Below, one piece after another: positions 1-64,000 of a stretch of DNA of 64,000 nucleotides (the first letter of the stretch is position 1; every line of letters starts with the position of its first letter). This DNA is from Bizionia saleffrena. GTDB lineage: Bacteria > Bacteroidota > Bacteroidia > Flavobacteriales > Flavobacteriaceae. The notes beneath the pieces were generated by a model, which was not told the origin of the DNA, did not search any database, and worked only from the letters and a program-made list of their open reading frames with translations. The stretch spans positions 1-64,000 of the forward strand of contig NZ_VSKM01000001.1 of NCBI RefSeq assembly GCF_008086175.1, given 5' to 3'. Both the position numbers and the translations under genes were made by a program.

Positions 1-160
1 TAGGAACCACATTGCGCTCTTCAAAATAAAGATGCATTACATCACCATTTTTAGTATTTTTTATTAGATCGAAATGATTAATTAAAAATTCAGGAAGAAT
101 AAGTTTGAGTAATTCAAGATAATTGTCCTCGTTTTTTTTTACAAAAAACGGAGTTTTATT
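1..160 (-). mobile_element. Partial ISAon1-type transposase (N-terminal fragment, runs off window)
   Basis: The minus strand is open for 53 codons from position 160 down to 2 and continues past the left edge. The translation contains LELLKLILPEFLINHFDL followed by HLYFEERNVVP, which I recognise as the N-terminal region of ISAon1-family transposases common in Bacteroidetes. No ATG, GTG or TTG start is visible in this frame: an in-frame stop lies at 161-163 and a run of nine A follows soon after, so the 5' end may be decayed or frameshifted. I could not define the terminal inverted repeat. The family call rests on remembered similarity; the catalytic part lies outside the window. Confidence 0.65.
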
Positions 161-221
161 TCAATTCACACATAACTTTTGAGAATGATCCAAGAAACAC
201 CTTCTTTTCATAAACTTCAAA

Positions 222-692
222 AAAAGGAATAGATAATTACGATTTTATCCCAGATATTAAATATTCAGGACTCATTAGCGGACAAAAATATACCATTATA
301 CCTTAAAAATATAAAAGCTTTCACTCAATAAGAACTGTTACTACTAAACAAAACCAAGAGATTGTAAAAATTACATTTTTCACACCTTCCAAAATTAAAA
401 AATAATCACCAAAATGGAATTAAACTAAGTCGTTTTGCCAACCTTAAATGCAGAGTTAACAATAGTATTAAATAAAAGGTATTTTAGTAGGCGCTGGAGC
501 TTAAATGAGCTAAAAAGCATAGCAACGCATGCGCAACTAATACTGAAAGAAACTAAAGCCTATTTTTTAAGTGCGAAAGTAACTTTATGCAATATCGAAT
601 ATTTATATAATAAAGAACCTTCTGTAACCGTAAACTTTATAAATTACCCTAAATTTCCTTATAAAGAAGCATCCTTTAAAAGTGGCGTGTAA
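222..692 (+). pseudogene. Decayed coding fragments, unidentified
   Basis: Short stretches read like protein but are interrupted by stops and frame changes: one ends YSGLISGQKYTIIP near 305, another ends IVKITFFTPSKIKK near 404, and an 85-codon open stretch from a TTG at 435 ends at 692. None has a convincing start, and I recognise no family. Lying between an IS fragment and a tRNA gene, they look like remnants of one or more genes broken by insertion or decay. The 435-692 stretch could be a real small gene, but its weak start argues against this. Confidence 0.35.
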
Positions 693-1001
693 TAGATTGC
701 CAAAATACTAATGCGTACACTAAAACAAAATCGTATGATCATTTATTCTATAATAAAATATAGAAGTACTTAAACACCGTAACATTTTAGCTTCTGCTTT
801 TATACATCGACTTGTATTTTAATCGCTTTTGTTTCCAATTAAGGTTAATCAATTTCCCGAAAACACAATTTTAAGCTAAATTAATATCCTCAAATTGGTT
901 AACCCTATTTTATTATTATTTGTAAATAGTTGTTATGATGTAAGTTGTGTTTTTTTTGAATATTTATTAAATTATAGGTGCTATATATTAATAAAAGATA
1001 C
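693..1001. other. Gene-free AT-rich spacer
   Basis: No open frame of useful length, no strong hairpin and no repeat was seen between the decayed fragments and the tRNA promoter. It is consistent with decayed intergenic DNA. Confidence 0.5.
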
Positions 1002-1009
1002 TATCTTTG
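1002..1009 (+). promoter_or_regulatory. -7 box of tRNA-Lys promoter
   Basis: TATCTTTG matches the Bacteroidetes TAnnTTTG element and lies about 40 bp before the mature tRNA. No clear TTTG -33 element is present at 19-20 bp upstream. Confidence 0.55.
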
Positions 1010-1049
1010 CACCCTCAATAACACAGGTTATTATTGATGAAAACAAAAT

Positions 1050-1122
1050 GACCTGGTAGCTCAGTTGGTAGAGCATCTCCCTTTTAAGGAGAGGGTCCTG
1101 GGTTCGAGCCCCAGCCAGGTCA
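1050..1122 (+). tRNA. tRNA-Lys (anticodon UUU)
   Basis: The 73-nt cloverleaf is complete: acceptor arms GACCTGG (1050-1056) and CCAGGTC (1115-1121) with discriminator A1122, a D arm with GCTC/GAGC, anticodon stem TCTCC/GGAGA with loop CTTTTAA giving anticodon TTT at 1083-1085, and a T arm CTGGG-TTCGAGC-CCCAG. CCA is not encoded. It stands alone with its own promoter and terminator. Confidence 0.97.
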
Positions 1123-1125
1123 CTA

Positions 1126-1158
1126 AAAAAAGTTAAGCATCGCTTAACTTTTTTTTTT
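1126..1158 (+). terminator. Intrinsic terminator after tRNA-Lys
   Basis: Stem AGTTAAGC/GCTTAACT with a 3-nt loop (ATC), preceded by an A run and followed by about nine T. Confidence 0.85.
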
Positions 1159-1536
1159 CTTTATACTCGACGTAACGTTTTATGGATCATTCCTAAATAC
1201 TGTGTTTAGCCTCCTCTATGTGTTGAACTTTGTGTTAAATTAAAGCGCAAAATTCTATACAGATTTAAAAAGTATTAAATTGATCCCCGCGAGCGCAGTC
1301 TAGAGATGACTTATAAGAATGAAACAGTAAATAATTACTAATTCTACTAATTGATAGTTTTAGTTTATGCTCGGGACTAACGAAGATTTAAATCGGTGGT
1401 AAAGACAATAATTAAATATTCTATTTTGACTGTTTAAAATGCAGACCAAGTCAACATCTACAAACAATTTTTAAAAATGATCTAATACTTCTCCCCTATT
1501 TAGTTTTTAAAATTAAAAAATAGCGCTTATTTAATT
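1159..1536. other. Gene-free spacer with a degenerate short interspersed repeat
   Basis: No gene is seen. CGCAGTCTAGAG at 1294-1305 matches 11 of 12 bases, in opposite orientation, with CCTCTCGACTGCG near 52072-52084. The rest is AT-rich without obvious structure. Confidence 0.45.
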
Positions 1537-1561
1537 TTGTTTAACTATTTTTGCTAAACAA
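1537..1561 (+). promoter_or_regulatory. crt operon promoter with overlapping operator palindrome
   Basis: TATTTTTG at 1546-1553 matches the TAnnTTTG -7 box. It sits inside a perfect inverted repeat, TTGTTTA (1537-1543) and TAAACAA (1555-1561), separated by 11 nt; the right arm ends in the A of the start codon. Transcription should begin at about 1558-1561, so the message would be leaderless or nearly so. A dyad placed over the -7 box suggests a repressor site, most simply for the MerR/CarH-like product encoded directly downstream. Confidence 0.55.
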
Positions 1562-2475
1562 TGAACAATATTAAGACTCAATTTAGCATAAAAGATTTAG
1601 AAAATCTATCAGGCATTAAAGCGCATACCATTAGAATATGGGAAAAAAGATACGCCTTATTTGAGCCAAAGCGTACTGAAACAAATATCAGATATTACGA
1701 CCTAAAAAGTCTTCAAAAGGTTCTAAATATCTCATATTTAAACAGAAACGGCTATAAAGTATCTAAAATAGCAGATTTAAACACCGCAGAAATTTCCAAT
1801 CTCGTAAAAGAAATAGCTTTAAAAAAAGATCGTAATCGTTACAGTGTAGATAAATTTAAAATGTCTATGTTAAATTTCGACCACCATTTATTTGCGTCTA
1901 CCTATAACGAGTTAATCAAAGAGCATAATTTAGACTTTATCTTTTTGGAGGTCTTTACCCCCTTGCTTAGCGACATTGGTTTCCTTTGGCAAACCGATTC
2001 TATAACACCTGCGCACGAACATTTTATCGTAGAATTAATCAAACAGAAAATTCTTTTAAACACAGATAAAAGAATAAATCATTCGCTGGCTAAAGAAAGT
2101 AAAACTACATACGTTTTATTTTTACCAGAAAACGAAGTTCACGAATTAGGTTTGCTTTTTATCAATTATAAACTCGCTGAAAAAGGCTGCCACAGCGTCT
2201 ATTTAGGTCAAAGTGTTCCCATTGCAAGTTTAGAGCATCTTTTAACACACTTTAATAATATTACATTTATTTCATCATTTACCGTTAGTCCGGATAAATT
2301 TAAAATTAATGATTACCTTAAAAACTTTTACCAATCCCTTTTAAACAATACAAACAATAAGCTAATAGCTTTCGGGTTTCTTACCCAATATGTGGAAATT
2401 GATACATTAAACGATCAAATATCATTGCACAACTCTACAAAAGACGTTGTTAACGTATTAACGCCACAAGTGTAA
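1561..2475 (+). CDS. CarH/LitR-like MerR-family regulator with B12-binding domain
   Basis: Predicted transcriptional regulator of the carotenoid genes that follow it. Residues 6-75 form a MerR winged helix (HTIRIWEKRY at 22-31). Residues ~100-170 resemble the four-helix cobalamin cap, with the W-x9-EH signature complete (W143, E153, H154). Residues ~180-300 resemble a B12-binding Rossmann domain: E192-V-H194-E-L-G197 matches ExHxxG, and S239 lies at the x41 spacing known for cobalamin proteins; the later GG is replaced by GF (272-273). In CarH these parts bind adenosylcobalamin and make DNA binding light-sensitive. Here B12 or light response is inference from motifs. It is the first gene of the operon, 13 bp before crtI. 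Confidence 0.88.
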   Translation: MNNIKTQFSIKDLENLSGIKAHTIRIWEKRYALFEPKRTETNIRYYDLKSLQKVLNISYLNRNGYKVSKIADLNTAEISNLVKEIALKKDRNRYSVDKFKMSMLNFDHHLFASTYNELIKEHNLDFIFLEVFTPLLSDIGFLWQTDSITPAHEHFIVELIKQKILLNTDKRINHSLAKESKTTYVLFLPENEVHELGLLFINYKLAEKGCHSVYLGQSVPIASLEHLLTHFNNITFISSFTVSPDKFKINDYLKNFYQSLLNNTNNKLIAFGFLTQYVEIDTLNDQISLHNSTKDVVNVLTPQV

Positions 2476-2488
2476 ACATTTACTAATT

Positions 2489-3955
2489 ATGACTAAAAAA
2501 ATTTCTATAATAGGTTCTGGTTTTGCTGCCTTATCTGCGGCTTGCTATCTTGCAAAAAGCGGACATAATGTTACCATTTTTGAAAAAAACGAAACTATTG
2601 GAGGGCGGGCTAGACAATTTAAAAGAGAGGGTTTTACTTTCGATATTGGACCCAGTTGGTATTGGATGCCAGATGTTTTCGAGCGCTTTTTCGCCGATTT
2701 TAACACAACCCCAGAAGCCTATTATTCACTAGAAAAGTTAAACCCAGCTTACAGTGTTTACTTTGGCAAGGACGATTTTATTACGATAGAAGACACCTTA
2801 GAGAAAATATACAAAGCTTTTGAAGCTGAAGAGCCTGGCAGCTCAAAAAAGTTAGTAAAGTTTATTGCGAATGCACAAGACAACTATAATGTTGCTATTA
2901 AAGATTTGGTATATAGACCTGGATTGTCTCCTTTAGAATTGGTAACACCAGTAACTATCAAAAAAATCAATCAATTTTTTGGCACAATAAAAAAGGATGT
3001 AAGAAAAGAGTTTAAAAACAATCGTTTAGCGATGATTTTAGAATTTCCTGTTCTATTTTTGGGTGCCAAACCTGGCAATACCCCTTCGTTTTATAGTTTT
3101 ATGAATTATGCCGACTTCGGAATTGGCACCTTTCATCCTAAAAAGGGAATGTATCAAGTTATTTTAGCTATGGAATCCTTAGCAAAATCCTTAGGTGTAA
3201 TTATAGAAACCGAAAAACCTATCGATAAAATTATAGTTAGTAACGGTAAAACTGAAGCTATTGTTTCAAAAGGAATGACATACCCATCAGATATTGTTTT
3301 GAGTGGCGCTGATTATCATCATACGGAAACACTATTAGAACCACAGTATCGTCAATACTCAGAGTCGTATTGGGAAGGTAAAACATTTGCGCCCTCCTCA
3401 TTGCTATTTTATATTGGTTTTGATAAAAAAATTAAAAATGTAAATCACCATACTCTATTTTTTGATGTTGATTTCGAAGCGCATGCAAAAGATATTTACG
3501 ATGAACCTAAATGGCCAGACAACCCTTTATTTTATGCGAATTTCCCCAGTATTACCGATGATAGCGCCGCACCTGCAGGCAAAGAAGCGGGGTTCTTTTT
3601 AATACCATTAGCACCGGGTCTGGAAGACACTGAAGCCTTAAGAGCTACTTATTTTGATAAAATAATGACAAGATTTGAAAATTTAACCTCGCAAGATGTA
3701 AGAAAATCAATTATCTTTAAAGAGTCCTTTTGTGTTAATGATTTTATAAAAGATTACAATTCTTACAAAGGAAACGCTTATGGAATGGCAAATACGTTAT
3801 TGCAAACTGCTTTTTTAAGACCAAATCTAAAAAGTAAAAAACTAAGTAATCTTTATTTTACAGGACAATTAACCGTGCCTGGACCGGGAGTACCTCCGGC
3901 ACTTATTTCGGGAAAATTGGTAGCAGATTTAATTAACAAACACCATAAAAATTAA
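2489..3955 (+). CDS. crtI: Phytoene desaturase
   Basis: FAD-dependent desaturase that converts phytoene stepwise to lycopene at the inner membrane. The N-terminus has the dinucleotide-binding motif GSGFAA (9-14) with the ribose-binding acidic residue E32, then the GGRA segment typical of CrtI. The C-terminus carries the family signature GQLTVPGPGVPPALISGK. At 488 aa it has normal length. Its stop overlaps the start of crtB by one base (TAATG), so translation is probably coupled. A close relative, CrtO or 3,4-desaturase type, is less likely given crtB and crtY next door. Confidence 0.95.
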   Translation: MTKKISIIGSGFAALSAACYLAKSGHNVTIFEKNETIGGRARQFKREGFTFDIGPSWYWMPDVFERFFADFNTTPEAYYSLEKLNPAYSVYFGKDDFITIEDTLEKIYKAFEAEEPGSSKKLVKFIANAQDNYNVAIKDLVYRPGLSPLELVTPVTIKKINQFFGTIKKDVRKEFKNNRLAMILEFPVLFLGAKPGNTPSFYSFMNYADFGIGTFHPKKGMYQVILAMESLAKSLGVIIETEKPIDKIIVSNGKTEAIVSKGMTYPSDIVLSGADYHHTETLLEPQYRQYSESYWEGKTFAPSSLLFYIGFDKKIKNVNHHTLFFDVDFEAHAKDIYDEPKWPDNPLFYANFPSITDDSAAPAGKEAGFFLIPLAPGLEDTEALRATYFDKIMTRFENLTSQDVRKSIIFKESFCVNDFIKDYNSYKGNAYGMANTLLQTAFLRPNLKSKKLSNLYFTGQLTVPGPGVPPALISGKLVADLINKHHKN

Positions 3956-4794
3956 TGAAAACTTTATTTGATTCGGTTTCCTATAATTGTAGTAAAATAG
4001 TTACGCAATCTTACAGCACTTCGTTTTCTATGGCCACAAAAATGCTATCGCACACGATACGTCAGGATATTTACAATATTTATGGTTTTGTACGTTTCGC
4101 AGACGAAATTGTAGATTCTTTTCATGATTACGATAAAAAAGAGCTATTTACGAATTTTGAAAAAGAACTCGAATACGCTTTAACTCATAAAATAAGTTTA
4201 AATCCTATTCTCAATGCTTTTCAGCATACGTATCATAAATATAATATTGAAAAGCATATGGTAAATTCCTTTATGGAAAGTATGCGGTTAGACTTATATA
4301 AATCAGAATACTTAACCGTAAACGAATTTAAGAACTATATTTACGGCTCGGCTGATGTTGTGGGTCTAATGTGTCTTAAAGTATTTGTAAAAGGGGATGA
4401 CGATAAATATAACGCCTTAAAAAGTGGCGCTATGTCTTTGGGCTCTGCGTTTCAGAAAGTAAACTTTTTAAGAGATTTAAAAGCCGATTTCCATGATTTA
4501 GAACGCTCATATTTTCCAAATACAGATTTAAATAATCTAGATGAAGAAGCCAAACAAATTATTATTAAAGACATTGAAAAAGACTTCGAATTAGGCCTAG
4601 CCGGAATTAAGTTATTACCGATTGAAGCCAAATTTGGTGTTTTTATGGCCTATAGATATTATAATCAATTGCTTAAAAAATTAAAGAAGACACCTGCTTT
4701 AGAGATTAAAAACACACGAATTCGTGTACCCAACTATAAAAAATTTGAGCTTCTTACCCGAAGCTATGTAAAATATCAACTTAAATTATTGTAA
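3955..4794 (+). CDS. crtB: Phytoene synthase
   Basis: Condenses two geranylgeranyl diphosphates to phytoene, the first committed carotenoid step. The squalene/phytoene synthase fold is supported by YSTSFSMATKM (20-30), the first Asp-rich motif DEIVD (50-54) and the second, FLRDLKAD (171-178). At 279 aa it has normal length. It overlaps crtI and crtZ by one base on each side (TAATG both times), a tight operon arrangement. No GGPP synthase (crtE) lies in the window, so the substrate must come from elsewhere. Confidence 0.96.
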   Translation: MKTLFDSVSYNCSKIVTQSYSTSFSMATKMLSHTIRQDIYNIYGFVRFADEIVDSFHDYDKKELFTNFEKELEYALTHKISLNPILNAFQHTYHKYNIEKHMVNSFMESMRLDLYKSEYLTVNEFKNYIYGSADVVGLMCLKVFVKGDDDKYNALKSGAMSLGSAFQKVNFLRDLKADFHDLERSYFPNTDLNNLDEEAKQIIIKDIEKDFELGLAGIKLLPIEAKFGVFMAYRYYNQLLKKLKKTPALEIKNTRIRVPNYKKFELLTRSYVKYQLKLL

Positions 4795-5243
4795 TGCAAA
4801 CACTATATTGGATACTTATATTTTTAGGAACTTTTGGTATAATGGAGTTTAATGCGTGGTTTACGCATAAATATATTATGCACGGTTTTTTATGGAATTT
4901 ACACAGAGACCACCATAGAAAAGACCACGGCAGCTGGTTCGAGCGCAACGACGTTTTCTTTATCTTTTATGCCGTAGTAAGTATGACCTGCTTTTATTTA
5001 TGGAGTTATGAAGGTGTATGGTATGGCTTACCTGTAGGCTTAGGCATTATGTCTTACGGCGCTGCTTATTTTTTAGTTCATGACATCTTTATTCATCAAC
5101 GGTTTAAAATTTTTAGAAACGCTAACAACTGGTACGCTAAAGGCGTACGACGTGCTCATAAAATGCATCACAAACATATTGGAAAAGAAGAGGGCGAATG
5201 CTTCGGAATGCTTATCGTACCCTTCAAGTACTTTAAACGCTAA
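4794..5243 (+). CDS. crtZ: Beta-carotene 3-hydroxylase
   Basis: Membrane di-iron hydroxylase that turns beta-carotene into zeaxanthin by way of cryptoxanthin. It has the histidine clusters of the fatty-acid-hydroxylase superfamily: H25/H30, H37/H40/H41/H45, H96/H101 and H122/H125/H126/H128, set between hydrophobic segments at about 1-20, 54-72 and 78-95. At 149 aa it is typical of bacterial CrtZ. Position between crtB and crtY agrees with the assignment. No ketolase (crtW) is present, so zeaxanthin is the likely end product of this operon. Confidence 0.94.
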   Translation: MQTLYWILIFLGTFGIMEFNAWFTHKYIMHGFLWNLHRDHHRKDHGSWFERNDVFFIFYAVVSMTCFYLWSYEGVWYGLPVGLGIMSYGAAYFLVHDIFIHQRFKIFRNANNWYAKGVRRAHKMHHKHIGKEEGECFGMLIVPFKYFKR

Positions 5244-5257
5244 TTATAGTTCATATT

Positions 5258-6400
5258 ATGGTTACTAACCACTTCGATTATATTATTGTCGGCAATGGTT
5301 TAGCCGGTTTCCAACTTGCTTTAGCACTTTCTAACGATCCGTATTTTAAAAACAAACAGATCGCCATAATCGATAAAAATCCTAAAACAACGAACGACAA
5401 AACGTGGTGTTATTGGGAAAAAGGTGTTGGTAAATGGGACCATCTAATTACCAAATCATGGAAAACTGCTCATTTTTTTTCCTCTAATAAAGCCTTAAAA
5501 TTACACTTAGAACCATACACCTATAAAATGCTAGAGTCCATTCATTTTTATAATGATGCACGACGCGTTCTCTCTAAAAACGAAAATATTCACAGTATTT
5601 TGGAAGCAGTGATTTCTGTTGAAGAGCAGTCTAAAATTACAGTAATAACTTCTGAAGCTAATTACACCGCAACACACGTTTTCGATAGTAGAATTACAAC
5701 AGATTTTAAAGCGCAGAAAGACAGCTATATATCCATTGCTCAGCATTTTAAAGGGTGGACGATAGAAACAGAAACGGCTGTTTTCGATACCAAAGCGTTT
5801 ACGATGATGGATTATAGAATAAAACATAACAACCAAACAACCTTTACCTATGTTCTGCCCATTACACCAAAGAAAGCACTAATAGAGTTTACCTATTTCA
5901 CTCCAGAACTTGTTGCCGATAATGTCTACGATATTTTTTTAAAAAGATACATTTCTGAAATTTTAAATATTAATAACTATACAGTCACCGAAGTTGAAAA
6001 AGGCATTATACCTATGACGAATTTCCCATTTAAGTCCTACTCTACCTCAAACGTTACGAAAATTGGTACCGCTGGCGGATGGGTAAAAGGGTCGACAGGA
6101 TATTCCTTTAAGCACACAGAGAAGAAAGTACACCAGATTATTGAAAATCTAAAAGCAAACCGTTTACCTTCGGCACACTTGTTTCAGGAAAAATATGGTT
6201 TTTACGACAAAGTTTTTCTAAAAGTACTTCAAGATAACAACGAAATGGGTGAATGGATTTTCGAACAATTCTACGCTAAAAATCCCGTGCAAACAATGTT
6301 TCAGTTTTTAGATGAAGAATCGTCTTTTAAAGAGGAGTTTAAAGTTATGAAATCATTGTTTTCAATCGCTTTCATTAAAGCCTTTTTTAAAACACTATAA
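5258..6400 (+). CDS. crtY: Lycopene beta-cyclase
   Basis: Cyclises both ends of lycopene to give beta-carotene, the substrate of crtZ. The N-terminus carries the FAD/NAD-binding motif DYIIVGNGLAGFQLALAL (~6-23), and the W-C-Y-W-E segment near 48-52 and length (380 aa) fit the CrtY family. It is the last gene of the operon, 14 bp after crtZ. Its last six bases overlap the end of the convergent thioredoxin gene, and no hairpin terminator lies between them. Confidence 0.9.
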   Translation: MVTNHFDYIIVGNGLAGFQLALALSNDPYFKNKQIAIIDKNPKTTNDKTWCYWEKGVGKWDHLITKSWKTAHFFSSNKALKLHLEPYTYKMLESIHFYNDARRVLSKNENIHSILEAVISVEEQSKITVITSEANYTATHVFDSRITTDFKAQKDSYISIAQHFKGWTIETETAVFDTKAFTMMDYRIKHNNQTTFTYVLPITPKKALIEFTYFTPELVADNVYDIFLKRYISEILNINNYTVTEVEKGIIPMTNFPFKSYSTSNVTKIGTAGGWVKGSTGYSFKHTEKKVHQIIENLKANRLPSAHLFQEKYGFYDKVFLKVLQDNNEMGEWIFEQFYAKNPVQTMFQFLDEESSFKEEFKVMKSLFSIAFIKAFFKTL

Positions 6401-6958
6401 CACTAATAATTCGTCTATTTTTGCGCGGACTTTATCGCTATTCCAATTCGCGGCGCCAGTCTCATCAATAATAATATTACCTTGCCTATCTATTAAAAAT
6501 GTACGTGGAATACTACGACCGCTAAATGTTTCAGGACTTTTGCTAATCGCGGAATACACAGGAAATGTAAACGCATTATTATTTAAAAACTTAGAGATTA
6601 TGTCCTTGTTTTCATTGGAGACTAAGACAAAATCTATTTTATCTCTGTAATCGTCATGTAATTCTTGAATTGAAGGCATTTCGGCAATACAAGGAGGGCA
6701 CCACGTTGCCCACAAATTCACTAAAACTACTTTGTTTTTTGTTGTCTTAAAATCGAAGGTTTCTCCATCTAAGCGTTGCAAATCCCAGTTATAACTACTT
6801 ATTTGTTCAGTATCTTCAGTCGCCATAATACTCGGTCCAAATAACGTTTTCCCTTTATTTAAAACAATCTGTATCTGTTTACGCGATTGCGGAACGATAA
6901 GCGCTACAATAATAACTAGGTAAATAATATTTTTAATCGAAAATGTGCTTTTTTTCAT
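6395..6958 (-). CDS. TlpA-like thiol:disulfide oxidoreductase, membrane-anchored
   Basis: Thioredoxin-fold protein facing the periplasm, probably keeping exported thiols (for example cytochrome c cysteines) reduced. One N-terminal membrane segment spans ~8-24; the redox motif WCPPC is at 86-90 (C87, C90), and the cis-proline loop is in SIPRTFLI near the C-terminus. Length (187 aa) is normal for TlpA/ResA proteins. It stands alone and converges with crtY. The substrate cannot be told from sequence. Confidence 0.88.
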   Translation of the reverse strand: MKKSTFSIKNIIYLVIIVALIVPQSRKQIQIVLNKGKTLFGPSIMATEDTEQISSYNWDLQRLDGETFDFKTTKNKVVLVNLWATWCPPCIAEMPSIQELHDDYRDKIDFVLVSNENKDIISKFLNNNAFTFPVYSAISKSPETFSGRSIPRTFLIDRQGNIIIDETGAANWNSDKVRAKIDELLVL

Positions 6959-7033
6959 ATTCTAAAGATAAAAAATGAATCTGTTCTAGATCCTTTTGTG
7001 TGATAAAATTAATGAATTTAAAAATGAGATAAA

Positions 7034-7066
7034 AAAAACTCCTGAAGCATATTCAGGAGTTTTTAT
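7034..7066 (-). terminator. Intrinsic terminator after aconitase
   Basis: ACTCCTGAA (7038-7046) pairs with TTCAGGAGT (7052-7060) around a 5-nt loop. Read on the minus strand it ends in eight T, about 25 bp past the aconitase stop. Confidence 0.85.
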
Positions 7067-7086
7067 AATGTGACGTTCTTAACTAA

Positions 7087-9351
7087 TTAAGAAACGTTTT
7101 GCTTTTTGATTAAGTTTAAAGCCGAACCTTCTTTATACCAGTCTATTTGTGCTTGGTTATATGTATGATTTACTTTAATAGTGTCTTTACTACCATCTGC
7201 GTGCACTAACTCAATAGTTAACGTCTTGTCTGGTGCAAATTCGTTTAAATCTAAGAAGTTAAAGGTGTCGTCCTCTAAGATTAAATCATAATCTGCTTCA
7301 TTAACAAAAGTTAAACCTAGCATACCTTGCTTTTTAAGGTTTGTTTCGTGAATTCTAGCAAAAGACTTTACAATTACAGCGGCAACACCCAGGTGTCTTG
7401 GCTCCATTGCTGCGTGTTCTCTAGAAGAACCTTCACCGTAGTTATGATCTCCTACTACTAATGTTTTAATTCCTGCGGCTTTGTATTCGCGAGCAACATC
7501 AGGTACCCCACCAAATTCTCCTGTTAATTGGTTTTTAATGAAGTTTGTTTTCTTACCAAACGCATTAACCGCTCCAATTAAACAGTTGTTAGAAATATTA
7601 TCTAAATGCCCTCTATAACGCAACCAAGGTCCAGCCATAGAGATATGGTCGGTAGTACATTTTCCGAAAGCTTTAATTAATAGTTTAGCACCTTTAATTT
7701 CGGTACCGATAGGCTCGAATGGTGTTAATAATTGTAAACGCTCTGATGTAGGACTTACCACAATATTTACTCCACTTCCATCTTTAAGAGGCTCTACGTA
7801 ACCCGTTTCTATAACATCAAATCCTAATGGCGGTAATTCTATACCTTTAGGCTCATCTAATTTCACTTCTTCACCATTTTCGTTGATTAATGTATCGTTC
7901 ATTGGGTCGAAATCTAAACGACCTGAAATGGCGATAGCAGCAACCATTTCTGGAGATCCTACAAAGGCATGTGTGTTGGGGTTTCCGTCCGCACGCTTAG
8001 AGAAGTTTCTATTAAAAGAGTGTACAATTGTATTTTTCTCATCACCTTTTTTATCACTTCTATCCCATTGTCCAATACAAGGGCCGCAAGCATTAGTGAA
8101 TATAGTTGCATCTAAGTCTTCAAATACTTTTAAGATACCATCTCTTTCTGCAGTAAAACGTATTTGTTCTGATCCTGGATTAATTCCAAAATCTGATTTT
8201 GCTTTAATGTTTTTATCTACAGCTTGCTTAGCGATAGAGGCAGCACGTGTTAAATCTTCGTAAGACGAGTTTGTACAAGAACCAATTAATCCCCAATCTA
8301 CTTTTAGTGGCCATCCGTTTTCTTTGGCTTTAGGTCCTAATTCTCCTACAGGTGTAGCTAAATCTGGAGTAAATGGTCCGTTTAAATGCGGACGCAAAGT
8401 ATCTAAATTGATTTCGATAACTTGATCAAAATGTTTTTCTGGATTTGCATATACTTCAGGATCCCCTGTCAAGTATTCTCTAATTTTATTAGCTTCATCT
8501 GCAATATCGCTTCTATCGGTAGCACGTAAATAACGCTCCATAGAATCGTCGTAACCAAACGTTGAAGTTGTTGCTCCAATTTCGGCACCCATATTACAAA
8601 TCGTTCCTTTTCCTGTACACGATAAGTTGTTAGCACCTTCGCCAAAATATTCCACTATAGCACCAGTACCACCTTTTACAGTAAGGATACCCGCTACTTT
8701 AAGGATAACATCTTTCGACGAGGTCCATCCGTTTAATTTTCCTGTTAATTTAACACCAATAAGTTTTGGGAATTTAAGCTCCCAAGCCATACCAGCCATA
8801 ACATCTACAGCATCTGCTCCTCCCACTCCAATAGCGACCATTCCTAAACCACCTGCATTTACAGTGTGAGAATCAGTACCAATCATCATTCCTCCTGGGA
8901 AGGCATAGTTTTCTAAAACTACTTGGTGAATAATTCCTGCTCCTGGTTTCCAGAAACCAATACCGTATTTATTAGATACTGAAGCTAAGAAATCAAACAC
9001 TTCGCTACTTACATCGTTAGCACGTTTTAAATCTATTTCAGCGCCTTGTTTTGCTTGAATTAAGTGATCACAATGTACCGTTGTTGGCACTGCTACTTGC
9101 GTTTTACCAGCTTGCATAAATTGCAATAAAGCCATTTGTGCAGTTGCATCTTGACATGCAATACGATCTGGAGCAAAATTTACATAATCTTTACCTCGAG
9201 TAAACGCTTTTGTCGCTTTACCATCCCAAAGGTGGTTGTATAATATTTTCTCAGAAAGTGTTAATGGTTTACCAACAACGTCACGCGCAGCATCTACACG
9301 CTCAGCCATTTGGTTGTAAACCTCTTTTATCATATCAATATCGAATGCCAT
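7087..9351 (-). CDS. acn: Aconitate hydratase (mitochondrial type)
   Basis: TCA-cycle enzyme interconverting citrate and isocitrate by a [4Fe-4S] cluster. The three cluster cysteines are present as C359 ([10 protein letters not shown]) and C422/C425 ([13 protein letters not shown]), the same spacing as in mitochondrial ACO2. The C-terminal swivel domain carries the [17 protein letters not shown] segment. At 754 aa it is the mitochondrial-like aconitase common in Flavobacteriia rather than the ~890-aa AcnA or AcnB. It is transcribed alone from a -7 box at 9397-9404 to the hairpin at 7034-7066. Confidence 0.97.
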
Positions 9352-9396
9352 AGAGTATAATTTTATAGTTATATTTAATAATCATTTTAAGTCTCG

Positions 9397-9404
9397 CAAA
9401 TTTA
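9397..9404 (-). promoter_or_regulatory. -7 box of aconitase promoter
   Basis: On the minus strand this reads TAAATTTG, a full match to TAnnTTTG, 46 bp before the start codon. I see no matching -33 element at 19-20 bp. Confidence 0.5.
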
Positions 9405-9700
9405 CGAAAATTAAAAGTATTTAGAAAGTATTTAATAAAAACGAGGAAAGCTTAAACATAATTCAATATTTCCACCAATCTACTACTTTTAATTAGCAAA
9501 AAAACAAGATAATGATCAAAATAATTATAATTTAACAAATTACCTTGTGTAAAACCTCTGTTTTTTATGCAGAATCATTTTAAACTAGGCTCTGTTTTAA
9601 TACTTTAATTTCTGTTATTTCTACTCCTCATTTTTTATGTGGAAGCGAAAAAATTAAGAATAACACTTCAGAGAGAGATTCTGTATCGTAAGATAGTTCC
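9405..9700. other. Gene-free spacer between moxR and acn
   Basis: AT-rich, with no open frame, hairpin or repeat that I can support. It holds the untranscribed 3' side of the moxR operon and the upstream side of the acn promoter. Confidence 0.5.
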
Positions 9701-10654
9701 TTAAAACAAACTCGTAATAATCTGTTCTTCAGTGACTCCTTCAGCCTCAGCTTTGTAGTTTTTTATAATTCGATGTCTTAAAACACTAAAGGCTACGGCT
9801 TGCACGTTTTCTATATCTGGAGAAAATTTCCCTTGTATCACCGCGTGCGTTTTCGCAGCTAGTATTAAGTTTTGAGAAGCTCTTGGTCCTGCTCCCCAAT
9901 CGATATATTTTTTTACTAATTCGCCAGCCGTATCTTTATTAGGTCGCGTTTTAGCCACCATAGAAACGGCATATTCGATAACATTATCTGCTACTGGTAT
10001 TCTTCGGATAAGGTCTTGAAAATCTACAATTTCTTGAGCAGTAAACAGCGCATTAACGCTTGATTTCAGATTAGAAGTTGTCGCTTTTACCACATCTACT
10101 TCTTCTTGAAACGACGGGTAATCTAAATGTATGGCAAACATAAAACGGTCCAATTGTGCTTCTGGTAACGGGTAGGTGCCTTCTTGTTCGATTGGGTTTT
10201 GCGTTGCCAACACAAAATAAGGTAAATCTAATTTATAATGATGTCCAGCAACTGTTACCGAACGCTCTTGCATTGCCTCTAATAAAGCTGCTTGTGTTTT
10301 GGGAGGTGTACGGTTAATTTCATCAGCAAGGATAATGTTAGAAAATATTGGTCCTTTTAAGAATTTAAAGGTTCTATTTTCGTCCAAAATTTCACTCCCT
10401 AATATATCACTAGGCATTAAATCGGGTGTGAACTGTATGCGTTTAAAATCTAACCCTAGAGCTTTGGCAATCGTGTTTACCATTAACGTTTTTGCCAAAC
10501 CGGGCACTCCAATTAATAACGCGTGACCTCCAGAGAAAATAGAGATTAATATTTGATCGACTACAGCATCTTGCCCAACAATAACTTTGGCAATTTCCTG
10601 CTTTAAATCGGTATATTTTTTTACTAGTTGATTAATTGCTGCTACGTCTGACAT
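9701..10654 (-). CDS. MoxR-family AAA+ ATPase
   Basis: Chaperone-like ATPase thought to mature or activate other proteins, often with VWA-domain partners. Walker A is GVPGLAKT (49-56), Walker B LADE (109-112), and the RTPPKTQAALLEAMQE segment follows as in MoxR proteins. At 317 aa it has normal length. It lies 13 bp after the surA-like gene and is probably the last gene of the folding-factor operon; the usual DUF58 and VWA partner genes are not next to it. Confidence 0.92.
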   Translation of the reverse strand: MSDVAAINQLVKKYTDLKQEIAKVIVGQDAVVDQILISIFSGGHALLIGVPGLAKTLMVNTIAKALGLDFKRIQFTPDLMPSDILGSEILDENRTFKFLKGPIFSNIILADEINRTPPKTQAALLEAMQERSVTVAGHHYKLDLPYFVLATQNPIEQEGTYPLPEAQLDRFMFAIHLDYPSFQEEVDVVKATTSNLKSSVNALFTAQEIVDFQDLIRRIPVADNVIEYAVSMVAKTRPNKDTAGELVKKYIDWGAGPRASQNLILAAKTHAVIQGKFSPDIENVQAVAFSVLRHRIIKNYKAEAEGVTEEQIITSLF

Positions 10655-10667
10655 ACTTTAAACTCTA

Positions 10668-12077
10668 CTATTTTTTTAACCAGTTACTATTAAATTCGCA
10701 ATCTTTATGACTATCACTTATTTTAATATAAGTGTCCATTATTTTTTCTTGCTGCCATTTATCGATAACGTTTAAGCGTTTTTCGTTTAACGCTAGTTCT
10801 TTAATTTTCAAGTAATCGCGAGCGTAATTCGCTTCGTGTTCGTCTATTCTATCGGTTACCGTAATTATCTTAAACTTTACATCTCCAGTTCTGTCTTGAT
10901 CGGTAATTACTTTAGATATCTCGTTATTTTCTAACGCTTGAAGTTGGCCATACAATTCAGGATCCATTTTCGTTAATTCGAAATTATAATCTTGCGTTTG
11001 CGGATTAATTAACTGTCCGCCTTGAAACTTTGTCTTAATTTCGTCACTAGAGTCTTTAGCGGCGTCGGCGAAGGTAATATTTCCATTAATAATGTTTTCA
11101 CGAATATTTTCAAGCTTATCTTTTGCTGCTTTTACTGCTTCCGAGGACACTTCTGGAATTAATAAAATATGGCGTACATCGTACTCCTGACCTCTAATTT
11201 TTTCTAATAAAACAATGTGGTAACCAAACTCCGATTTGAAAGGGTCTGAAATTTGTCCTTCTTGTAACGAAAATGCTACTTCTCTAAATTCCTTTACCAT
11301 TTGTGGCTTGTTACGGTTTAACGTGTACAATCCTCCTTTTGCTTTGGATGCTAAATCGTCTGTATATAAAACAACTTTAGATCTGAAGTTAGCTCCATTT
11401 TCTTCAACGTCTGTTTTAAATTCTTTAAGACGATCGATAGCTCGTTGTACACTTTCTGGCGCGACTACAGGCTCTACGACGATTTGTGCCACTTTAAGTT
11501 CTGTACCAAATACAGGGCGCTCATCGACGGGTATATTGTTGAAAAATACGCGCACTTCTTCGGGCGTTATTTCAACTTCATTAATAATTTTCTTTTGCAT
11601 TTCTGAAGCTAACTTGTTCGCCTTATTAATTTCGAACATTTCATCTTTCAACGCTTTTTCTGTATCCTTTTTATAAAAATCTAAGACTTCTGATAAATCT
11701 CCCTTAAACTGAATCTTAAACTGCTCAACTTGCTGGCTTACTACAGATCTTATTTCGGCATCGCTCACCACAATACTATCTTGAATAGCATGATGTGCGT
11801 ATAATTTATCTTCTAAAAGCTTCCCAAAGAGTTCGCATCTAGTAAAGTTTGAAGGGTCACCGCCCTGTGCTTTAATTTGCAATTCGGTTTTATCAATATC
11901 AGAATCTAAGACGATAAACTCGCCAACTACCGCGGCAACACCATCTATTTTAGATTCTTTAAATGGCTGTACACTATCTTTTACTATCGTTTCTTCTGGT
12001 GTATCTTCTATTATTTCTTGTGCAAAAAGTCCTGTTGCAGCAAAAAGAGAGATGCTTAACGCAATAATATGTTTCAA
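10668..12077 (-). CDS. surA: SurA-like periplasmic peptidyl-prolyl isomerase
   Basis: Periplasmic chaperone/PPIase for outer-membrane proteins. It has a signal peptide ending LFAATGLFAQ, a SurA N-domain opening with the segment around KIDGVAAVVGEFIVLDSDID, and two parvulin repeats (one around FKSEFGYHIVLL, a second weaker one after it). I prefer the TTG at 12077, one base after the stop of the upstream gene (TAATTTG), because it gives MKHIIALSISLFAATGLFAQ; the ATG at 12116 would add 13 residues before the signal peptide and overlap the upstream gene by 38 bp. Product 469 aa. Confidence 0.88.
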   Translation of the reverse strand: MKHIIALSISLFAATGLFAQEIIEDTPEETIVKDSVQPFKESKIDGVAAVVGEFIVLDSDIDKTELQIKAQGGDPSNFTRCELFGKLLEDKLYAHHAIQDSIVVSDAEIRSVVSQQVEQFKIQFKGDLSEVLDFYKKDTEKALKDEMFEINKANKLASEMQKKIINEVEITPEEVRVFFNNIPVDERPVFGTELKVAQIVVEPVVAPESVQRAIDRLKEFKTDVEENGANFRSKVVLYTDDLASKAKGGLYTLNRNKPQMVKEFREVAFSLQEGQISDPFKSEFGYHIVLLEKIRGQEYDVRHILLIPEVSSEAVKAAKDKLENIRENIINGNITFADAAKDSSDEIKTKFQGGQLINPQTQDYNFELTKMDPELYGQLQALENNEISKVITDQDRTGDVKFKIITVTDRIDEHEANYARDYLKIKELALNEKRLNVIDKWQQEKIMDTYIKISDSHKDCEFNSNWLKK

Positions 12078-12078
12078 A

Positions 12079-12924
12079 TTAATTGTAGATTTCAAATTGT
12101 TTATTTTTAATAGCATCTTTTGTGATGTCTTTTTCTAATTGTTTTATCAGTTCTAATTTCCTTCTATTTACCACTATCTGGCGTATTGTAGGTTTTACAT
12201 ACTCTAATGGCGCTGTATCATTTCTTAAAAGGACGTCGTTAATTTGCATCAAATATAATCCTAATGAGTCGTCGAGTTGTATAAAATTAGATTTTTTTAA
12301 CAGTTTGTCTTTGTTTTCCAGATTTAACACCGGTATTTTATTAACCACTTGACTTAAACGAATCCATACAGAGTCGTTCAAAGAAAAGGATCTAAGCTGA
12401 ATAGAAATAGAATCTAGTTCGCGTCGGTCTTTTTTATTAAAGCGTTTAAACTTAGTTTCTACACTGTTTAAATCTAACCGATTAGGATCTAACTTTATAT
12501 ATCTAAATTTAATTAACTCTTCGTTTAATTTAAAAACACTTTTATTTTCTTCGTAATAAGCGGCAGCTTCTTTAGTGCTAACTACGGTGTCTAAACTCTT
12601 ATAAACTAAAGCCTCTAGATAGGCTTTACTGTACAAATCGGTTTTGTATTGTGCGACTAATTCGTCAAATTCTTCTTGCTTTTCTTCTTTTAAGTTAAGC
12701 TCGGCACCTCCAACCAATAACTTACGAGTTGCCCATTGATTAATGTAATTATTAACCAAAACAATACTATCTTCTTTGCTATAATTTTCTGGTAAAACGT
12801 CTTCCAAATCACTTCTATATAAATAGGAATCGTTAGCCCTTGCCACAGCATCGTCTTCTTTGGGTTTAAAATACGCACAAGAAGACACTAGGGTAGCGAG
12901 CAATATGTAGATTATATTTTTAAT
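12079..12924 (-). CDS. PPIase-like periplasmic lipoprotein (SurA-related, no clear parvulin domain)
   Basis: Middle gene of three folding-factor genes. The protein resembles the N-terminal chaperone region of SurA/PpiC proteins (DSYLYRSDLEDVLPEN...SIVLVNNYINQWA), but I see no parvulin signature, so it may act as a chaperone only. The lipobox is LVSSC. A TTG at 12903 gives only MLATLVSSC, a poor signal peptide. Reading back in frame to an ATT at 12924, which overlaps the upstream stop, adds IKNIIYI and makes a classic lipoprotein signal. The true start is therefore uncertain; the start given is the ATT (281 aa), the alternative is 12903 (274 aa). Confidence 0.72.
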   Translation of the reverse strand: MKNIIYILLATLVSSCAYFKPKEDDAVARANDSYLYRSDLEDVLPENYSKEDSIVLVNNYINQWATRKLLVGGAELNLKEEKQEEFDELVAQYKTDLYSKAYLEALVYKSLDTVVSTKEAAAYYEENKSVFKLNEELIKFRYIKLDPNRLDLNSVETKFKRFNKKDRRELDSISIQLRSFSLNDSVWIRLSQVVNKIPVLNLENKDKLLKKSNFIQLDDSLGLYLMQINDVLLRNDTAPLEYVKPTIRQIVVNRRKLELIKQLEKDITKDAIKNKQFEIYN

Positions 12925-14857
12925 TGTTTGCGGGTTTTAGTAGTGTATTTACGTCCTTTAAAACGTCATCGTTTATTTTTATTGTATAAGAATTGGCTAA
13001 GTTTACAAGCCATTCTTTTTCTTTTTGAGCTTGATAATCGCTAATAACCTGTCCTTTAGACTCTTTATAATTTTTTTGCTTAGCCTCTGTAATGCCCTCT
13101 ATTTTTACCACAACATAAGCATCGTTATGTTTGTAGACCTTAGAAACGCCTTGAGCAATTTTTAATTTCTTAGGGAACGCCTGATGATCGATTTCTAAAT
13201 CGCCTATTGTAAAGCTTACAGCGATAATGTTTTTAGTATTTAACTCTTTTTTAATCGCTGTAACGGACGTCTCTTTTTTTAAGGCTTTCGCTACCGATTT
13301 AATAGTGCGCTTTTCAGCTGAAGACGCCACTATTGCGTTAGCCGTTTTAAGCGTTACATACTTGTTTTTGTGCGTATCGTAATAATTTTTAAGACCAAGG
13401 CTATCGTTTTTAGCGGCATTCCAAATTTCAGTTTGCATTAAGTTGAACAATAAAATACCATCTCTATATTCTCCTATAATATTAGCATATTCTTTATTTT
13501 CGTTAATTAGATGATCTTCTTGGTATTTAAAAAGCGCTAATTCAAGGAATGTTTTATAAGCTTGTTCTACCCATTTGCGTCCGTCTTTTTCGGTTAGATT
13601 TCTATATTGATAACCGACTAAAAACGTACCAAAATCACTGTTTTTAAACTGTTTGTCTTCGATTTTTAAAAACATTTTTTCTGCTTTAAAATCTGAAGGT
13701 AGGACCCATTTTCTTTTTAGAAAATCCGGCGTTAGGATCGACACGAAATAACTTAAATCGGCAGTTTCTTCATTAATGGTGTAACGCGCTTTTAAACCTT
13801 CTAACCGCGATGCATTAATAAGTTGGGAACGCGAATCGCGTTTAATTTTACTAATCAATTCATTTTTTAAGTCACTTAACGGCGGTATGCCTTTCTTTTC
13901 GTATAATTTTATAATATGCCAACCGTATTCACTTTTAATAGGCTCTGTAATATCTCCAACCGTTTTTATATTGAAAGCGGCATCTTCAAACTGAGAAGAA
14001 CTCAACGCGCCGCTAGAAAACGGTTTTAATTTACCGCCGTTATCCGAAGAACTCGGATCTTCTGAAAACTGCTTAGCTAACGACTCAAATTCTTCGCCTT
14101 GCTGGATACGTTTATATATTTCTCTTACTTTAGACGCATCATTTTTAATCATAATGTGCCCCACAGTAATCTCTCCTTTAGTTTTTCTTTTATCCAAAAC
14201 GTTTACAATATGATAACCAAAACGTGTTTTAAAAGGCATAGACACCTCTCCTACCGGCGTTGTATAGGCTATATTCTCAAATTCGTAAACCATTTTTAGA
14301 GCTGTAAAATACCCTAAGTCTTCGGCAAATACGGTTTTGCCATTATGCACTTTTTGCTTAACCGCATTAAAACCATACGTTTTAATATCGTTACGTATGT
14401 TTAATAACGTGTTATAAGCTGTCAGCGTATCTTGTGGCGTAGCCGACGCGTCTAGCATTATTAAAATGTGGTTCGCGGCAACCTCATTCTTTAATCGGAA
14501 ATAGGCCTCGTTTACCAATTCTTCAGTAACCTCGGTGTCGAAAATAAAGTTTTTAGCTAATTGTTTTTTATAACCGTCAAGTTCTTTAACATAGTCTGCT
14601 GCTTCGTCCAACTTTAACTTTCTAGCTTCCGCTAATTTTAACTTATATTGAATGAAGAGCTTTAAATAAACAGCAACATTTTTTTGAGATTCGTCTTGAA
14701 CTAAATCTAGATTTTTATTATAAACTCTAACAAATTCTGAAGCAAAAGCAGGTGTTCCGTTTACGGTAAACAATACTTTCTCGTTATCTTGAGAAAACCC
14801 ATTAAAGGCGAAGCCTAAAAACAAACAAATAAAGCAAAGGGCGTTTTTTAATCTCAT
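12920..14857 (-). CDS. PpiC/SurA-type peptidyl-prolyl isomerase with two parvulin domains
   Basis: Large secreted folding factor. After the signal peptide (MRLKNALCFICLFLGFAFNGFSQ) comes a SurA-like N-domain, then two parvulin repeats, one around FKTRFGYHIVNVLDKR and one around HIMIKNDASK...IKSEYGWHIIKLYEKK, and a long C-terminal region. The ATG at 14857 is chosen because an upstream in-frame TTG at 14911 lies inside the -33 promoter element and could not be in the message. The product is 645 aa. The next gene overlaps or abuts, giving a three-PPIase plus moxR operon. Confidence 0.88.
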   Translation of the reverse strand: MRLKNALCFICLFLGFAFNGFSQDNEKVLFTVNGTPAFASEFVRVYNKNLDLVQDESQKNVAVYLKLFIQYKLKLAEARKLKLDEAADYVKELDGYKKQLAKNFIFDTEVTEELVNEAYFRLKNEVAANHILIMLDASATPQDTLTAYNTLLNIRNDIKTYGFNAVKQKVHNGKTVFAEDLGYFTALKMVYEFENIAYTTPVGEVSMPFKTRFGYHIVNVLDKRKTKGEITVGHIMIKNDASKVREIYKRIQQGEEFESLAKQFSEDPSSSDNGGKLKPFSSGALSSSQFEDAAFNIKTVGDITEPIKSEYGWHIIKLYEKKGIPPLSDLKNELISKIKRDSRSQLINASRLEGLKARYTINEETADLSYFVSILTPDFLKRKWVLPSDFKAEKMFLKIEDKQFKNSDFGTFLVGYQYRNLTEKDGRKWVEQAYKTFLELALFKYQEDHLINENKEYANIIGEYRDGILLFNLMQTEIWNAAKNDSLGLKNYYDTHKNKYVTLKTANAIVASSAEKRTIKSVAKALKKETSVTAIKKELNTKNIIAVSFTIGDLEIDHQAFPKKLKIAQGVSKVYKHNDAYVVVKIEGITEAKQKNYKESKGQVISDYQAQKEKEWLVNLANSYTIKINDDVLKDVNTLLKPANN

Positions 14858-14881
14858 TATATCTTTAGGTTTTAATAATTG

Positions 14882-14912
14882 CAAAAATAAGAATATTAGA
14901 CTAGTAAGCAAA
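14882..14912 (-). promoter_or_regulatory. Promoter of the PPIase-moxR operon
   Basis: On the minus strand TTTG (14912-14909) and TATTTTTG (14889-14882) are separated by 19 bp, an exact match to the Bacteroidetes primary-sigma consensus. It fixes the start of the first gene at 14857. Confidence 0.8.
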
Positions 14913-15078
14913 CAGATTTACAACGGACTCTAAACTTTCTTTCTTATTATAATTAGCGTAACAAGATAGTTACTAATTTAGAATTAAAAGTAGCTTTTAT
15001 CGATTAAAACACGTCTTAATCGAGACTTTATCGACAGTTGTAAAAAAACACATATATTAGCCGTTTATATCTCATTTT

Positions 15079-15540
15079 ATGAAGTATACACACACCATTA
15101 TCATTAACATTTCGTTACCTGAATTTGTTAAAGTACTAACAGACTACAACGCCTTAAAATATTGGCAACGTGGTTTTATTAGCTTCGAACATCTCTCGGG
15201 CGATTTTAGTCGTGTAGGGGGTAAAATTAAACAAAATTATAATTTTGGAAAAGATAGTATATCTGTAATACAAACTGTTACGCATAGTAATTTACCGTAC
15301 GAAATTTTCGTAAATTATGATACGGAAGGTATGTGCAATCGCCAAAAAAATCATTTTAGCCAGCTTTCAGAAAACCAAATAAAATGGGTGTGTAAAACAC
15401 AGTGCATTCCAACGTCGCTATACACGCGAATGCTTACCGTTTTTATGCCTAGAGTATTTAAAAAACAAACCGCCATTTACCTCAACGATTTTAAAAACTA
15501 TGCCGAAAAAGGCTTATCTGTAAACAATGAGAAAACTTAA
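15079..15540 (+). CDS. SRPBCC-like (START/polyketide-cyclase fold) protein
   Basis: Function unknown. The 153-aa sequence has the pattern of SRPBCC proteins: an early strand MKYTHTIIINISLPEFVKVLTD, then KYWQRGFISFEHLSGDFSRVGGKIKQNY, where the W and the GxxxxxGG region resemble the ligand-binding helix-grip fold. No signal peptide is present, so it is cytoplasmic. Its last 14 bases overlap the next gene, which suggests coupled expression. The fold call is from pattern only. Confidence 0.6.
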   Translation: MKYTHTIIINISLPEFVKVLTDYNALKYWQRGFISFEHLSGDFSRVGGKIKQNYNFGKDSISVIQTVTHSNLPYEIFVNYDTEGMCNRQKNHFSQLSENQIKWVCKTQCIPTSLYTRMLTVFMPRVFKKQTAIYLNDFKNYAEKGLSVNNEKT

Positions 15541-15766
15541 ACTAATTTGGGACTTTAAAGGACCTGATGGTCTAAAAACTGCCGAACATCATGAAATTCA
15601 TCTTAAAGAGTATATCGCGCTTGAAAAGCTAAGCTTAAATATAACGGGTTTTGATGCGATAAATGAGGGGCATAGCATCGCTTTTATGGTGGTAAATGAT
15701 GACGAAATGCGTCCCGTTCGCGATGCTCTTAAACCACATCGTGGGCAATTATACACCGAAGACTAA
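15527..15766 (+). CDS. Small conserved-looking protein of unknown function
   Basis: A 79-aa cytoplasmic protein with no motif I recognise. Its ATG lies inside the end of the SRPBCC-like gene (14-bp overlap), so the two are probably translated together. The sequence is charged and begins MRKLKLIWDFKGPDGLKTA, with EHHEIHLKEY in the middle and no membrane segment. Confidence 0.65.
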   Translation: MRKLKLIWDFKGPDGLKTAEHHEIHLKEYIALEKLSLNITGFDAINEGHSIAFMVVNDDEMRPVRDALKPHRGQLYTED

Positions 15767-15893
15767 CGAAAGCGTAGTGTATTGGTTTTGCCAATGGCTA
15801 GTGCTTAGCAGTGTTTATAACGTTAAAATAGTTAGCGATTTACGTTAAATATTTTCTGAATTTAAGGATATCTTTTATATTATAATACATAAA

Positions 15894-16511
15894 ATGAAAT
15901 ATATACTAATATTTACAGCAATCATAATTTATATGCCAATACACGCTCAACGTAGTATTCCTAAAGTTATAGCCGAAGAGATTGAAACTGCTCTCACCTA
16001 TTATCCAGAGCTAGAAAATACACGAATAGAATTTAAGTTTAAAAAGAATATCAAGAAATCTACAATGCAGGCACAGCCTACCTTAGGTAGCTTTTTTAGG
16101 AATAAAAAAAAACGAAGTTATGTTATTTTAATTAGTGAAACAATTAAAATTTCAGACGCTACCTTTTTCACTAAAGATATACCCAGTCCAATTTTAATTG
16201 GGTGGATCGGTCACGAATTGGGGCACGTGATGGACTATAGAACACGAAGTAACCTCAACCTACTATGGTTTGGTATTAAATACTTGTTTTTAGATAAACA
16301 TATTGTTGAAGCCGAACGCACAGCCGACACCTTCGCCGTACAATCTGGGATGGCCGATTATATTTTGCAAACAAAAGATTTTATTTTAAATAACTCTAGT
16401 ATTAACGACGACTATAAAAAACGTATCGTTAAATATTATTTGTCGCCTGAAGAAATAATGCATCTTATTGAAAAAAAGGACAAAACTGAGGCAGCAAAGA
16501 AGCCACTTTAG
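15894..16511 (+). CDS. Secreted zincin-like putative metalloprotease
   Basis: A signal peptide (MKYILIFTAIIIYMPIHAQ) is followed by a domain with the zinc motif HELGH (107-111) and, about 30 residues on, EAERTADTFAV (139-148), where an acidic residue can act as the third ligand as in M48-type or gluzincin-like peptidases. At 205 aa it is small. It converges with the GH3 gene, overlapping it by four bases. Exact peptidase family and substrate are unknown. Confidence 0.7.
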   Translation: MKYILIFTAIIIYMPIHAQRSIPKVIAEEIETALTYYPELENTRIEFKFKKNIKKSTMQAQPTLGSFFRNKKKRSYVILISETIKISDATFFTKDIPSPILIGWIGHELGHVMDYRTRSNLNLLWFGIKYLFLDKHIVEAERTADTFAVQSGMADYILQTKDFILNNSSINDDYKKRIVKYYLSPEEIMHLIEKKDKTEAAKKPL

Positions 16512-18028
16512 GGAGCGACAAAATCTTCCCAGTCTTTAAATTTATCTTCACCCATTACACGTTCCATTTTTACTTGACCGCCTTTCTTTTTATTGGCACC
16601 ACTCCAGTTGAGAAAAACGTCGGGCGATATCACAGTCACTTTAACCCCCTCTAAAGCTTTCCCTCTAGCTACTTTATAATTTTTATTAGTCGATTTTAGA
16701 AAGGCATCTAAAGCGCTCGCAATAACGGACGCATCTGCTTTCAAATCGTTAGAGCCTATGTACCACGTATGGTAAAAACCGTCATTAAAACGTTTGGCAC
16801 ATAGGGTATATTCTGGAATGGTAGTCGAGAACTCTGCTTCTAAAAACTGGATTGCATCATCTAATTTATTAACCGATAATTGCGAACCGACCGTATTTAA
16901 AAAGAATTTGGTACGGCCTGTAATTTTAATTTCCGCCCGTTCTACATCTGTAAACGCAATGGTATCCCCTATTAAATAACGCCAGGCACCACTCACTGTA
17001 CTAATTATTAATACGTAGTCTTGATCCAATTTAACGTCTTTCAAGGTAACGCTCGGTGCGTTTTCTACAATAGATCCGTCTGGTTTAATATAATCCGGAT
17101 GGAACGGAACAAATTCGAAATACACCCCATTATTAGTTACTAACTGCATCGCCTCTGTTTCTGGTCGGCTTTGAAAAGCAATAAATCCTTCGGAAGCCAA
17201 ATAGGTATCGATAACCGTAATTGGTTTTTCCAAAAGCGCATTAAAACTCTTTTCATAAGGCCCAAAAGCCACGCCTCCCGAAGTGAACACTTGTAGATTA
17301 GGCCAAACCTCATGAATATTTTTTACCTTATGGTACTTAATGACTTCTTTCATCATTAGTTCAATCCACGATGGAATGCCACTCAGTGCACCTATATCCC
17401 AACTTTTTGCACGCTTTGCAATGGTTTCAACCCGTGTTTCCCAGTCGTCAATTTTAGCAATATCTTCTCCTGGTTTGTAATACCCTTTAAACCAAAACGG
17501 AATATTACTCGCGCTAATACCACTAATTTCTCCTTCTAAATGATTGTCTTTTTCAGCTAGCTTCGTAGAACTCCCTAACATCATCACTTCTTTACTAAAA
17601 AAATCGGCAGGCAAATCGAAATTATTTAAAGCGGTAACTTGTTGTATTCCGGCATGACGAATAGCATCGACCATTGCATCGGTAACCGGAATTCGTTTAC
17701 TTGAATTTCCTGTCGTTCCAGAGCTTAATGCATAGTACGACGGTGTTCCTGGCCACGTCACATTCTCTTCACCATTGTGCAATTTACGCCACCACTGCTC
17801 AGATATCTCGTTGTAATCAAAATACGGAATAGTAGCTGCAAACGCTTCAGCAATCGTATCACTTTCTAAAAGGCTCTTAAATTTATAGGCTTTACCAAAC
17901 TGCGTGTCTTTTGCTGTTTCTAGCAAGTGTTTTAAAACCTGTTCTTGCGCTTCAATAGGATTTACTTCGGGAGTTAATTTATCTTTTAAATTTATTGCTC
18001 CTTTAATTAAATTACCTAAAATTTCCAT
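16508..18028 (-). CDS. GH3 auxin-responsive-promoter family protein
   Basis: Member of the GH3 acyl-adenylate-forming superfamily; plant members conjugate amino acids to auxin or jasmonate, while the bacterial substrate is unknown. The ATP/AMP-binding segments are visible: YALSSGTTGNSSKRIPVTD (P-loop-like motif), FTSGGVAFGPYEKSF, and DTYLASEGFIAFQ followed by ISTVSGAWRYLIGD. At 506 aa it has the usual length of bacterial GH3 proteins. It appears to be a single-gene unit. Confidence 0.9.
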   Translation of the reverse strand: MEILGNLIKGAINLKDKLTPEVNPIEAQEQVLKHLLETAKDTQFGKAYKFKSLLESDTIAEAFAATIPYFDYNEISEQWWRKLHNGEENVTWPGTPSYYALSSGTTGNSSKRIPVTDAMVDAIRHAGIQQVTALNNFDLPADFFSKEVMMLGSSTKLAEKDNHLEGEISGISASNIPFWFKGYYKPGEDIAKIDDWETRVETIAKRAKSWDIGALSGIPSWIELMMKEVIKYHKVKNIHEVWPNLQVFTSGGVAFGPYEKSFNALLEKPITVIDTYLASEGFIAFQSRPETEAMQLVTNNGVYFEFVPFHPDYIKPDGSIVENAPSVTLKDVKLDQDYVLIISTVSGAWRYLIGDTIAFTDVERAEIKITGRTKFFLNTVGSQLSVNKLDDAIQFLEAEFSTTIPEYTLCAKRFNDGFYHTWYIGSNDLKADASVIASALDAFLKSTNKNYKVARGKALEGVKVTVISPDVFLNWSGANKKKGGQVKMERVMGEDKFKDWEDFVAP

Positions 18029-18238
18029 TGCAGATTTGTTTTCGATTCGTTTGATTAAATATAGAAATATCGCCCAACATTTCTACTTACTTTAATGTAA
18101 TCTTAACAGAAAAATAGATTCCGCTCATTATTGTACGTGTTGCCCTTCAATTAAGGATTAGTAAGAAAATTTGGTTGTAATAAAGTGCTATGTCTACATT
18201 TTAACATAATACTCATTGTAAACCCTTCCGCTTAGACC

Positions 18239-18272
18239 AAAAAAAAGCCGCAACTATTAGTTGAAGCTTTAA
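18239..18272 (-). terminator. Intrinsic terminator after guaB
   Basis: On the minus strand AAAGC-TT-CAACT pairs with AGTTG-CG-GCTTT (one internal mismatch) and is followed by eight T. Confidence 0.75.
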
Positions 18273-18292
18273 TCTATAAACTACCACTTGAA

Positions 18293-19765
18293 TTATCGTG
18301 AATAATTAGGCGCTTCTTTTGTAATAGTAACATCGTGCGGGTGACTCTCGTTGATTCCAGAGGCTGTAATTTTTACAAAACGCCCGGTTTCTTTTAAGGT
18401 CTCGACATCTTTAGCACCGCAATAGCCCATACCAGCGCGTAACCCGCCAATAAATTGATGAATACTTTCATTCAACTCACCTTTATAGGCCACACGACCA
18501 ACAATACCTTCTGGTACTAATTTTTTAATATCGTCTTCAACATCTTGAAAATAACGGTCTTTACTCCCTTTTTTCATAGCTTCCACAGATCCCATTCCGC
18601 GATACGATTTGTATTTTCTACCTTCAAAAATAATAGTTTCTCCTGGAGATTCTTTTGTGCCCGCTAAAAGCGATCCTAACATGACACAGTCGGCTCCTGC
18701 AGCAATAGCTTTTGGAATATCTCCTGTATAGCGAATACCACCATCGGCGATAACAGGAACGCCGCTACCTTTAATTGCCGCCGCTACTTCTAGTACAGCA
18801 GAAAACTGAGGAAAACCAACGCCTGCCACCACACGAGTTGTACAAATAGAACCGGGGCCTATTCCTACTTTAACCGCATCGGCTCCAGCGTCTACTAAAT
18901 ATTTAGCCGCTTCGGCAGTTGCAATATTACCGACTATAACGTCTAGTTTTGGGAATTTACTTTTAATTTCTTTTAATACGGTCACCACTCCTTTTGTATG
19001 ACCGTGAGCGGTATCGATAATAATAGCATCTACACCAGCATTTACTAACGCTTCTGCGCGCTCTACGGCATCTCCAGTTACCCCAATAGCAGCGGCTACG
19101 CGCAAACGTCCAAAAGTATCTTTATTTGCAATAGGCTTTTGTGTGACTTTAGTAATATCTCTAAAGGTGATTAAGCCTTCCAGTTTATAATCGTCGTTTA
19201 CGATTAATAACTTTTCAATTTTATATTCTTGAAGAATTAATTCTGCATCACTTAATGAGGTACCAACCGCTGCAGTTACTAACCTTTCTTTAGTCATCAC
19301 TTCGGTAATTGGGCGCTCTTTTTTGTGTTCGAAACGTAAATCTCTATTTGTAACGATACCTTTTAAAATCCCCTTCTCATCTACAATAGGAATACCACCA
19401 ATGTTATGTTCTTTCATCGCTTTATTGGCATCCTCGACAACCGCAGTTAGTGGTAAAGTTACAGGATCTAGAATCATACCGCTTTCGGCACGTTTAACTC
19501 TCCTGACTTCTTGAGCTTGCTGCTTAATAGTCATATTTTTATGTAACACACCTATCCCGCCCTCGCGAGCCATAGCAATAGCTAAAGCACTCTCGGTAAC
19601 GGTATCCATCGCTGCAGAAACGATAGGAACGTTAATTGTAATATTTCTAGTAAATTTTGTTTGAATGTTGACTTCTCTTGGAAGTACTTCGGAAAAAGCA
19701 GGAACTAAAAGGACGTCGTCATACGTTAATCCTTCACCAACTATTTTATTTTCGTGTGCTGTCAT
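18293..19765 (-). CDS. guaB: Inosine-5'-monophosphate dehydrogenase
   Basis: Oxidises IMP to XMP with NAD+, the committed step to GMP. It is a TIM barrel interrupted by two CBS domains (about 100-205), with catalytic C308 in [13 protein letters not shown] and the mobile-flap RYFQD segment near the C-terminus. At 490 aa it has normal length. Its own terminator and a TAnnTTTG box at 19788-19795 indicate a single-gene unit. Confidence 0.98.
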
Positions 19766-19787
19766 TGCAATTGGAATTAATTGCGTG

Positions 19788-19795
19788 CAAATTTA
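19788..19795 (-). promoter_or_regulatory. -7 box of guaB promoter
   Basis: TAAATTTG on the minus strand, 23 bp before the start codon. No TTTG at proper spacing was found. Confidence 0.5.
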
Positions 19796-19962
19796 AACTA
19801 TTTATTTTATTATGTCTCTATCAAATTAAATTAATATGAAATGCTATTCATTTAACTCTTCATTTTGAGCATTATTATTAACGTCTTGTAAATGAAACAC
19901 CTTTTAGTTTGTTGCTCGTTTTTCACCTTATTGTTAAAATTTTATAAAATGTTTTTCTATTT

Positions 19963-19980
19963 CAAAGCAAGTGCTTAGTT
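19963..19980 (+). promoter_or_regulatory. Operator for the TetR regulator, upstream copy
   Basis: CAAAGC-AAGT-GCTTAG plus TT has the same arrangement as the perfect site at 20579-20600: AAGC, four bases, then GCTTAGTT. The right half-site is identical and the left half differs by one base in the core. It lies 20-37 bp before the TetR gene, as expected for autoregulation. Confidence 0.6.
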
Positions 19981-19999
19981 TTGCTAAGTAATAAAAACA

Positions 20000-20563
20000 A
20001 TGGCACGTAAAAAACAATATATAGAAGAAGAGGTTATCGAAAAAGCAATGCATCTTTTTTGGCGTAATGGTTACGAGGCTACCTCTGTACGTATGCTTGA
20101 AAAAGAAATGGGCATAAACCAATTCTCTATCTACTCTAGTTTTAAAAACAAACAAGGAGTTTTTTTAGAAAGCATTAAATATTACAAAAAGGAAATAAAT
20201 AGTATTAAAGACACGCTGAGACGCTCCAATAACGGTATCACTGGTATTAAACAGTATTTTTATAATTTTTTAGACTTCTCTACAGAAGGCACTTTATGTA
20301 AAGGCTGTTTAGTAACCAATTCTGTTAATGAAATAAAAGACGCTGCAGATCTTGAAGTTATGATTGTCTTGAAACAATTTGCTTCAGAAATTAGAGATTT
20401 GTTTGTAAGCAATTTAGAACAAGACGACCAAAGAGCAACTATCGAAATAGAAAAGCAAGCCGATTTTTTAATGAATTCTATTCTTGGACTCTCTATCGCA
20501 TCAAAAGTATTTAATAAAAATCAGTTAGAAAATATAATAGAAGTTACATTCACAAATTTGTAA
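20000..20563 (+). CDS. TetR/AcrR-family transcriptional regulator
   Basis: A 187-aa repressor-type protein. The N-terminal helix-turn-helix is clear: EKAMHLFWRNGYEATSVRMLEKEMG then SIYSSFKNKQGVFLESIKYY (about 14-60). The C-terminal ligand domain contains CKGC (near 98-101), the pattern seen in the TetR_C_16 type. Palindromes matching each other lie just before and just after this gene, so it probably controls itself and the AhpD-like gene downstream. The ligand is unknown. Confidence 0.9.
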   Translation: MARKKQYIEEEVIEKAMHLFWRNGYEATSVRMLEKEMGINQFSIYSSFKNKQGVFLESIKYYKKEINSIKDTLRRSNNGITGIKQYFYNFLDFSTEGTLCKGCLVTNSVNEIKDAADLEVMIVLKQFASEIRDLFVSNLEQDDQRATIEIEKQADFLMNSILGLSIASKVFNKNQLENIIEVTFTNL

Positions 20564-20578
20564 CTTTTTTTTACAGCC

Positions 20579-20600
20579 TAACTAAGCGATTGCTTAGTTA
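20579..20600 (+). promoter_or_regulatory. Operator for the TetR regulator, downstream copy
   Basis: Perfect 9-bp inverted repeat TAACTAAGC (20579-20587) and GCTTAGTTA (20592-20600) around GATT. It lies 30 bp before the AhpD-like gene and shares its half-site with 19963-19980. Confidence 0.7.
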
Positions 20601-20629
20601 TAATTAGAATAAAATTAATAAAAGAAATT

Positions 20630-21181
20630 ATGACAACTTTAAAAGTTCACAACCTTGAAACTGCTCCAGAAACTAGTAAACCATTAATAGAAATCTCTCA
20701 AAAATCTTACGGTATGATTCCTGGATTACACGGGGTTTTAGCAGGAGCTCCAAAAGCTTTAGAAGCGTACCAAACGTTACACGAATTATTTGTAAACTCA
20801 TCATTTAACGAAGAAGAGTTAACCGTCGTTTGGCAAACCATTAATGTAGAGCACGCTTGCCATTATTGTGTGCCAGCACATACAGGTATTGCACAAATGA
20901 TGAAAGTTGATGATGCAATTACAGAAGCTTTACGTAGCGAAACCCCTCTTGAAGACTCTAAGTTAGAGGCGTTACGTACTATGACTTTAACTATTGTTCG
21001 CAACCGAGGCCACGTTACTCCAGACGATTTAAACACTTTTTACGCTGCTGGATTCGGCGAACAACAGGTCTTAGAAATAATTTTAGGGGTCTCTCAAAAA
21101 GTAATTAGTAACTATACTAATCACATTGCAAATACGCCAGTAGACGCCGCATTCCAAAAATTTGCTTGGTCTAAAAAATAA
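20630..21181 (+). CDS. AhpD-like / carboxymuconolactone decarboxylase family protein
   Basis: An all-helical CMD-fold protein of 183 aa with the AhpD redox signature E74-x2-C77-x2-C80-x3-H84 (EHACHYCVPAH). This signature supports a thiol peroxidase or reductase role rather than lactone decarboxylation. A perfect TetR-type operator lies directly upstream, so expression is probably induced by the TetR ligand. It is followed by a long hairpin (21203-21263) before the EthD-like gene. Confidence 0.88.
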   Translation: MTTLKVHNLETAPETSKPLIEISQKSYGMIPGLHGVLAGAPKALEAYQTLHELFVNSSFNEEELTVVWQTINVEHACHYCVPAHTGIAQMMKVDDAITEALRSETPLEDSKLEALRTMTLTIVRNRGHVTPDDLNTFYAAGFGEQQVLEIILGVSQKVISNYTNHIANTPVDAAFQKFAWSKK

Positions 21182-21202
21182 ACTCTAAAATTATAAACAC
21201 AG

Positions 21203-21263
21203 TATAACTATTGGTAAATTTGAATGGCGCTATTTGTCAGTTTTAGATTTACCAATAATTATA
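21203..21263 (+). promoter_or_regulatory. Long hairpin between the AhpD-like and EthD-like genes
   Basis: Arms TATAACTATTGGTAAAT (21203-21219) and ATTTACCAATAATTATA (21247-21263) pair over 17 positions with one mismatch, around a 27-nt loop. There is no T run right after it, so it is not a standard terminator. It may be an RNA processing or stabilising element or a two-site operator. Confidence 0.55.
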
Positions 21264-21278
21264 TAAAATATAAAAATT

Positions 21279-21593
21279 ATGATTAAAGTATCCGTTATGT
21301 ATCCGAACAGTAAAGAGGTACAGTTTGATGCAGATTATTATAAAAACAGTCATTTACCAATGCTTATTGAAGCGCTGGGAGCGGCTTTAAAAGGAATAGA
21401 ATTAGATTTAGGAGTAGCGAGTAGAATTCCAGGAGAGTTGCCGCCTTATGTGGCTATCGCCCATTTAAAATTTGATGATGTAACTGCTTTTCAAACCGCG
21501 TTTGGTCCGCACGCAGAAACCTTTGCTGCAGATGTTAAAAATTACAGTAATGTACAAGGAGAGCTTCAAATTAGTGACTTAGTACCATTTTAA
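21279..21593 (+). CDS. EthD-family small protein
   Basis: A 104-aa ferredoxin-like (dimeric alpha-beta barrel) protein. The family pattern is visible: VMYPNSKEVQFDADYYKNSHLPMLIE at the start and FGPHAETFAADVKNYS near the end. EthD-type proteins are found with oxidative degradation pathways and are poorly understood. It follows the AhpD-like gene and is probably part of the same TetR-controlled group. Confidence 0.82.
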   Translation: MIKVSVMYPNSKEVQFDADYYKNSHLPMLIEALGAALKGIELDLGVASRIPGELPPYVAIAHLKFDDVTAFQTAFGPHAETFAADVKNYSNVQGELQISDLVPF

Positions 21594-21750
21594 AAAAGAA
21601 AAAATAAGAGTGAATTAATAAAAACAAATACCTGAAGTTTTTTCTTTGATATAAATAAACGCTTTTAACTTTATCAAAATCATAAAATACTGTAATGAAG
21701 TTTTAAAGGATAAAAGGATTTCAAAAAAACAAGAGATTACTTAAGTTAGT

Positions 21751-22419
21751 ATGGAAATAAAAAAGATCAACATAAAAAAGATTGCGCAGTATTGTATTAC
21801 AAATGTGCTTAGAACAGATACCGACAAGCCGGGATTTGTTCATCTTGACTTTGGCAATAATCTCACCTCCTATAAACTTAGGTCTATTATGGTTGCTTTA
21901 AAAGAAGAACTATCAAATTTCACTACTCAAAGATTCAATAGTAGATTAACCTATCATTGGCTAGTACGCTTTGACCAGCAAGTAAATACACCGTTCCATT
22001 TAGATAATGCTGAAGAGCAATCACTCTTGATGCTAGGATACGAGCCCAGTGAAATAAAAAGTGAGCTATACCTAGCCGATTTTTTTAAATATGCCAAAGA
22101 TAGCAAGGCAGTTCCAAAAGAGTATATTAAAGAAATTACTCCAATATTTAAAGACGATGAATCATTACTTGCTTCTTATACCACCAAAGTAAACCCTTTT
22201 TATAGAGATTCTTATAGTATTGTTTTGATTAACAATAGCAACCCAAAGTCACATTCAGAAATGCTAGGGGTTTTCCATAAAGTAATAATTATGACACCCG
22301 ATTTAAATAAGAGCAGGATAGTAAACTCTATGATTATTAATATGTTACCAAAAGGCGAAGTCAATAAAAACGAACCTAATGAAGCTGAATTTTTGAACAC
22401 TAATGCAATAAGCAAATAG
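21751..22419 (+). CDS. Unknown protein, possible non-heme Fe(II) oxygenase
   Basis: A 222-aa cytoplasmic protein I do not recognise by name. It contains FHLD with H83 and D85 (HxD), then H176 (VFHKVIIMTPD) and R189, the order and rough spacing of the HxD...H...R facial triad and 2-oxoglutarate-binding arginine of the cupin-like Fe(II) oxygenases. The strand-rich stretch RLTYHWLVRFDQQVNTPFHLD fits that fold. This is inference from motif order only. It lies between the EthD-like and DsbA-like genes, on the same strand. Confidence 0.5.
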   Translation: MEIKKINIKKIAQYCITNVLRTDTDKPGFVHLDFGNNLTSYKLRSIMVALKEELSNFTTQRFNSRLTYHWLVRFDQQVNTPFHLDNAEEQSLLMLGYEPSEIKSELYLADFFKYAKDSKAVPKEYIKEITPIFKDDESLLASYTTKVNPFYRDSYSIVLINNSNPKSHSEMLGVFHKVIIMTPDLNKSRIVNSMIINMLPKGEVNKNEPNEAEFLNTNAISK

Positions 22420-22451
22420 CTTTTCAAAAAAAATATACTAAAACAGAAATT

Positions 22452-23096
22452 ATGAAGACTAAAATTAAAATAGATGTCGTTTCAGATGTTGTTTGTCCGT
22501 GGTGCGCCATTGGTTACAAACGGTTAGAACAAGCCATTACAGAAATGGGTATTCAAGATAAAATAGAATTAGAATGGCAACCGTTTGAGTTGAATCCTAA
22601 TATGCCTGCTGAAGGGCAAGATGTAGAGGAGCATATTATAGAAAAATATGGTTCTACGCCAGCACAGCAAAAAGAGTCGCAAGAACAGATGACTGGTTTA
22701 GGAGCCGAACTCGGTTTTAAATTCGATTATTTTAAAGGGATGCGTATGGCAAATACTTTTGATGCCCACGTATTATTAGAATATGCCAAAGAAAAAGGCA
22801 AGCAAACAGAACTTAAAATGCGTTTAATGAATTCATTCTTTGGAGAACGCAAAGACGTTTCAGATAAAGACGTGTTAAAACAAGCACTATTAGATGTGGG
22901 TCTAAACGCTGAAGAGGCTTTAATAAGATTAGATAATGAAGAAATGCGTGCTAATGTAAAATCTGTAGAAAGTTACTGGCAAAATTTAGGAGTGAGCTCT
23001 GTACCCACCGTTGTTTTTAATAGAAAAAGTGCTGTTAACGGCGCGCAGCCTGTAGCTGTTTACAAGCAAATATTGACCGAATTATTAGAATCTTAA
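22452..23096 (+). CDS. DsbA/FrnE-like thiol oxidoreductase
   Basis: Cytoplasmic DsbA-family protein of 214 aa with the active site CPWC (15-18) right after the first strand and the cis-proline loop SSVPTVVFNR (~186-195). FrnE-type proteins act in disulfide exchange or glutathione-like chemistry under oxidative stress. No signal peptide is present. It starts a tight group with the next two genes (gaps of 1 and 2 bp). Confidence 0.9.
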   Translation: MKTKIKIDVVSDVVCPWCAIGYKRLEQAITEMGIQDKIELEWQPFELNPNMPAEGQDVEEHIIEKYGSTPAQQKESQEQMTGLGAELGFKFDYFKGMRMANTFDAHVLLEYAKEKGKQTELKMRLMNSFFGERKDVSDKDVLKQALLDVGLNAEEALIRLDNEEMRANVKSVESYWQNLGVSSVPTVVFNRKSAVNGAQPVAVYKQILTELLES

Positions 23097-23097
23097 T

Positions 23098-24180
23098 ATG
23101 AAAAATTTTAGCTACATTTTACTCCTTTCAATGCTACTTTTCTCTTGTAAGGATAAACCGGTGAACACGTTAGAAACGACTGCTTCTACAAGACCAATAG
23201 AGGCACCAGAGGTTATAGAGGTTGCCTCTTTTAAAGGCCAGCAAGTAACTGGTGTTTCCGTTACTAATGAAGGACGTGTTTTTGTAAATTTCCCGAGATG
23301 GAGAACAGGGGTTACTAATTCTGTTGTAGAACTTTTAAATACAGAGACACATTCTCCGTTTCCGAATAAAGAGTGGAATTCGTGGGAGGTTGGAGATAAA
23401 GTTGAAGCTAATAAATTTGTCGGCGTACAATCGGTCATTGCTTTCGAGGATCTATTATATGTTTTAGACACTAGAAGTGCGCTGTTTCAAGACGTACTAG
23501 AGGCGCCCAGAGTGTTTGTTTTCAACTTAAACACCAACGCTCTAGTAAATACACATATTTTAAACAACAATAGCTATCACCCCAACTCCTATATTAACGA
23601 TTTACGAGTCGATAAAAAGAACAATAAAATTTACTTTACAGATTCTGGCAATTCTGGACTTGTAATTTTAGATTTAGAAACGGAACAGTTTACAAGAGTT
23701 TTAGACAATCATAAATCCACAAAGGCAGAACTAGAGTATCTAAGATTTGGTGAGACAAAATGGACAAACACCGTCCATTCTGATGGTATTGCTTTAGATA
23801 CCAAAAATGATAAATTATACTATCACACACTTACAGGTTACAGTTTATATAGTATATCTACAGCTGCTTTGGTTTTAGATAATGCTATGGAAATTGCAAA
23901 CGCCGTCACTTTTGAAGCCAAAACATCGGCCCCAGACGGAATGATTTTTGACGACAATGGCAACTTATTCTATGCCGATTTAGAACACAATAAAATTATG
24001 TACCGCAAACCAGATGGTAGCACTCATACTTTTATTGTAGGAGAAAAAGTGAGATGGGCAGATTCGTTTAGTATCTACGATAACCATTTATACTATACTA
24101 ATTCTAGGATTAATGAAGTAACAGCAGGCATCTCTGCTATGAAATTTACGCTTAATAAAGTAGCTTTACCAAATAATTAA
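23098..24180 (+). CDS. Royal-jelly/yellow-like (L-dopachrome tautomerase-related) lipoprotein
   Basis: A 360-aa beta-propeller-type lipoprotein: lipobox LLFSC with C17, then the MRJP/yellow pattern VTGVSVTNEGRVFVNFPRW, a middle segment NDLRVDKKNNKIYFTDSG, and SDGIALD...DKLYYHTLTGYSLY. Bacterial members have unknown substrates. Lactonase (SMP-30) proteins are related propellers, but the VFVNFPRW segment favours the MRJP group. It is encoded 1 bp after the DsbA-like gene. Confidence 0.82.
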   Translation: MKNFSYILLLSMLLFSCKDKPVNTLETTASTRPIEAPEVIEVASFKGQQVTGVSVTNEGRVFVNFPRWRTGVTNSVVELLNTETHSPFPNKEWNSWEVGDKVEANKFVGVQSVIAFEDLLYVLDTRSALFQDVLEAPRVFVFNLNTNALVNTHILNNNSYHPNSYINDLRVDKKNNKIYFTDSGNSGLVILDLETEQFTRVLDNHKSTKAELEYLRFGETKWTNTVHSDGIALDTKNDKLYYHTLTGYSLYSISTAALVLDNAMEIANAVTFEAKTSAPDGMIFDDNGNLFYADLEHNKIMYRKPDGSTHTFIVGEKVRWADSFSIYDNHLYYTNSRINEVTAGISAMKFTLNKVALPNN

Positions 24181-24182
24181 TT

Positions 24183-24851
24183 ATGAAATACACTTTAGCT
24201 TTCGATGTTTACGGCACATTAATAAATACCGATGCCGTACTAACTTCTTTAAAAGAACGAGTCGGTAATACTCTTGCTAAACCTTTTATGGACACGTGGC
24301 GGGACAAGCAATTAGAGTATTCGTTTAGACGCGGATTAATGGACAAGTACATAGATTTTTCTGTATGTACAGACAATGCACTCAATTATGCGTGTAAAAA
24401 ATTCGACGTTGATTTAAGTTCCGAACAAAAAGCAGCGCTTTTAAACGACTATAAAGTGTTACCTGCTTTTAATGATGTTGCACAAGGTTTAGAGGCTCTT
24501 AAAAATGCTGGTCACCTGTTATTTGCTTTTTCTAACGGAAGTAAAGAAGCGGTAACGAAACTACTTACAACGGCTAATATTTTACATTATTTTGAGGATG
24601 TTGTTAGTGTAGAAAATGTAAAAATGTTTAAACCTAGTCCGATTGTTTATGACTATTTTTTAAAAACTGCTAAGGCAAAAAAATCTGAAAGTTGGTTAAT
24701 TTCTAGTAACAATTTTGATGTTATTGGTGCTAAAATGTTTGGTATGCATTCTGCTTGGGTGCAACGCACACCAGATTCAATTTTTGATCCTTGGGGAGTA
24801 GAACCAACCACTGTAATACATAAACTAACAGATTTAGCTAAAAACTTATAA
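24183..24851 (+). CDS. Haloacid dehalogenase, type II
   Basis: A 222-aa HAD hydrolase that may remove halogen from 2-haloalkanoic acids. The nucleophile D8 is in FDVYGTLI, the serine motif is FAFSNGS, the lysine motif MFKPSPIVYDYF, and the last motif SSNNFDVIGAK replaces the usual DD pair with an N-F-D arrangement typical of L-2-haloacid dehalogenases. It is the last gene of the DsbA - MRJP - HAD run. Real substrates are unknown. Confidence 0.88.
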   Translation: MKYTLAFDVYGTLINTDAVLTSLKERVGNTLAKPFMDTWRDKQLEYSFRRGLMDKYIDFSVCTDNALNYACKKFDVDLSSEQKAALLNDYKVLPAFNDVAQGLEALKNAGHLLFAFSNGSKEAVTKLLTTANILHYFEDVVSVENVKMFKPSPIVYDYFLKTAKAKKSESWLISSNNFDVIGAKMFGMHSAWVQRTPDSIFDPWGVEPTTVIHKLTDLAKNL

Positions 24852-25032
24852 TTTTTGCATTCAGAATTCATTTACACCCCCTATTCTTCACGATTTTAGC
24901 ACCATTAAAATACGGTAAGCGGCATTGATAATTAGACTGCTTACAATATCCTAAAATTAAGAATCATTATATTATTGATACCACCACTGTTCTTGTCAGC
25001 GCGTTTATAAAAGTATTTCAATAAAACACGTT

Positions 25033-27459
25033 CTAAAACTTAACTTGTAGCGTCGCGTAATAATTTCTTGGCGATGAAGGAATAATTCCCGGGCCTGGAT
25101 AACCGGTGGCACGTCTTGTAAAATAAGCGTTATCTAAGACGTTATTAATACCTGTTTCTAATTTGAAACGCTTATAACTATACGACAAAGAGACATCTAA
25201 AATATCGTAGGTAGGGATTTCCCCAATAACGCCACTAATTCCTGCGGCCTTAGAGTTTGTTGCGTCTGTAAACTGCTCTGATAAATAAGAATATTGAACA
25301 TTAGCTAAAAGATTTTTATACCCGAATTTCATTCCTGTTTTAATATTGTAATCCGGTACAAATTCGACTTTATTTCCTTTAACTCCGGAAACTTTTGAAG
25401 CAGTATACTCTGAATTTATAAAGGAGGCATTTACAAAATAATTGAAGCTAAAATTAGAGTTTAACTGTAAAATCTTTTTCAAATTAAAATCGACTAAAGA
25501 TTCTAAACCAAACGTTCTCGCATCTCCTACATTACCGCGTTCACTAACCACACGGTTATCGTCTAACTTCTTTTGGATAAAACCAATCCTTCCGTTGTAA
25601 AACAAAGCAAAAGCTCCTATATCGTAAGACACAATAGTATTTAAGGCACCTCTAATTCCTAAATCGGCAGTAAAACCATCCTCGTCTGTAATATCTGGAC
25701 TAATCTGAAATGCTGGGTTAGAAATATTAATATCAGAAAAAGTTACCGAGCGGTAGTTTTGAGACCAATTAGCATAGAGTTCTAATGCCGAACTTGGCTT
25801 ATAGCTTAGCCCAACACCAAAGAGTATAAACGAACGCTCAAAATCTTGATTATCAGTTATCGTTTCTTCAAAAATAACATTATCTGCGCCATCTAAATTA
25901 ATGTTTTTATAGACCCCATTACTTTGCGTTCGTATATATTCAAAACGGACTCCTGGCGTTATCGAAACCTTATCGTTTAAATAGAATATATTTTCTCCAA
26001 ATACAGAGACGTTAAAGTTTGGTAAATCAAATTGCGATTGATTCTTATAACTTGAAAACGCGTTATTATAAAAACTAAAATCTGCACCGTAACCATCACT
26101 TCCTGCACCCTGTTGTTGTTTATTATCTGCATTATACACTTTAGCACCAATTAAGAAAGTGGCATCTTTGTCTAACACTTTATACTTACTTAACAGTCGT
26201 GTTTCAAAACCATAATTTTTAAAATCTCCTTTTATTAAATCACGTTCGTTTAAAGGATCGGCTTGATCTACGCGATTACTTCTATACCCTAAAGCATATC
26301 GCGAGGCATTCAATCCGAAAAAGTTAAACGTGAAATTGGTGTTTTCTGTAAATTGATGCGCAAATTTTAAATTATATAACAACCAATCCACCTGAAACCA
26401 GTTTCTTTCTCTGTTACTTTGATTAGGATTGGTATAAAACATAGTATCCGATAAGCCTCCCCCCTGTTGCGCTAAATACCGCATATAGGTTACTTCCCCG
26501 GTTAAAGACGTGTTCTCATTAAATTGATAGCCTAAATGCGCAAACACATTTTTAGATTCGAACTCTGAATGTGGTCTAAAACCGTCTCCTTTTTTGTAAT
26601 TAAAGTAACTGTAATAACTCCACTTTTTCTTTGTGCCACTTACACTTGTAAAGTTAGTGTACAGTCCATTACTACCTACCGTATTTCTAGTAATGAGCTC
26701 GAAAGGCTTATTGGGATTTGGGGTTTTCATTTTAAAATTAATTAACCCTCCAAATTGTGTCCCGTACTGCAACGATGCCGCACCACGCACCACTTGTATT
26801 TCTTTAATTCCTTCGCTGGCTGGCGTGTAATAACTTTCTGGATATCCTAAAACGTCGGCACTAATATCGTACCCATTTTGGCGTGTGTTAAAATTGGCCG
26901 TTCTGTTAGGATCTAAACCGCGACCTCCAATATTTAACTGTAATCCAGCGTCATCGTTTTGGTAAATATTTAAGCCCACCACCTGACTAAAAATCTGTCT
27001 CGCGTTATTGCTTGCCAAATTAGCCATAGACTGTTCTACTAAAACCACTTCGGTTTTTTTACCTGCAAAAATAGAGGTGCCTTCCACGTCTTTTAATCGC
27101 GATAATTCGAACACCTTTTCTTTTCGCGCTGAGATTTCAACTTCAGAAAGTGTCACGCCCAAAGGTTTTAAACTGATGTTTATTTGCACATCATTATCTA
27201 CTGAAACAAGACGCTCTTCAACTTGAAAATCGTAAGAAAAAAACACTAATTGCAATTGCGGTCTGTCGGTTTGAAACGTGTAAGACCCGTCGGCATTAGT
27301 TTCTGTTAGCTGCCCTTTTGCTTTATTATAAATCTGAACATCTGCAATACCTTCTCCCGTATCAGAATGAGTAACCGTTCCAGAAATAGTATGTTGCGCC
27401 AAAGCATAACTACTTAATAATAGGGTAATCGCTAATAATTTAAAGTCCTTTAATCTCAT
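25033..27459 (-). CDS. TonB-dependent receptor, putative iron/siderophore type
   Basis: An 808-aa outer-membrane receptor. After the signal peptide (ending SSYALAQ) a carboxypeptidase-like regulatory domain spans ~22-105, then a plug domain (~140-250, with VRGAASLQYGTQFGGLINFKM) and a barrel ending YYATLQVKF with the C-terminal aromatic residue. Gene order and the FecA-like plug suggest iron complex uptake. It overlaps the HTTM gene by 20 bp, so the two are co-translated. Confidence 0.9.
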   Translation of the reverse strand: MRLKDFKLLAITLLLSSYALAQHTISGTVTHSDTGEGIADVQIYNKAKGQLTETNADGSYTFQTDRPQLQLVFFSYDFQVEERLVSVDNDVQINISLKPLGVTLSEVEISARKEKVFELSRLKDVEGTSIFAGKKTEVVLVEQSMANLASNNARQIFSQVVGLNIYQNDDAGLQLNIGGRGLDPNRTANFNTRQNGYDISADVLGYPESYYTPASEGIKEIQVVRGAASLQYGTQFGGLINFKMKTPNPNKPFELITRNTVGSNGLYTNFTSVSGTKKKWSYYSYFNYKKGDGFRPHSEFESKNVFAHLGYQFNENTSLTGEVTYMRYLAQQGGGLSDTMFYTNPNQSNRERNWFQVDWLLYNLKFAHQFTENTNFTFNFFGLNASRYALGYRSNRVDQADPLNERDLIKGDFKNYGFETRLLSKYKVLDKDATFLIGAKVYNADNKQQQGAGSDGYGADFSFYNNAFSSYKNQSQFDLPNFNVSVFGENIFYLNDKVSITPGVRFEYIRTQSNGVYKNINLDGADNVIFEETITDNQDFERSFILFGVGLSYKPSSALELYANWSQNYRSVTFSDINISNPAFQISPDITDEDGFTADLGIRGALNTIVSYDIGAFALFYNGRIGFIQKKLDDNRVVSERGNVGDARTFGLESLVDFNLKKILQLNSNFSFNYFVNASFINSEYTASKVSGVKGNKVEFVPDYNIKTGMKFGYKNLLANVQYSYLSEQFTDATNSKAAGISGVIGEIPTYDILDVSLSYSYKRFKLETGINNVLDNAYFTRRATGYPGPGIIPSSPRNYYATLQVKF

Positions 27460-28807
27460 CGTTAAATGGTAAAATCCACGTTTTATGTTTAAATGATTCT
27501 TTTTCTTGATATAAATCGACCATTTTGTTTATAAATGGCCGACTTCTTCTTCCGTTTAAAGCCACATAGCTCTCTGCAAATACTTGTACATTTTTATGCC
27601 CTTGACTTCTAAAATGATCACCCAAATAATGCGCATACTCCAATATAAAATCGGGCTGAGCACTCATTTCTTTTTCTTGAAATGAAGAAAGGAAATCGGA
27701 GTTATTTACTATAAAAGCGTCTCCGCTTTCTCGGTCTACTATTTTAAAGGTGGTATAGCCAGATTTTTCCATAAGCATGACACGCCACGAAAACCGGTAG
27801 CCTTCTTCCGTCCAAAACAATTCGCCGGGATACAACGCATAGCGAAACGGCAAAAATAATTGAATAGCGAAAAATAAAGCCAATACAGGCAAAATAAATC
27901 GTTTAGATTTCGGGTAATTATAGTGTGCACTTACAGATACTTCTTTTGAAAACCCGAAACGTTTAAATACACGTTTTAAAAGGTCTATTATTTTAAGATG
28001 AAGTGACGCATCGAAGAAAATTAAAGTCGCCACAATCATAATAAAAGGAAACATTCCGATTGGGAATAACACGCGTGTAAATACGTGAAAAACCACGACT
28101 ATTAAGAAAGCAAAACCGCGTGTTCTTTTGTACAACAACAAAAACGGAATACATAAATCGTACAACATACCGCTCCAGCTCATTGTAAAATGAAACCACT
28201 CTTGTTGCATAATATTTGTGCCTAAAAAAGGCATATCGTAATTAGACGGTAGCCATATTTTTAAAGGCATTGCTTTAAACAACCAATCGGAGTTTATTTT
28301 AGCCAAACCCGCATAAAAATAAACCATTCCCAATAACAGTTTCAAACAATCGATAGTCCATTTTGGCACCATTGTAAACGACATTTTTTTAGTGTATGCA
28401 TCTAAAGAGAATGAAACATTGGCAGGCAAAAAAATCATTAAAAAGCTTAATACGCTTATAAAATAGTAGTGATTTAAATACGTGGTTTTATCCATAAACT
28501 CGATATAAGTAAAACTTAAAAAGAACACACAGATAGCAAGCCTGTATTTATAGCCTAAGGCGACAAACAACGCAGAGATTCCTGCACTAATAAAAAGAAG
28601 ATAGGTGTATATACCCACTGGCTGAATCCACTCCAAACCATAATAAGAAAAGTGAAATTTTGGGGCGATGTAGAGCGTGTCTATCCACCCGTGATACCAA
28701 AACCTAACAATACTATACAACATCATAATACCAAAGAGCATTCTAAATACAGCTAAAGGTGCTGCATTAGTTTGCGATTGAAAGTATGTTTTAAGTGTTG
28801 CTGTCAT
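27440..28807 (-). CDS. HTTM-domain (gamma-carboxylase-like) membrane protein
   Basis: Multi-pass membrane protein of 455 aa with the HTTM domain found in vitamin-K-dependent gamma-carboxylase relatives (FRMLFGIMMLYSIVRFW at the start, then YFYAGLAKINSDWL). The biochemical role in bacteria is unknown; in Bacteroidetes it accompanies imelysin and TonB receptor genes, hinting at metal uptake. The ATG at 28807 is preferred to a TTG at 28825. It follows a terminator hairpin at 28824-28862. Confidence 0.85.
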   Translation of the reverse strand: MTATLKTYFQSQTNAAPLAVFRMLFGIMMLYSIVRFWYHGWIDTLYIAPKFHFSYYGLEWIQPVGIYTYLLFISAGISALFVALGYKYRLAICVFFLSFTYIEFMDKTTYLNHYYFISVLSFLMIFLPANVSFSLDAYTKKMSFTMVPKWTIDCLKLLLGMVYFYAGLAKINSDWLFKAMPLKIWLPSNYDMPFLGTNIMQQEWFHFTMSWSGMLYDLCIPFLLLYKRTRGFAFLIVVVFHVFTRVLFPIGMFPFIMIVATLIFFDASLHLKIIDLLKRVFKRFGFSKEVSVSAHYNYPKSKRFILPVLALFFAIQLFLPFRYALYPGELFWTEEGYRFSWRVMLMEKSGYTTFKIVDRESGDAFIVNNSDFLSSFQEKEMSAQPDFILEYAHYLGDHFRSQGHKNVQVFAESYVALNGRRSRPFINKMVDLYQEKESFKHKTWILPFNDEIKGL

Positions 28808-28823
28808 TTGGCCAAATTTGTAC

Positions 28824-28862
28824 AAAAAAAAGATCCTCCAAAAACAGTTTAGAGAATCCTTT
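28824..28862 (-). terminator. Terminator or attenuator between imelysin and HTTM genes
   Basis: On the minus strand GATTCTC pairs with GAGGATC (one G-U pair), extended by AAAG/TTT, with a 13-nt loop and eight T. It lies 20-60 bp after the imelysin stop and before the HTTM start, so it should reduce readthrough within the locus. Confidence 0.65.
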
Positions 28863-28883
28863 AGTATTATGTTTTATAAAGTA

Positions 28884-29999
28884 TTAATCGCCATCATTAT
28901 CTACATACCCTTGATCTAAACTAATTTGCATCGCCTGAATCATATCAACTTTTAATAAAACAACACCTACTTGCAACGCGTCGTAAACTTGCGTCATTTT
29001 GCTACTATCGTCTTGTATTTGCTGATTAAAATTAGGGTTAAGCACTTGCATTCGCGTTCGCGCTTGGTCGTACTGCGTTACAATAGACGATGAAATATCT
29101 GTTTTGTTTAAGTAGCCCAAATACGCCTTTAAACTCGGGCCAGTAACTGTAGAATTGTAAGCCTCTCCAATAAAAAATTCTTGAACCGCATTTAACGCTT
29201 CAGCTGCTAATTCTTTAGAATATATTTTAGAGTAATACCCTTCTACCTTTTCTGGCAAAGGGCTATTTGCAAACACTCCAGCTGGAATTCCAAACTTCAG
29301 AGATCGTAAACCGCGTTCGTAATAATTAATATAGTCGTTTACCGTTTCGTTAACACCACTTGTTGCTGAGTTACCCGATCTACTTATATAATCATTTCTA
29401 TAACCAGAATTCCAACTTGTTACCACTGTTTGCGTTAACGTTTTCATTTTTTCTACAACATCCGACAGATACGCAGTATAATTACTTGCATTTACACTCG
29501 TAGAATATATAGCAACAATATCAGTATCTGTTGTCGCTACTCCAAATAATAAATAATCTAAAGCAGGGAAACCAACGGCAGCATTATTACCACTATTGCC
29601 TAAATCGTAAGATCCATTTGAAATATTACTCTCGATTAGAGTTACATTACTCGGATAGATATTCATTTGCTTGAAATATGCTAACTCATCCGCTTTACCA
29701 ATATTAAACATTTCGGCATATTGCCATACTTTGTAAGCCGATAACCAAGCCGTTCTTAGACTAACTAAATTAGCTTGATTAGGAGTTGTTACAAACGTGT
29801 TCTTTGCTTGTACCAGCGCCTCTAACTCTATATTAACATCCTCTAAAACTGGAATGATAAAATTATCTCCCCAATGGGTAAGCATTGCTTGTCTATCAAA
29901 ATTATCAGAAGCTCCTCCATTAGTATTGCTATCGTCTGAAGTACTACACCCCACGATAACCAATGCTAATACTAGTATTGAAATACCCTTTTTAATCAT
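28884..29999 (-). CDS. Imelysin-family lipoprotein (M75-like), putative iron-binding
   Basis: Surface or periplasmic lipoprotein of 371 aa (lipobox VIVGC, MIKKGISILVLALVIVGC). Imelysin proteins such as IrpA and EfeO bind or help import iron. The GxHxxE motif of the founding members appears here as GFPALD in GFPALDYLLFG, losing the His and Glu, a variant I associate with Bacteroidetes proteins. The ATG at 29999 is chosen: an upstream in-frame TTG at 30032 lies in the -7 box. It is preceded by the DUF4856 gene and followed by a terminator. Confidence 0.87.
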   Translation of the reverse strand: MIKKGISILVLALVIVGCSTSDDSNTNGGASDNFDRQAMLTHWGDNFIIPVLEDVNIELEALVQAKNTFVTTPNQANLVSLRTAWLSAYKVWQYAEMFNIGKADELAYFKQMNIYPSNVTLIESNISNGSYDLGNSGNNAAVGFPALDYLLFGVATTDTDIVAIYSTSVNASNYTAYLSDVVEKMKTLTQTVVTSWNSGYRNDYISRSGNSATSGVNETVNDYINYYERGLRSLKFGIPAGVFANSPLPEKVEGYYSKIYSKELAAEALNAVQEFFIGEAYNSTVTGPSLKAYLGYLNKTDISSSIVTQYDQARTRMQVLNPNFNQQIQDDSSKMTQVYDALQVGVVLLKVDMIQAMQISLDQGYVDNDGD

Positions 30000-30029
30000 C
30001 CTTTTTATATTTGTTTTTAAAAAGCTTTG

Positions 30030-30037
30030 CAAAGATA
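30030..30037 (-). promoter_or_regulatory. -7 box of imelysin promoter
   Basis: TATCTTTG on the minus strand, 30 bp before the ATG at 29999. It gives this gene its own promoter and rules out the start at 30032. No -33 element at proper spacing. Confidence 0.55.
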
Positions 30038-30149
30038 CTAAATACCTAAGTATCTCATTTATTAAAGCTTAATAAGCTTATTCTTTTTTATTACTGAATA
30101 TCGAAGACGCAGAGGCATATTAAAATCTCTGCTTTTCTAGATTGTATTC

Positions 30150-31364
30150 TTATAAGGCCGCTTGAACCGTAAACCCAAATCGCGTTGCTATAGTTTCAGA
30201 CATCGCGTTTAAAGTTGCAGGAGTAACCTCCCAAAAACCGTTACCTTCCATTAGTTGCGCCGTAAAATCATTAACCTCTGTAGCGAACACATAAGGCGTA
30301 TCTGCGTTTGGTTCTCTTGTAAATTGTAAACTATAGATAAAACCGAAGCCTTCTGATAATTGGTGGAATGTTTTTGCCATATCACCAGTAGCTAATGCAT
30401 TTTTACCACCTTGTAAATAATGCACGGCGCGTACTGCAGTTACTTTAGAAATATTTTCTCTAAGGATAGTAATTTGCTCATCTCTTAAATCGTAATCGTT
30501 AGCAATAATTGCTGCTCTACCTAAAGCAAAAGCCTTAAATACTGTGTTTGCAATTCCGGCAAAATCACCATCTTCATTCACTTTTCCTAAATAATTATTT
30601 AGAAATGAATCGCCATCTAAAGTTGGAAAAGCAGGGTTCGCTTCAGCCCCATATAGGTAACCAAAAGCTTCATCCCATTTATGCTCCATAGTCGTGTACA
30701 TTTTTCCACTTTCCACAACTTTGTTCGTATTATTTGCTCTGTTAGCACCTTCGTCTAAAACAGCATCACTTAAGTAATTATTTAATATTTGATCGGTCAT
30801 TAACCCTCCAATTAACCCTTTAGCCACTGCTTGATTTAATTCTAATCCTTTACCATTTACATAGCGAATAGAACCACCACCTGCTTCTTGCTTAAATCCT
30901 GCTGTTCCCGATGTTGCTTCTACGCTCCAGTTAGGAAACACTATTGTTGCTTGCTCTGTAATCCAAGTATCAAATTCTGCTTTAATAGCGTTAGCACCTG
31001 TTGTATTTGCCGAGAAGTAATCTCTAGACGCCGCTACTTTACTCCGAATGCTTTTTCCTGATGCATTAAGGTCAGCCTCTGAAAAATCTGCATTACCTTC
31101 AACGTGTGCAAACATATTGTTCAATTCCGTTTCGGTAGTTGTGTTTATTTTCAAAGCGGAAACCAACTCGGTAGTCATTGCTATTCGTGTTGTTTGTCCG
31201 CCAAAACTTACCGTCGACTCACCGTTACGTGAAAATTCGTAAGACGTAGGCTGTACTACTCCTGGTTCCTGACTTACTGATAAAACGTTATCATTATCAC
31301 TATTACAGGCTGTAAAGGCTAATGCTGCTGTTACTATTGTTACTCCTAAAACTACTCGTTTCAT
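30150..31364 (-). CDS. DUF4856 domain lipoprotein
   Basis: A 404-aa lipoprotein (signal MKRVVLGVTIVTAALAFTAC, C20) of the DUF4856 family, helical and of unknown biochemical role; it is regularly found beside imelysin and TonB receptor genes in Flavobacteriia, which suggests iron binding at the cell surface. The conserved start TSYEFSRNGESTVSFGGQTTR and the central EHKWDEAFGYLYG are visible. It has its own promoter and is the first gene of the putative iron locus. Confidence 0.85.
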   Translation of the reverse strand: MKRVVLGVTIVTAALAFTACNSDNDNVLSVSQEPGVVQPTSYEFSRNGESTVSFGGQTTRIAMTTELVSALKINTTTETELNNMFAHVEGNADFSEADLNASGKSIRSKVAASRDYFSANTTGANAIKAEFDTWITEQATIVFPNWSVEATSGTAGFKQEAGGGSIRYVNGKGLELNQAVAKGLIGGLMTDQILNNYLSDAVLDEGANRANNTNKVVESGKMYTTMEHKWDEAFGYLYGAEANPAFPTLDGDSFLNNYLGKVNEDGDFAGIANTVFKAFALGRAAIIANDYDLRDEQITILRENISKVTAVRAVHYLQGGKNALATGDMAKTFHQLSEGFGFIYSLQFTREPNADTPYVFATEVNDFTAQLMEGNGFWEVTPATLNAMSETIATRFGFTVQAAL

Positions 31365-31414
31365 TTTTACTATTTTTATTTAGACTTGTTATAAATAATT
31401 ATATTTTGAGTCCA

Positions 31415-31445
31415 CAAAAGTAAAAGGGATAGACGTACTATGCAA
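31415..31445 (-). promoter_or_regulatory. Promoter of the DUF4856/imelysin locus
   Basis: On the minus strand TTG (31445-31443) and TACTTTTG (31422-31415) with a 20-bp spacer, close to the Bacteroidetes consensus. No Fur-like palindrome was recognised. Confidence 0.6.
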
Positions 31446-31523
31446 GTTTATTTAGAATTATTTTAAATAGTTTTTTTAAACCTTATAGTCACAGTATTAA
31501 TTTGGATAGATAGCAATAGGAAA

Positions 31524-32387
31524 TTAATGGTGATTTTTAAAGATTTTTGTTGCTTCGTTATAAGCACTTTCAAAGGACAATGCGTTTAGTTGCGAGTCGT
31601 TTTTAGTGGTTAAATAGGAAAGTAATTTCTCGGTAGGCATATTTCCGGTAAGATCATCTTTTGCCATTGGGCACCCTCCAAAACCTTGGATAGCACCGTC
31701 ATATCTGCGGCAACCTGCTTTGTATGCGGCGTCAATTTTTTCGTGCCAAGTCGTTGGTGTTGTATGTAAATGTGCCCCAAATTCTATGTCGCTATATTCA
31801 GTAATTAAGTGAGAAAACAAATAGTTAATATTCTCTGGGTTCGATGTCCCTACCGTATCACTTAACGATACGATTTTAACGCCCATTTTCGATAACCTTT
31901 CCGTCCACTCCCCTACAATATTTACATTCCAGGGGTCGCCATAAGGATTCCCGAAGCCCATTGAAATATACACCACTACTTCTTTATTGTGTTTATTAGC
32001 AATATCTAAAATCTCTTGAAGTGCCACCACCGATTGTGCAATAGTTTTGTGTGTATTTCGCATTTGGAAATTCTCTGAAATAGAAAACGGATACCCTAAA
32101 TAATCAATTTCTGGATGTTTACAAGCATCTTCCGCACCGCGAACATTAGCAATAATAGCTAATAATTTACTGGTCGTTTTACTTAAATCTAATTGCGATA
32201 AAACCTCTGCTGTATCTACCATTTGTGGAATGGCTTTTGGTGATACAAAACTACCAAAGTCTATGGTATCGAAACCCACGCGCAATAACGATTGGATGTA
32301 TTGAACTTTTTGCGCCGTAGGAATAAATTGCTTTATACCTTGCATAGCATCACGCGGACATTCGATAACTTTTACTGGTGTTTTCAT
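31524..32387 (-). CDS. Hydroxymethylglutaryl-CoA lyase family enzyme
   Basis: A 287-aa TIM-barrel lyase that cleaves HMG-CoA to acetoacetate and acetyl-CoA in leucine catabolism. The start ECPRDAMQG (9-17) matches the PRDGLQ motif, the metal ligands GAHLHT (H206, H208) are present, and the catalytic loop GFGGCPMAKDDLTGN carries C239. The nearby Leu/Glu dehydrogenase would supply an upstream step but is not linked. Other DRE-TIM enzymes are less likely because of the C239 loop. Confidence 0.92.
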   Translation of the reverse strand: MKTPVKVIECPRDAMQGIKQFIPTAQKVQYIQSLLRVGFDTIDFGSFVSPKAIPQMVDTAEVLSQLDLSKTTSKLLAIIANVRGAEDACKHPEIDYLGYPFSISENFQMRNTHKTIAQSVVALQEILDIANKHNKEVVVYISMGFGNPYGDPWNVNIVGEWTERLSKMGVKIVSLSDTVGTSNPENINYLFSHLITEYSDIEFGAHLHTTPTTWHEKIDAAYKAGCRRYDGAIQGFGGCPMAKDDLTGNMPTEKLLSYLTTKNDSQLNALSFESAYNEATKIFKNHH

Positions 32388-32394
32388 AGGGTGT

Positions 32395-32402
32395 CAAAGA
32401 TA
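32395..32402 (-). promoter_or_regulatory. -7 box close to the HMG-CoA lyase start
   Basis: TATCTTTG on the minus strand ends 8 bp before the ATG, so the transcript would be nearly leaderless. No -33 match. Confidence 0.45.
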
Positions 32403-32511
32403 AAAAAGATTAGTAGTATCTAAAACGTTTTACAATGGTATTTTTTTTAGATGGAATAGATAACCTTCAACGACCAATATAAAACAGACCCCCCAAATTT
32501 TAACTGCCTAA

Positions 32512-33129
32512 TTATAATAAGATTAAAATAGCAATTGCGACAAACACTACAATTTGTACCCATTTTAAAACGACACCAATGTGCTGATGGGTTTTTATAG
32601 CCGAGGAAATCAAGCCTGCTAAAATAGCGATGCCCGAGAAAATAATAAAGGAGGTTAGCATAAAAAGCAGACCCAAAATGTAAAATTGAGTAACGGTACT
32701 AAGACTGTCGTCGAATAAAAAACCAGGAAAAAACGCTAAAAAGAAGATAGATACTTTGGGATTGAGAACATTCATAATAACCCCTTGTTTAAACAATTGC
32801 CCGTAGGTTTTTTTAGGAACTGCCCCCTTAGACAACGCAATTTTATCTGGAGCCGTATAGACCTTATAGGCTAAGTATAATAAGTAACCAGCGCCAAAAA
32901 GCTTAATAATAAAAAACAGATTTTCATTTGCTTTTAAAATAGCAGAGACCCCAAAAGCCACTAACGTCGTGTGCAATAGACAGCCAGAAATTAAACCACA
33001 CACCGTGGCAATGCCATATTTAGTACCGTGCGTAATACTTTGTAATAATACATAGATATTGTCCGGCCCCGGAGAGAATGCCAAAGCCGACGTCGCGATT
33101 ATAAATGCCAAAAGAATATCGTAGTGCAC
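32512..33129 (-). CDS. LysE/RhtB-family amino acid exporter
   Basis: A 205-aa inner-membrane protein with about six hydrophobic segments and the family motif FSPGPDN at 18-24 in the first segment, typical of LysE/RhtB/ArgO exporters. The exported amino acid cannot be told. The gene lies 38 bp after pyrD on the same strand and could be co-transcribed with it. Confidence 0.92.
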   Translation of the reverse strand: MHYDILLAFIIATSALAFSPGPDNIYVLLQSITHGTKYGIATVCGLISGCLLHTTLVAFGVSAILKANENLFFIIKLFGAGYLLYLAYKVYTAPDKIALSKGAVPKKTYGQLFKQGVIMNVLNPKVSIFFLAFFPGFLFDDSLSTVTQFYILGLLFMLTSFIIFSGIAILAGLISSAIKTHQHIGVVLKWVQIVVFVAIAILILL

Positions 33130-33167
33130 GAATGTGTTTTAAGTTCGGTTAAATGGAGCGTTACCTA

Positions 33168-34205
33168 CTACCGTCCAGATTCTAAAATAACTTTGTTAAT
33201 TTTTTTTATTAAGCTTGGTCCTTCATAAATAAAACCAGTGTAGACTTGTACCAAGTCGGCACCAGCATCAATTTTTTCTAAAGCATCGTCTGCCGAGTGG
33301 ATGCCGCCAACCCCAATTATAGTAAACGCCTTATTACTTTTATCGGCTAAGTATTTAATAATCTGTGTCGATTTCTCTTTAATTGGTTGTCCGCTTAAAC
33401 CTCCATTTCCAATCGCTTCTAATTCAGCCTCCGGTGTTTGTAAACCAGAACGATCTACCGACGTATTACTGGCAATAACACCATCTAATTTGGTGGTAAT
33501 TACCAAATCTATAATTTCATCTAGTTGCACCGTATTTAAATCTGGTGCTATTTTTAGCACTATAGGTTTCTGCACAGCGAAGGTATTATTAACGTGTTGT
33601 ACAGCACCAATTAATTCTTCCAAATAATCGCGATCGTTAAGCTTGGCGTGACTTCCTACATTAGGGCAACTCACATTCAATACAAAATAATCTACATAGG
33701 GGTGCAACGCAGTAAAACACGTAACGTAATCTTGTGTATAATGTTCTGGTGCAGTATCTGTATTCTTACCAATATTCCCCCCAATTATTAGTTTCCCTTT
33801 ATTTTTCTTGAGCTGAGAAATGGCCGATTCTAATCCGTCGTTATTAAAACCCATTCGGTTAATAATTCCTTTATCGGCTTGCAGCCTGAAGAGTCTTTTT
33901 GTCGGATTCCCAACTTGTGCTTTTGGTGTTACCGTACCTATTTCTATAAAGCCAAAACCGAAATTGGCAAGCTCATTATACAACACTGCATTTTTATCGA
34001 ATCCTGCGGCTAATCCTACCGGATTTTTAAAGGTTAATCCTAAAACATTACGTTCTAGTTTCTTGTCTTCAATCGTATATAAACTTCTAAATAATGCTGG
34101 AAAACCAGGGATTTTAGAGCTTATTTTTATTAAAGAAAAAGTGACATGATGAATTTTCTCAGGATCGAAAAGGAAAAATAATGGGCGCAGTAAAACTTTA
34201 TACAT
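33168..34205 (-). CDS. pyrD: Dihydroorotate dehydrogenase (quinone), class 2
   Basis: Membrane-associated flavoenzyme oxidising dihydroorotate to orotate with quinone in pyrimidine synthesis. It starts [20 protein letters not shown], the N-terminal membrane-binding helix of class 2, and shows [12 protein letters not shown], the active-site serine segment LNVSCPN, and [15 protein letters not shown] near the C-terminus. The ATG at 34205 gives 345 aa, normal length; a TTG at 34256 lies upstream, within the promoter. It is divergent from pepT. Confidence 0.96.
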
Positions 34206-34220
34206 TGGTGGGTGTTTGGA

Positions 34221-34251
34221 CAAAAATAAGCCTAAAAAAAAAGATGAACAA
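34221..34251 (-). promoter_or_regulatory. pyrD promoter
   Basis: On the minus strand TTG (34251-34249) and TATTTTTG (34228-34221) with a 20-bp spacer, 16 bp before the ATG at 34205. Confidence 0.65.
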
Positions 34252-34333
34252 TTCAAAAGTCAAAAAAATTAATAATCGTACTTTAGCAAATCATATTGAG
34301 CACAAATTATACACCTTAAAATTGTCATTAAAA

Positions 34334-35575
34334 ATGATTTCTAAAGAAGATATTATTAAACGCTTTGTAAGTTACGTCACTGTAGATACAGAGTCTGATC
34401 CAGAAAGTAAGACGACACCAAGTACTGAAAAACAATGGAATTTAGCCAATGCCTTAGTCATTGAGCTGAAGGCTATTGGTATGCACGAGGTAACCATAGA
34501 CGATAACGCCTATATTATGGCGACTTTACCAAGTAATGTCGACCACGAGGTGCCAACTATTGGTTTTATCTCTCACTTCGATACCTCTCCAGATTTTACG
34601 GGTGCCAATATAAATCCTCAAATCATTGACAAATACGATGGTAAAGACATCGTTTTAAATGCCGCTGAAGACATTATTTTATCTCCAGATTATTTTGAAG
34701 ATTTATTGCAATATAAAGGTCAAACATTAATTACAACAGATGGAACGACACTTTTAGGTGCCGATGATAAAGCTGGAATTACTGAAATTATTTCGGCCAT
34801 GGAGTATTTAATTCAACATCCAGAAATTAAGCACGGAACCATTAAAGTTGGGTTTACACCAGATGAAGAAATTGGTCGTGGTGCTCATAAATTTGACGTT
34901 AAAAAATTTGGTGCTGATTGGGCCTATACAATGGATGGTAGCCAAATTGGAGAATTAGAATACGAAAACTTTAACGCTGCGGGTGCAAAAGTACGTTTTA
35001 AAGGGAAAATTGTACACCCAGGTTATGCGAAAGGAAAATTAATAAACTCTATGTACATCGCGACAGAGTTTATTAACTCACTACCGCGTTTAGAAACTCC
35101 AGAACACACAGAAGGTTACGAAGGTTTTTTCCACCTTTATTCTATAAATGGAGAAGTGGAAGACACGGTTTTACAATATATTATCCGTGATCACGATAAA
35201 GAGCATTTTGAGGCTAGAAAAGAAGTAATGGCGAAGTTAACGGCAGAAATTAACTCGCAGTACGGACGTGAGGTCGTAACTATTGAAATTGAAGACCAAT
35301 ACTTCAATATGAAAGAAAAAATAGAGCCGGTAATGCATATTGTAGATCTTGCTGAAGAAGCAATGAAACAATTAGGTATTAAACCGCTTATTAAAGCTAT
35401 TCGTGGTGGTACAGATGGGTCGCAGTTAAGTTATATGGGATTACCTTGTCCGAATATTTTTGCTGGAGGTCATAATTTTCACGGACGTTACGAATACGTG
35501 CCTGTAGAAAGTATGATTAGAGCTACGGAAGTGATCTGTAAAATTGCAGAACTTACGGCTCAAAAAAGTAAATAA
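34334..35575 (+). CDS. pepT: Peptidase T (tripeptide aminopeptidase)
   Basis: Cytoplasmic di-zinc aminopeptidase of family M20 that removes the N-terminal residue of tripeptides. Zinc-ligand segments are visible: [20 protein letters not shown] and [12 protein letters not shown], then GGTDGSQLS and [11 protein letters not shown]. The ATG at 34334 gives [19 protein letters not shown] and 413 aa, matching E. coli PepT (~408); 51 extra codons upstream are in frame but look untranslated. A strong terminator follows. Confidence 0.95.
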
Positions 35576-35607
35576 ACATTTACTGTAGTGCAGTAAAATG
35601 AGATCAT

Positions 35608-35643
35608 AAAAAAAGCCACTCTACCTTTTTAGAGTGGCTTTTG
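35608..35643 (+). terminator. Intrinsic terminator after pepT
   Basis: Stem AAAAGCCACTCTA (35611-35623) with TAGAGTGGCTTTT (35630-35642), a 6-nt loop, and a T-rich tail. Confidence 0.88.
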
Positions 35644-36010
35644 TATTTAGCCTAATTCCTTGCGTAATTTTACTCAGCACCTAAAAACTATAGGTTAAAA
35701 CACCAGCGACATTTCTTGATGTATTTCGCCGCTATACGTTTTTTTGATTAGACCTTACTATTTTCATTCGCTGCGGTTTCTTTTTGTGTGGTTTTAATGA
35801 AGGTATTTGCAAAGGCTACTGTTTCGATATTTTGGTTACAAATTGCATTTTGAATCTTAGATTGAGAATAACTGAATTAAAAGACAAAAAGCGCTATGAA
35901 TAATAGTGGATTAGTCCCCACTACATAACACTTATCAAAAAGTAAAATCAGATAAAGCGTCTCTAAAAATAGATCCCACTGTGAAGAAAGGCGCTCTAAA
36001 TTGAGAGCTA
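35644..36010. other. Decayed spacer before YdeI-like remnant
   Basis: No intact gene. Short coding-like stretches without start may belong to the N-terminal part of the remnant that follows; I cannot confirm this. No repeat seen. Confidence 0.35.
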
Positions 36011-36220
36011 TTGAAAATAATAAACTCCAAAAAAGATTGGCAGCCGCAACGCTGTACAAAATCCGTAACTATTCCTAAAGCATTACAAACTGCTTTGAAC
36101 GAAAAAAAATCCTTTTTAATAACCTTTAAAGAAGTATCTCTAAGAAAACACCCTAGGATAGGCGTGCATATTGAAACCGTTAAACGCGAGGCTACAAAAC
36201 AGTCACGCTTGGAAAAATAA
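36011..36220 (+). pseudogene. Remnant of a YdeI/OmpD-associated (bacteriocin-protection-like) protein
   Basis: A 69-codon stretch reads SVTIPKALQTALNEKKSFLIT then HIETVKREATKQSRLEK. This matches the C-terminal helical pattern of the YdeI/OmpD-associated family (VPEDLxxAL...WIExAKxxETRxxRIEK), but the N-terminal domain is missing and the family's usual S-R-R-EY-WI centre has changed. I infer a 3' gene fragment. The alternative, a real 69-aa protein, is less likely. Confidence 0.45.
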
Positions 36221-36298
36221 CAGTACTTATACTTAAAGACGCAGAATTATATGATAAATATAAAACTGTTACGGGTTAAAATTATTTAAAATATAAAC

Positions 36299-36335
36299 AA
36301 AAAAAAAGCTCCAAGTCGATACTTGAAGCTTTTTA
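36299..36335 (-). terminator. Intrinsic terminator after yajC
   Basis: AAAAAGCT-C-CAAGT and ACTTG-A-AGCTTTTT pair around CGAT; read on the minus strand it ends in a long T run. Confidence 0.8.
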
Positions 36336-36359
36336 TATAGTCTGAGCGTTCTGCTCTAT

Positions 36360-36644
36360 TTACTTTTCGGGAGCGTTAACTACCTTACTCAATTCCATAG
36401 AAATTGAAGAACGATCGAATTTTAATTTTCCTGACATCGTTTCAATAATACAGCTACGATCTTTATCGTTAAGCTCTAATATTTTTCCGTGTAGTCCACT
36501 TTTGGTAACTATTTTGTCACCTTTTTTCAATTCAGCAGCGAACTTTTTTTCTTGTTTAGAACGTTTCATCTGCGGTGCAATCATAAAGAAATACACAACA
36601 GCGAACATTGCTAAAATTGGTAAAAAACTTGTAATATCTCCCAT
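36360..36644 (-). CDS. yajC: Preprotein translocase subunit YajC
   Basis: A 94-aa single-span inner-membrane protein that associates with SecDF. The hydrophobic segment LPILAMFAVVYFFMIAP (~8-24) is followed by the family pattern QMKRSKQEKKFAAELKKGDKIVTKSGLHGKI. Its ATG overlaps the end of the DUF1573 gene by one base, so the two are coupled. This nusB - DUF1573 - yajC order is common in Flavobacteriia. Confidence 0.95.
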   Translation of the reverse strand: MGDITSFLPILAMFAVVYFFMIAPQMKRSKQEKKFAAELKKGDKIVTKSGLHGKILELNDKDRSCIIETMSGKLKFDRSSISMELSKVVNAPEK

Positions 36645-37141
36645 TACTTAGCTACGGGTACAATTGCTGCAGAACCTGCTCTTTTTGGAGCGTTAGGATC
36701 TGGTTTAACAAATGCAGATATTTTAACTACTTCTCTACCTTTTTCTGTGTTTGCTGTTACTGTTACAGCTTTAGACACTTTGTTTGTTCCTTTACCGTTA
36801 AATTTAACTGTGAAGCTTCCTGTTGCTCCTGGAGCTAATGGTGCTTTACTCCAATCTTTTGGCACAGTACATCCACAGGTACTTTTAATATCTGTAATTA
36901 CTAAAGGAGCAACTCCTGTATTTGTGTAATTAAAAACTGTTTCTACGTTAGTACCAGAAACAATTTCTCCAAAATCGTGCTCGCTCTTATCAAAGGATAA
37001 AACAGGAAATTTAGAAGATTCTGCATCTCTCTCTGCAGCTGCAGCTACGTTATTATCATCAATTTTTTTTGTTGCATCTTCTTTACAAGATGTAAATGCT
37101 ATTAAGCACATTGCACTAAATGCTAATACTACTTTTTTCAT
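36644..37141 (-). CDS. DUF1573 lipoprotein
   Basis: A 165-aa lipoprotein (lipobox AFTSC, C19). The DUF1573 domain is plain: FDKSEHDFGEIVSGTNVETVF, then NTGVAPLVITDIKSTCGCTVPKDWSKAPLAPG, an Ig-like fold with a CGC pair. Its role is unknown. It sits between nusB and yajC on the same strand, probably one operon. Confidence 0.93.
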   Translation of the reverse strand: MKKVVLAFSAMCLIAFTSCKEDATKKIDDNNVAAAAERDAESSKFPVLSFDKSEHDFGEIVSGTNVETVFNYTNTGVAPLVITDIKSTCGCTVPKDWSKAPLAPGATGSFTVKFNGKGTNKVSKAVTVTANTEKGREVVKISAFVKPDPNAPKRAGSAAIVPVAK

Positions 37142-37195
37142 AACTAATTTATTATTTTTAATTTAAAGATTTGTAAAAGTAACAATTATTTTAGA

Positions 37196-38140
37196 CTACA
37201 TCAACCCTCTTCCTATTTTATTTAATTTTCCTTCACTTTCGTATTCTTTAACGAGCTTGTCTAAAATTCCGTTTATAAAAATGCGACTTTTTGGTGTCGA
37301 GTATTCTTTAGAAATTTCTAAGTATTCGTTAATAGTTACTTTAGTAGGAATAGAGGGGAAATTTTGAATCTCGCAAACGCCCATTTTCAGTAATAATAAA
37401 TCTATTTGTGCAATACGCTCAGAATCCCAATTGGTAGTTTTATTGTTAATTTCTGTGGTTAAGGCACTCTGATTTAGTAGAGTTTTGGTGATTAACTTAA
37501 TTGCAAATTCTTTATCCTCTATATCTTTATATAATTTAGGGATAAAATGAAAAGGGCTAGAGTCTGGTTTTACTTTGCGTAATAATTTTAAAACCGTTGT
37601 ATTTACCGTTGGCAAGTCGTCTAACCACGTTAATTTTTTGTCTTCTAGGTAATCGTAAAGTTTATCGTTTGGTGCTATAATATCTTTAAAGACATCTTCT
37701 ATAAAGGCTTTGTCTTCTTTAAAAGAAGATGTACGCGTTTCTGTATAGTCTTTGTATAAATCGCTCTTTAATATCGCTTTAAAAATTAAATCGACATATT
37801 CCCCGTCAAGTTCCCAGTTAGAAATATTAAATTCTTCAAACTTTGCTTGTAATTGCTCATTTTCGACAAGCATTTTAAGCACTTCGTTATTAACAAACTT
37901 TCTATTCGGATTTTTTTCTTCTTTGGTTGCTAAGTGTTTGTTTTGAGATTTTATAAGATAATCTTCTGCTTTTTTCTGCACCTCTATTAATAAAGAGATA
38001 TTTAATAAATACAGGTTATACATATTATCGATACTGGTCAATAAAAACCTTTTGTCTTTTCCAAAATCGTCACTTTCTGTACCATTAAATGCATATAAAC
38101 CTTGCATTACTTTTACTCTTATGTGTCTTCTACTTAGCAT
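37196..38140 (-). CDS. nusB: Transcription antitermination factor NusB (long form)
   Basis: RNA-binding factor that, with NusE, assembles antitermination complexes on rRNA operons. The N-terminus MLSRRHIRVKVMQGLYAF and the C-terminal NusB signature VTINEYLEISKEYSTPKSRIFINGILDKL are clear. At 314 aa it is twice the length of E. coli NusB, as usual in Bacteroidetes, because of a long insert between these parts. First gene of the nusB - DUF1573 - yajC group. Confidence 0.93.
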   Translation of the reverse strand: MLSRRHIRVKVMQGLYAFNGTESDDFGKDKRFLLTSIDNMYNLYLLNISLLIEVQKKAEDYLIKSQNKHLATKEEKNPNRKFVNNEVLKMLVENEQLQAKFEEFNISNWELDGEYVDLIFKAILKSDLYKDYTETRTSSFKEDKAFIEDVFKDIIAPNDKLYDYLEDKKLTWLDDLPTVNTTVLKLLRKVKPDSSPFHFIPKLYKDIEDKEFAIKLITKTLLNQSALTTEINNKTTNWDSERIAQIDLLLLKMGVCEIQNFPSIPTKVTINEYLEISKEYSTPKSRIFINGILDKLVKEYESEGKLNKIGRGLM

Positions 38141-38179
38141 AATTACAAAGAACTTTATCTTATTATTTTGAACGGGATT

Positions 38180-38216
38180 AAAAAAAGGCGAAAAGTTAAT
38201 TTAACTTTCGCCTTGC
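38180..38216 (-). terminator. Intrinsic terminator after the Leu/Glu dehydrogenase gene
   Basis: AAGGCGAAA(A)GTTAA pairs with TTAACTTTCGCCTT (one bulged A); minus-strand T run follows. Confidence 0.82.
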
Positions 38217-38238
38217 AAAAATAGTGTTTTTATGAATA

Positions 38239-39345
38239 TTACTTATTCATATTTTCTTTTTTTCTAGCATCAATTCTACCTTGAGCTATATTTAATGCTG
38301 CTTGATAAGTCGTAATATCGTGAGATTCAGCATTCGATAAAATTTCTAAAGTGGTATTGTAAATATTTTCCGTTTTACGCATTATTTCGGCTTTACCATA
38401 ATTTTCTAATTCTGCGTAAACGTTGATAATACCACCTGCATTAATTAAAAAATCTGGAGCGTAAACAATACCTCTATCTTTTAATGCTTGTCCGTGGATA
38501 ACTTCATTTGCCAACTGGTTGTTTGCAGCACCTGCAATAACTTTAGCTCTTATTTTCTTTACAGTATCATCGTTTAAAGTTGCGCCTAAAGCACACGGAG
38601 CATAGATATCTACATCTTCGCTATACAAATCTGATCCTCTATAAATAGTAGCACCATATTTTTTACTTACCGCTTCTAAACGTTCTTCGTTAATATCTGA
38701 AATAATAACTTTAGCGCCTTCGTTAGATAAATACTCTACTAAGGTTTCACCAACGTGACCAATACCTTGAACAAGTACTTTTTTATCTTCTAAAACGTCT
38801 GAACCAAATTTATATTTAGCCGCCGCTTTCATTCCCATAAAAACACCGTAAGCTGTAATTGGAGAAGGGTTTCCTGCTCCGCCTCTTTCTTCAGATATTC
38901 CGGTTACATAAGGTGTAACGTCGCGTACAATATCCATATCCGCCGTTTCCATTCCTACGTCTTCCGCAGTTATATATTTTCCGCTTAATGAGTGCACATA
39001 AGCGCCAAAACTTCTCATTAATTCTGGAGTTTTTTGTGTTTTAGCATCACCAATAATTACGGCTTTACCACCACCAAGGTTTAATCCTGTAATGGCCGAT
39101 TTAAAACTCATACCACGAGACAGACGTAAAACATCGTTTAATGCTTCCCATTCGTTAGCATAATTCCACATTCTGGTTCCTCCTAAAGCAGGACCTAATA
39201 CTGTATTGTGAATACCTATTATTGCTTTTAAACCCGTATCTTTGTCGTTGCAAAAAACAATTTGCTCGTGATTATCGAAAGATAATTGGCCAAAAACTGG
39301 GTCTATTTTGTGTAGTTCGTTCGTGTTTACAACTTCAGCTGTCAT
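38239..39345 (-). CDS. Glu/Leu/Phe/Val dehydrogenase (leucine dehydrogenase type)
   Basis: NAD-dependent oxidative deamination of a branched-chain or related amino acid. Catalytic lysines K82 (SFKSAITG) and K94 (LNLGGGKAVI) match the family, and the Rossmann segment VLVQGIGHVGETLVEYL follows. Length (368 aa) and the GPALGGTRMW segment favour leucine dehydrogenase over glutamate dehydrogenase (~450 aa), but specificity is not proven. A single-gene unit with a consensus promoter and a terminator. Confidence 0.9.
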   Translation of the reverse strand: MTAEVVNTNELHKIDPVFGQLSFDNHEQIVFCNDKDTGLKAIIGIHNTVLGPALGGTRMWNYANEWEALNDVLRLSRGMSFKSAITGLNLGGGKAVIIGDAKTQKTPELMRSFGAYVHSLSGKYITAEDVGMETADMDIVRDVTPYVTGISEERGGAGNPSPITAYGVFMGMKAAAKYKFGSDVLEDKKVLVQGIGHVGETLVEYLSNEGAKVIISDINEERLEAVSKKYGATIYRGSDLYSEDVDIYAPCALGATLNDDTVKKIRAKVIAGAANNQLANEVIHGQALKDRGIVYAPDFLINAGGIINVYAELENYGKAEIMRKTENIYNTTLEILSNAESHDITTYQAALNIAQGRIDARKKENMNK

Positions 39346-39402
39346 TATAATTGTAATTTAAGTTAATAAAGGTGCTATTATTAATTGTGTGAAATAAACG
39401 TG

Positions 39403-39434
39403 CAAAAATAGTTTAATATTAATGGTATAACAAA
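39403..39434 (-). promoter_or_regulatory. Promoter of the Leu/Glu dehydrogenase gene
   Basis: On the minus strand TTTG (39434-39431), a 20-bp spacer, then TATTTTTG (39410-39403). Confidence 0.72.
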
Positions 39435-39490
39435 AATTAGACCTTAAAAAAAGAATTATTTAAAAATACATTAACCTTTTGGTTTATCAA

Positions 39491-41248
39491 ATGAAAGAAT
39501 TACAACACCTTAACAAGTACTTTTTAAAATATAAATACCAAATCATTATAGGTATTATCATTACTATTGTGTCTAAAATATTTATTGTTTTTGTACCGCA
39601 ATTAATTGGGTCGACAATAGATATTGTAAATGAGCAAACGCAAAATCCAGAGGCCGATTTAACCGTCTTTAAAAAAGAACTCCTTCACAATATTTTATTA
39701 ATAGTTGGTACTGCTGTTGTTGCGGGTATTTTAACCTTTTTAATGCGCCAAACCATTATTAATGTGTCCCGATTTATTGAATTCGATTTAAAAAATGAAG
39801 TGTACCAACAGTATCAAAAATTATCACTTAATTTTTACAAAAAGAATAAAACCGGTGATTTAATGAACCGCATTAGTGAAGATGTTGGCCGAGTACGTAT
39901 GTACGCCGGTCCCGCTATAATGTATAGTATAAATACCATCACCCTATTTTTGGTAGCTATCTTTTTCATGTACCAGCAAGCGCCTTTATTAACCGTTTAT
40001 ACCATTATGCCTTTACCTGTTTTATCGGTGCTAATTTATTTGATTAGTAAAGAAATTAATAAGCGAAGTACCGTGGTGCAACAATATTTGTCAAAATTAT
40101 CGGCGTTTACTCAGGAATCATTTAGCGGTATTTCTGTAATAAAAGCGTACGGATTAGAATCTGAAACCTTTAAAAATTTTAACGAACTGTCTATCGCTAG
40201 TAAAGAAAAGCATTTAAGTTTGGTGCGTATTCAAGCCTTTTTCTTCCCAATAATGGTACTGCTCATTGGTATTAGTAACCTAATCGTTATTTATATTGGT
40301 GGGAAACAATATATCGATGGCCTAATTAGTTTAGGAACCGTTTCAGAATTTATTATTTATGTTAATATGTTAACGTGGCCAGTGGCAACGGTTGGTTGGG
40401 TAACTTCAATCGTGCAAGAAGCCGAAGCCTCGCAAAAACGTATTAACGAGTTTTTAAAACTAGAACCGGAGATTAGAAATAATGCGACGTTGCCTTCGGA
40501 TATAAAAGGAACAATTGAATTTAAGAATGTTCATTTTACTTACGACGATACGAATATTAAAGCCTTACAAGGTTTAAGCTTTAAAATAAACACTGGAGAA
40601 ACCCTAGCTATTATAGGTAATACCGGGTCTGGAAAATCAACTATTTTAGACTTAATTAGTCGTCTCTACGATGCTGATTCCGGTGAAATACTTATAGATG
40701 GTAAAGAAGTGTCTTCACTTAATTTAAACAGTTTACGAAACGCTATTGGTTACGTACCACAGGAAGCCTTTTTATTTAGCGACACTATAAATAACAACAT
40801 TAAGTTTGGTAAAGAAGATGCCACAAACGATGAAGTTATTGAAGCCGCTAAAAACGCTCAAGTACATAAAAACATTAACGAGTTCACCAATAAATACGAT
40901 ACGGTTTTAGGAGAACGTGGGGTAACGTTGTCTGGCGGACAAAAACAAAGGGTGGCTATTGCGAGAGCCATTATTAAAGATCCTAAAATACTGTTGTTTG
41001 ACGATTGTCTGTCGGCGGTAGATACAGAAACCGAAGAAAAAATATTAAATAATTTGAAGACTCTGTCCAAAGGAAAAACAACAATTATTGTAAGTCACCG
41101 TATTTCTTCCGCTAAAAATGCCAACCATATAATTGTGTTAGATAACGGTAAAGTGGAACAAAAAGGGACGCATAATGAACTGATTGCCACCGACGGTTAC
41201 TACAAATCGCTGTACTTAAAACAACTTAACCAAAAAGAAATGCAGTAA
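39491..41248 (+). CDS. ABC exporter, fused permease-ATPase (MsbA/multidrug type)
   Basis: A 585-aa half-transporter with six membrane segments (to ~315) and an ATPase domain: Walker A GNTGSGKST (376-384), signature LSGGQKQR, Walker B ILLFDDCLSAVDTE. Such proteins export lipids, drugs or peptides; the substrate is not evident. The ATG at 39491 is preferred over a TTG at 39479. It precedes the DUF3276 gene by 76 bp. Confidence 0.92.
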   Translation: MKELQHLNKYFLKYKYQIIIGIIITIVSKIFIVFVPQLIGSTIDIVNEQTQNPEADLTVFKKELLHNILLIVGTAVVAGILTFLMRQTIINVSRFIEFDLKNEVYQQYQKLSLNFYKKNKTGDLMNRISEDVGRVRMYAGPAIMYSINTITLFLVAIFFMYQQAPLLTVYTIMPLPVLSVLIYLISKEINKRSTVVQQYLSKLSAFTQESFSGISVIKAYGLESETFKNFNELSIASKEKHLSLVRIQAFFFPIMVLLIGISNLIVIYIGGKQYIDGLISLGTVSEFIIYVNMLTWPVATVGWVTSIVQEAEASQKRINEFLKLEPEIRNNATLPSDIKGTIEFKNVHFTYDDTNIKALQGLSFKINTGETLAIIGNTGSGKSTILDLISRLYDADSGEILIDGKEVSSLNLNSLRNAIGYVPQEAFLFSDTINNNIKFGKEDATNDEVIEAAKNAQVHKNINEFTNKYDTVLGERGVTLSGGQKQRVAIARAIIKDPKILLFDDCLSAVDTETEEKILNNLKTLSKGKTTIIVSHRISSAKNANHIIVLDNGKVEQKGTHNELIATDGYYKSLYLKQLNQKEMQ

Positions 41249-41324
41249 TTAGTTGTGTGATTTCATTTTTTTTTAGATTTTTGAAAGATAAGAACGTAAA
41301 ACAATAACTTAAATAATATAAAGG

Positions 41325-41732
41325 ATGCATAATAACGAAATGATGGAGAAGGAAGAGATTTATTCGAAAGTTTTAAGAGCAGGGAGGAGAACGTATTTCT
41401 TTGATGTAAGATCTACAAAGGCAGGAGATTATTATTTAACAATTACCGAAAGCAAAAAATTTACTAACGACGATGGTTCCTTTCATTATAAAAAGCATAA
41501 AATATATTTATATAAAGAAGATTTTACAGAGTTTAATTCGATTTTAAAAGAGATGACCGATTACGTCATTACTGAAAAAGGAGATGAAGTTATTAGCGAA
41601 CGCCATCAAAAAGATTTCAAAAAAGAATACGACGCACCTAAAGCAGAAGAAAAAACAACTGAAGACGTAGAAGATGAATCTACAGCTACAATTGAAAGTC
41701 GTTTTACAGATATCGATTTCGACGATATTTAA
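41325..41732 (+). CDS. DUF3276 (PUR-alpha-like) protein
   Basis: A 135-aa cytoplasmic protein with the PUR-like fold: EKEEIYSKVLRAGRRTYFFDVRSTKAGDYYLTITESKK, a basic segment, then an acidic tail from about 105. Bacteroidetes and Borrelia members bind nucleic acids. Its ATG could also be at 41340 or 41343 (MMEKEEIYS); I keep the first. Probably transcribed with or just after the ABC exporter; a bidirectional terminator follows. Confidence 0.88.
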   Translation: MHNNEMMEKEEIYSKVLRAGRRTYFFDVRSTKAGDYYLTITESKKFTNDDGSFHYKKHKIYLYKEDFTEFNSILKEMTDYVITEKGDEVISERHQKDFKKEYDAPKAEEKTTEDVEDESTATIESRFTDIDFDDI

Positions 41733-41754
41733 TTGCGAAGACCTATTACAACAG

Positions 41755-41794
41755 AAAAAACCGTTACTCTTTTTAAGACTAACGGTTTTTTTTG
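41755..41794. terminator. Bidirectional terminator between DUF3276 and csaA
   Basis: AAAAAACCGTTA and TAACGGTTTTTTTT pair around a 13-nt loop, with an A run on one side and a T run on the other, between two convergent genes. Confidence 0.85.
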
Positions 41795-41810
41795 GTTTTA
41801 CTAGTAACGT

Positions 41811-42146
41811 CTAACTCACTATACTTCCATTTGGCACCTTACTTTCAGGGTGTAGTAATAGCACTTCTTTTGCGTTTACAGCGCCAATAACCAGGCATTC
41901 GCTCATAAACTTCCCTATTTGCTTACGTTTAAAATTAACTACCGCAACAATTTGTCGGTGTTGTAATTCATGCTTAGAATATAACACGGTTATCTGCGCC
42001 GATGTTTTTTTAATTCCCAAAACACCAAAATCTATGGTGAGTTTGTAGGCCGGTTGTCGCGCTTCGGGGAAGTCTTCGACAGCAATAATAGTGCCTACAC
42101 GTAAATCTATAGTTGTAAACTCTTCGAATGTAATGGTCGTACTCAT
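41811..42146 (-). CDS. csaA: CsaA-type tRNA-binding protein
   Basis: A 111-aa OB-fold protein with the tRNA-binding domain pattern: FTTIDLRVGTIIAVEDFPEARQPAYKLTIDFG, then IVAVVNFKRKQIGKFMSECLVIGA. CsaA acts as a secretion-related chaperone or tRNA-binding dimer. A single-gene unit convergent with the DUF3276 gene. Confidence 0.93.
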   Translation of the reverse strand: MSTTITFEEFTTIDLRVGTIIAVEDFPEARQPAYKLTIDFGVLGIKKTSAQITVLYSKHELQHRQIVAVVNFKRKQIGKFMSECLVIGAVNAKEVLLLHPESKVPNGSIVS

Positions 42147-42179
42147 ACCGTAAATATATTATTATTTTTAAAAGGATTG

Positions 42180-42232
42180 CACATTTGCAAACCCTAAAAG
42201 CAACCTAACCTTTAGGCACGGCAACGCTTTTA
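42180..42232 (+). promoter_or_regulatory. Candidate structured leader before the SMR gene
   Basis: TAAAAGC (42195-42201) pairs with GCTTTTA (42226-42232) and encloses a small hairpin, CCTAA/TTAGG (42204-42216), followed by CACGGCAAC. A weak -7-like CACATTTG lies at 42180-42187, which would start transcription just before the structure. It does not clearly match any guanidine riboswitch class I know. Confidence 0.3.
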
Positions 42233-42314
42233 AAATTGTAGCTACGTAATTCTAAATTAAATAGTATTTTTACCGCATTAACTCTATTTAAGCGCTCTCT
42301 TAATTTTATTACTA

Positions 42315-42641
42315 ATGAACTGGATTTTACTTATTATTGCTGGCCTATTCGAAGTTGCTTTTGCGACCTGCTTAGGCAAAGCAAAAACAGCAACAGGAAA
42401 CGCAGCCCTATTCTGGTACACAGGCTTTTTAGTGTGTTTAATTATAAGTATGTCGTTATTGGTAAAAGTAACCCGAGAGCTCCCTATTGGGACGGCTTAT
42501 GCGGTTTGGACTGGTATTGGCGCCGTGGGCACAGTACTTATTGGTATTTTTGTTTTTAATGAAGCCGCACACTTTTGGCGCTTACTCTTTTTAACCACGC
42601 TTATTGCATCTCTAGTTGGTTTAAAATTTGTCTCGCAATAA
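42315..42641 (+). CDS. SMR-family transporter, Gdx/SugE-like
   Basis: A 108-aa four-helix proton antiporter. The essential glutamate is E13 (AGLFEVAFA), and the second-helix to third-helix segment LPIGTAYAVWTGIGAVGT matches the guanidinium exporter Gdx/SugE more closely than EmrE. Gdx proteins export guanidinium; assignment is by similarity of motif. A possible structured leader precedes it. Confidence 0.87.
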   Translation: MNWILLIIAGLFEVAFATCLGKAKTATGNAALFWYTGFLVCLIISMSLLVKVTRELPIGTAYAVWTGIGAVGTVLIGIFVFNEAAHFWRLLFLTTLIASLVGLKFVSQ

Positions 42642-43051
42642 AACGCATGCTAACATATTTAAAATAAAACTGATCTTTTTTCATTTTTTCTACATGTTTT
42701 AGGTCTTTTATGTACATCCTTATGTTGTATAGTAGTCATAAATTTCAGTATTTACGATTTTTTACAATAAATTTAAAAAAATTATTTTTACATTGCGTTG
42801 GCTTTGAATTAAACATATGTCACACTCTTAATTATGGTTTTGGTATTTGATTAAAAAGTTTATTATTATCACATAGCTAAGTTCCCACCAATATTAAATT
42901 TAGGAAACTTAATTTTAAATAATAGAACAGCCATAATAACTCTTATAATAATTTAAAATGTACTGATGAAACACTAACCAAATATAATTAGGAGAAAAAA
43001 ACGACCTGAACACTCCTTAAAAAGAAGTAAGGCAAAACTAAAACTTATAAT
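42642..43051. other. Gene-free AT-rich stretch
   Basis: 410 bp without an open frame. No convincing TAnnTTTG box, hairpin or repeat was found; it must carry the promoter of the lipoprotein gene that follows. Confidence 0.5.
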
Positions 43052-43846
43052 ATGAAAAAATTAATTTATGGTGCAATGGCACTTGCAATGGGAATGTTTA
43101 TTTATTCTTGTGAAAAAGGGGATGATAACAACATTAGCAGTGGTGAAAAAAAAATAACATCTAATATAGTCGAAGAGTTAAATAGTATTTTTGGTAATAT
43201 TGAGAGTGATAATGCATCTTTTAAGCTTAATGTTCAATTAGCTAATGAAAGCAACCCTTTTGATTCTGTTGGAGTTAAACATAATGAAGTACTTAGTTAC
43301 CTCAATTCTCTTGAGCTGACCGAATCTACCATATGCAATTCTCTAACAGAAGCAAGCAGAGAGTTTGATACTAGAATAACATTAAATTGTCAAGAAATAT
43401 TGAATGTAATTAATAATGGTACATCTAAAACATTTGATGATTTAGGTAATTATAAAGCAGATTTACTAGACGAATTGTTGAGTACTGATAAAATAAGTGA
43501 AAATGAATATTCAATAGTTAATACAACCATAGAAAATGTATATAATAATAATGATTTGAATCAGAGAATTCAATTACTAAAAGCTTCTGAGGAATACACC
43601 AAAAATTCACAAGTTTTAACTAATACTGAAAAAGGAAGGATTCAAAGAACCTTTGCAATATACCGTTATAGCACTTATTACTGGGAGGTTGAGACTAATA
43701 AATTAGCAGGTCCAGGCGCTGATTTAGCAGATGCAAGTGCAGAACATTGGCTATTAAATTCGCCTATCTCTCCTGCTCAGGATGGAGCAGATGTCTCTGT
43801 ACTCTCAGGTCTAATATCTTTAATGTATTTCGTACTAGGATACTAA
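43052..43846 (+). CDS. Lipoprotein of unknown function
   Basis: A 264-aa protein with a lipoprotein signal (MKKLIYGAMALAMGMFIYSC, C20). No known domain recognised. It is mostly helical and acidic (long Asn/Glu/Ser-rich runs) with two Cys at ~95-116 and a hydrophobic C-terminal end. AT-rich codon use resembles the neighbouring unknown genes. It is followed by a perfect palindromic terminator. Confidence 0.7.
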   Translation: MKKLIYGAMALAMGMFIYSCEKGDDNNISSGEKKITSNIVEELNSIFGNIESDNASFKLNVQLANESNPFDSVGVKHNEVLSYLNSLELTESTICNSLTEASREFDTRITLNCQEILNVINNGTSKTFDDLGNYKADLLDELLSTDKISENEYSIVNTTIENVYNNNDLNQRIQLLKASEEYTKNSQVLTNTEKGRIQRTFAIYRYSTYYWEVETNKLAGPGADLADASAEHWLLNSPISPAQDGADVSVLSGLISLMYFVLGY

Positions 43847-43869
43847 AATTGATTCTTAACATTACATTA

Positions 43870-43905
43870 AAAAAGTATAACCACGACGTCGTGGTTATAC
43901 TTTTT
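43870..43905 (+). terminator. Perfect 36-bp palindrome, terminator
   Basis: AAAAAGTATAACCACGAC followed directly by its exact reverse complement, centred on GACGTC, with T run at the end. The stem can be 16-18 bp with a minimal loop. Bidirectional in principle; it lies between two genes on the + strand. Confidence 0.8.
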
Positions 43906-43943
43906 ACTTAATTAATTATTTTCCTATTTGTTAATACCTAAAA

Positions 43944-45029
43944 ATGAAAACAATGCTAAAACACCTCCTTTTTTCACTCTTATTTATTTCAATGTCCTAC
44001 AGTCAGACAGAAAACACTGTAGCCCCCAAAAACGAAAAGGGCAAAATAATCTTGTTTGGTGAGGCCCATTTTGTTAAAGAAAAATACGACGAAATGAAAG
44101 CGTTTATTTTCGAAAAGTTAGAAAACGTGGCATCAAAAGAAAAGGTTACTATCTTTTTCGAACTCCCCTCTAGTTTAAATTATGCCATAAGTAGAATTAA
44201 AGAAGACCAGGACACCACACTATTTAAGGAGTGGTTTAACCATGTTTACAAAGCAAAAGAAATGAAACCCTCCTTTTTCTGGACCGATTATAGAGCGTTT
44301 ATTTTATCGTTACTGGAATACGCAGAAAAAAAGGACATCCAATTAGAACTAAAATGTATAGATGTAGAATTAGAGTTTAGAAGAACCGCTTTTATTTTAT
44401 CATCTTTTAAAACGAAGTTAAACAGCAAAATGGATAGCTTAATACAGAAAGAGCATATTCCAAAGAGTTCGGAAATTAGAACCACGCTCTTAAACTATGT
44501 TAATGAGTTAGCATTAATTTCAACCGATCCTCACGAATTAGAAGTTTTAAAAACTTTACAGGTTTCTCTTTTAATTGACTGTACTATTTGTAGAAAACGC
44601 GACCGTTTTTTGTATGACCGCTTTAAAAAGTATTATGATCCAACCGATGCTATGGTATTTGGCACTTTTGGCTTAGCGCACGTAATAAACAAACCAGACT
44701 TTTCTAAACTTAGTGAATTTTTTAAAATAGACCACAAGGTAGATACCACGAACCATAAATCGATGTCTAAATTCATGACCACAGATTTTAATGATAAAAT
44801 ATTTAGAGTGGGTATAATTGCATTACAACACAACTTGCGTTTGTCCGATTATCAAAAACCTGTAGATTATAGCTACATAATGAATACGGAAGAGCGTAAT
44901 TACATTAAAACATTATTTAAAGATAAGGAAGTGGTGAGATTATATCCTTACGAACACAAAGTGTTAAGCAATTTAGCATCGAACCTTGATTATTTAATTG
45001 TTTACAAGAATTCTAACTATAGGTATTAG
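43944..45029 (+). CDS. Secreted protein with erythromycin-esterase/ChaN-like motif
   Basis: A 361-aa protein with a signal peptide (MKTMLKHLLFSLLFISMSYSQ). Near residue 33 it has KIILFGEAHFVKEKYDEM followed by VTIFFELPSSL, the GEAH...E pattern of the Tiki/TraB/ChaN and EreA-like superfamily, where His and Glu bind metal or serve in catalysis. A second region HVIN...FGTFGLAHV near 250 has the H of these folds. Function unknown. Confidence 0.6.
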   Translation: MKTMLKHLLFSLLFISMSYSQTENTVAPKNEKGKIILFGEAHFVKEKYDEMKAFIFEKLENVASKEKVTIFFELPSSLNYAISRIKEDQDTTLFKEWFNHVYKAKEMKPSFFWTDYRAFILSLLEYAEKKDIQLELKCIDVELEFRRTAFILSSFKTKLNSKMDSLIQKEHIPKSSEIRTTLLNYVNELALISTDPHELEVLKTLQVSLLIDCTICRKRDRFLYDRFKKYYDPTDAMVFGTFGLAHVINKPDFSKLSEFFKIDHKVDTTNHKSMSKFMTTDFNDKIFRVGIIALQHNLRLSDYQKPVDYSYIMNTEERNYIKTLFKDKEVVRLYPYEHKVLSNLASNLDYLIVYKNSNYRY

Positions 45030-45085
45030 AACTTTTCTTTAATAAAAAAACACGAATATATATTAACATAAATAGAACAAAACCA

Positions 45086-45709
45086 ATGAAAACTTCAACC
45101 TTACTTTTAACACTAGGATTCATCCTTAATATTGTAGTTCTTCAAGCACAAGAAACGAACCCAGCGAAATTTAATATCGTTGCTTATGGCGGTATCGGTT
45201 ACACAAAAGTTATAAATGATGATGCGCCAAACTACGATTTAAATGTAAATACAGGCGATTTATTACTTAGTTACAATGCTTGGAATACCATTGGTATAGC
45301 AACGGGTTTAGGGTATTCAGAATTAAGTGGTAACGGGTTTAACACCAATGGTAATTTTTATCAAGAGCGTACGGTTATTAAAATACCGCTGTTATTGACT
45401 TTAAATAAAGACATTACTGAACATTTAATTATGACAGGAAATTTTGGTTTTTATGGACAAACCATAGTTGAAGATGAATTTCAGTATATAGATAGTATTG
45501 AAAAAGACGTTTATGAAGGATTTAATTTCGGAATGCAATTAGGTTTAGGAATAGGCTATAGATTTGACGAGCGCCTTGGTTTTGGAATTAATTTTAATTC
45601 ACAATCTGATTTTAGTAGTTTTGAAACCAGCAATAACGCAACCTTTAAAAACGAACAAAAGCATAAGAACTTAACCTCTATGGGGATATTTGCAACACTT
45701 AAATTGTAA
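45086..45709 (+). CDS. Outer-membrane beta-barrel protein
   Basis: A 207-aa secreted protein: signal peptide ending VVLQAQ, then alternating strands with glycine and aromatic residues (IVAYGGIGYTKV, IGIATGLGYSELSG, NFGMQLGLGIGYRFDERLGFGINF) and a C-terminal strand ending FATLKL. This is the pattern of small PorT/OmpW-like barrels in Bacteroidetes. Role unknown. Confidence 0.75.
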   Translation: MKTSTLLLTLGFILNIVVLQAQETNPAKFNIVAYGGIGYTKVINDDAPNYDLNVNTGDLLLSYNAWNTIGIATGLGYSELSGNGFNTNGNFYQERTVIKIPLLLTLNKDITEHLIMTGNFGFYGQTIVEDEFQYIDSIEKDVYEGFNFGMQLGLGIGYRFDERLGFGINFNSQSDFSSFETSNNATFKNEQKHKNLTSMGIFATLKL

Positions 45710-45799
45710 CGTTTTCTGATAAAAATGAGGTTAATGCCTAAAAGACATCAATCGATTATAGAAAAATTTGGTGATTATATCTAAATTTAAGATCTTAAT

Positions 45800-45827
45800 A
45801 CTCCTATTATATCATAAAATGAAAAAA
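45800..45827 (+). repeat. 28-nt leader repeat, copy 1
   Basis: Sequence beginning ACTCCTATTATATCATAAAA and running through ATG into the lysine codons is identical at 47438-47465. The ATG is at 45819. Confidence 0.85.
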
Positions 45828-46199
45828 CTCTTACTCCTACTAACATTTTTTATTCTGATTTCTGCCACTGCCAAAAAAAATAGTGACTTAGAATTAATCT
45901 GCTTTGGCAAGTGGTCTATGGAATATGTGGAATCTTCCGAGCAACAAATTCCAATCCCTGGAGATGTTGATGAGAATTGGATGATATTTCATAAAAACGG
46001 AAAACACGAAGTAATGTCTCTAGGAGAGATTCATTTCGGAAAATGGGTCTATACTAAAGACGACAGAACAATTAGGTTGTCTGAAGAAGAAAACTATATC
46101 AATCAAAAAATAGAACTAATAAACAATCAGAAACTCATTCTATCCTTTACGGCAGATGGTGATTTTTTAAAACTGGGATTAAAAAAATTACACCAATAA
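45819..46199 (+). CDS. Small secreted lipocalin-like protein
   Basis: A 126-aa protein with signal peptide MKKLLLLLTFFILISATA. The rest resembles the lipocalin-like repeat: GKWSMEYVE, then MIFHKNGKHEV, HFGKWVYTKDDRTIRLSEE and LILSFTADGDFLKLGLKK. The ATG at 45819 is chosen over an upstream GTG-type start (17 more codons) because it gives a clean signal peptide and coincides with the leader repeat shared with the 47457 gene. Confidence 0.7.
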   Translation: MKKLLLLLTFFILISATAKKNSDLELICFGKWSMEYVESSEQQIPIPGDVDENWMIFHKNGKHEVMSLGEIHFGKWVYTKDDRTIRLSEEENYINQKIELINNQKLILSFTADGDFLKLGLKKLHQ

Positions 46200-46339
46200 A
46201 AACAGAAAAATTAACTACTATAAATACAAATTACGCCTATAATTTACCGGTATACTCATTAATAAATCACCCACACGATAAGCGAAATGCTTAAATGCAA
46301 TGAAATAAGCCCTCTAATCTACCCCAAAAACGAAACGCA

Positions 46340-47152
46340 ATGAAATTTTACACATTACTTATTCTAATCTTTATCACAACTATCTGTAGCGCAGAGCCCG
46401 CAGTAAAAATATACTATGAACAAATTGAAAATGGCTATATTATTTATGCAGATAACCAAGAGCTCTGCCCAATGAGTATAAAAATCGATTTCACTACTAA
46501 GAATCTCAATATAGATGGTGGTAACAATAATATTTATATTATCGATCCGATAAAAAAAAGACAGTTATTAACAAAGTTAACGGTCTCTAAAAAGGGAAAA
46601 GCTTACAAATTCTCTTATAAATACTGGTCAAATTACGGAAATCATAATAGTGATAACTATAATACCGATTTTGCATACAGCCTCCCTTTTCCAAGTTCCA
46701 ATACCTTTAAAGTGTACCAAGGTTATAATGGTGATTTCTCTCATCAAAAAGAAAATGCGCTTGACTTTACAATGCCAATAGGAACGAAAATAACAGCGAT
46801 AAGAGAAGGCGTTGTAATTAATGTTGTTGAAAGTAACAGCAAAAACTGTGGAAAAGAAGAATGTAAAAAGTATAATAATTTTATTATAATCTATCACCCA
46901 GATGGGACCTTTGCAGAATATACTCATCTAAAACGAAGTGGCTCCATCGTAAAAATTGGAGATAAAGTAAAACAAGGAGAGTTAATTGGATATAGCGGAA
47001 ATGTTGGCTGGAGTACTGGCCCGCATTTACATTTAGTTGTTTATCTTCAAAAATTAATGAAAAGAGAAACTATAAAAACTAAATTTAAAACTGGTAATGG
47101 TGAAAAATTAGAATACCTCACAGAAAAGGAAGAATATTTTCGCAATTATTAG
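46340..47152 (+). CDS. M23-family peptidase, secreted
   Basis: A 270-aa protein with signal peptide (MKFYTLLILIFITTICSA) and a LytM/M23 zinc-peptidase domain at ~125-260: H135-x6-D142 (HQKENALD), H196 in YTHLKRSG and the HLH pair H229/H231 (GPHLHLVVY). M23 enzymes cut glycine-rich or cross-link peptides of the wall. All four metal and catalytic residues are present, so it is probably active. Region ~20-120 is an unassigned N-domain. Confidence 0.9.
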   Translation: MKFYTLLILIFITTICSAEPAVKIYYEQIENGYIIYADNQELCPMSIKIDFTTKNLNIDGGNNNIYIIDPIKKRQLLTKLTVSKKGKAYKFSYKYWSNYGNHNSDNYNTDFAYSLPFPSSNTFKVYQGYNGDFSHQKENALDFTMPIGTKITAIREGVVINVVESNSKNCGKEECKKYNNFIIIYHPDGTFAEYTHLKRSGSIVKIGDKVKQGELIGYSGNVGWSTGPHLHLVVYLQKLMKRETIKTKFKTGNGEKLEYLTEKEEYFRNY

Positions 47153-47437
47153 AAATTAACTTCTAACTTATTTAATAATAAAATCTGTAATACTCTTAAA
47201 AAATCATTATTGTCCAACAAAAGAATTAAGACCGTTTCACTTTCAATTTAAAGAGTTAAAACATAACAGTAATTTATTAAAAATCAGGAGTTAATATAAT
47301 CACAATGTATTTAATTCATATAAAGCCTAAAAGTAAGCTGCAAATATTGAAACCTTAAAAAAACGTATAGAATAAGGACTTCTATTTTTACATTTCTTTT
47401 TTATCGTACAATGAATAATAATACCTAAAATCCTAAG
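47153..47437. other. Gene-free AT-rich spacer
   Basis: Nothing was recognised apart from the repeat that starts at its right end. Confidence 0.45.
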
Positions 47438-47465
47438 ACTCCTATTATATCATAAAATGAAAAAA
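47438..47465 (+). repeat. 28-nt leader repeat, copy 2
   Basis: Identical to 45800-45827, covering the 19 bases before the ATG at 47457 and the first codons. Confidence 0.85.
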
Positions 47466-47885
47466 ACTAAACAACTGTTATTCGCAATAACCGCTTTAAT
47501 AACCTTAAACTTATTTTCTCAAGACATTTCAATACATAACAATATTGCCTTGGTTAATGGTAAAGAGTACGTTTCTATAAATAAGAAAAAAAGCGATGAA
47601 TATAGTATTAGTAGCTTAAAAACTAACGAAAAAAATATTGTAGTTAAAACCAACAAAAGATTTAATACTTATAAAAATGAATATGTACTGTTGCCAACAG
47701 TCACGTTTGTAGATTTAAATAAAACTTGGGATTTTGAGACTGAAAGTATAACGAATGAAAAAGATGTGATTAGGTTTATTTATAACCTTAAAATAGTTTC
47801 CTTAAGTGGTGAAGTAAATAAAGAAATGGCTTTAGAATACTATGACTATTTTGAAAAACAATCTAAAACTCAATCGCAAAATTAA
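47457..47885 (+). CDS. Small secreted protein of unknown function
   Basis: A 142-aa protein with signal peptide (ITALITLNLFSQ). No domain recognised; it has a beta-like pattern (ISIHNNIALVNGKEYVSI) and a charged C-terminus. Its leader is shared with the gene at 45819, although the proteins themselves do not look alike beyond the signal peptide. May be part of a duplicated or recombined set. Confidence 0.65.
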   Translation: MKKTKQLLFAITALITLNLFSQDISIHNNIALVNGKEYVSINKKKSDEYSISSLKTNEKNIVVKTNKRFNTYKNEYVLLPTVTFVDLNKTWDFETESITNEKDVIRFIYNLKIVSLSGEVNKEMALEYYDYFEKQSKTQSQN

Positions 47886-48124
47886 GAACAGAATGCTAAA
47901 TATCAGCTCTATTACTATAGCCTATAATGGTAATATATTCTGCTTTATTCCAAAGACTAGCAATGCACTTTTTAGTAGATTAAGAGATGGTAATTAAAAT
48001 TTTCAAACAAAAAAGAATAATTATTGCCTAATAAGCAAGCTATAAAAATCTATTATTATTTTTACAGTCCAAGGATTAAAACTCACTGTTATTTTTCATA
48101 TTTTTAAACTCTTTTAAAGGAAAT

Positions 48125-49240
48125 ATGAACAGCGCAATAGAAAGGTTTAAAAATAGTCGATTTCGCAATGCCATTCAAAAATATCAAAAATATTTACTGA
48201 TATGCTTTTTTGTTGGTGGCTTTATTTTCGATTCCTTAACTCTTGGTCGTATCGATCGTATTTACGATTTAGTGGTTCTGTGTTTACACATGACTTCTTT
48301 AACCGTAACGCTGTACCTCTATAATTTAATGGATGATGGTAAATGGAAAAACACCTTTTTAGAACGTTATCAGATTTATTTTTCTCTAGCCATTCAGTTT
48401 TTCTTTGGTGGGTTGTCTAGCGCTTACGTTATTTATTTCTCCAGAAGTGTTTCATTATCCAAAACCATTACCTTTTTTATTATTCTGCTAGCATTGCTGC
48501 TGGCAAATGAATTACTAAAAAAGCGAATTTCCAACAAGTATTTACAATTTAGCGTCTATTTTTTTCTTAGCTTCACGTTCTTCGCCTTTATGATACCGGT
48601 TTTTATAAAGAAAATGAATACCCCTGTTTTTATTTATTCCGGTTTGGTCAGTTTAGCCGTAACGCTTTTATTAATAACTTTTATTTATAGAAAAAGCCCT
48701 AGCACTCGTGCAGAAATAAGAATTGTTAAACTATTCAGTATTATTTTAGTAATATACGTTACCATAAACACATTTTATTTTACAAACCTTATTCCGCCAG
48801 TGCCATTGGCTTTAGATGCTGGGATGGTTGCACACAACGTTCAAAAACAAAACAATAGTTATTTAGTGACTTACGAGCGAGATGAATGGTATATATTTTG
48901 GCGAGATCATAGACTAGAGTTTATATATGAACCCGGTGAAAGGGTTTATATTTTCACCTCTATTTTTGCACCGACCGAAATTAAGAAATCAATTTTTCAC
49001 CGTTGGAAATGGTTTAATAAAAACACTAATAATTGGGAACTTGTAGACAATATTAGTTATAAAATAACGGGCGGTCGTGATGCTGGTTTTCGCGGTTACA
49101 CATATAAAAACAACGTGAAACCGGGGCTTTGGAAAGTCGACGTTACCACCAAGGAAGGCTTAATTTTAGGCGTCATTGATTTTGAAATTATTATAGACAC
49201 GAACTTGAAACCTAAAAAACGTATTCAGCGACGGTTTTAA
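48125..49240 (+). CDS. DUF2914 membrane protein
   Basis: A 371-aa protein. About seven hydrophobic segments occupy 22-220 (for example LLICFFVGGFIFDSLTLG), followed by a C-terminal soluble DUF2914 domain: VYIFTSIFAPTEIKKSIFHRWKW, then KITGGRDAGFRGYTYK and PGLWKVDVTT. Function unknown; in other species it is found with membrane-stress genes. Confidence 0.85.
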   Translation: MNSAIERFKNSRFRNAIQKYQKYLLICFFVGGFIFDSLTLGRIDRIYDLVVLCLHMTSLTVTLYLYNLMDDGKWKNTFLERYQIYFSLAIQFFFGGLSSAYVIYFSRSVSLSKTITFFIILLALLLANELLKKRISNKYLQFSVYFFLSFTFFAFMIPVFIKKMNTPVFIYSGLVSLAVTLLLITFIYRKSPSTRAEIRIVKLFSIILVIYVTINTFYFTNLIPPVPLALDAGMVAHNVQKQNNSYLVTYERDEWYIFWRDHRLEFIYEPGERVYIFTSIFAPTEIKKSIFHRWKWFNKNTNNWELVDNISYKITGGRDAGFRGYTYKNNVKPGLWKVDVTTKEGLILGVIDFEIIIDTNLKPKKRIQRRF

Positions 49241-49455
49241 CAATTTGAAAGTAGACAGACACTAAGGGGATTCACTACCTTATATTCTATAAAGATTAGA
49301 AGGTATGTAAAATGGTTTCTACTCTTAATTAGGGCGTTAACCGATTAAAAAAAACAAACAATAAAACTAACAATTATGTAAGTTGAACTATTAAAATAGT
49401 CTTAAATAGGTGTTTTTTCACCCTTGAAAGTGAGATAAATTAAGAGCAACTTCAG

Positions 49456-49463
49456 TATTTTTG
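49456..49463 (+). promoter_or_regulatory. -7 box at the FAD oxidase start
   Basis: TATTTTTG exactly matches TAnnTTTG and ends four bases before the ATG at 49468, so the transcript would be leaderless. No -33 match. Confidence 0.45.
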
Positions 49464-49467
49464 CAGT

Positions 49468-50502
49468 ATGATACTAATAATTGGAGCAGGTTTATCGGGT
49501 CTTTTAATAGGTTACCACTTAAAAAAACAAGACATTCCGTTTAAAATACTAGAAGCGAGAGATCGCGTTGGTGGCCGCATAAATACTATTTATGGACCAA
49601 ACTACCCACCTATTGAGATGGGAGCCACTTGGTTTACCCACCAGCACAAGCAGCTACTATCGCTTTTAAATGAATTGGAAATAGAATACTTTGAACAGTT
49701 TATGGACCGCACCGTTTTCTTTCAAGCAGGTTCTACTTCAAAAACTCAAACTATAGAAATCCCTCCGCAAGCCCCGAGTTTTAGAATTTCTGGAGGAACA
49801 GCGCATCTCATAGACACTCTAGTCAAAAAATTGGATAAAAACGACATCCTGTTAAATCAGACGGTAAAGCACCTTAAATTTAAAGACAATTCTGTTCAGG
49901 TTATTGCAGAAGAAGTTATTGAAGGTACTGCGGTAGTATTAGCAATCCCTCCTAAATTATGGGCAAACAGAATTACATTTAAACCAGAGCTCCCAATCAA
50001 TCTTTCAGAAATTGCAAAGCAAACACATACCTGGATGGAGGACTCCATAAAGGTAGCGTTAAGTTATACCACGCCTTTTTGGCAAGAGAATAACAAACCG
50101 GGCACTTTATTTAGTCAGTCCGGTCCCATTACAGAATTTTATGATCACTGCAACCACAAAAGATCTAAGTATGCTCTCTGTGGTTTTATGAATTCAGCTT
50201 TAAAAACGCTAACAGCTTCCCAAAGAAAATCACTTGTGATTGAACAGATTACAGCGGTGTTTGGTTTGAAAGCAAAAGATTTTATTACCTATGAAGAATG
50301 TGTATGGAGTAATGACGTAAATACTTTTGAACCCTCCGAAGTGTATCCTCATCAGAATAACGGAAACCCCATTTTTAGAGACGCCTTTTTTGATGGTAAA
50401 GTCTTTATTTCAAGTTCTGAAGCGGCATCAGAATTTCCTGGATATATGGAAGGTGCAATACGCTCAGCGAATGCAATAGCTAAAAAAATAAAGGAAAGAT
50501 AA
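49468..50502 (+). CDS. FAD-dependent amine oxidase-like protein
   Basis: A 344-aa flavoprotein with Rossmann motif GAGLSG (6-11), the E-x-RxxVGGR segment ILEARDRVGGRINT and a C-terminal FAD contact EFPGYMEGAIRSANAIAKKI. It is related to monoamine oxidase and protoporphyrinogen-oxidase-like families. Substrate unknown; it is not linked with other catabolic genes. Confidence 0.87.
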   Translation: MILIIGAGLSGLLIGYHLKKQDIPFKILEARDRVGGRINTIYGPNYPPIEMGATWFTHQHKQLLSLLNELEIEYFEQFMDRTVFFQAGSTSKTQTIEIPPQAPSFRISGGTAHLIDTLVKKLDKNDILLNQTVKHLKFKDNSVQVIAEEVIEGTAVVLAIPPKLWANRITFKPELPINLSEIAKQTHTWMEDSIKVALSYTTPFWQENNKPGTLFSQSGPITEFYDHCNHKRSKYALCGFMNSALKTLTASQRKSLVIEQITAVFGLKAKDFITYEECVWSNDVNTFEPSEVYPHQNNGNPIFRDAFFDGKVFISSSEAASEFPGYMEGAIRSANAIAKKIKER

Positions 50503-50759
50503 CAATTCTACTGATTAATTATCTCCAATAGAGAGGTGTAAAAAAGCAAACACGATTGTTTAACTTTTTTGAGAAGAAAGTTAGCGGTTTTAACAAAACT
50601 CTTGAATTCAACTAATAAACGACGATGTTTACTTCCTTTTATTTATTTTAGTAAAAAAGTAGACTACAAACACATTTGCAACGGTTGGTTAGTCCTTTCA
50701 TTCTAGTTTGAATTCACTCTTTATAATAGCTTTTAGAACAATTGAACACACAACGCACG

Positions 50760-51863
50760 ATGCTTTACAATTTATCAAAACACTTATTATTATTTATTTT
50801 TCAAATATCTTGTACCCTTTCAATGCAAGTTCATGCACAAACGAAAGCAACAGATACTATTAAAAGTACGTTGCGCGTTGGGGTTTCGGGAAGTGAACCC
50901 TTTGTTTTTAGTGAAAGTGATAACGGCATAGCTGTAGAGATATGGGATAGAATAGCTGAAAAGAAGGACTGGAATTTTAAATACATTCCGTTTACAAATG
51001 TTGAAGATGCACTAAACGCTTTAGAGAAAAAGGAGCTAGATCTGGTGGTTGGCCCCATAAGTATTACGTCAAAGCGCGTAGAAAGTATGCGATTCTCGCA
51101 ACCCTTTTATAATTCGAGTATATCGATAATATCACGAATTGGGAATCAGACGTTTTGGCAAAAAATAAAACCACTATTTAGTTTTAAATTAATAATAGCT
51201 GTTGGTATCTTTCTAATTATCTTGGCCGGTGTTGGTTCGCTGTTTTGGTTGGCCGAACGCAAAGAATCCCCAGAACAGTTTCCTCACGATCCTGTAAAAG
51301 GTATTGGTACAGGTATGTGGTTGGCTATTGTAACGATGAGTACCACGGGTTACGGCGATAAAGCACCCATAACTTTAGCGGGCCGCATAATTGCAGGCTC
51401 TTGGATGATTATCTCCATAATTTTTGCCACCTCTATGGTAGCAGGAATAGCGAGCACACTAACGTTAACATCTATTGGGTCGACTACCATTACAAATTTA
51501 GAACAACTTTCCGGTCGCGAAGCCGCTACGATTTCCGGGTCTCCAGCGGCTCAGTTTTTGACCAAATCTAAAATAAAATCTATTGGTGTTGCTAGTTTAG
51601 ATATCGCAATGGAGAAATTAGAAAATCAAGAAGTAGAGGCTGTGGTATACGACCGGCCGCAATTATTATACTTCTTAAAAAATAATGAAAGTGATAACGA
51701 AACACTAAGCATAAGTAAAGCCGAATACTATAAACAGGGCTATGGCTTTGCGTTCCCGTTAAATTCAGAATTGGTATATAGCGTTAACAGAACTTTATTG
51801 GAGCTCGCCGAAAACCAAGAAACCGAAGGTATCATCCACGATTATATTCAAAAAGATGAATGA
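50760..51863 (+). CDS. Prokaryotic ionotropic glutamate receptor-like K+ channel
   Basis: An amino-acid-gated ion channel, predicted. Ligand lobe S1 (residues ~40-135, with VVGPISITSKRVESM like the Ser/Thr and Arg ligand contacts) is followed by TM1 (~148-171), a pore helix with selectivity filter TTGYGD (~195-200), TM2 (~208-235) ending in an AGIASTLT segment like the receptor gate motif, and lobe S2 (to 360). This is the layout of GluR0: a periplasmic binding protein split by a KcsA-like pore. TTGYGD predicts K+ selectivity. The ATG at 50760 gives 367 aa; a TTG at 50742 would add six. Ligand unknown. Confidence 0.88.
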   Translation: MLYNLSKHLLLFIFQISCTLSMQVHAQTKATDTIKSTLRVGVSGSEPFVFSESDNGIAVEIWDRIAEKKDWNFKYIPFTNVEDALNALEKKELDLVVGPISITSKRVESMRFSQPFYNSSISIISRIGNQTFWQKIKPLFSFKLIIAVGIFLIILAGVGSLFWLAERKESPEQFPHDPVKGIGTGMWLAIVTMSTTGYGDKAPITLAGRIIAGSWMIISIIFATSMVAGIASTLTLTSIGSTTITNLEQLSGREAATISGSPAAQFLTKSKIKSIGVASLDIAMEKLENQEVEAVVYDRPQLLYFLKNNESDNETLSISKAEYYKQGYGFAFPLNSELVYSVNRTLLELAENQETEGIIHDYIQKDE

Positions 51864-52340
51864 TTTTAGCGTGATAGTGTTTTTAGCGCCTTAAAAAGAT
51901 TTTGTTTACTATATGAATGATCTTAAATTCTAGAGACAAGAAACGAGACGTACTGCGTATTATTTTTATTAATTGAAAACGATTGTCTAGTTAAATCATT
52001 GCACCCGAGAAAAACTAAAATCGGAACCTAGAAATTATCTAGTGGTTTGTTGTTTGTGAATTTATAAATTACCTCTCGACTGCGATAGAGGGAGCAGTTT
52101 TATTTCAAATTAGTATTATGTGGCAGAACTTTTCGACGAAACTGTAACACAAACTTAAATCGGGATCTCTTATAGAAACACAAATTTAGGCCACCTATTG
52201 TCTGGTCAATCGCCGTCGAAAAACTAAATAGAAAGATACTATTAAATCTAAACAAGCAGCTTCAAAATCTGTATACTAAAACAAGAAACCCATACATTCT
52301 CAAAATTTATCAAACAAACAATACCGTTTTAATTCTATTA
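51864..52340. other. Gene-free spacer with a degenerate short repeat
   Basis: No gene. CCTCTCGACTGCG (52072-52084) is the inverted relative of 1294-1305 and can form a short stem with AGAGG just after it. Otherwise nothing recognised. Confidence 0.45.
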
Positions 52341-52356
52341 ATCGTAATATTGCAAT
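52341..52356 (+). promoter_or_regulatory. Candidate ArsR operator over the ars promoter
   Basis: ATCGTAAT/ATTGCAAT is a 16-bp dyad with 6 of 8 matched positions per arm. It covers a near-consensus -7 box (TAATATTG) and lies 13 bp before the arsR start. Confidence 0.45.
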
Positions 52357-52368
52357 AAACAAATCACT

Positions 52369-52701
52369 ATGGGAATTACTAAATCCGAAATATTTACCCT
52401 TCAGCAAAACGAAATAGCAACATTTGCTAAAGTTTTCGGGCACCCAGCACGTGTAGCTATCCTTCAGCATTTATTTAAAATAAACACCTGTGTTTGTGGC
52501 GATTTAGTCAGCATTATTGGATTAGCACAACCTACCATTTCTCAGCATCTAAAAGAATTAAAAAACTTAGGATTGATAAAAGGAACGATTGAAGGCACGA
52601 GCGTGTGCTATTGTATTGACAAAGACAATTGGTTAAATATGAAGACTATTATGATTACATTTTTAGATCAAGACTATTCTGAAACCGATCAGTGCTGCTA
52701 G
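52369..52701 (+). CDS. arsR: ArsR-family arsenic-responsive repressor
   Basis: A 110-aa winged-helix repressor that releases DNA on binding As(III). The metal site TCVCGDLV (C41, C43) resembles the ELCVCDL motif of ArsR, and the recognition helix is QPTISQHLKELKNLGLI. Additional cysteines, CYC near 90 and a C-terminal QCC, may also bind metal. It is the first gene of the ars operon and likely autoregulated via 52341-52356. Confidence 0.93.
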   Translation: MGITKSEIFTLQQNEIATFAKVFGHPARVAILQHLFKINTCVCGDLVSIIGLAQPTISQHLKELKNLGLIKGTIEGTSVCYCIDKDNWLNMKTIMITFLDQDYSETDQCC

Positions 52702-52743
52702 AAAACAAACTATTACATCGTAATTAACGAAGAAAAAAAACTT

Positions 52744-53211
52744 ATGACATTATCTCAAATTAAAGCCATATTGAAAGAAGTTGAAACCATCGCTTTTCAA
52801 TTACCCGATGGCACTTTGGTACCACAACATTTTCACGTTACCGAAGTGGGGAAAATAACGAAACATTTTATAGACTGTGGCGGAACGGTGAGATACGAAG
52901 AAGTTATTAATTTTCAATTATGGAACGCCGATGATTACGACCACCGTTTACATCCTGAAAAGCTTTTAAATATTATCGCGCTATCAGAAAACCTTTTAGA
53001 GCTTCAAGATTTAGCGATTGAAGTGGAATACCAAGGACAAACTATAGAAAAATATGGACTTGACTACAACGGTTCTCAATTTCTATTAACGACAACGGCG
53101 ACCGACTGCTTGGCGAAAGACCACTGTGGTATTCCAGAAACTAAACAGCAATTAAATTTCAAAGATCATGAAACAGGGAGTTCTTGTTCGCCGGGATCTG
53201 GTTGTTGTTAA
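52744..53211 (+). CDS. DUF6428 protein
   Basis: A 155-aa protein found in ars operons, function unknown. The start LPDGTLVPQHFHVTEVGK and IDCGGTVRYEEVINFQLW fit DUF6428 as I know it. The C-terminus ends GSSCSPGSGCC, four cysteines that could bind arsenic or copper. Located between arsR and the arsenate reductase gene. Confidence 0.82.
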   Translation: MTLSQIKAILKEVETIAFQLPDGTLVPQHFHVTEVGKITKHFIDCGGTVRYEEVINFQLWNADDYDHRLHPEKLLNIIALSENLLELQDLAIEVEYQGQTIEKYGLDYNGSQFLLTTTATDCLAKDHCGIPETKQQLNFKDHETGSSCSPGSGCC

Positions 53212-53236
53212 TTGCAATACGAAATAAAACGACGCT

Positions 53237-53857
53237 ATGAATGCCATATTTCCTGAGATTAAAAAACTGTTACGGAGTTTAGCGGTTGAAACCATAACAC
53301 CACATCGAAAAAACATATTGGATCCTATTATTGAAGAGATACAGCAAAAGGTAACTCAAAATAAAGAGATAAGACTAAATTTTATCTGTACTCACAACTC
53401 GCGTCGCAGTCATTTAGCACAAATATGGGCACAAACTCTAGCATATTATTACAATATCCATAAGGTTCACTGTTATTCGGCAGGCACAGAAGCCACAGCG
53501 TTATTCCCTAAGGTTATTGCTACATTGCAGCAAACGGGCTTTCAAATCACCACACTGTCTGGAGCCGAAAATCCAGTATATAGTATAAAATACGCCACTA
53601 ACGCACCCCCAATTATCGGGTTCTCGAAAGCAACAGAACACCCATTTAATCCTAAAACGGCGTTTATTGCAATAATGACGTGCTCTCAAGCCGATGAAGG
53701 ATGCCCTTTCATAGCCGGAGCTGAACGTCGTTTTTCGCTCACCTATAGCGATCCAAAACGTTATGATAACACACCAAAAGCAGCAGACGAATATAATCAA
53801 ACAAGTTTGCAAATTGCTACCGAACTATATTACGTATTCTCTAAAATTAAAGCCTAA
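53237..53857 (+). CDS. arsC: Arsenate reductase-like low-molecular-weight phosphatase
   Basis: A 206-aa protein of the LMW protein tyrosine phosphatase/arsenate reductase (thioredoxin-coupled) fold. The active-site loop is CTHNSRRS (C51 to S58), analogous to CxGNSxRS. It reduces As(V) to As(III) for export by the next gene. Additional Cys (TCSQADEGCPF) may supply the resolving disulfide. An N-terminal extension of about 45 residues is longer than in classical ArsC. Confidence 0.87.
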   Translation: MNAIFPEIKKLLRSLAVETITPHRKNILDPIIEEIQQKVTQNKEIRLNFICTHNSRRSHLAQIWAQTLAYYYNIHKVHCYSAGTEATALFPKVIATLQQTGFQITTLSGAENPVYSIKYATNAPPIIGFSKATEHPFNPKTAFIAIMTCSQADEGCPFIAGAERRFSLTYSDPKRYDNTPKAADEYNQTSLQIATELYYVFSKIKA

Positions 53858-53860
53858 ACA

Positions 53861-54910
53861 ATGAGCACACCAAAAAAACTAAACCTCTTAGATCGCAACT
53901 TAACGGTATGGATACTCATTGCAATGCTCCTTGGGGTTGGCATAGGATTTTTCTTTCCGAAATTTCCCGCAGTTGTTACTAGTTTAAGTAGCGGCTCGAC
54001 AAATATTCCAATTGCTATTGGGTTAATTGTAATGATGTATCCACCACTAGCAAAAGTTAATTATGCCTTACTTCCTAAAGTGTTTAAAAACACTAAAATA
54101 TTATCGATCTCCCTACTGTTAAACTGGGTTATTGGTCCGATTTTAATGTTTGTTTTAGCGCTTATTTTTCTCCAAGATCACCCCGGCTATATGGTCGGTT
54201 TAATATTAATTGGTTTAGCACGCTGTATTGCTATGGTGCTCGTTTGGAACGATCTTGCCGAAGGCAGCAGCGAATACGGCGCTGGTCTGGTCGCCCTAAA
54301 CAGTGTATTTCAAGTATTTGCTTATAGTTTTTATGCTTGGTTATTTATTACCGTTCTTCCGCCCTACTTTGGTTTTGAAGGCGCTATCGTAGATATCTCT
54401 ATTGCGACTATTGCCGAAAGTGTGGCCATTTATTTAGGTCTTCCGTTTTTACTAGGTATTGTTAGCCGTTATGTTTTGGTGAAAAAGAAAGGAGAAGTAT
54501 GGTATAATACCGTGTTTATCCCTAAAATATCACCGCTAACCTTAATCGCTCTATTATTTACTATTGTGATTATGTTTTCTTTAAAAGGAGAACTTATTGT
54601 ACAGATTCCTTACGATGTTGTGATTATTGCGATACCACTCGTTTTATACTTTATTATTATGTTTGCAATTGGCTTTTTTGTAACTAAAGCTAGTGGTGCC
54701 AACTACGACAAAACAGCTGCCGTGGCGTTTACTGCTGCAGGAAACAATTTCGAATTAGCGATTGCTGTTGCCATTGCCGTTTTCGGACTCCAATCAGATC
54801 AAGCTTTTGCTGGGGTCATAGGACCGTTAGTAGAAGTCCCTGCACTAATTCTTTTGGTACGCGTGTCCTTTTGGCTCAGGAAGAAGTACTTCACAAACAT
54901 AACAAACTGA
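53861..54910 (+). CDS. acr3: Arsenite efflux transporter Acr3
   Basis: Ten-helix inner-membrane exporter of 349 aa in the bile/arsenite/riboflavin (BART) superfamily. The conserved cysteine is C122 in [16 protein letters not shown], required for As(III) transport; [11 protein letters not shown] and the [23 protein letters not shown] segment also match Acr3. Ends the four-gene operon, 3 bp after arsC. Confidence 0.96.
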
Positions 54911-54948
54911 TTATAAAAATACGCTCACGCGCCTAAAAGTAACAAGCA

Positions 54949-55638
54949 CTACTCTTTGTTATACCCTTTAATATACCGTTTGGCGCTTGGGTTTCCGCTA
55001 TCTAATGTTAACGATTTTGAGTAGTTAATAAAAGCGTCCAAGCTGTCACCGCTTTTTAAATAGGCGTCTGCCAAACTATCGTAAACATTTGCGCTTTCAG
55101 GATACAAGGCCACATTCATTTTAAAAATGGCTATCGCATCATCGAACGCGTCATTGCGTAACGTTTCGTAACCATAAGTATTGAACTTTTTTTCTTCAAT
55201 AAAAATACTCGCCGAATCTTCAACCTGAATCTTTAAATAACCTTTCAAAGCCTTGTCATAATCTTTATTTAGCAAATAATAGCTTGGCACGTGTTGCGAA
55301 TCGCGCAGTTTTTTATAATCGTAAGTTACAGCAGCATCCCCAATCACTTCCGATAAATAGTAAAGGCTATCGGCTGGATTTAAAACCAATCGCATTTTTT
55401 TATTCATTTCTTTTACATAAAATGTATGGTCGTCTAAAAGCAACGGCTTTATATCTTTAGCCCCCAACCAATCTACTAATAAGGTATTGTTATTATAATG
55501 AATACCAATCACGGCATCCGGATGTAATAAATAACGCCCAGCAGTGTGTTGCTGAAAAGCTTCAGTAAATTGATCCTGATCGGAACAACTTAATACGAAA
55601 ACAATTAAAAAGAAGGAGCACAAAGAAAATGGTTTCAT
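54949..55638 (-). CDS. Tetratricopeptide-repeat lipoprotein
   Basis: A 229-aa lipoprotein with lipobox VLSC (MKPFSLCSFFLIVFVLSC). The C-terminal part has TPR repeats (YLKSGDSLDAFINYSKSLTLDSGN). The middle is an unassigned domain with a beta character. The ATG at 55638 is chosen over a start 24 codons upstream because it makes a normal signal peptide. Role unknown. Confidence 0.7.
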   Translation of the reverse strand: MKPFSLCSFFLIVFVLSCSDQDQFTEAFQQHTAGRYLLHPDAVIGIHYNNNTLLVDWLGAKDIKPLLLDDHTFYVKEMNKKMRLVLNPADSLYYLSEVIGDAAVTYDYKKLRDSQHVPSYYLLNKDYDKALKGYLKIQVEDSASIFIEEKKFNTYGYETLRNDAFDDAIAIFKMNVALYPESANVYDSLADAYLKSGDSLDAFINYSKSLTLDSGNPSAKRYIKGYNKE

Positions 55639-55693
55639 CAGAATTATAGTTTTGATTGCTGGATTTCTAAATAAAATAGAAAAAAATGAAGCA

Positions 55694-55725
55694 CAAAAAA
55701 AACGCCCCATACCTATGAGACGTTT
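55694..55725 (-). terminator. Intrinsic terminator after the cyclophilin-FKBP gene
   Basis: On the minus strand AAACGTCTCAT and ATGGGGCGTTT form an 11-bp stem with two G-U pairs around AGGT, followed by eight T. Confidence 0.8.
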
Positions 55726-55750
55726 AATTAGTGTATTTGTTACGTGCGGA

Positions 55751-56683
55751 CTACTTAACAGCCATTAATTCTACATCGAAAATTAAAGTTGCATCTGGTG
55801 GAATAACTCCTCCTGCACCGCGAGCTCCGTATCCTAAATCGCTAGGCACAACAAAACGCGCTTTATCGCCAACGTGCAAAAGGCTAACACCTTCATCCCA
55901 TCCTGCAATAACTTGTCCCATTCCTAAGGCGAAATCTATAGGAGAATTACGTTTGTAAGACGAATCGAAAACCGTTCCATCAGTTAATGTTCCTTTATAG
56001 TGTACCGAAACTGTTTTTCCTTTTTCTGCTTTTGCTCCGTTTCCTTTTTGTATAATTTGGTAACGTAAACCACTTTCTGTCGTTTCAAAACCCGTAGCAT
56101 ATTGTTCTAATTCTGCTGCTTTTGCTGCGCGCTCTTCAGCGATAAGTGTTTCACGAGAACCTTCAAAGGTTCTAAATGCTTCTATAGCATTAAATTTCTC
56201 AGCGGCGTCTCCTACTCTAACAATTTCTAAAGTTTCAATAACATCGCTTTTTGCAATAGCATCTACAACATCTTGTCCTTCTATAACTTTCCCAAAAACG
56301 GTGTGGTTACCATCTAACCAATCGGTAGCGATATGTGTGATAAAAAACTGACTCCCGTTAGTTCCAGGTCCTGCATTGGCCATAGACAAAACGCCCGGTC
56401 CATCGTGTTTTAATTCTGGATGAAACTCATCGTCGAATTTATACCCTGGGTTTCCAGTTCCTGCTCCTTGTGGACACCCACCTTGGATCATAAAATCTGT
56501 AATTACTCTGTGAAATTTTAAGCCGTCGTAATAAGGCGTACCCTGCGGTTTTGCAGTGTTTTCCATATTCCCTTCTGCTAAAGCCACAAAGTTACCTACC
56601 GTTCCAGGTGCTTTTTCAAATTCTAAATTAACTAATATAACACCTTTGTTAGTGTTAAATTTTGCATATAAACCGTCTTGCAT
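55751..56683 (-). CDS. Cyclophilin-FKBP fusion peptidyl-prolyl isomerase
   Basis: A 310-aa double PPIase. Residues ~1-165 form a cyclophilin domain with active-site [13 protein letters not shown], then GSQFFITH and a [10 protein letters not shown] segment; residues ~190-310 form an FKBP domain with the hydrophobic pocket [15 protein letters not shown] and ending [13 protein letters not shown]. No signal peptide, so it is cytoplasmic. Fusions of the two folds occur in Bacteroidetes. Confidence 0.93.
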
Positions 56684-56705
56684 TGTCTTGTTTTTTTATG
56701 AATGG

Positions 56706-56713
56706 CAAAGATA
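56706..56713 (-). promoter_or_regulatory. -7 box of the cyclophilin-FKBP gene
   Basis: TATCTTTG on the minus strand, 23 bp before the ATG at 56683. No -33 match. Confidence 0.5.
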
Positions 56714-56771
56714 GTAAGGTTTTACGAATTAAGTTTTATCATTTTACATCTTTTTAAAAAGGCCTTTTAAT

Positions 56772-56807
56772 AAAAATCAGCCCAAAACATGATTATTTTA
56801 GGCTGAT
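56772..56807 (-). terminator. Intrinsic terminator after recQ
   Basis: ATCAGCCTAAAA pairs with TTTTGGGCTGAT (one G-U) on the minus strand with an 8-nt loop, then TTTTTA. Confidence 0.8.
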
Positions 56808-56813
56808 GGTCTT

Positions 56814-59006
56814 TTAATTTGCGACTTCACTCATAAATTTGATGCGATAGAGTCGCAATTCTTCATCGTCGTAATCGCCATCAAACTCATCGATCGCGTT
56901 ATCTATTTTATCAGATTCAGATTCCATAAAATAATCGTGAAGCTCTTCTTGTTGGTCTTCATCTAATATATCGTCTATCCAGTAATCGATATTCAGTTTT
57001 GTTCCAGAAAACACAATCGCTTCCATTTCTTTTATAAAATCAGACATTTCCATACCTTTTGCCGACGAGATATCGGTTAACGGTAATTTCCTGTCTACGT
57101 TTTGAATAATGTATAATTTAAGACCCGATTTGGTTCCGGTAGATTTCACTACCAAATCGTCTGGTCTCACAATATCATTGTCTTCGACATATTGTGAAAT
57201 TAGAGCCACAAAGTCTTTACCGTATTTTTTTGCCTTCCCTTCTCCTACACCGTGTACATAAGTTAACTCGGCAACAGTAATCGGGTATTTTAGCGCCATA
57301 TCTTCTAACGACGGGTCTTGAAAAATGACAAATGGTGGCACCCCTCGTTTTTTTGCATTGGTTTTACGAAGACTCTTAAGTAACGTCATTAATTGATGGT
57401 CTACAACAGCTCCACCCCCTTTGGAAGCCGTAATAATACTATCGTCATGTGCGGCGTTAAATAAATGATCTTCCGTCATCAAAAATGAGGTCGGTTTTTT
57501 TATAAAATCTAATCCGGCGTTATTAATCTTTATAACACCGTAGGTTTCAATATCTTTTTTAAGATATCCCGTCACTAATATTTGGCGTATTAAAGCCATC
57601 CAATACGTGTTTTCTTTATGTTTACCGGTTCCAAAAAAAGGCTTGGTTTCGGTTTTATGAGATTTTATTAAAGCATTTTCTTTACCTATAATAACGTTTA
57701 CCAAATCTTTAGACTTGTACTTCTCCATTGTTTTCTTAACGATTTCCAACAGTAATTTAACGTTCTCCTTAGCTTCGTGTTGCTTTTTAGGAAAACGCAT
57801 ATTATCATCTAAATCACCTCCTTCCCCGGTTTCGTTATCGAATTCTTCACCAAAATAATGAAGTATAAATTTACGTCTCGATATAGAAGTTTCGGCAAAT
57901 GCCACAACTTCTTGTAATAGCGCCTGACCAATTTCTTGCTCGGCAACGGGTTTCCCCGACATAAATTTTTCTAATTTCTCAATGTCCTTGTAATTGTAAA
58001 ACGCTAAACAATGCCCTTCGCCACCGTCGCGACCCGCACGACCAGTTTCTTGGTAATAACTTTCTATACTTTTAGGAATATCGTGGTGGATAACAAAACG
58101 CACATCGGGTTTGTCAATTCCCATACCAAAAGCAATAGTCGCCACAACCACATCAATATCTTCCATTAAGAACATATCTTGATGCTTTACACGGGTTTTG
58201 GCGTCTAGACCAGCGTGGTACGGCAAGGCTTTAATACCGTTAACTTGTAGTACTTGCGAGAGCTCTTCTACCCGTTTCCGACTTAAACAGTAGATAATAC
58301 CTGTTTTACCTTCATTTTGTTTAACAAATCGGATAATATCTGCATCTACGCTTTTCGTTTTCGGACGTATTTCGTAGTATAAATTAGGACGATTAAAAGA
58401 CGCTTTAAAGGTTCTTGCGTTAGACATTCCTAAGTTTTTCAAAATATCTTCTTGAACTTTAGGAGTTGCCGTAGCCGTTAAACCAATAATAGGAATATTG
58501 TCGCCAATACGCTCTATTATCTGTTTTAAATTTCTGTATTCTGGTCTAAAATCGTGTCCCCATTCACTAATACAATGGGCCTCGTCAACAGCCATAAATG
58601 AAATTTTTACACTGCGTAAAAATTCTACATTCTCTTCTTTGGTAAGAGACTCGGGTGCAACATATAAAAGCTTCGTTATACCATCGGTAATATCTTGCTT
58701 TACTTGTTTAACTTCAGTTTTGTTTAACGATGAGTTTAACACATGCGCAACTCCATGCTCATCAGAAACACCACGAATGGCATCGACCTGATTTTTCATT
58801 AAAGCAATTAAAGGCGATACAACAATAGCTGTGCCCTCTTGCATTAATGCGGGAAGTTGATAACATAAGGATTTCCCACCGCCAGTAGGCATTATAACAA
58901 AGGTACTTTCTTTGGCTAAAATACTCTTGATAACGGCTTCTTGTAATCCTTTAAATTCGCTGAAGCCAAAGAAGGTTTTTAGTGCTGAATGTAATTCACT
59001 TTTCAC
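56814..59006 (-). CDS. recQ: ATP-dependent DNA helicase RecQ
   Basis: 3'-5' helicase of 730 aa in recombination repair. Walker A PTGGGKSL (40-47), DEAH box (141-144) and motif VI YQETGRAGRDG are clear; an RQC region and a C-terminal HRDC domain (DPSLEDMALKYPITVAELTYVHGVGEGKAKKYG) follow. The C-terminus beyond HRDC is acidic and about 120 residues longer than in E. coli RecQ (~610 aa). Confidence 0.96.
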   Translation of the reverse strand: MKSELHSALKTFFGFSEFKGLQEAVIKSILAKESTFVIMPTGGGKSLCYQLPALMQEGTAIVVSPLIALMKNQVDAIRGVSDEHGVAHVLNSSLNKTEVKQVKQDITDGITKLLYVAPESLTKEENVEFLRSVKISFMAVDEAHCISEWGHDFRPEYRNLKQIIERIGDNIPIIGLTATATPKVQEDILKNLGMSNARTFKASFNRPNLYYEIRPKTKSVDADIIRFVKQNEGKTGIIYCLSRKRVEELSQVLQVNGIKALPYHAGLDAKTRVKHQDMFLMEDIDVVVATIAFGMGIDKPDVRFVIHHDIPKSIESYYQETGRAGRDGGEGHCLAFYNYKDIEKLEKFMSGKPVAEQEIGQALLQEVVAFAETSISRRKFILHYFGEEFDNETGEGGDLDDNMRFPKKQHEAKENVKLLLEIVKKTMEKYKSKDLVNVIIGKENALIKSHKTETKPFFGTGKHKENTYWMALIRQILVTGYLKKDIETYGVIKINNAGLDFIKKPTSFLMTEDHLFNAAHDDSIITASKGGGAVVDHQLMTLLKSLRKTNAKKRGVPPFVIFQDPSLEDMALKYPITVAELTYVHGVGEGKAKKYGKDFVALISQYVEDNDIVRPDDLVVKSTGTKSGLKLYIIQNVDRKLPLTDISSAKGMEMSDFIKEMEAIVFSGTKLNIDYWIDDILDEDQQEELHDYFMESESDKIDNAIDEFDGDYDDEELRLYRIKFMSEVAN

Positions 59007-59119
59007 TAGTAACTCAATTGGTTTTAATTATTATTTACACTTTACAAACTGTACAATTTTTCAAAAAATAATCACTAATATTTTACACTCTTTAACAATC
59101 TTTCCTTTTAATTTTTCGC

Positions 59120-59127
59120 TAAATTTG
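59120..59127 (+). promoter_or_regulatory. -7 box upstream of the KpsF/KdsD gene
   Basis: TAAATTTG matches TAnnTTTG; it lies about 90 bp before the gene. No -33 match. Confidence 0.4.
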
Positions 59128-59220
59128 CTGCAAATAAGAGTTATTACTAATTATACGTATTGCATATTATTTAAAGATAATAAAATCTTTTAGATGCATC
59201 ATATATAAAAATTGATTAAT

Positions 59221-60186
59221 TTGAATACTAAAGACAACATTCTAAAAACAGCAAGGGAAACTATTGCTTTAGAGAGCAAGTCTATTGAAAACTTGGCGCA
59301 TTTAATTGATAATGATTTTGCTGATGCTGTTGAACTAATATACAACTCCAAAGGTAGGGTAATTATAACAGGAATTGGCAAAAGTGCCATAATTGCTACA
59401 AAAATTGTTGCGACCTTAAATTCTACCGGAACACCAGCTGTTTTTATGCATGCTGCCGATGCCATCCACGGAGATTTAGGATTGATTTTAAAAGATGATA
59501 TTGTCATTTGTATTTCTAAAAGTGGTAACACACCAGAAATAAAAGTGCTGGTCCCTTTAATTAAAAATGCAAAAAATAAAATGATTGCAATTACGGGTAA
59601 TAAAGACTCGTTTCTAGGGCAACAAGCCGACTTCATTTTAAATACCTATGTAGAAAAAGAGGCCTGCCCTAATAACTTAGCGCCAACCACAAGCACAACC
59701 GCACAATTGGTTATGGGCGATGCGCTAGCGGTATGTTTATTACAATTACGAGGTTTCTCGAGTAAGGATTTTGCAAAGTACCACCCTGGCGGTGCTTTAG
59801 GCAAAAAACTATATTTAAGAGTACACGATTTATCGTCTGCCAACCAAAAACCAAAAGTAAACCTTGACACCAACGTTAAACAGGTTATTATAGAGATTTC
59901 AGAGAAAATGCTGGGCGTTACTGCTGTAGTAGAAAATGATAAAATTGTAGGTATTATTACCGATGGTGATTTAAGGCGAATGCTTACCAAAGTAGACGAT
60001 TTTTCGAAATTAACGGCACAAGATATTATGAGCGCCAACCCTAAATGCATCACAGAAGAAGCGATGGCTGTAGAAGCTATGGAGCTTATGGAAATCTCCG
60101 GTATTTCTCAATTATTAGTGGAACATAATGGTAACTACGCCGGTGTGGTGCACTTACACGATTTAATTAAAGAAGGTATTTTATAA
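59221..60186 (+). CDS. kdsD: Arabinose-5-phosphate isomerase (KpsF/GutQ/KdsD)
   Basis: Interconverts ribulose-5-phosphate and arabinose-5-phosphate, the start of KDO synthesis for LPS. An N-terminal SIS domain (GRVIITGIGKSAIIATKIV, then ICISKSGNTPEIK) is followed by two CBS repeats (~205-321). The start is uncertain: no ATG is present, but TTG codons at 59212 and 59221 would each give MN-type N-termini; I choose 59221 (NTKDNILKTARETI). Its stop overlaps the tatC start by one base. The link with the LPS exporter gene lptB nearby fits. Confidence 0.92.
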   Translation: MNTKDNILKTARETIALESKSIENLAHLIDNDFADAVELIYNSKGRVIITGIGKSAIIATKIVATLNSTGTPAVFMHAADAIHGDLGLILKDDIVICISKSGNTPEIKVLVPLIKNAKNKMIAITGNKDSFLGQQADFILNTYVEKEACPNNLAPTTSTTAQLVMGDALAVCLLQLRGFSSKDFAKYHPGGALGKKLYLRVHDLSSANQKPKVNLDTNVKQVIIEISEKMLGVTAVVENDKIVGIITDGDLRRMLTKVDDFSKLTAQDIMSANPKCITEEAMAVEAMELMEISGISQLLVEHNGNYAGVVHLHDLIKEGIL

Positions 60187-61031
60187 TGGCAAAAAAAAAT
60201 GTGAACAATATGTCTTTTTTAGATCACTTAGAAGATCTAAGATGGCATTTAATTAGAATCTGTTTAGCTATTATTGTTTGTGGAGCCGTTGCTTTCGCAT
60301 TCAAATCTTTTATTTTTAATGTCATAATTTTTGGCCCTAGTAAAATGTCATTTCCTACTTACGAGTGGTTATGCAGTATGGCAAACTTTGTAGGGATAGA
60401 AGATTCTACGTTTTGCGGTGAAGAGTTACCATTTATACTTCAAAGTAGAACGATGGCCGGACAATTCTCGGCACACATTTGGACCTCCATTTATGCCGGT
60501 TTTATTATATCCTTTCCGTATTTTATTCATCAAGTATGGCAATTTATAAGCCCTGGAATGAAATCTACAGAACGCAAACATTCTCGCGGTTTTATAATTG
60601 TGTCCTCGTTGTTATTTTTTACTGGTGTTCTTTTCGGGTACTATATTATTACGCCATTATCTATTAACTTTTTAGGAACATATCAAATAAGTGAGCAAGT
60701 TAAAAACAACTTCGATATTAGTAGTTATATTGGTTTACTTCGGGCTTCGGTTATTGCTTCAGGCTTTATTTTCGAGCTTCCTATTATAATATACTTCTTA
60801 ACCAAAGTTGGATTAGTCACTCCAGAATTTTTAAGAAAATACCGTAAATTTGCTCTAGTAATTGTACTTATTCTGTCGGCAGTAATCACTCCCCCCGATG
60901 TGGCAAGTCAAATTATTGTAGCGATTCCTATTCTTGTCCTATACGAGATAAGTATTTATATTTCTAAATTTGTATTACGCAAACAAAACCGCAAAATTAA
61001 AAAAGATGTCAGATCTAATAACCGAGTTTAA
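60186..61031 (+). CDS. tatC: Sec-independent translocase subunit TatC
   Basis: Six-helix inner-membrane protein of 281 aa that receives twin-arginine signal peptides. The N-terminal motif SFLDHLEDLRWHLIR and the pocket segment PGMKSTERKHSRGF match the TatC family. TatA is not in the window. The gene overlaps kdsD by one base and the following AhpD-like gene by 26 bp. Confidence 0.95.
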   Translation: MAKKNVNNMSFLDHLEDLRWHLIRICLAIIVCGAVAFAFKSFIFNVIIFGPSKMSFPTYEWLCSMANFVGIEDSTFCGEELPFILQSRTMAGQFSAHIWTSIYAGFIISFPYFIHQVWQFISPGMKSTERKHSRGFIIVSSLLFFTGVLFGYYIITPLSINFLGTYQISEQVKNNFDISSYIGLLRASVIASGFIFELPIIIYFLTKVGLVTPEFLRKYRKFALVIVLILSAVITPPDVASQIIVAIPILVLYEISIYISKFVLRKQNRKIKKDVRSNNRV

Positions 61032-61353
61032 TGACTATCGTTCTAAAATGAACGGTAAGATTCTAGAAGATAATAATAAAGTTATAAAACGTATTTTTAA
61101 TTTAGATACCAACGCATTTGCAGCCGGTGCTCTAGATGTGCAAACCAAAGAATTACTAGGTCTCGTGGCCTCTACAGTGTTACGTTGCGACGATTGCATC
61201 AAGTACCATTTAGAAGCCTGTTTTAAGGCTGGAGTAACTAAAGAGAAAGTAGTCGAAACCTTAAGTATTGCTACTTTAGTGGGCGGTACCATTGTGATTC
61301 CGCACTTACGTCGCGCTTACGAATTTTGGGATGCCCTAGAGGCCCATAGTTAA
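61006..61353 (+). CDS. AhpD-like / carboxymuconolactone decarboxylase family protein
   Basis: A 115-aa CMD-fold protein with the CxxC-H redox signature (CDDCIKYHLEACFKAG). Probably a thiol-based antioxidant; decarboxylase activity is unlikely given CxxC. The ATG at 61006 (MSDLITEF) is chosen; it lies inside the end of tatC (26-bp overlap), which suggests translational coupling. An upstream in-frame ATG at 60970 exists but would overlap further. Confidence 0.85.
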   Translation: MSDLITEFNDYRSKMNGKILEDNNKVIKRIFNLDTNAFAAGALDVQTKELLGLVASTVLRCDDCIKYHLEACFKAGVTKEKVVETLSIATLVGGTIVIPHLRRAYEFWDALEAHS

Positions 61354-61428
61354 ACTTTAAACAAATCACTCTCCTGCTATTAGCGTTTAATTTTGATTTA
61401 GTATTTTTAGCACTTATATATTATACCT

Positions 61429-62169
61429 ATGAAGCTTAAAGCCGAAAATTTAATGAAGTCCTACAACGGACGAAAAGTTGTAAAAAGCGTTTCTCTTGAA
61501 GTAAATACAGGAGAAATCGTTGGTCTTCTAGGCCCTAACGGCGCCGGGAAAACCACGTCGTTTTATATGATTGTAGGCTTAATAAAACCCAACGGTGGAA
61601 CCATTCACTTAGAAGGCCAGAATATTACCAACTACCCAATGTACAAACGTGCGCAACACGGTATTGGTTATTTGGCGCAAGAAGCTTCTGTTTTTAGAAA
61701 ACTAAGTATTGAAGACAATATTTTAAGTGTTTTACAAATGACGAAACTGAGTAAAAAAGAGCAGTTACATAAAATGGAATCGCTTATTGAAGAATTCAGT
61801 TTAGGACACATTCGTAAAAACCGAGGCGATTTATTGTCTGGAGGAGAACGCCGAAGAACAGAAATTGCCCGAGCATTAGCTACCGACCCCAATTTCATCT
61901 TACTAGATGAGCCGTTCGCAGGAGTAGACCCTGTAGCTGTTGAAGATATCCAACGTATTATTGCGCAACTAACAAAGAAAGATATAGGAATACTTATCAC
62001 CGATCACAATGTACAAGAAACCCTTGCCATTACCGATCGTACGTATTTAATGTTTGAAGGTAGCATCTTAAAAGCGGGTCAACCTGAAGAATTAGCAAAC
62101 GACGAGATGGTTAGAAAAGTGTACCTCGGCCAAAATTTCGAACTTCGTAAAAAGAAAATATTTGAATAA
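61429..62169 (+). CDS. lptB: LPS export ABC transporter ATPase
   Basis: ATPase of the LptBFG complex that extracts lipopolysaccharide from the inner membrane. Walker [10 protein letters not shown] (35-43), signature LSGGERRR, Walker [16 protein letters not shown]; the LptB-specific segment [14 protein letters not shown] is also present. At 246 aa it has normal length. It follows the KDO-pathway gene kdsD within 1.3 kb. Its stop codon directly abuts that of the convergent DUF808 gene. Confidence 0.96.
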
Positions 62170-63072
62170 TTAAGGCCGATTATGGGATTCCCCCTTCGAA
62201 CCTTTCACTGTCTTAAACCCCCACTTCACTCCCATTACAAGAACCAATACCACAGCCCCAAACCCTAAACCGACAACAAAATCGCGGATAAAACTAGGAA
62301 TAGACTCGAGAAAATGATGTAAAAACGCAAGGTTATGCACGAAAATACCGCCCGCAACAAGTAGTAAAGCGATGGTTCCAATAACCGATAGACTTCGAAT
62401 AACTATAGGCAAAGCATTAACAAAAAAGCGTCCGATAGCTGCTAAAACCCCTTTACCATCTTTACTTAACGCTATTAATTTATGTCCGAAATCGTCCATT
62501 CGTACAATTACAGCGACAATACCATACACACCGATAGTCGCTATAATAGCCACTATGGAGACTACCAAAATCTGAAATAATAGGTCCTGACCGACAACCG
62601 TACCCAAGGCAATAATAACAATCTCTACAGAGAGAATAAAATCGGTAACAATAGCCGATTTAATTTTACTTTTCTCGGCCAAAAGAATCTCTTCCTCTGT
62701 AAGATTTTCTTTCAGTTTTATAGCCGTATTGTGGGCGTGAGGCACAAAATACTCATAGATTTTCTCTGCACCTTCATAGGCGAGATACAAGCCTCCCAAA
62801 ACCAAGATAACGGTGACCGCCCAGGGTAAAAAAGCGCTCAGTAAAAAAGCGACGGGCAAAATAATTAGTTTATTAAAAAAAGACCCTTTTGTAATGGCCC
62901 AAAGCACAGGCAATTCTCTAGACGCTACAAATCCAGAAGCTTTTTCAGCATTAACCGCCAAATCATCCCCTAAAATACCTGCGGTCTTTTTTGTGGTTAT
63001 TTTGCTCATTGCAGCAACATCATCCATTAACGCCGCGATATCATCTAATAATGCGAAAAATCCTGAAGCCAT
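62170..63072 (-). CDS. DUF808 membrane protein (YedI-like)
   Basis: A 300-aa inner-membrane protein with a conserved start MASGFFALLDDIAALMDDVAAMSKI, the signature of DUF808/YedI, followed by several hydrophobic helices. Function unknown. The gene ends back to back with lptB, with no gap. Confidence 0.93.
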   Translation of the reverse strand: MASGFFALLDDIAALMDDVAAMSKITTKKTAGILGDDLAVNAEKASGFVASRELPVLWAITKGSFFNKLIILPVAFLLSAFLPWAVTVILVLGGLYLAYEGAEKIYEYFVPHAHNTAIKLKENLTEEEILLAEKSKIKSAIVTDFILSVEIVIIALGTVVGQDLLFQILVVSIVAIIATIGVYGIVAVIVRMDDFGHKLIALSKDGKGVLAAIGRFFVNALPIVIRSLSVIGTIALLLVAGGIFVHNLAFLHHFLESIPSFIRDFVVGLGFGAVVLVLVMGVKWGFKTVKGSKGESHNRP

Positions 63073-63125
63073 ACTATAAAATCTATTTTAGTGTTTTGAT
63101 TGTTGATTATAAAATGCTAAAGCTA

Positions 63126-63872
63126 TTATTGAGAGAATAAGGACATTAAAATATAAAGCAAAATAACCAACGGAATCGCCGCAAATTGAAGTACAACCAA
63201 AAGCACAATGCACAACAGAATAAAAATATAACGAATGGCATTATTTTTAAAACTCCAGTCTTTAAATTTTAACGCAAATAATTTTACTGGTGCATTTAAA
63301 ATATAGCAGCTAATAATGGCTAATGGAATTAAAAACCAGACGTTTAATATAATGCTATTAATTACATCGTTATTTTGAAACTCCATAATTAAAGGCAGCG
63401 ACAGAATTAACAACGCATTTGCCGGTGTCGGTAAGCCTTTAAAATAGCTTTGTTGCTCTTCATCTACATTAAATTTTGCTAAGCGATATCCAGAACCTAA
63501 AGTCACCAATAACCCTATTAAAGCAATAGGAGCTAATTTAAAATCCCCTAAATGCAACAGCGAGTTCCACTCTGTCGAACTCGTAATAAAAGCAGAAGAA
63601 TCAACACTCATACTAATCAGTTTAAAGAGTACAATACCAGGTACCAAACCGCTAGTCACCATATCTGCTAAAGAATCTAATTGAAGCCCAATTTCGCTTT
63701 GTGCATTCAGTTTCCTAGCCAATAAACCATCGAAGAAATCGAAGAAAATACCTAAAAACACAAATACCGCAGCAGCCACAAGTAAATTATTAACAGCGAA
63801 TAAGACGGCGATACTTCCGCATAATAAATTAAGAAGCGTAACAAAATTTGGGATAAAAGACTTTAAAGTCAT
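63126..63872 (-). CDS. pssA: CDP-diacylglycerol-serine O-phosphatidyltransferase
   Basis: Integral membrane enzyme making phosphatidylserine, the precursor of phosphatidylethanolamine. The CDP-alcohol phosphatidyltransferase motif reads FDFFDGLLARKLNAQSEIGLQLDSLADMVT (D-x2-DG-x2-AR-x8-G-x3-D-x3-D), with all Asp present. Multiple membrane helices. The ATG at 63872 (MTLKSFIPNFVTLLNLL) is preferred over one nine codons upstream. 248 aa. Confidence 0.94.
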   Translation of the reverse strand: MTLKSFIPNFVTLLNLLCGSIAVLFAVNNLLVAAAVFVFLGIFFDFFDGLLARKLNAQSEIGLQLDSLADMVTSGLVPGIVLFKLISMSVDSSAFITSSTEWNSLLHLGDFKLAPIALIGLLVTLGSGYRLAKFNVDEEQQSYFKGLPTPANALLILSLPLIMEFQNNDVINSIILNVWFLIPLAIISCYILNAPVKLFALKFKDWSFKNNAIRYIFILLCIVLLVVLQFAAIPLVILLYILMSLFSQ

Positions 63873-64000
63873 ACAGTTGTTTTTTTGTAAAAATAGCAAA
63901 GTAATTCCTTAAAAAAAGGGTTTATACAATATACTAAGTGATTTCAAGTTTAATATATAGAAAAATTATAGCATCTTTGTAAAAAAATAGCAATTGAAAT

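Follow-up and report, generated by a model that had tools for sequence, protein, structure and literature searches.

A CarH-like MerR/cobalamin-domain regulator at the head of a flavobacterial carotenoid operon and its predicted palindromic operator

Overview

The carotenoid genes in the window (the whole 64,000-nt stretch of Bizionia saleffrena DNA analysed here) are headed by a gene for a CarH-like MerR/cobalamin-domain protein, whose promoter and coding start carry a conserved interrupted palindrome (Table 1). This protein is likely to be an adenosylcobalamin (AdoCbl)-dependent repressor, active in the dark, of a light-response regulon to which proteorhodopsin may belong. Its family and fold, the conserved cap, the operon, the conserved dyad with its neighbours, and the co-occurrence of dyad and regulator are computed directly. 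The regulator is a flavobacterial CarH-like variant and not a plain CarH member, because it lacks the GG of the CarH definition and scores below the CarH equivalog cut-off, though its proposed mode is CarH-like. The original prediction, that a CarH-like regulator heads the crt operon, is well supported by fold, cap, lower-ligand His, synteny and the conserved dyad; its core observation was right, but it overlooked both the absence of the upper His (Q144) and the broader dyad set.

Table 1. Features of the window (positions without prefix) and dyads in the same genome (contig:position)
Feature	Position	Strand	Basis or neighbouring genes
Predicted -7 promoter box TAATTTTG, consensus TAnnTTTG	1532..1539	+	Sequence; orthologue spacing; published -7 consensus
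Predicted operator, interrupted palindrome TGTTTA-N18-TGAACA	1538..1567	.	Spacer 18 in 93/113 close-orthologue promoter regions; codon-2 AAC bias
CarH-like MerR/cobalamin-domain transcription regulator, 304 aa	1561..2475	+	Pfam; PDB sequence and fold matches to Thermus CarH; motif census
Doubtful regulator/crtI junction dyad TGTTAA-N19-TAAACA, weak and degenerate	2448..2478	.	Sequence
crtI, phytoene desaturase	2489..3955	+	NCBIfam NF058655, 722 bits, over cut-off 640
crtB, phytoene synthase	3955..4794	+	Family matches below equivalog cut-offs; operon position
crtZ-type beta-carotene hydroxylase	4794..5243	+	Pfam FA_hydroxylase E 7.6e-11; no NCBIfam match; operon position
crtY-type lycopene cyclase	5258..6400	+	Pfam Lycopene_cycl E 1e-48
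Own-genome dyad	C1:54619		Before TetR_C_23, ABC1 kinase and flavin reductase genes
Own-genome dyad	C1:59363		Before a short uncharacterised protein; then SDR, glutathione peroxidase, TspO
Own-genome dyad	C11:126372		Fasciclin protein; right arm imperfect
Own-genome dyad	C58:124839		76-aa ORF
Own-genome dyads	C58:127131 and C58:133258		Flank a block with photolyase-family genes

The regulator protein

The MerR helix-turn-helix proposed originally is recovered as a Pfam MerR_1 match (E 1.3e-13), and the cap matches B12-binding_2 (E 2.3e-7). Two results count against the CarH-like reading: the Rossmann cobalamin model PF02310 is absent from the Pfam matches at E <= 1, and the CarH equivalog NCBIfam NF052513 scores 59 bits, below its curated cut-off of 400. 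Sequence search of the PDB leads to Thermus CarH/LitR (E 3e-10; E 1e-22 in a profile search), and the protein is the sole relative of its kind in its own genome (genome search, E <= 0.001). The recognition helix has the form RxWExRY, with the actual sequence RIWEKRY; the published CarH helix is RxWERRY (PMC9304148, in part).

CarH proteins have been defined by Wx9EH, ExHx2G, x41 followed by SxV/T, and x22-27 followed by GG (PMC8156234, in part). The first two motifs are found where originally placed, as W143-x9-E153-H154, which is conserved beyond chance among relatives, and as E192-x-H194-x2-G197; S239-x-T241 provides the third. As originally noted, GF replaces GG: a single G272, followed by F273, lies at x30 after T241, outside the published range. 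In the structural model G272 immediately follows strand 267-271, suggesting that this single Gly may sit where GG normally lies. Profile alignment sets W131-H132 and E141-H142 of Thermus CarH, in the residue numbering of the available parts of PMC11796333 and PMC10442372, opposite W143-Q144 and E153-H154. The upper-ligand His that follows the cap Trp in the Thermus bis-His light state is thus missing, with Q144 in its place. The light-responsive cobalamin-binding-domain (CBD) signature of SignatureFinder, GxxW, EH, GxxH and GxxxP (PMC11796333, in part), is represented by GxxW (G140, W143), EH (E153-H154) and GxxxP (G216, P220); GxxH is changed to NxxH (N191), a position that is G in 5 of 29 orthologues.

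An AlphaFold model from a 64-row alignment (mean pLDDT 91.1, pTM 0.84) has the MerR domain, helix bundle and Rossmann domain that make up the CarH fold. Foldseek against the PDB returns full-length Thermus CarH as the best match (E 3.9e-13), with CtMerR and the cobalamin domains of CarH (H132A among them) next in rank; VIA-align with the CarH cobalamin domains gives Z 16.9 and 2.6-2.7 A over 195-196 residues. The Rossmann part, which class II LitR proteins lack, is both modelled and matched in this regulator.

Conservation of the regulator and cobalamin supply

A regulator match is present in 42 of 60 relatives, the own genome included, and in 244 of the family's 299 genomes (220 of the 248 good ones), where the counts take in divergent as well as a few weak matches; Winogradskyella, Algibacter, Flavobacterium, Polaribacter, Zobellia and Kordia are represented. 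A MerR-family gene is named as the first gene of a Nonlabens cluster (PMC11855829, in part). Experimental study of this regulator in Bacteroidetes was not found among the matches listed from the open-licence literature, and may still exist.

Assignment to the close (group A) or the divergent (group B) set followed similarity score and not phylogeny. Among 29 relatives picked by whole-protein similarity, W143, E153 and E192 are invariant (29/29 each) and H154 and H194 occur in 28 each; Q144 is kept in 27, with His once at that position, and G272 in 27. In group B, the cap and ligand residues W, E, H and H are present in 26/26 (26 of 30 fetched). His follows the cap Trp in 1/29 of the similarity-picked set, 2/80 of the pattern-picked loci and 0/26 of the divergent relatives. 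The 80 named loci, among the matches listed, were drawn by peptide patterns including EHF and ExH, so that their H154/H194 counts are biased, and the 29- and 30-relative sets were drawn otherwise. By the same census, the original placing of S239 at the cobalamin spacing was right as to the S239-x-T241 element and over-read as to the residue: Ser occurs in just 2 of the 29 orthologues (Tyr in 21), and S239 as a cobalamin contact is rejected on this poor conservation.

The divergent set (L117-L143) comprises 26 MerR-B12 regulators in which the cap Trp is followed by Gly, Leu, Thr, Ser or Met. Four of these have crtI downstream within the 1.5-kb flank, and in many the dyad is one base wider and the -7 box is shifted. 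L118 was left out because its start could not be extracted; L116 is a truncated sequence, and for several divergent relatives the start position is uncertain.

A PF01923 adenosyltransferase is encoded in the own genome, which is among the 54 of 60 relatives that have one; PF02572 gave no match there. The genome also has methylmalonyl-CoA mutase, a MeaB/B12-binding protein and one cobalamin riboswitch, and from these genes together AdoCbl is probably available in the cell. Counting against a B12-dependent reading, genome G010 has a close orthologue and no PF01923 match.

These data bear on the possibility of a CarA-like regulator that represses crt through the dyad independently of B12 and light, with another signal or an antirepressor relieving repression. 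The altered GG and GxxH and the lost upper His would suit such a protein, and Myxococcus xanthus CarA acts independently of B12 (PMC8156234, in part). However, CarA is described as lacking the Trp of Wx9EH (PMC9304148, in part), whereas W, E and H are here nearly invariant even in divergent relatives, and the adenosyltransferase is present; a CarA-like regulator is therefore unlikely.

The predicted operator and the crt operon

The regulator gene lies directly before crtI-crtB-crtZ-crtY, all on the same strand, as originally described, and across loci crtI starts within 200 nt downstream of the regulator in 100 of 110. A tRNA-Lys gene (anticodon TTT) lies upstream of the regulator (1050-1123), and a ResA/TlpA-like thioredoxin-family gene (6395-6958, minus strand) is convergent with crtY. 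In one relative, G049, an ECF sigma factor gene stands between regulator and crtI (locus L210, 2926-3432); 29 nt separate its start from a perfect dyad upstream. In G282, an open frame of 794 aa that resembled a regulator-crtI fusion was rejected as such: the regulator ORF ends at 301 aa and crtI lies 19 nt downstream.

The palindrome at the regulator's own promoter, TGTTTAAC-N14-GTTAAACA, spans 30 bp, with half-sites TGTnnA and TnnACA 24 bp apart. It overlaps the -7 box, the predicted start site, the start codon and codons 1-3. This operator, predicted from sequence, is new to the present analysis; the conserved dyad overlaps the DNA at 1537-1561 that had been suggested earlier for binding. 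By the -7 consensus and its -12 to -5 numbering (PMC9723704, in part), transcription of the regulator would start at about 1544; a second TAnnTTTG, at 1546-1553, fits the consensus likewise.

TTTGT[TC][TCG]A occurs within 60 nt of the start in 96 of 110 regulator promoters (the window, 29 relatives and 80 named loci), and in 81 of the 96 orthologues having the element the first T of TTTG lies 25 nt before the start codon. The five bases after TAnnTTTG are TTTAA at 54/72 regulator sites versus 8/274 sites of other genes. Codon-2 Asn is AAC in 86/89 regulators, compared with 33/92 codon-2 Asn of other genes (Fisher 6e-20) and 826/2,452 Asn elsewhere in the regulator (Fisher 1e-35), indicating that the DNA of the coding start is constrained; these P values, like the others given here, are overstated because related genomes are not independent.

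Taken together, these elements make up TGTnnA-N18-TnnACA. In group-A promoter regions it prevails at spacer 18 (Table 1), with 5 regions at 19, 15 at 26 and no more than 7 at any other spacer; in group B the spacer is 19 in 13 of 26 and 18 in 5, the loci being partly shared. Other periods that stand above the rest in the 113 close-orthologue regions are 21 forward (16 regions) and 8 reverse (16 regions). CarH-type 11-bp direct repeats are not enriched, no 11-bp period occurring in more than 6 of 139 promoter regions (non-degenerate repeats counted). The flavobacterial half-site contains TnnACA, which is the published CarH half-site (PMC9304148, in part).

A second dyad lies between regulator and crtI in 47/50 loci with a 40-60-nt gap and 3/4 with a longer one, that is, in 50/54 loci with a gap of at least 40 nt, compared with 56/14,575 random 140-nt windows. 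At shorter gaps it is found in 2/12 loci (20-40 nt) and 1/34 (below 20 nt). Although 35 of 1,204 control upstreams carried the dyad, the dyads mapped in long loci cluster at the regulator-crtI junction, so that they are recognised as a second site and not as failure of the control. The consensus of the 48 crtI sites with spacer 18 is TGTTTAAC...TATATTTGTTAAACA, with a -7 box between the arms. In the window the gap is 13 nt and the junction match is weak, suggesting that the crt genes here probably depend on the regulator promoter.

The regulator might instead be an activator, like many MerR proteins, turned on either by light or when AdoCbl is lost. The space between dyad arms, where the -7 box of the crtI sites lies, is where MerR activators can act, and the regulator promoter has no evident -33 element. 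Against activation, the own-promoter dyad lies over and downstream of the -7 box, a repressor position, and the CarH/LitR proteins described in the available parts of PMC9758184 and PMC8156234 repress; we regard an activator as very unlikely.

Dyads elsewhere and a candidate regulon

Of 30 genomes with a group-A regulator, 28 have the perfect dyad TGTTTAA-N16-TTAAACA (92 sites versus 4 in a backward-read control), as do 3 of 11 with a group-B regulator alone and 2 of 19 that lack the regulator; the last two genomes are no more than 82% complete. Presence thus differs between genomes with and without the regulator (31/41 versus 2/19; Fisher 2.7e-6, the genomes not being independent); G059, whose sole match is 67 aa, was counted as regulator-negative. 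Outside the window's own family, the figures are 5/6 group-A genomes versus 0/11 without the regulator. Across ten genomes, spacer 16 accounts for 54 of 75 matches among spacers 8-24.

In the own genome, the looser TGTTTA-N18-TNAACA has 9 forward and 7 reverse matches versus 1 and 3 in the control. The interval between the dyads at C58:127131 and C58:133258 holds two genes of DoxX type, DPRP, two photolyase-family genes (FAD_binding_7), DUF2805 and DUF2452; an amine oxidase gene lies outside it. The targets of these two dyads are less certain because the nearest called starts are about 230-380 nt away. A further match (C33:234852) falls inside an ORF. A partial folE-like match downstream of a dyad (L190, 9262-9711) may represent a degraded or divergent gene. 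The sequence TANNTTTGTTTAA was rejected as a regulon probe in favour of the dyad pattern, its 25 matches (11 in a backward control) lying mostly not before genes.

The order TetR_C_23, photolyase, uncharacterised protein and folE, with two dyads, recurs in other genomes (e.g., L197, L216 and L239). Within 260 nt downstream of 47 of 68 perfect sites (22 genomes) lies one of 27 labelled genes, the other 21 sites being unlabelled: TetR_C_23 in 14 genomes, the uncharacterised protein in 10, fasciclin in 9, folE in 2 and photolyase in 1, a tally that is partly circular because the labels came largely from dyad sites. Other perfect dyads precede genes for a GHMP-kinase protein and a desaturase-family protein. 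In 10 of the 22 genomes, the gene that follows a perfect dyad encodes a conserved protein of about 140 aa (L190, 8427-8861; L194; L197; L216); the one copy searched gave no Pfam match, and the protein is a candidate for a new light-response protein.

The dyad could instead belong to another regulator, for example a TetR_C_23-family protein, the MerR gene being just one target. TetR-type proteins bind palindromes, and the 14 of 22 genomes with fetched regions in which TetR_C_23 genes stand behind a perfect dyad would be explained. Yet perfect dyads are rare where the MerR gene is absent, the spacer moves from 18 to 19 in the divergent MerR set, and the half-site contains the CarH TnnACA, all of which make ownership by another regulator improbable in our judgement.

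Rhodopsin genes

Among 159 genomes of the family, 32 have a match to rhodopsin PF01036, and the genome of the window does not. One perfect dyad, in G036, separates a rhodopsin gene from a gene for beta-carotene dioxygenase. A dyad-independent sample was formed by fetching 30 of the 32 matches, 29 of them with upstream sequence, and scored with a matrix trained on the crtI-site arms alone, at a threshold that 1% of 1,110 upstream regions of other genes pass. The threshold was exceeded by 20 of the 29 rhodopsin upstreams (shuffled, 1.2%; Mann-Whitney 2e-14, the genomes not being independent), comprising 18/22 from genomes with the regulator and 2/7 from genomes without a confirmed one. The latter two, both at most 81% complete, count against linking regulator and dyad. 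The looser dyad gave 14/22 and 3/7, respectively, and 184/9,000 in shuffled windows. Proteorhodopsin expression has been called constitutive in Dokdonia PRO95 (PMC3587595), which speaks against light control of that gene there.

In related bacteria of marine and fresh waters, the predicted dyad also lies close to genes for DNA repair and light harvesting, which suggests a possible general light switch. In its widest form, which we put forward tentatively and as a serious possibility, a CarH-like AdoCbl photoreceptor without the bis-His mechanism would be a family-wide master light switch of Flavobacteriaceae, controlling carotenoids, photolyases/cryptochromes, pterin synthesis, isoprenoid supply and proteorhodopsin/retinal genes through one 30-bp palindrome, and tying marine phototrophy to B12.

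Proposed mode of action

The anatomy of the regulator fits an autoregulated dark repressor, for which we infer AdoCbl binding, a response to light, repression and binding of the regulator to the dyad. The protein would join a winged helix to an AdoCbl domain made of a four-helix bundle and a Rossmann part. In the dark, the AdoCbl-loaded oligomer would sit on the interrupted palindrome at the -7 box and start site of the regulator gene, and so silence both the regulator itself and crtI-crtB-crtZ-crtY; photolyase-family, redox and fasciclin genes would come under its control through the dyads found elsewhere in the genome. In light, breakage of the Co-C bond would rearrange the oligomer and release the DNA, turning the genes on. 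Light and B12 control of crt is supported indirectly, by the conserved cap, the adenosyltransferase gene and the photolyase-family genes near dyads.

The light state cannot be the Thermus bis-His form because Gln replaces the upper His ligand; it would probably be like the water- or hydroxo-type states reported for CtMerR and the H132A variant. H132A Thermus CarH is reported to stay mostly tetrameric after light, an earlier report having found dissociation (PMC10442372, in part), so that loss of the upper His could blunt the response. On the other hand, CtMerR (Arg) monomerises and SasPcob (Gln) photolyses (PMC11796333, in part), and Gln at this position is therefore compatible with a light response.

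The candidate regulator, 30-bp operator and gene list form a directly testable set. If the proposal is true, flavobacterial light responses would depend on B12 supply, and the natural loss of the upper His across a large group offers many proteins for asking what bis-His ligation is needed for.

Comparison with known systems

Like Thermus thermophilus CarH (PDB 5c8d/5c8e/5c8f), the regulator combines a MerR winged helix, a four-helix bundle and a Rossmann domain with a Wx9EH cap, an ExHx2G lower ligand, a carotenoid target and a TnnACA half-site. Unlike Thermus CarH, it has Gln for the upper-ligand His132 and lacks GG, and identity in structural alignments is 16-19%; the predicted regulon is wider here. 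The arms of the flavobacterial dyad are inverted, in contrast to the 11-bp direct repeats used by Thermus CarH (PMC8156234, in part), and this counts against the CarH-like reading.

The class II LitR proteins of Pseudomonas (PplR/PmlR) are likewise repressors, and their regulon of phrB, cryB, folE, a short-chain dehydrogenase (SDR) and an FAD oxidoreductase resembles the one predicted here (PMC9758184, in part). However, they keep the helix bundle alone and work with a LOV partner, and their sites, spaced TGTACA (same source), differ in spacing. Myxococcus xanthus CarA is also a MerR-B12 repressor of a carotenoid promoter, but lacks the cap Trp and acts without B12.

With CtMerR of Chloracidobacterium (PDB 8jbs) and the photocobilin SasPcob, the regulator shares a CarH-type cobalamin domain lacking the upper-ligand His, and both are photoresponsive despite this lack (PMC11796333, in part). 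CtMerR differs in having Arg at that position and a divergent DNA-binding domain. SasPcob has Gln there, as the regulator does, but consists of cobalamin and biliverdin domains and has no MerR domain.
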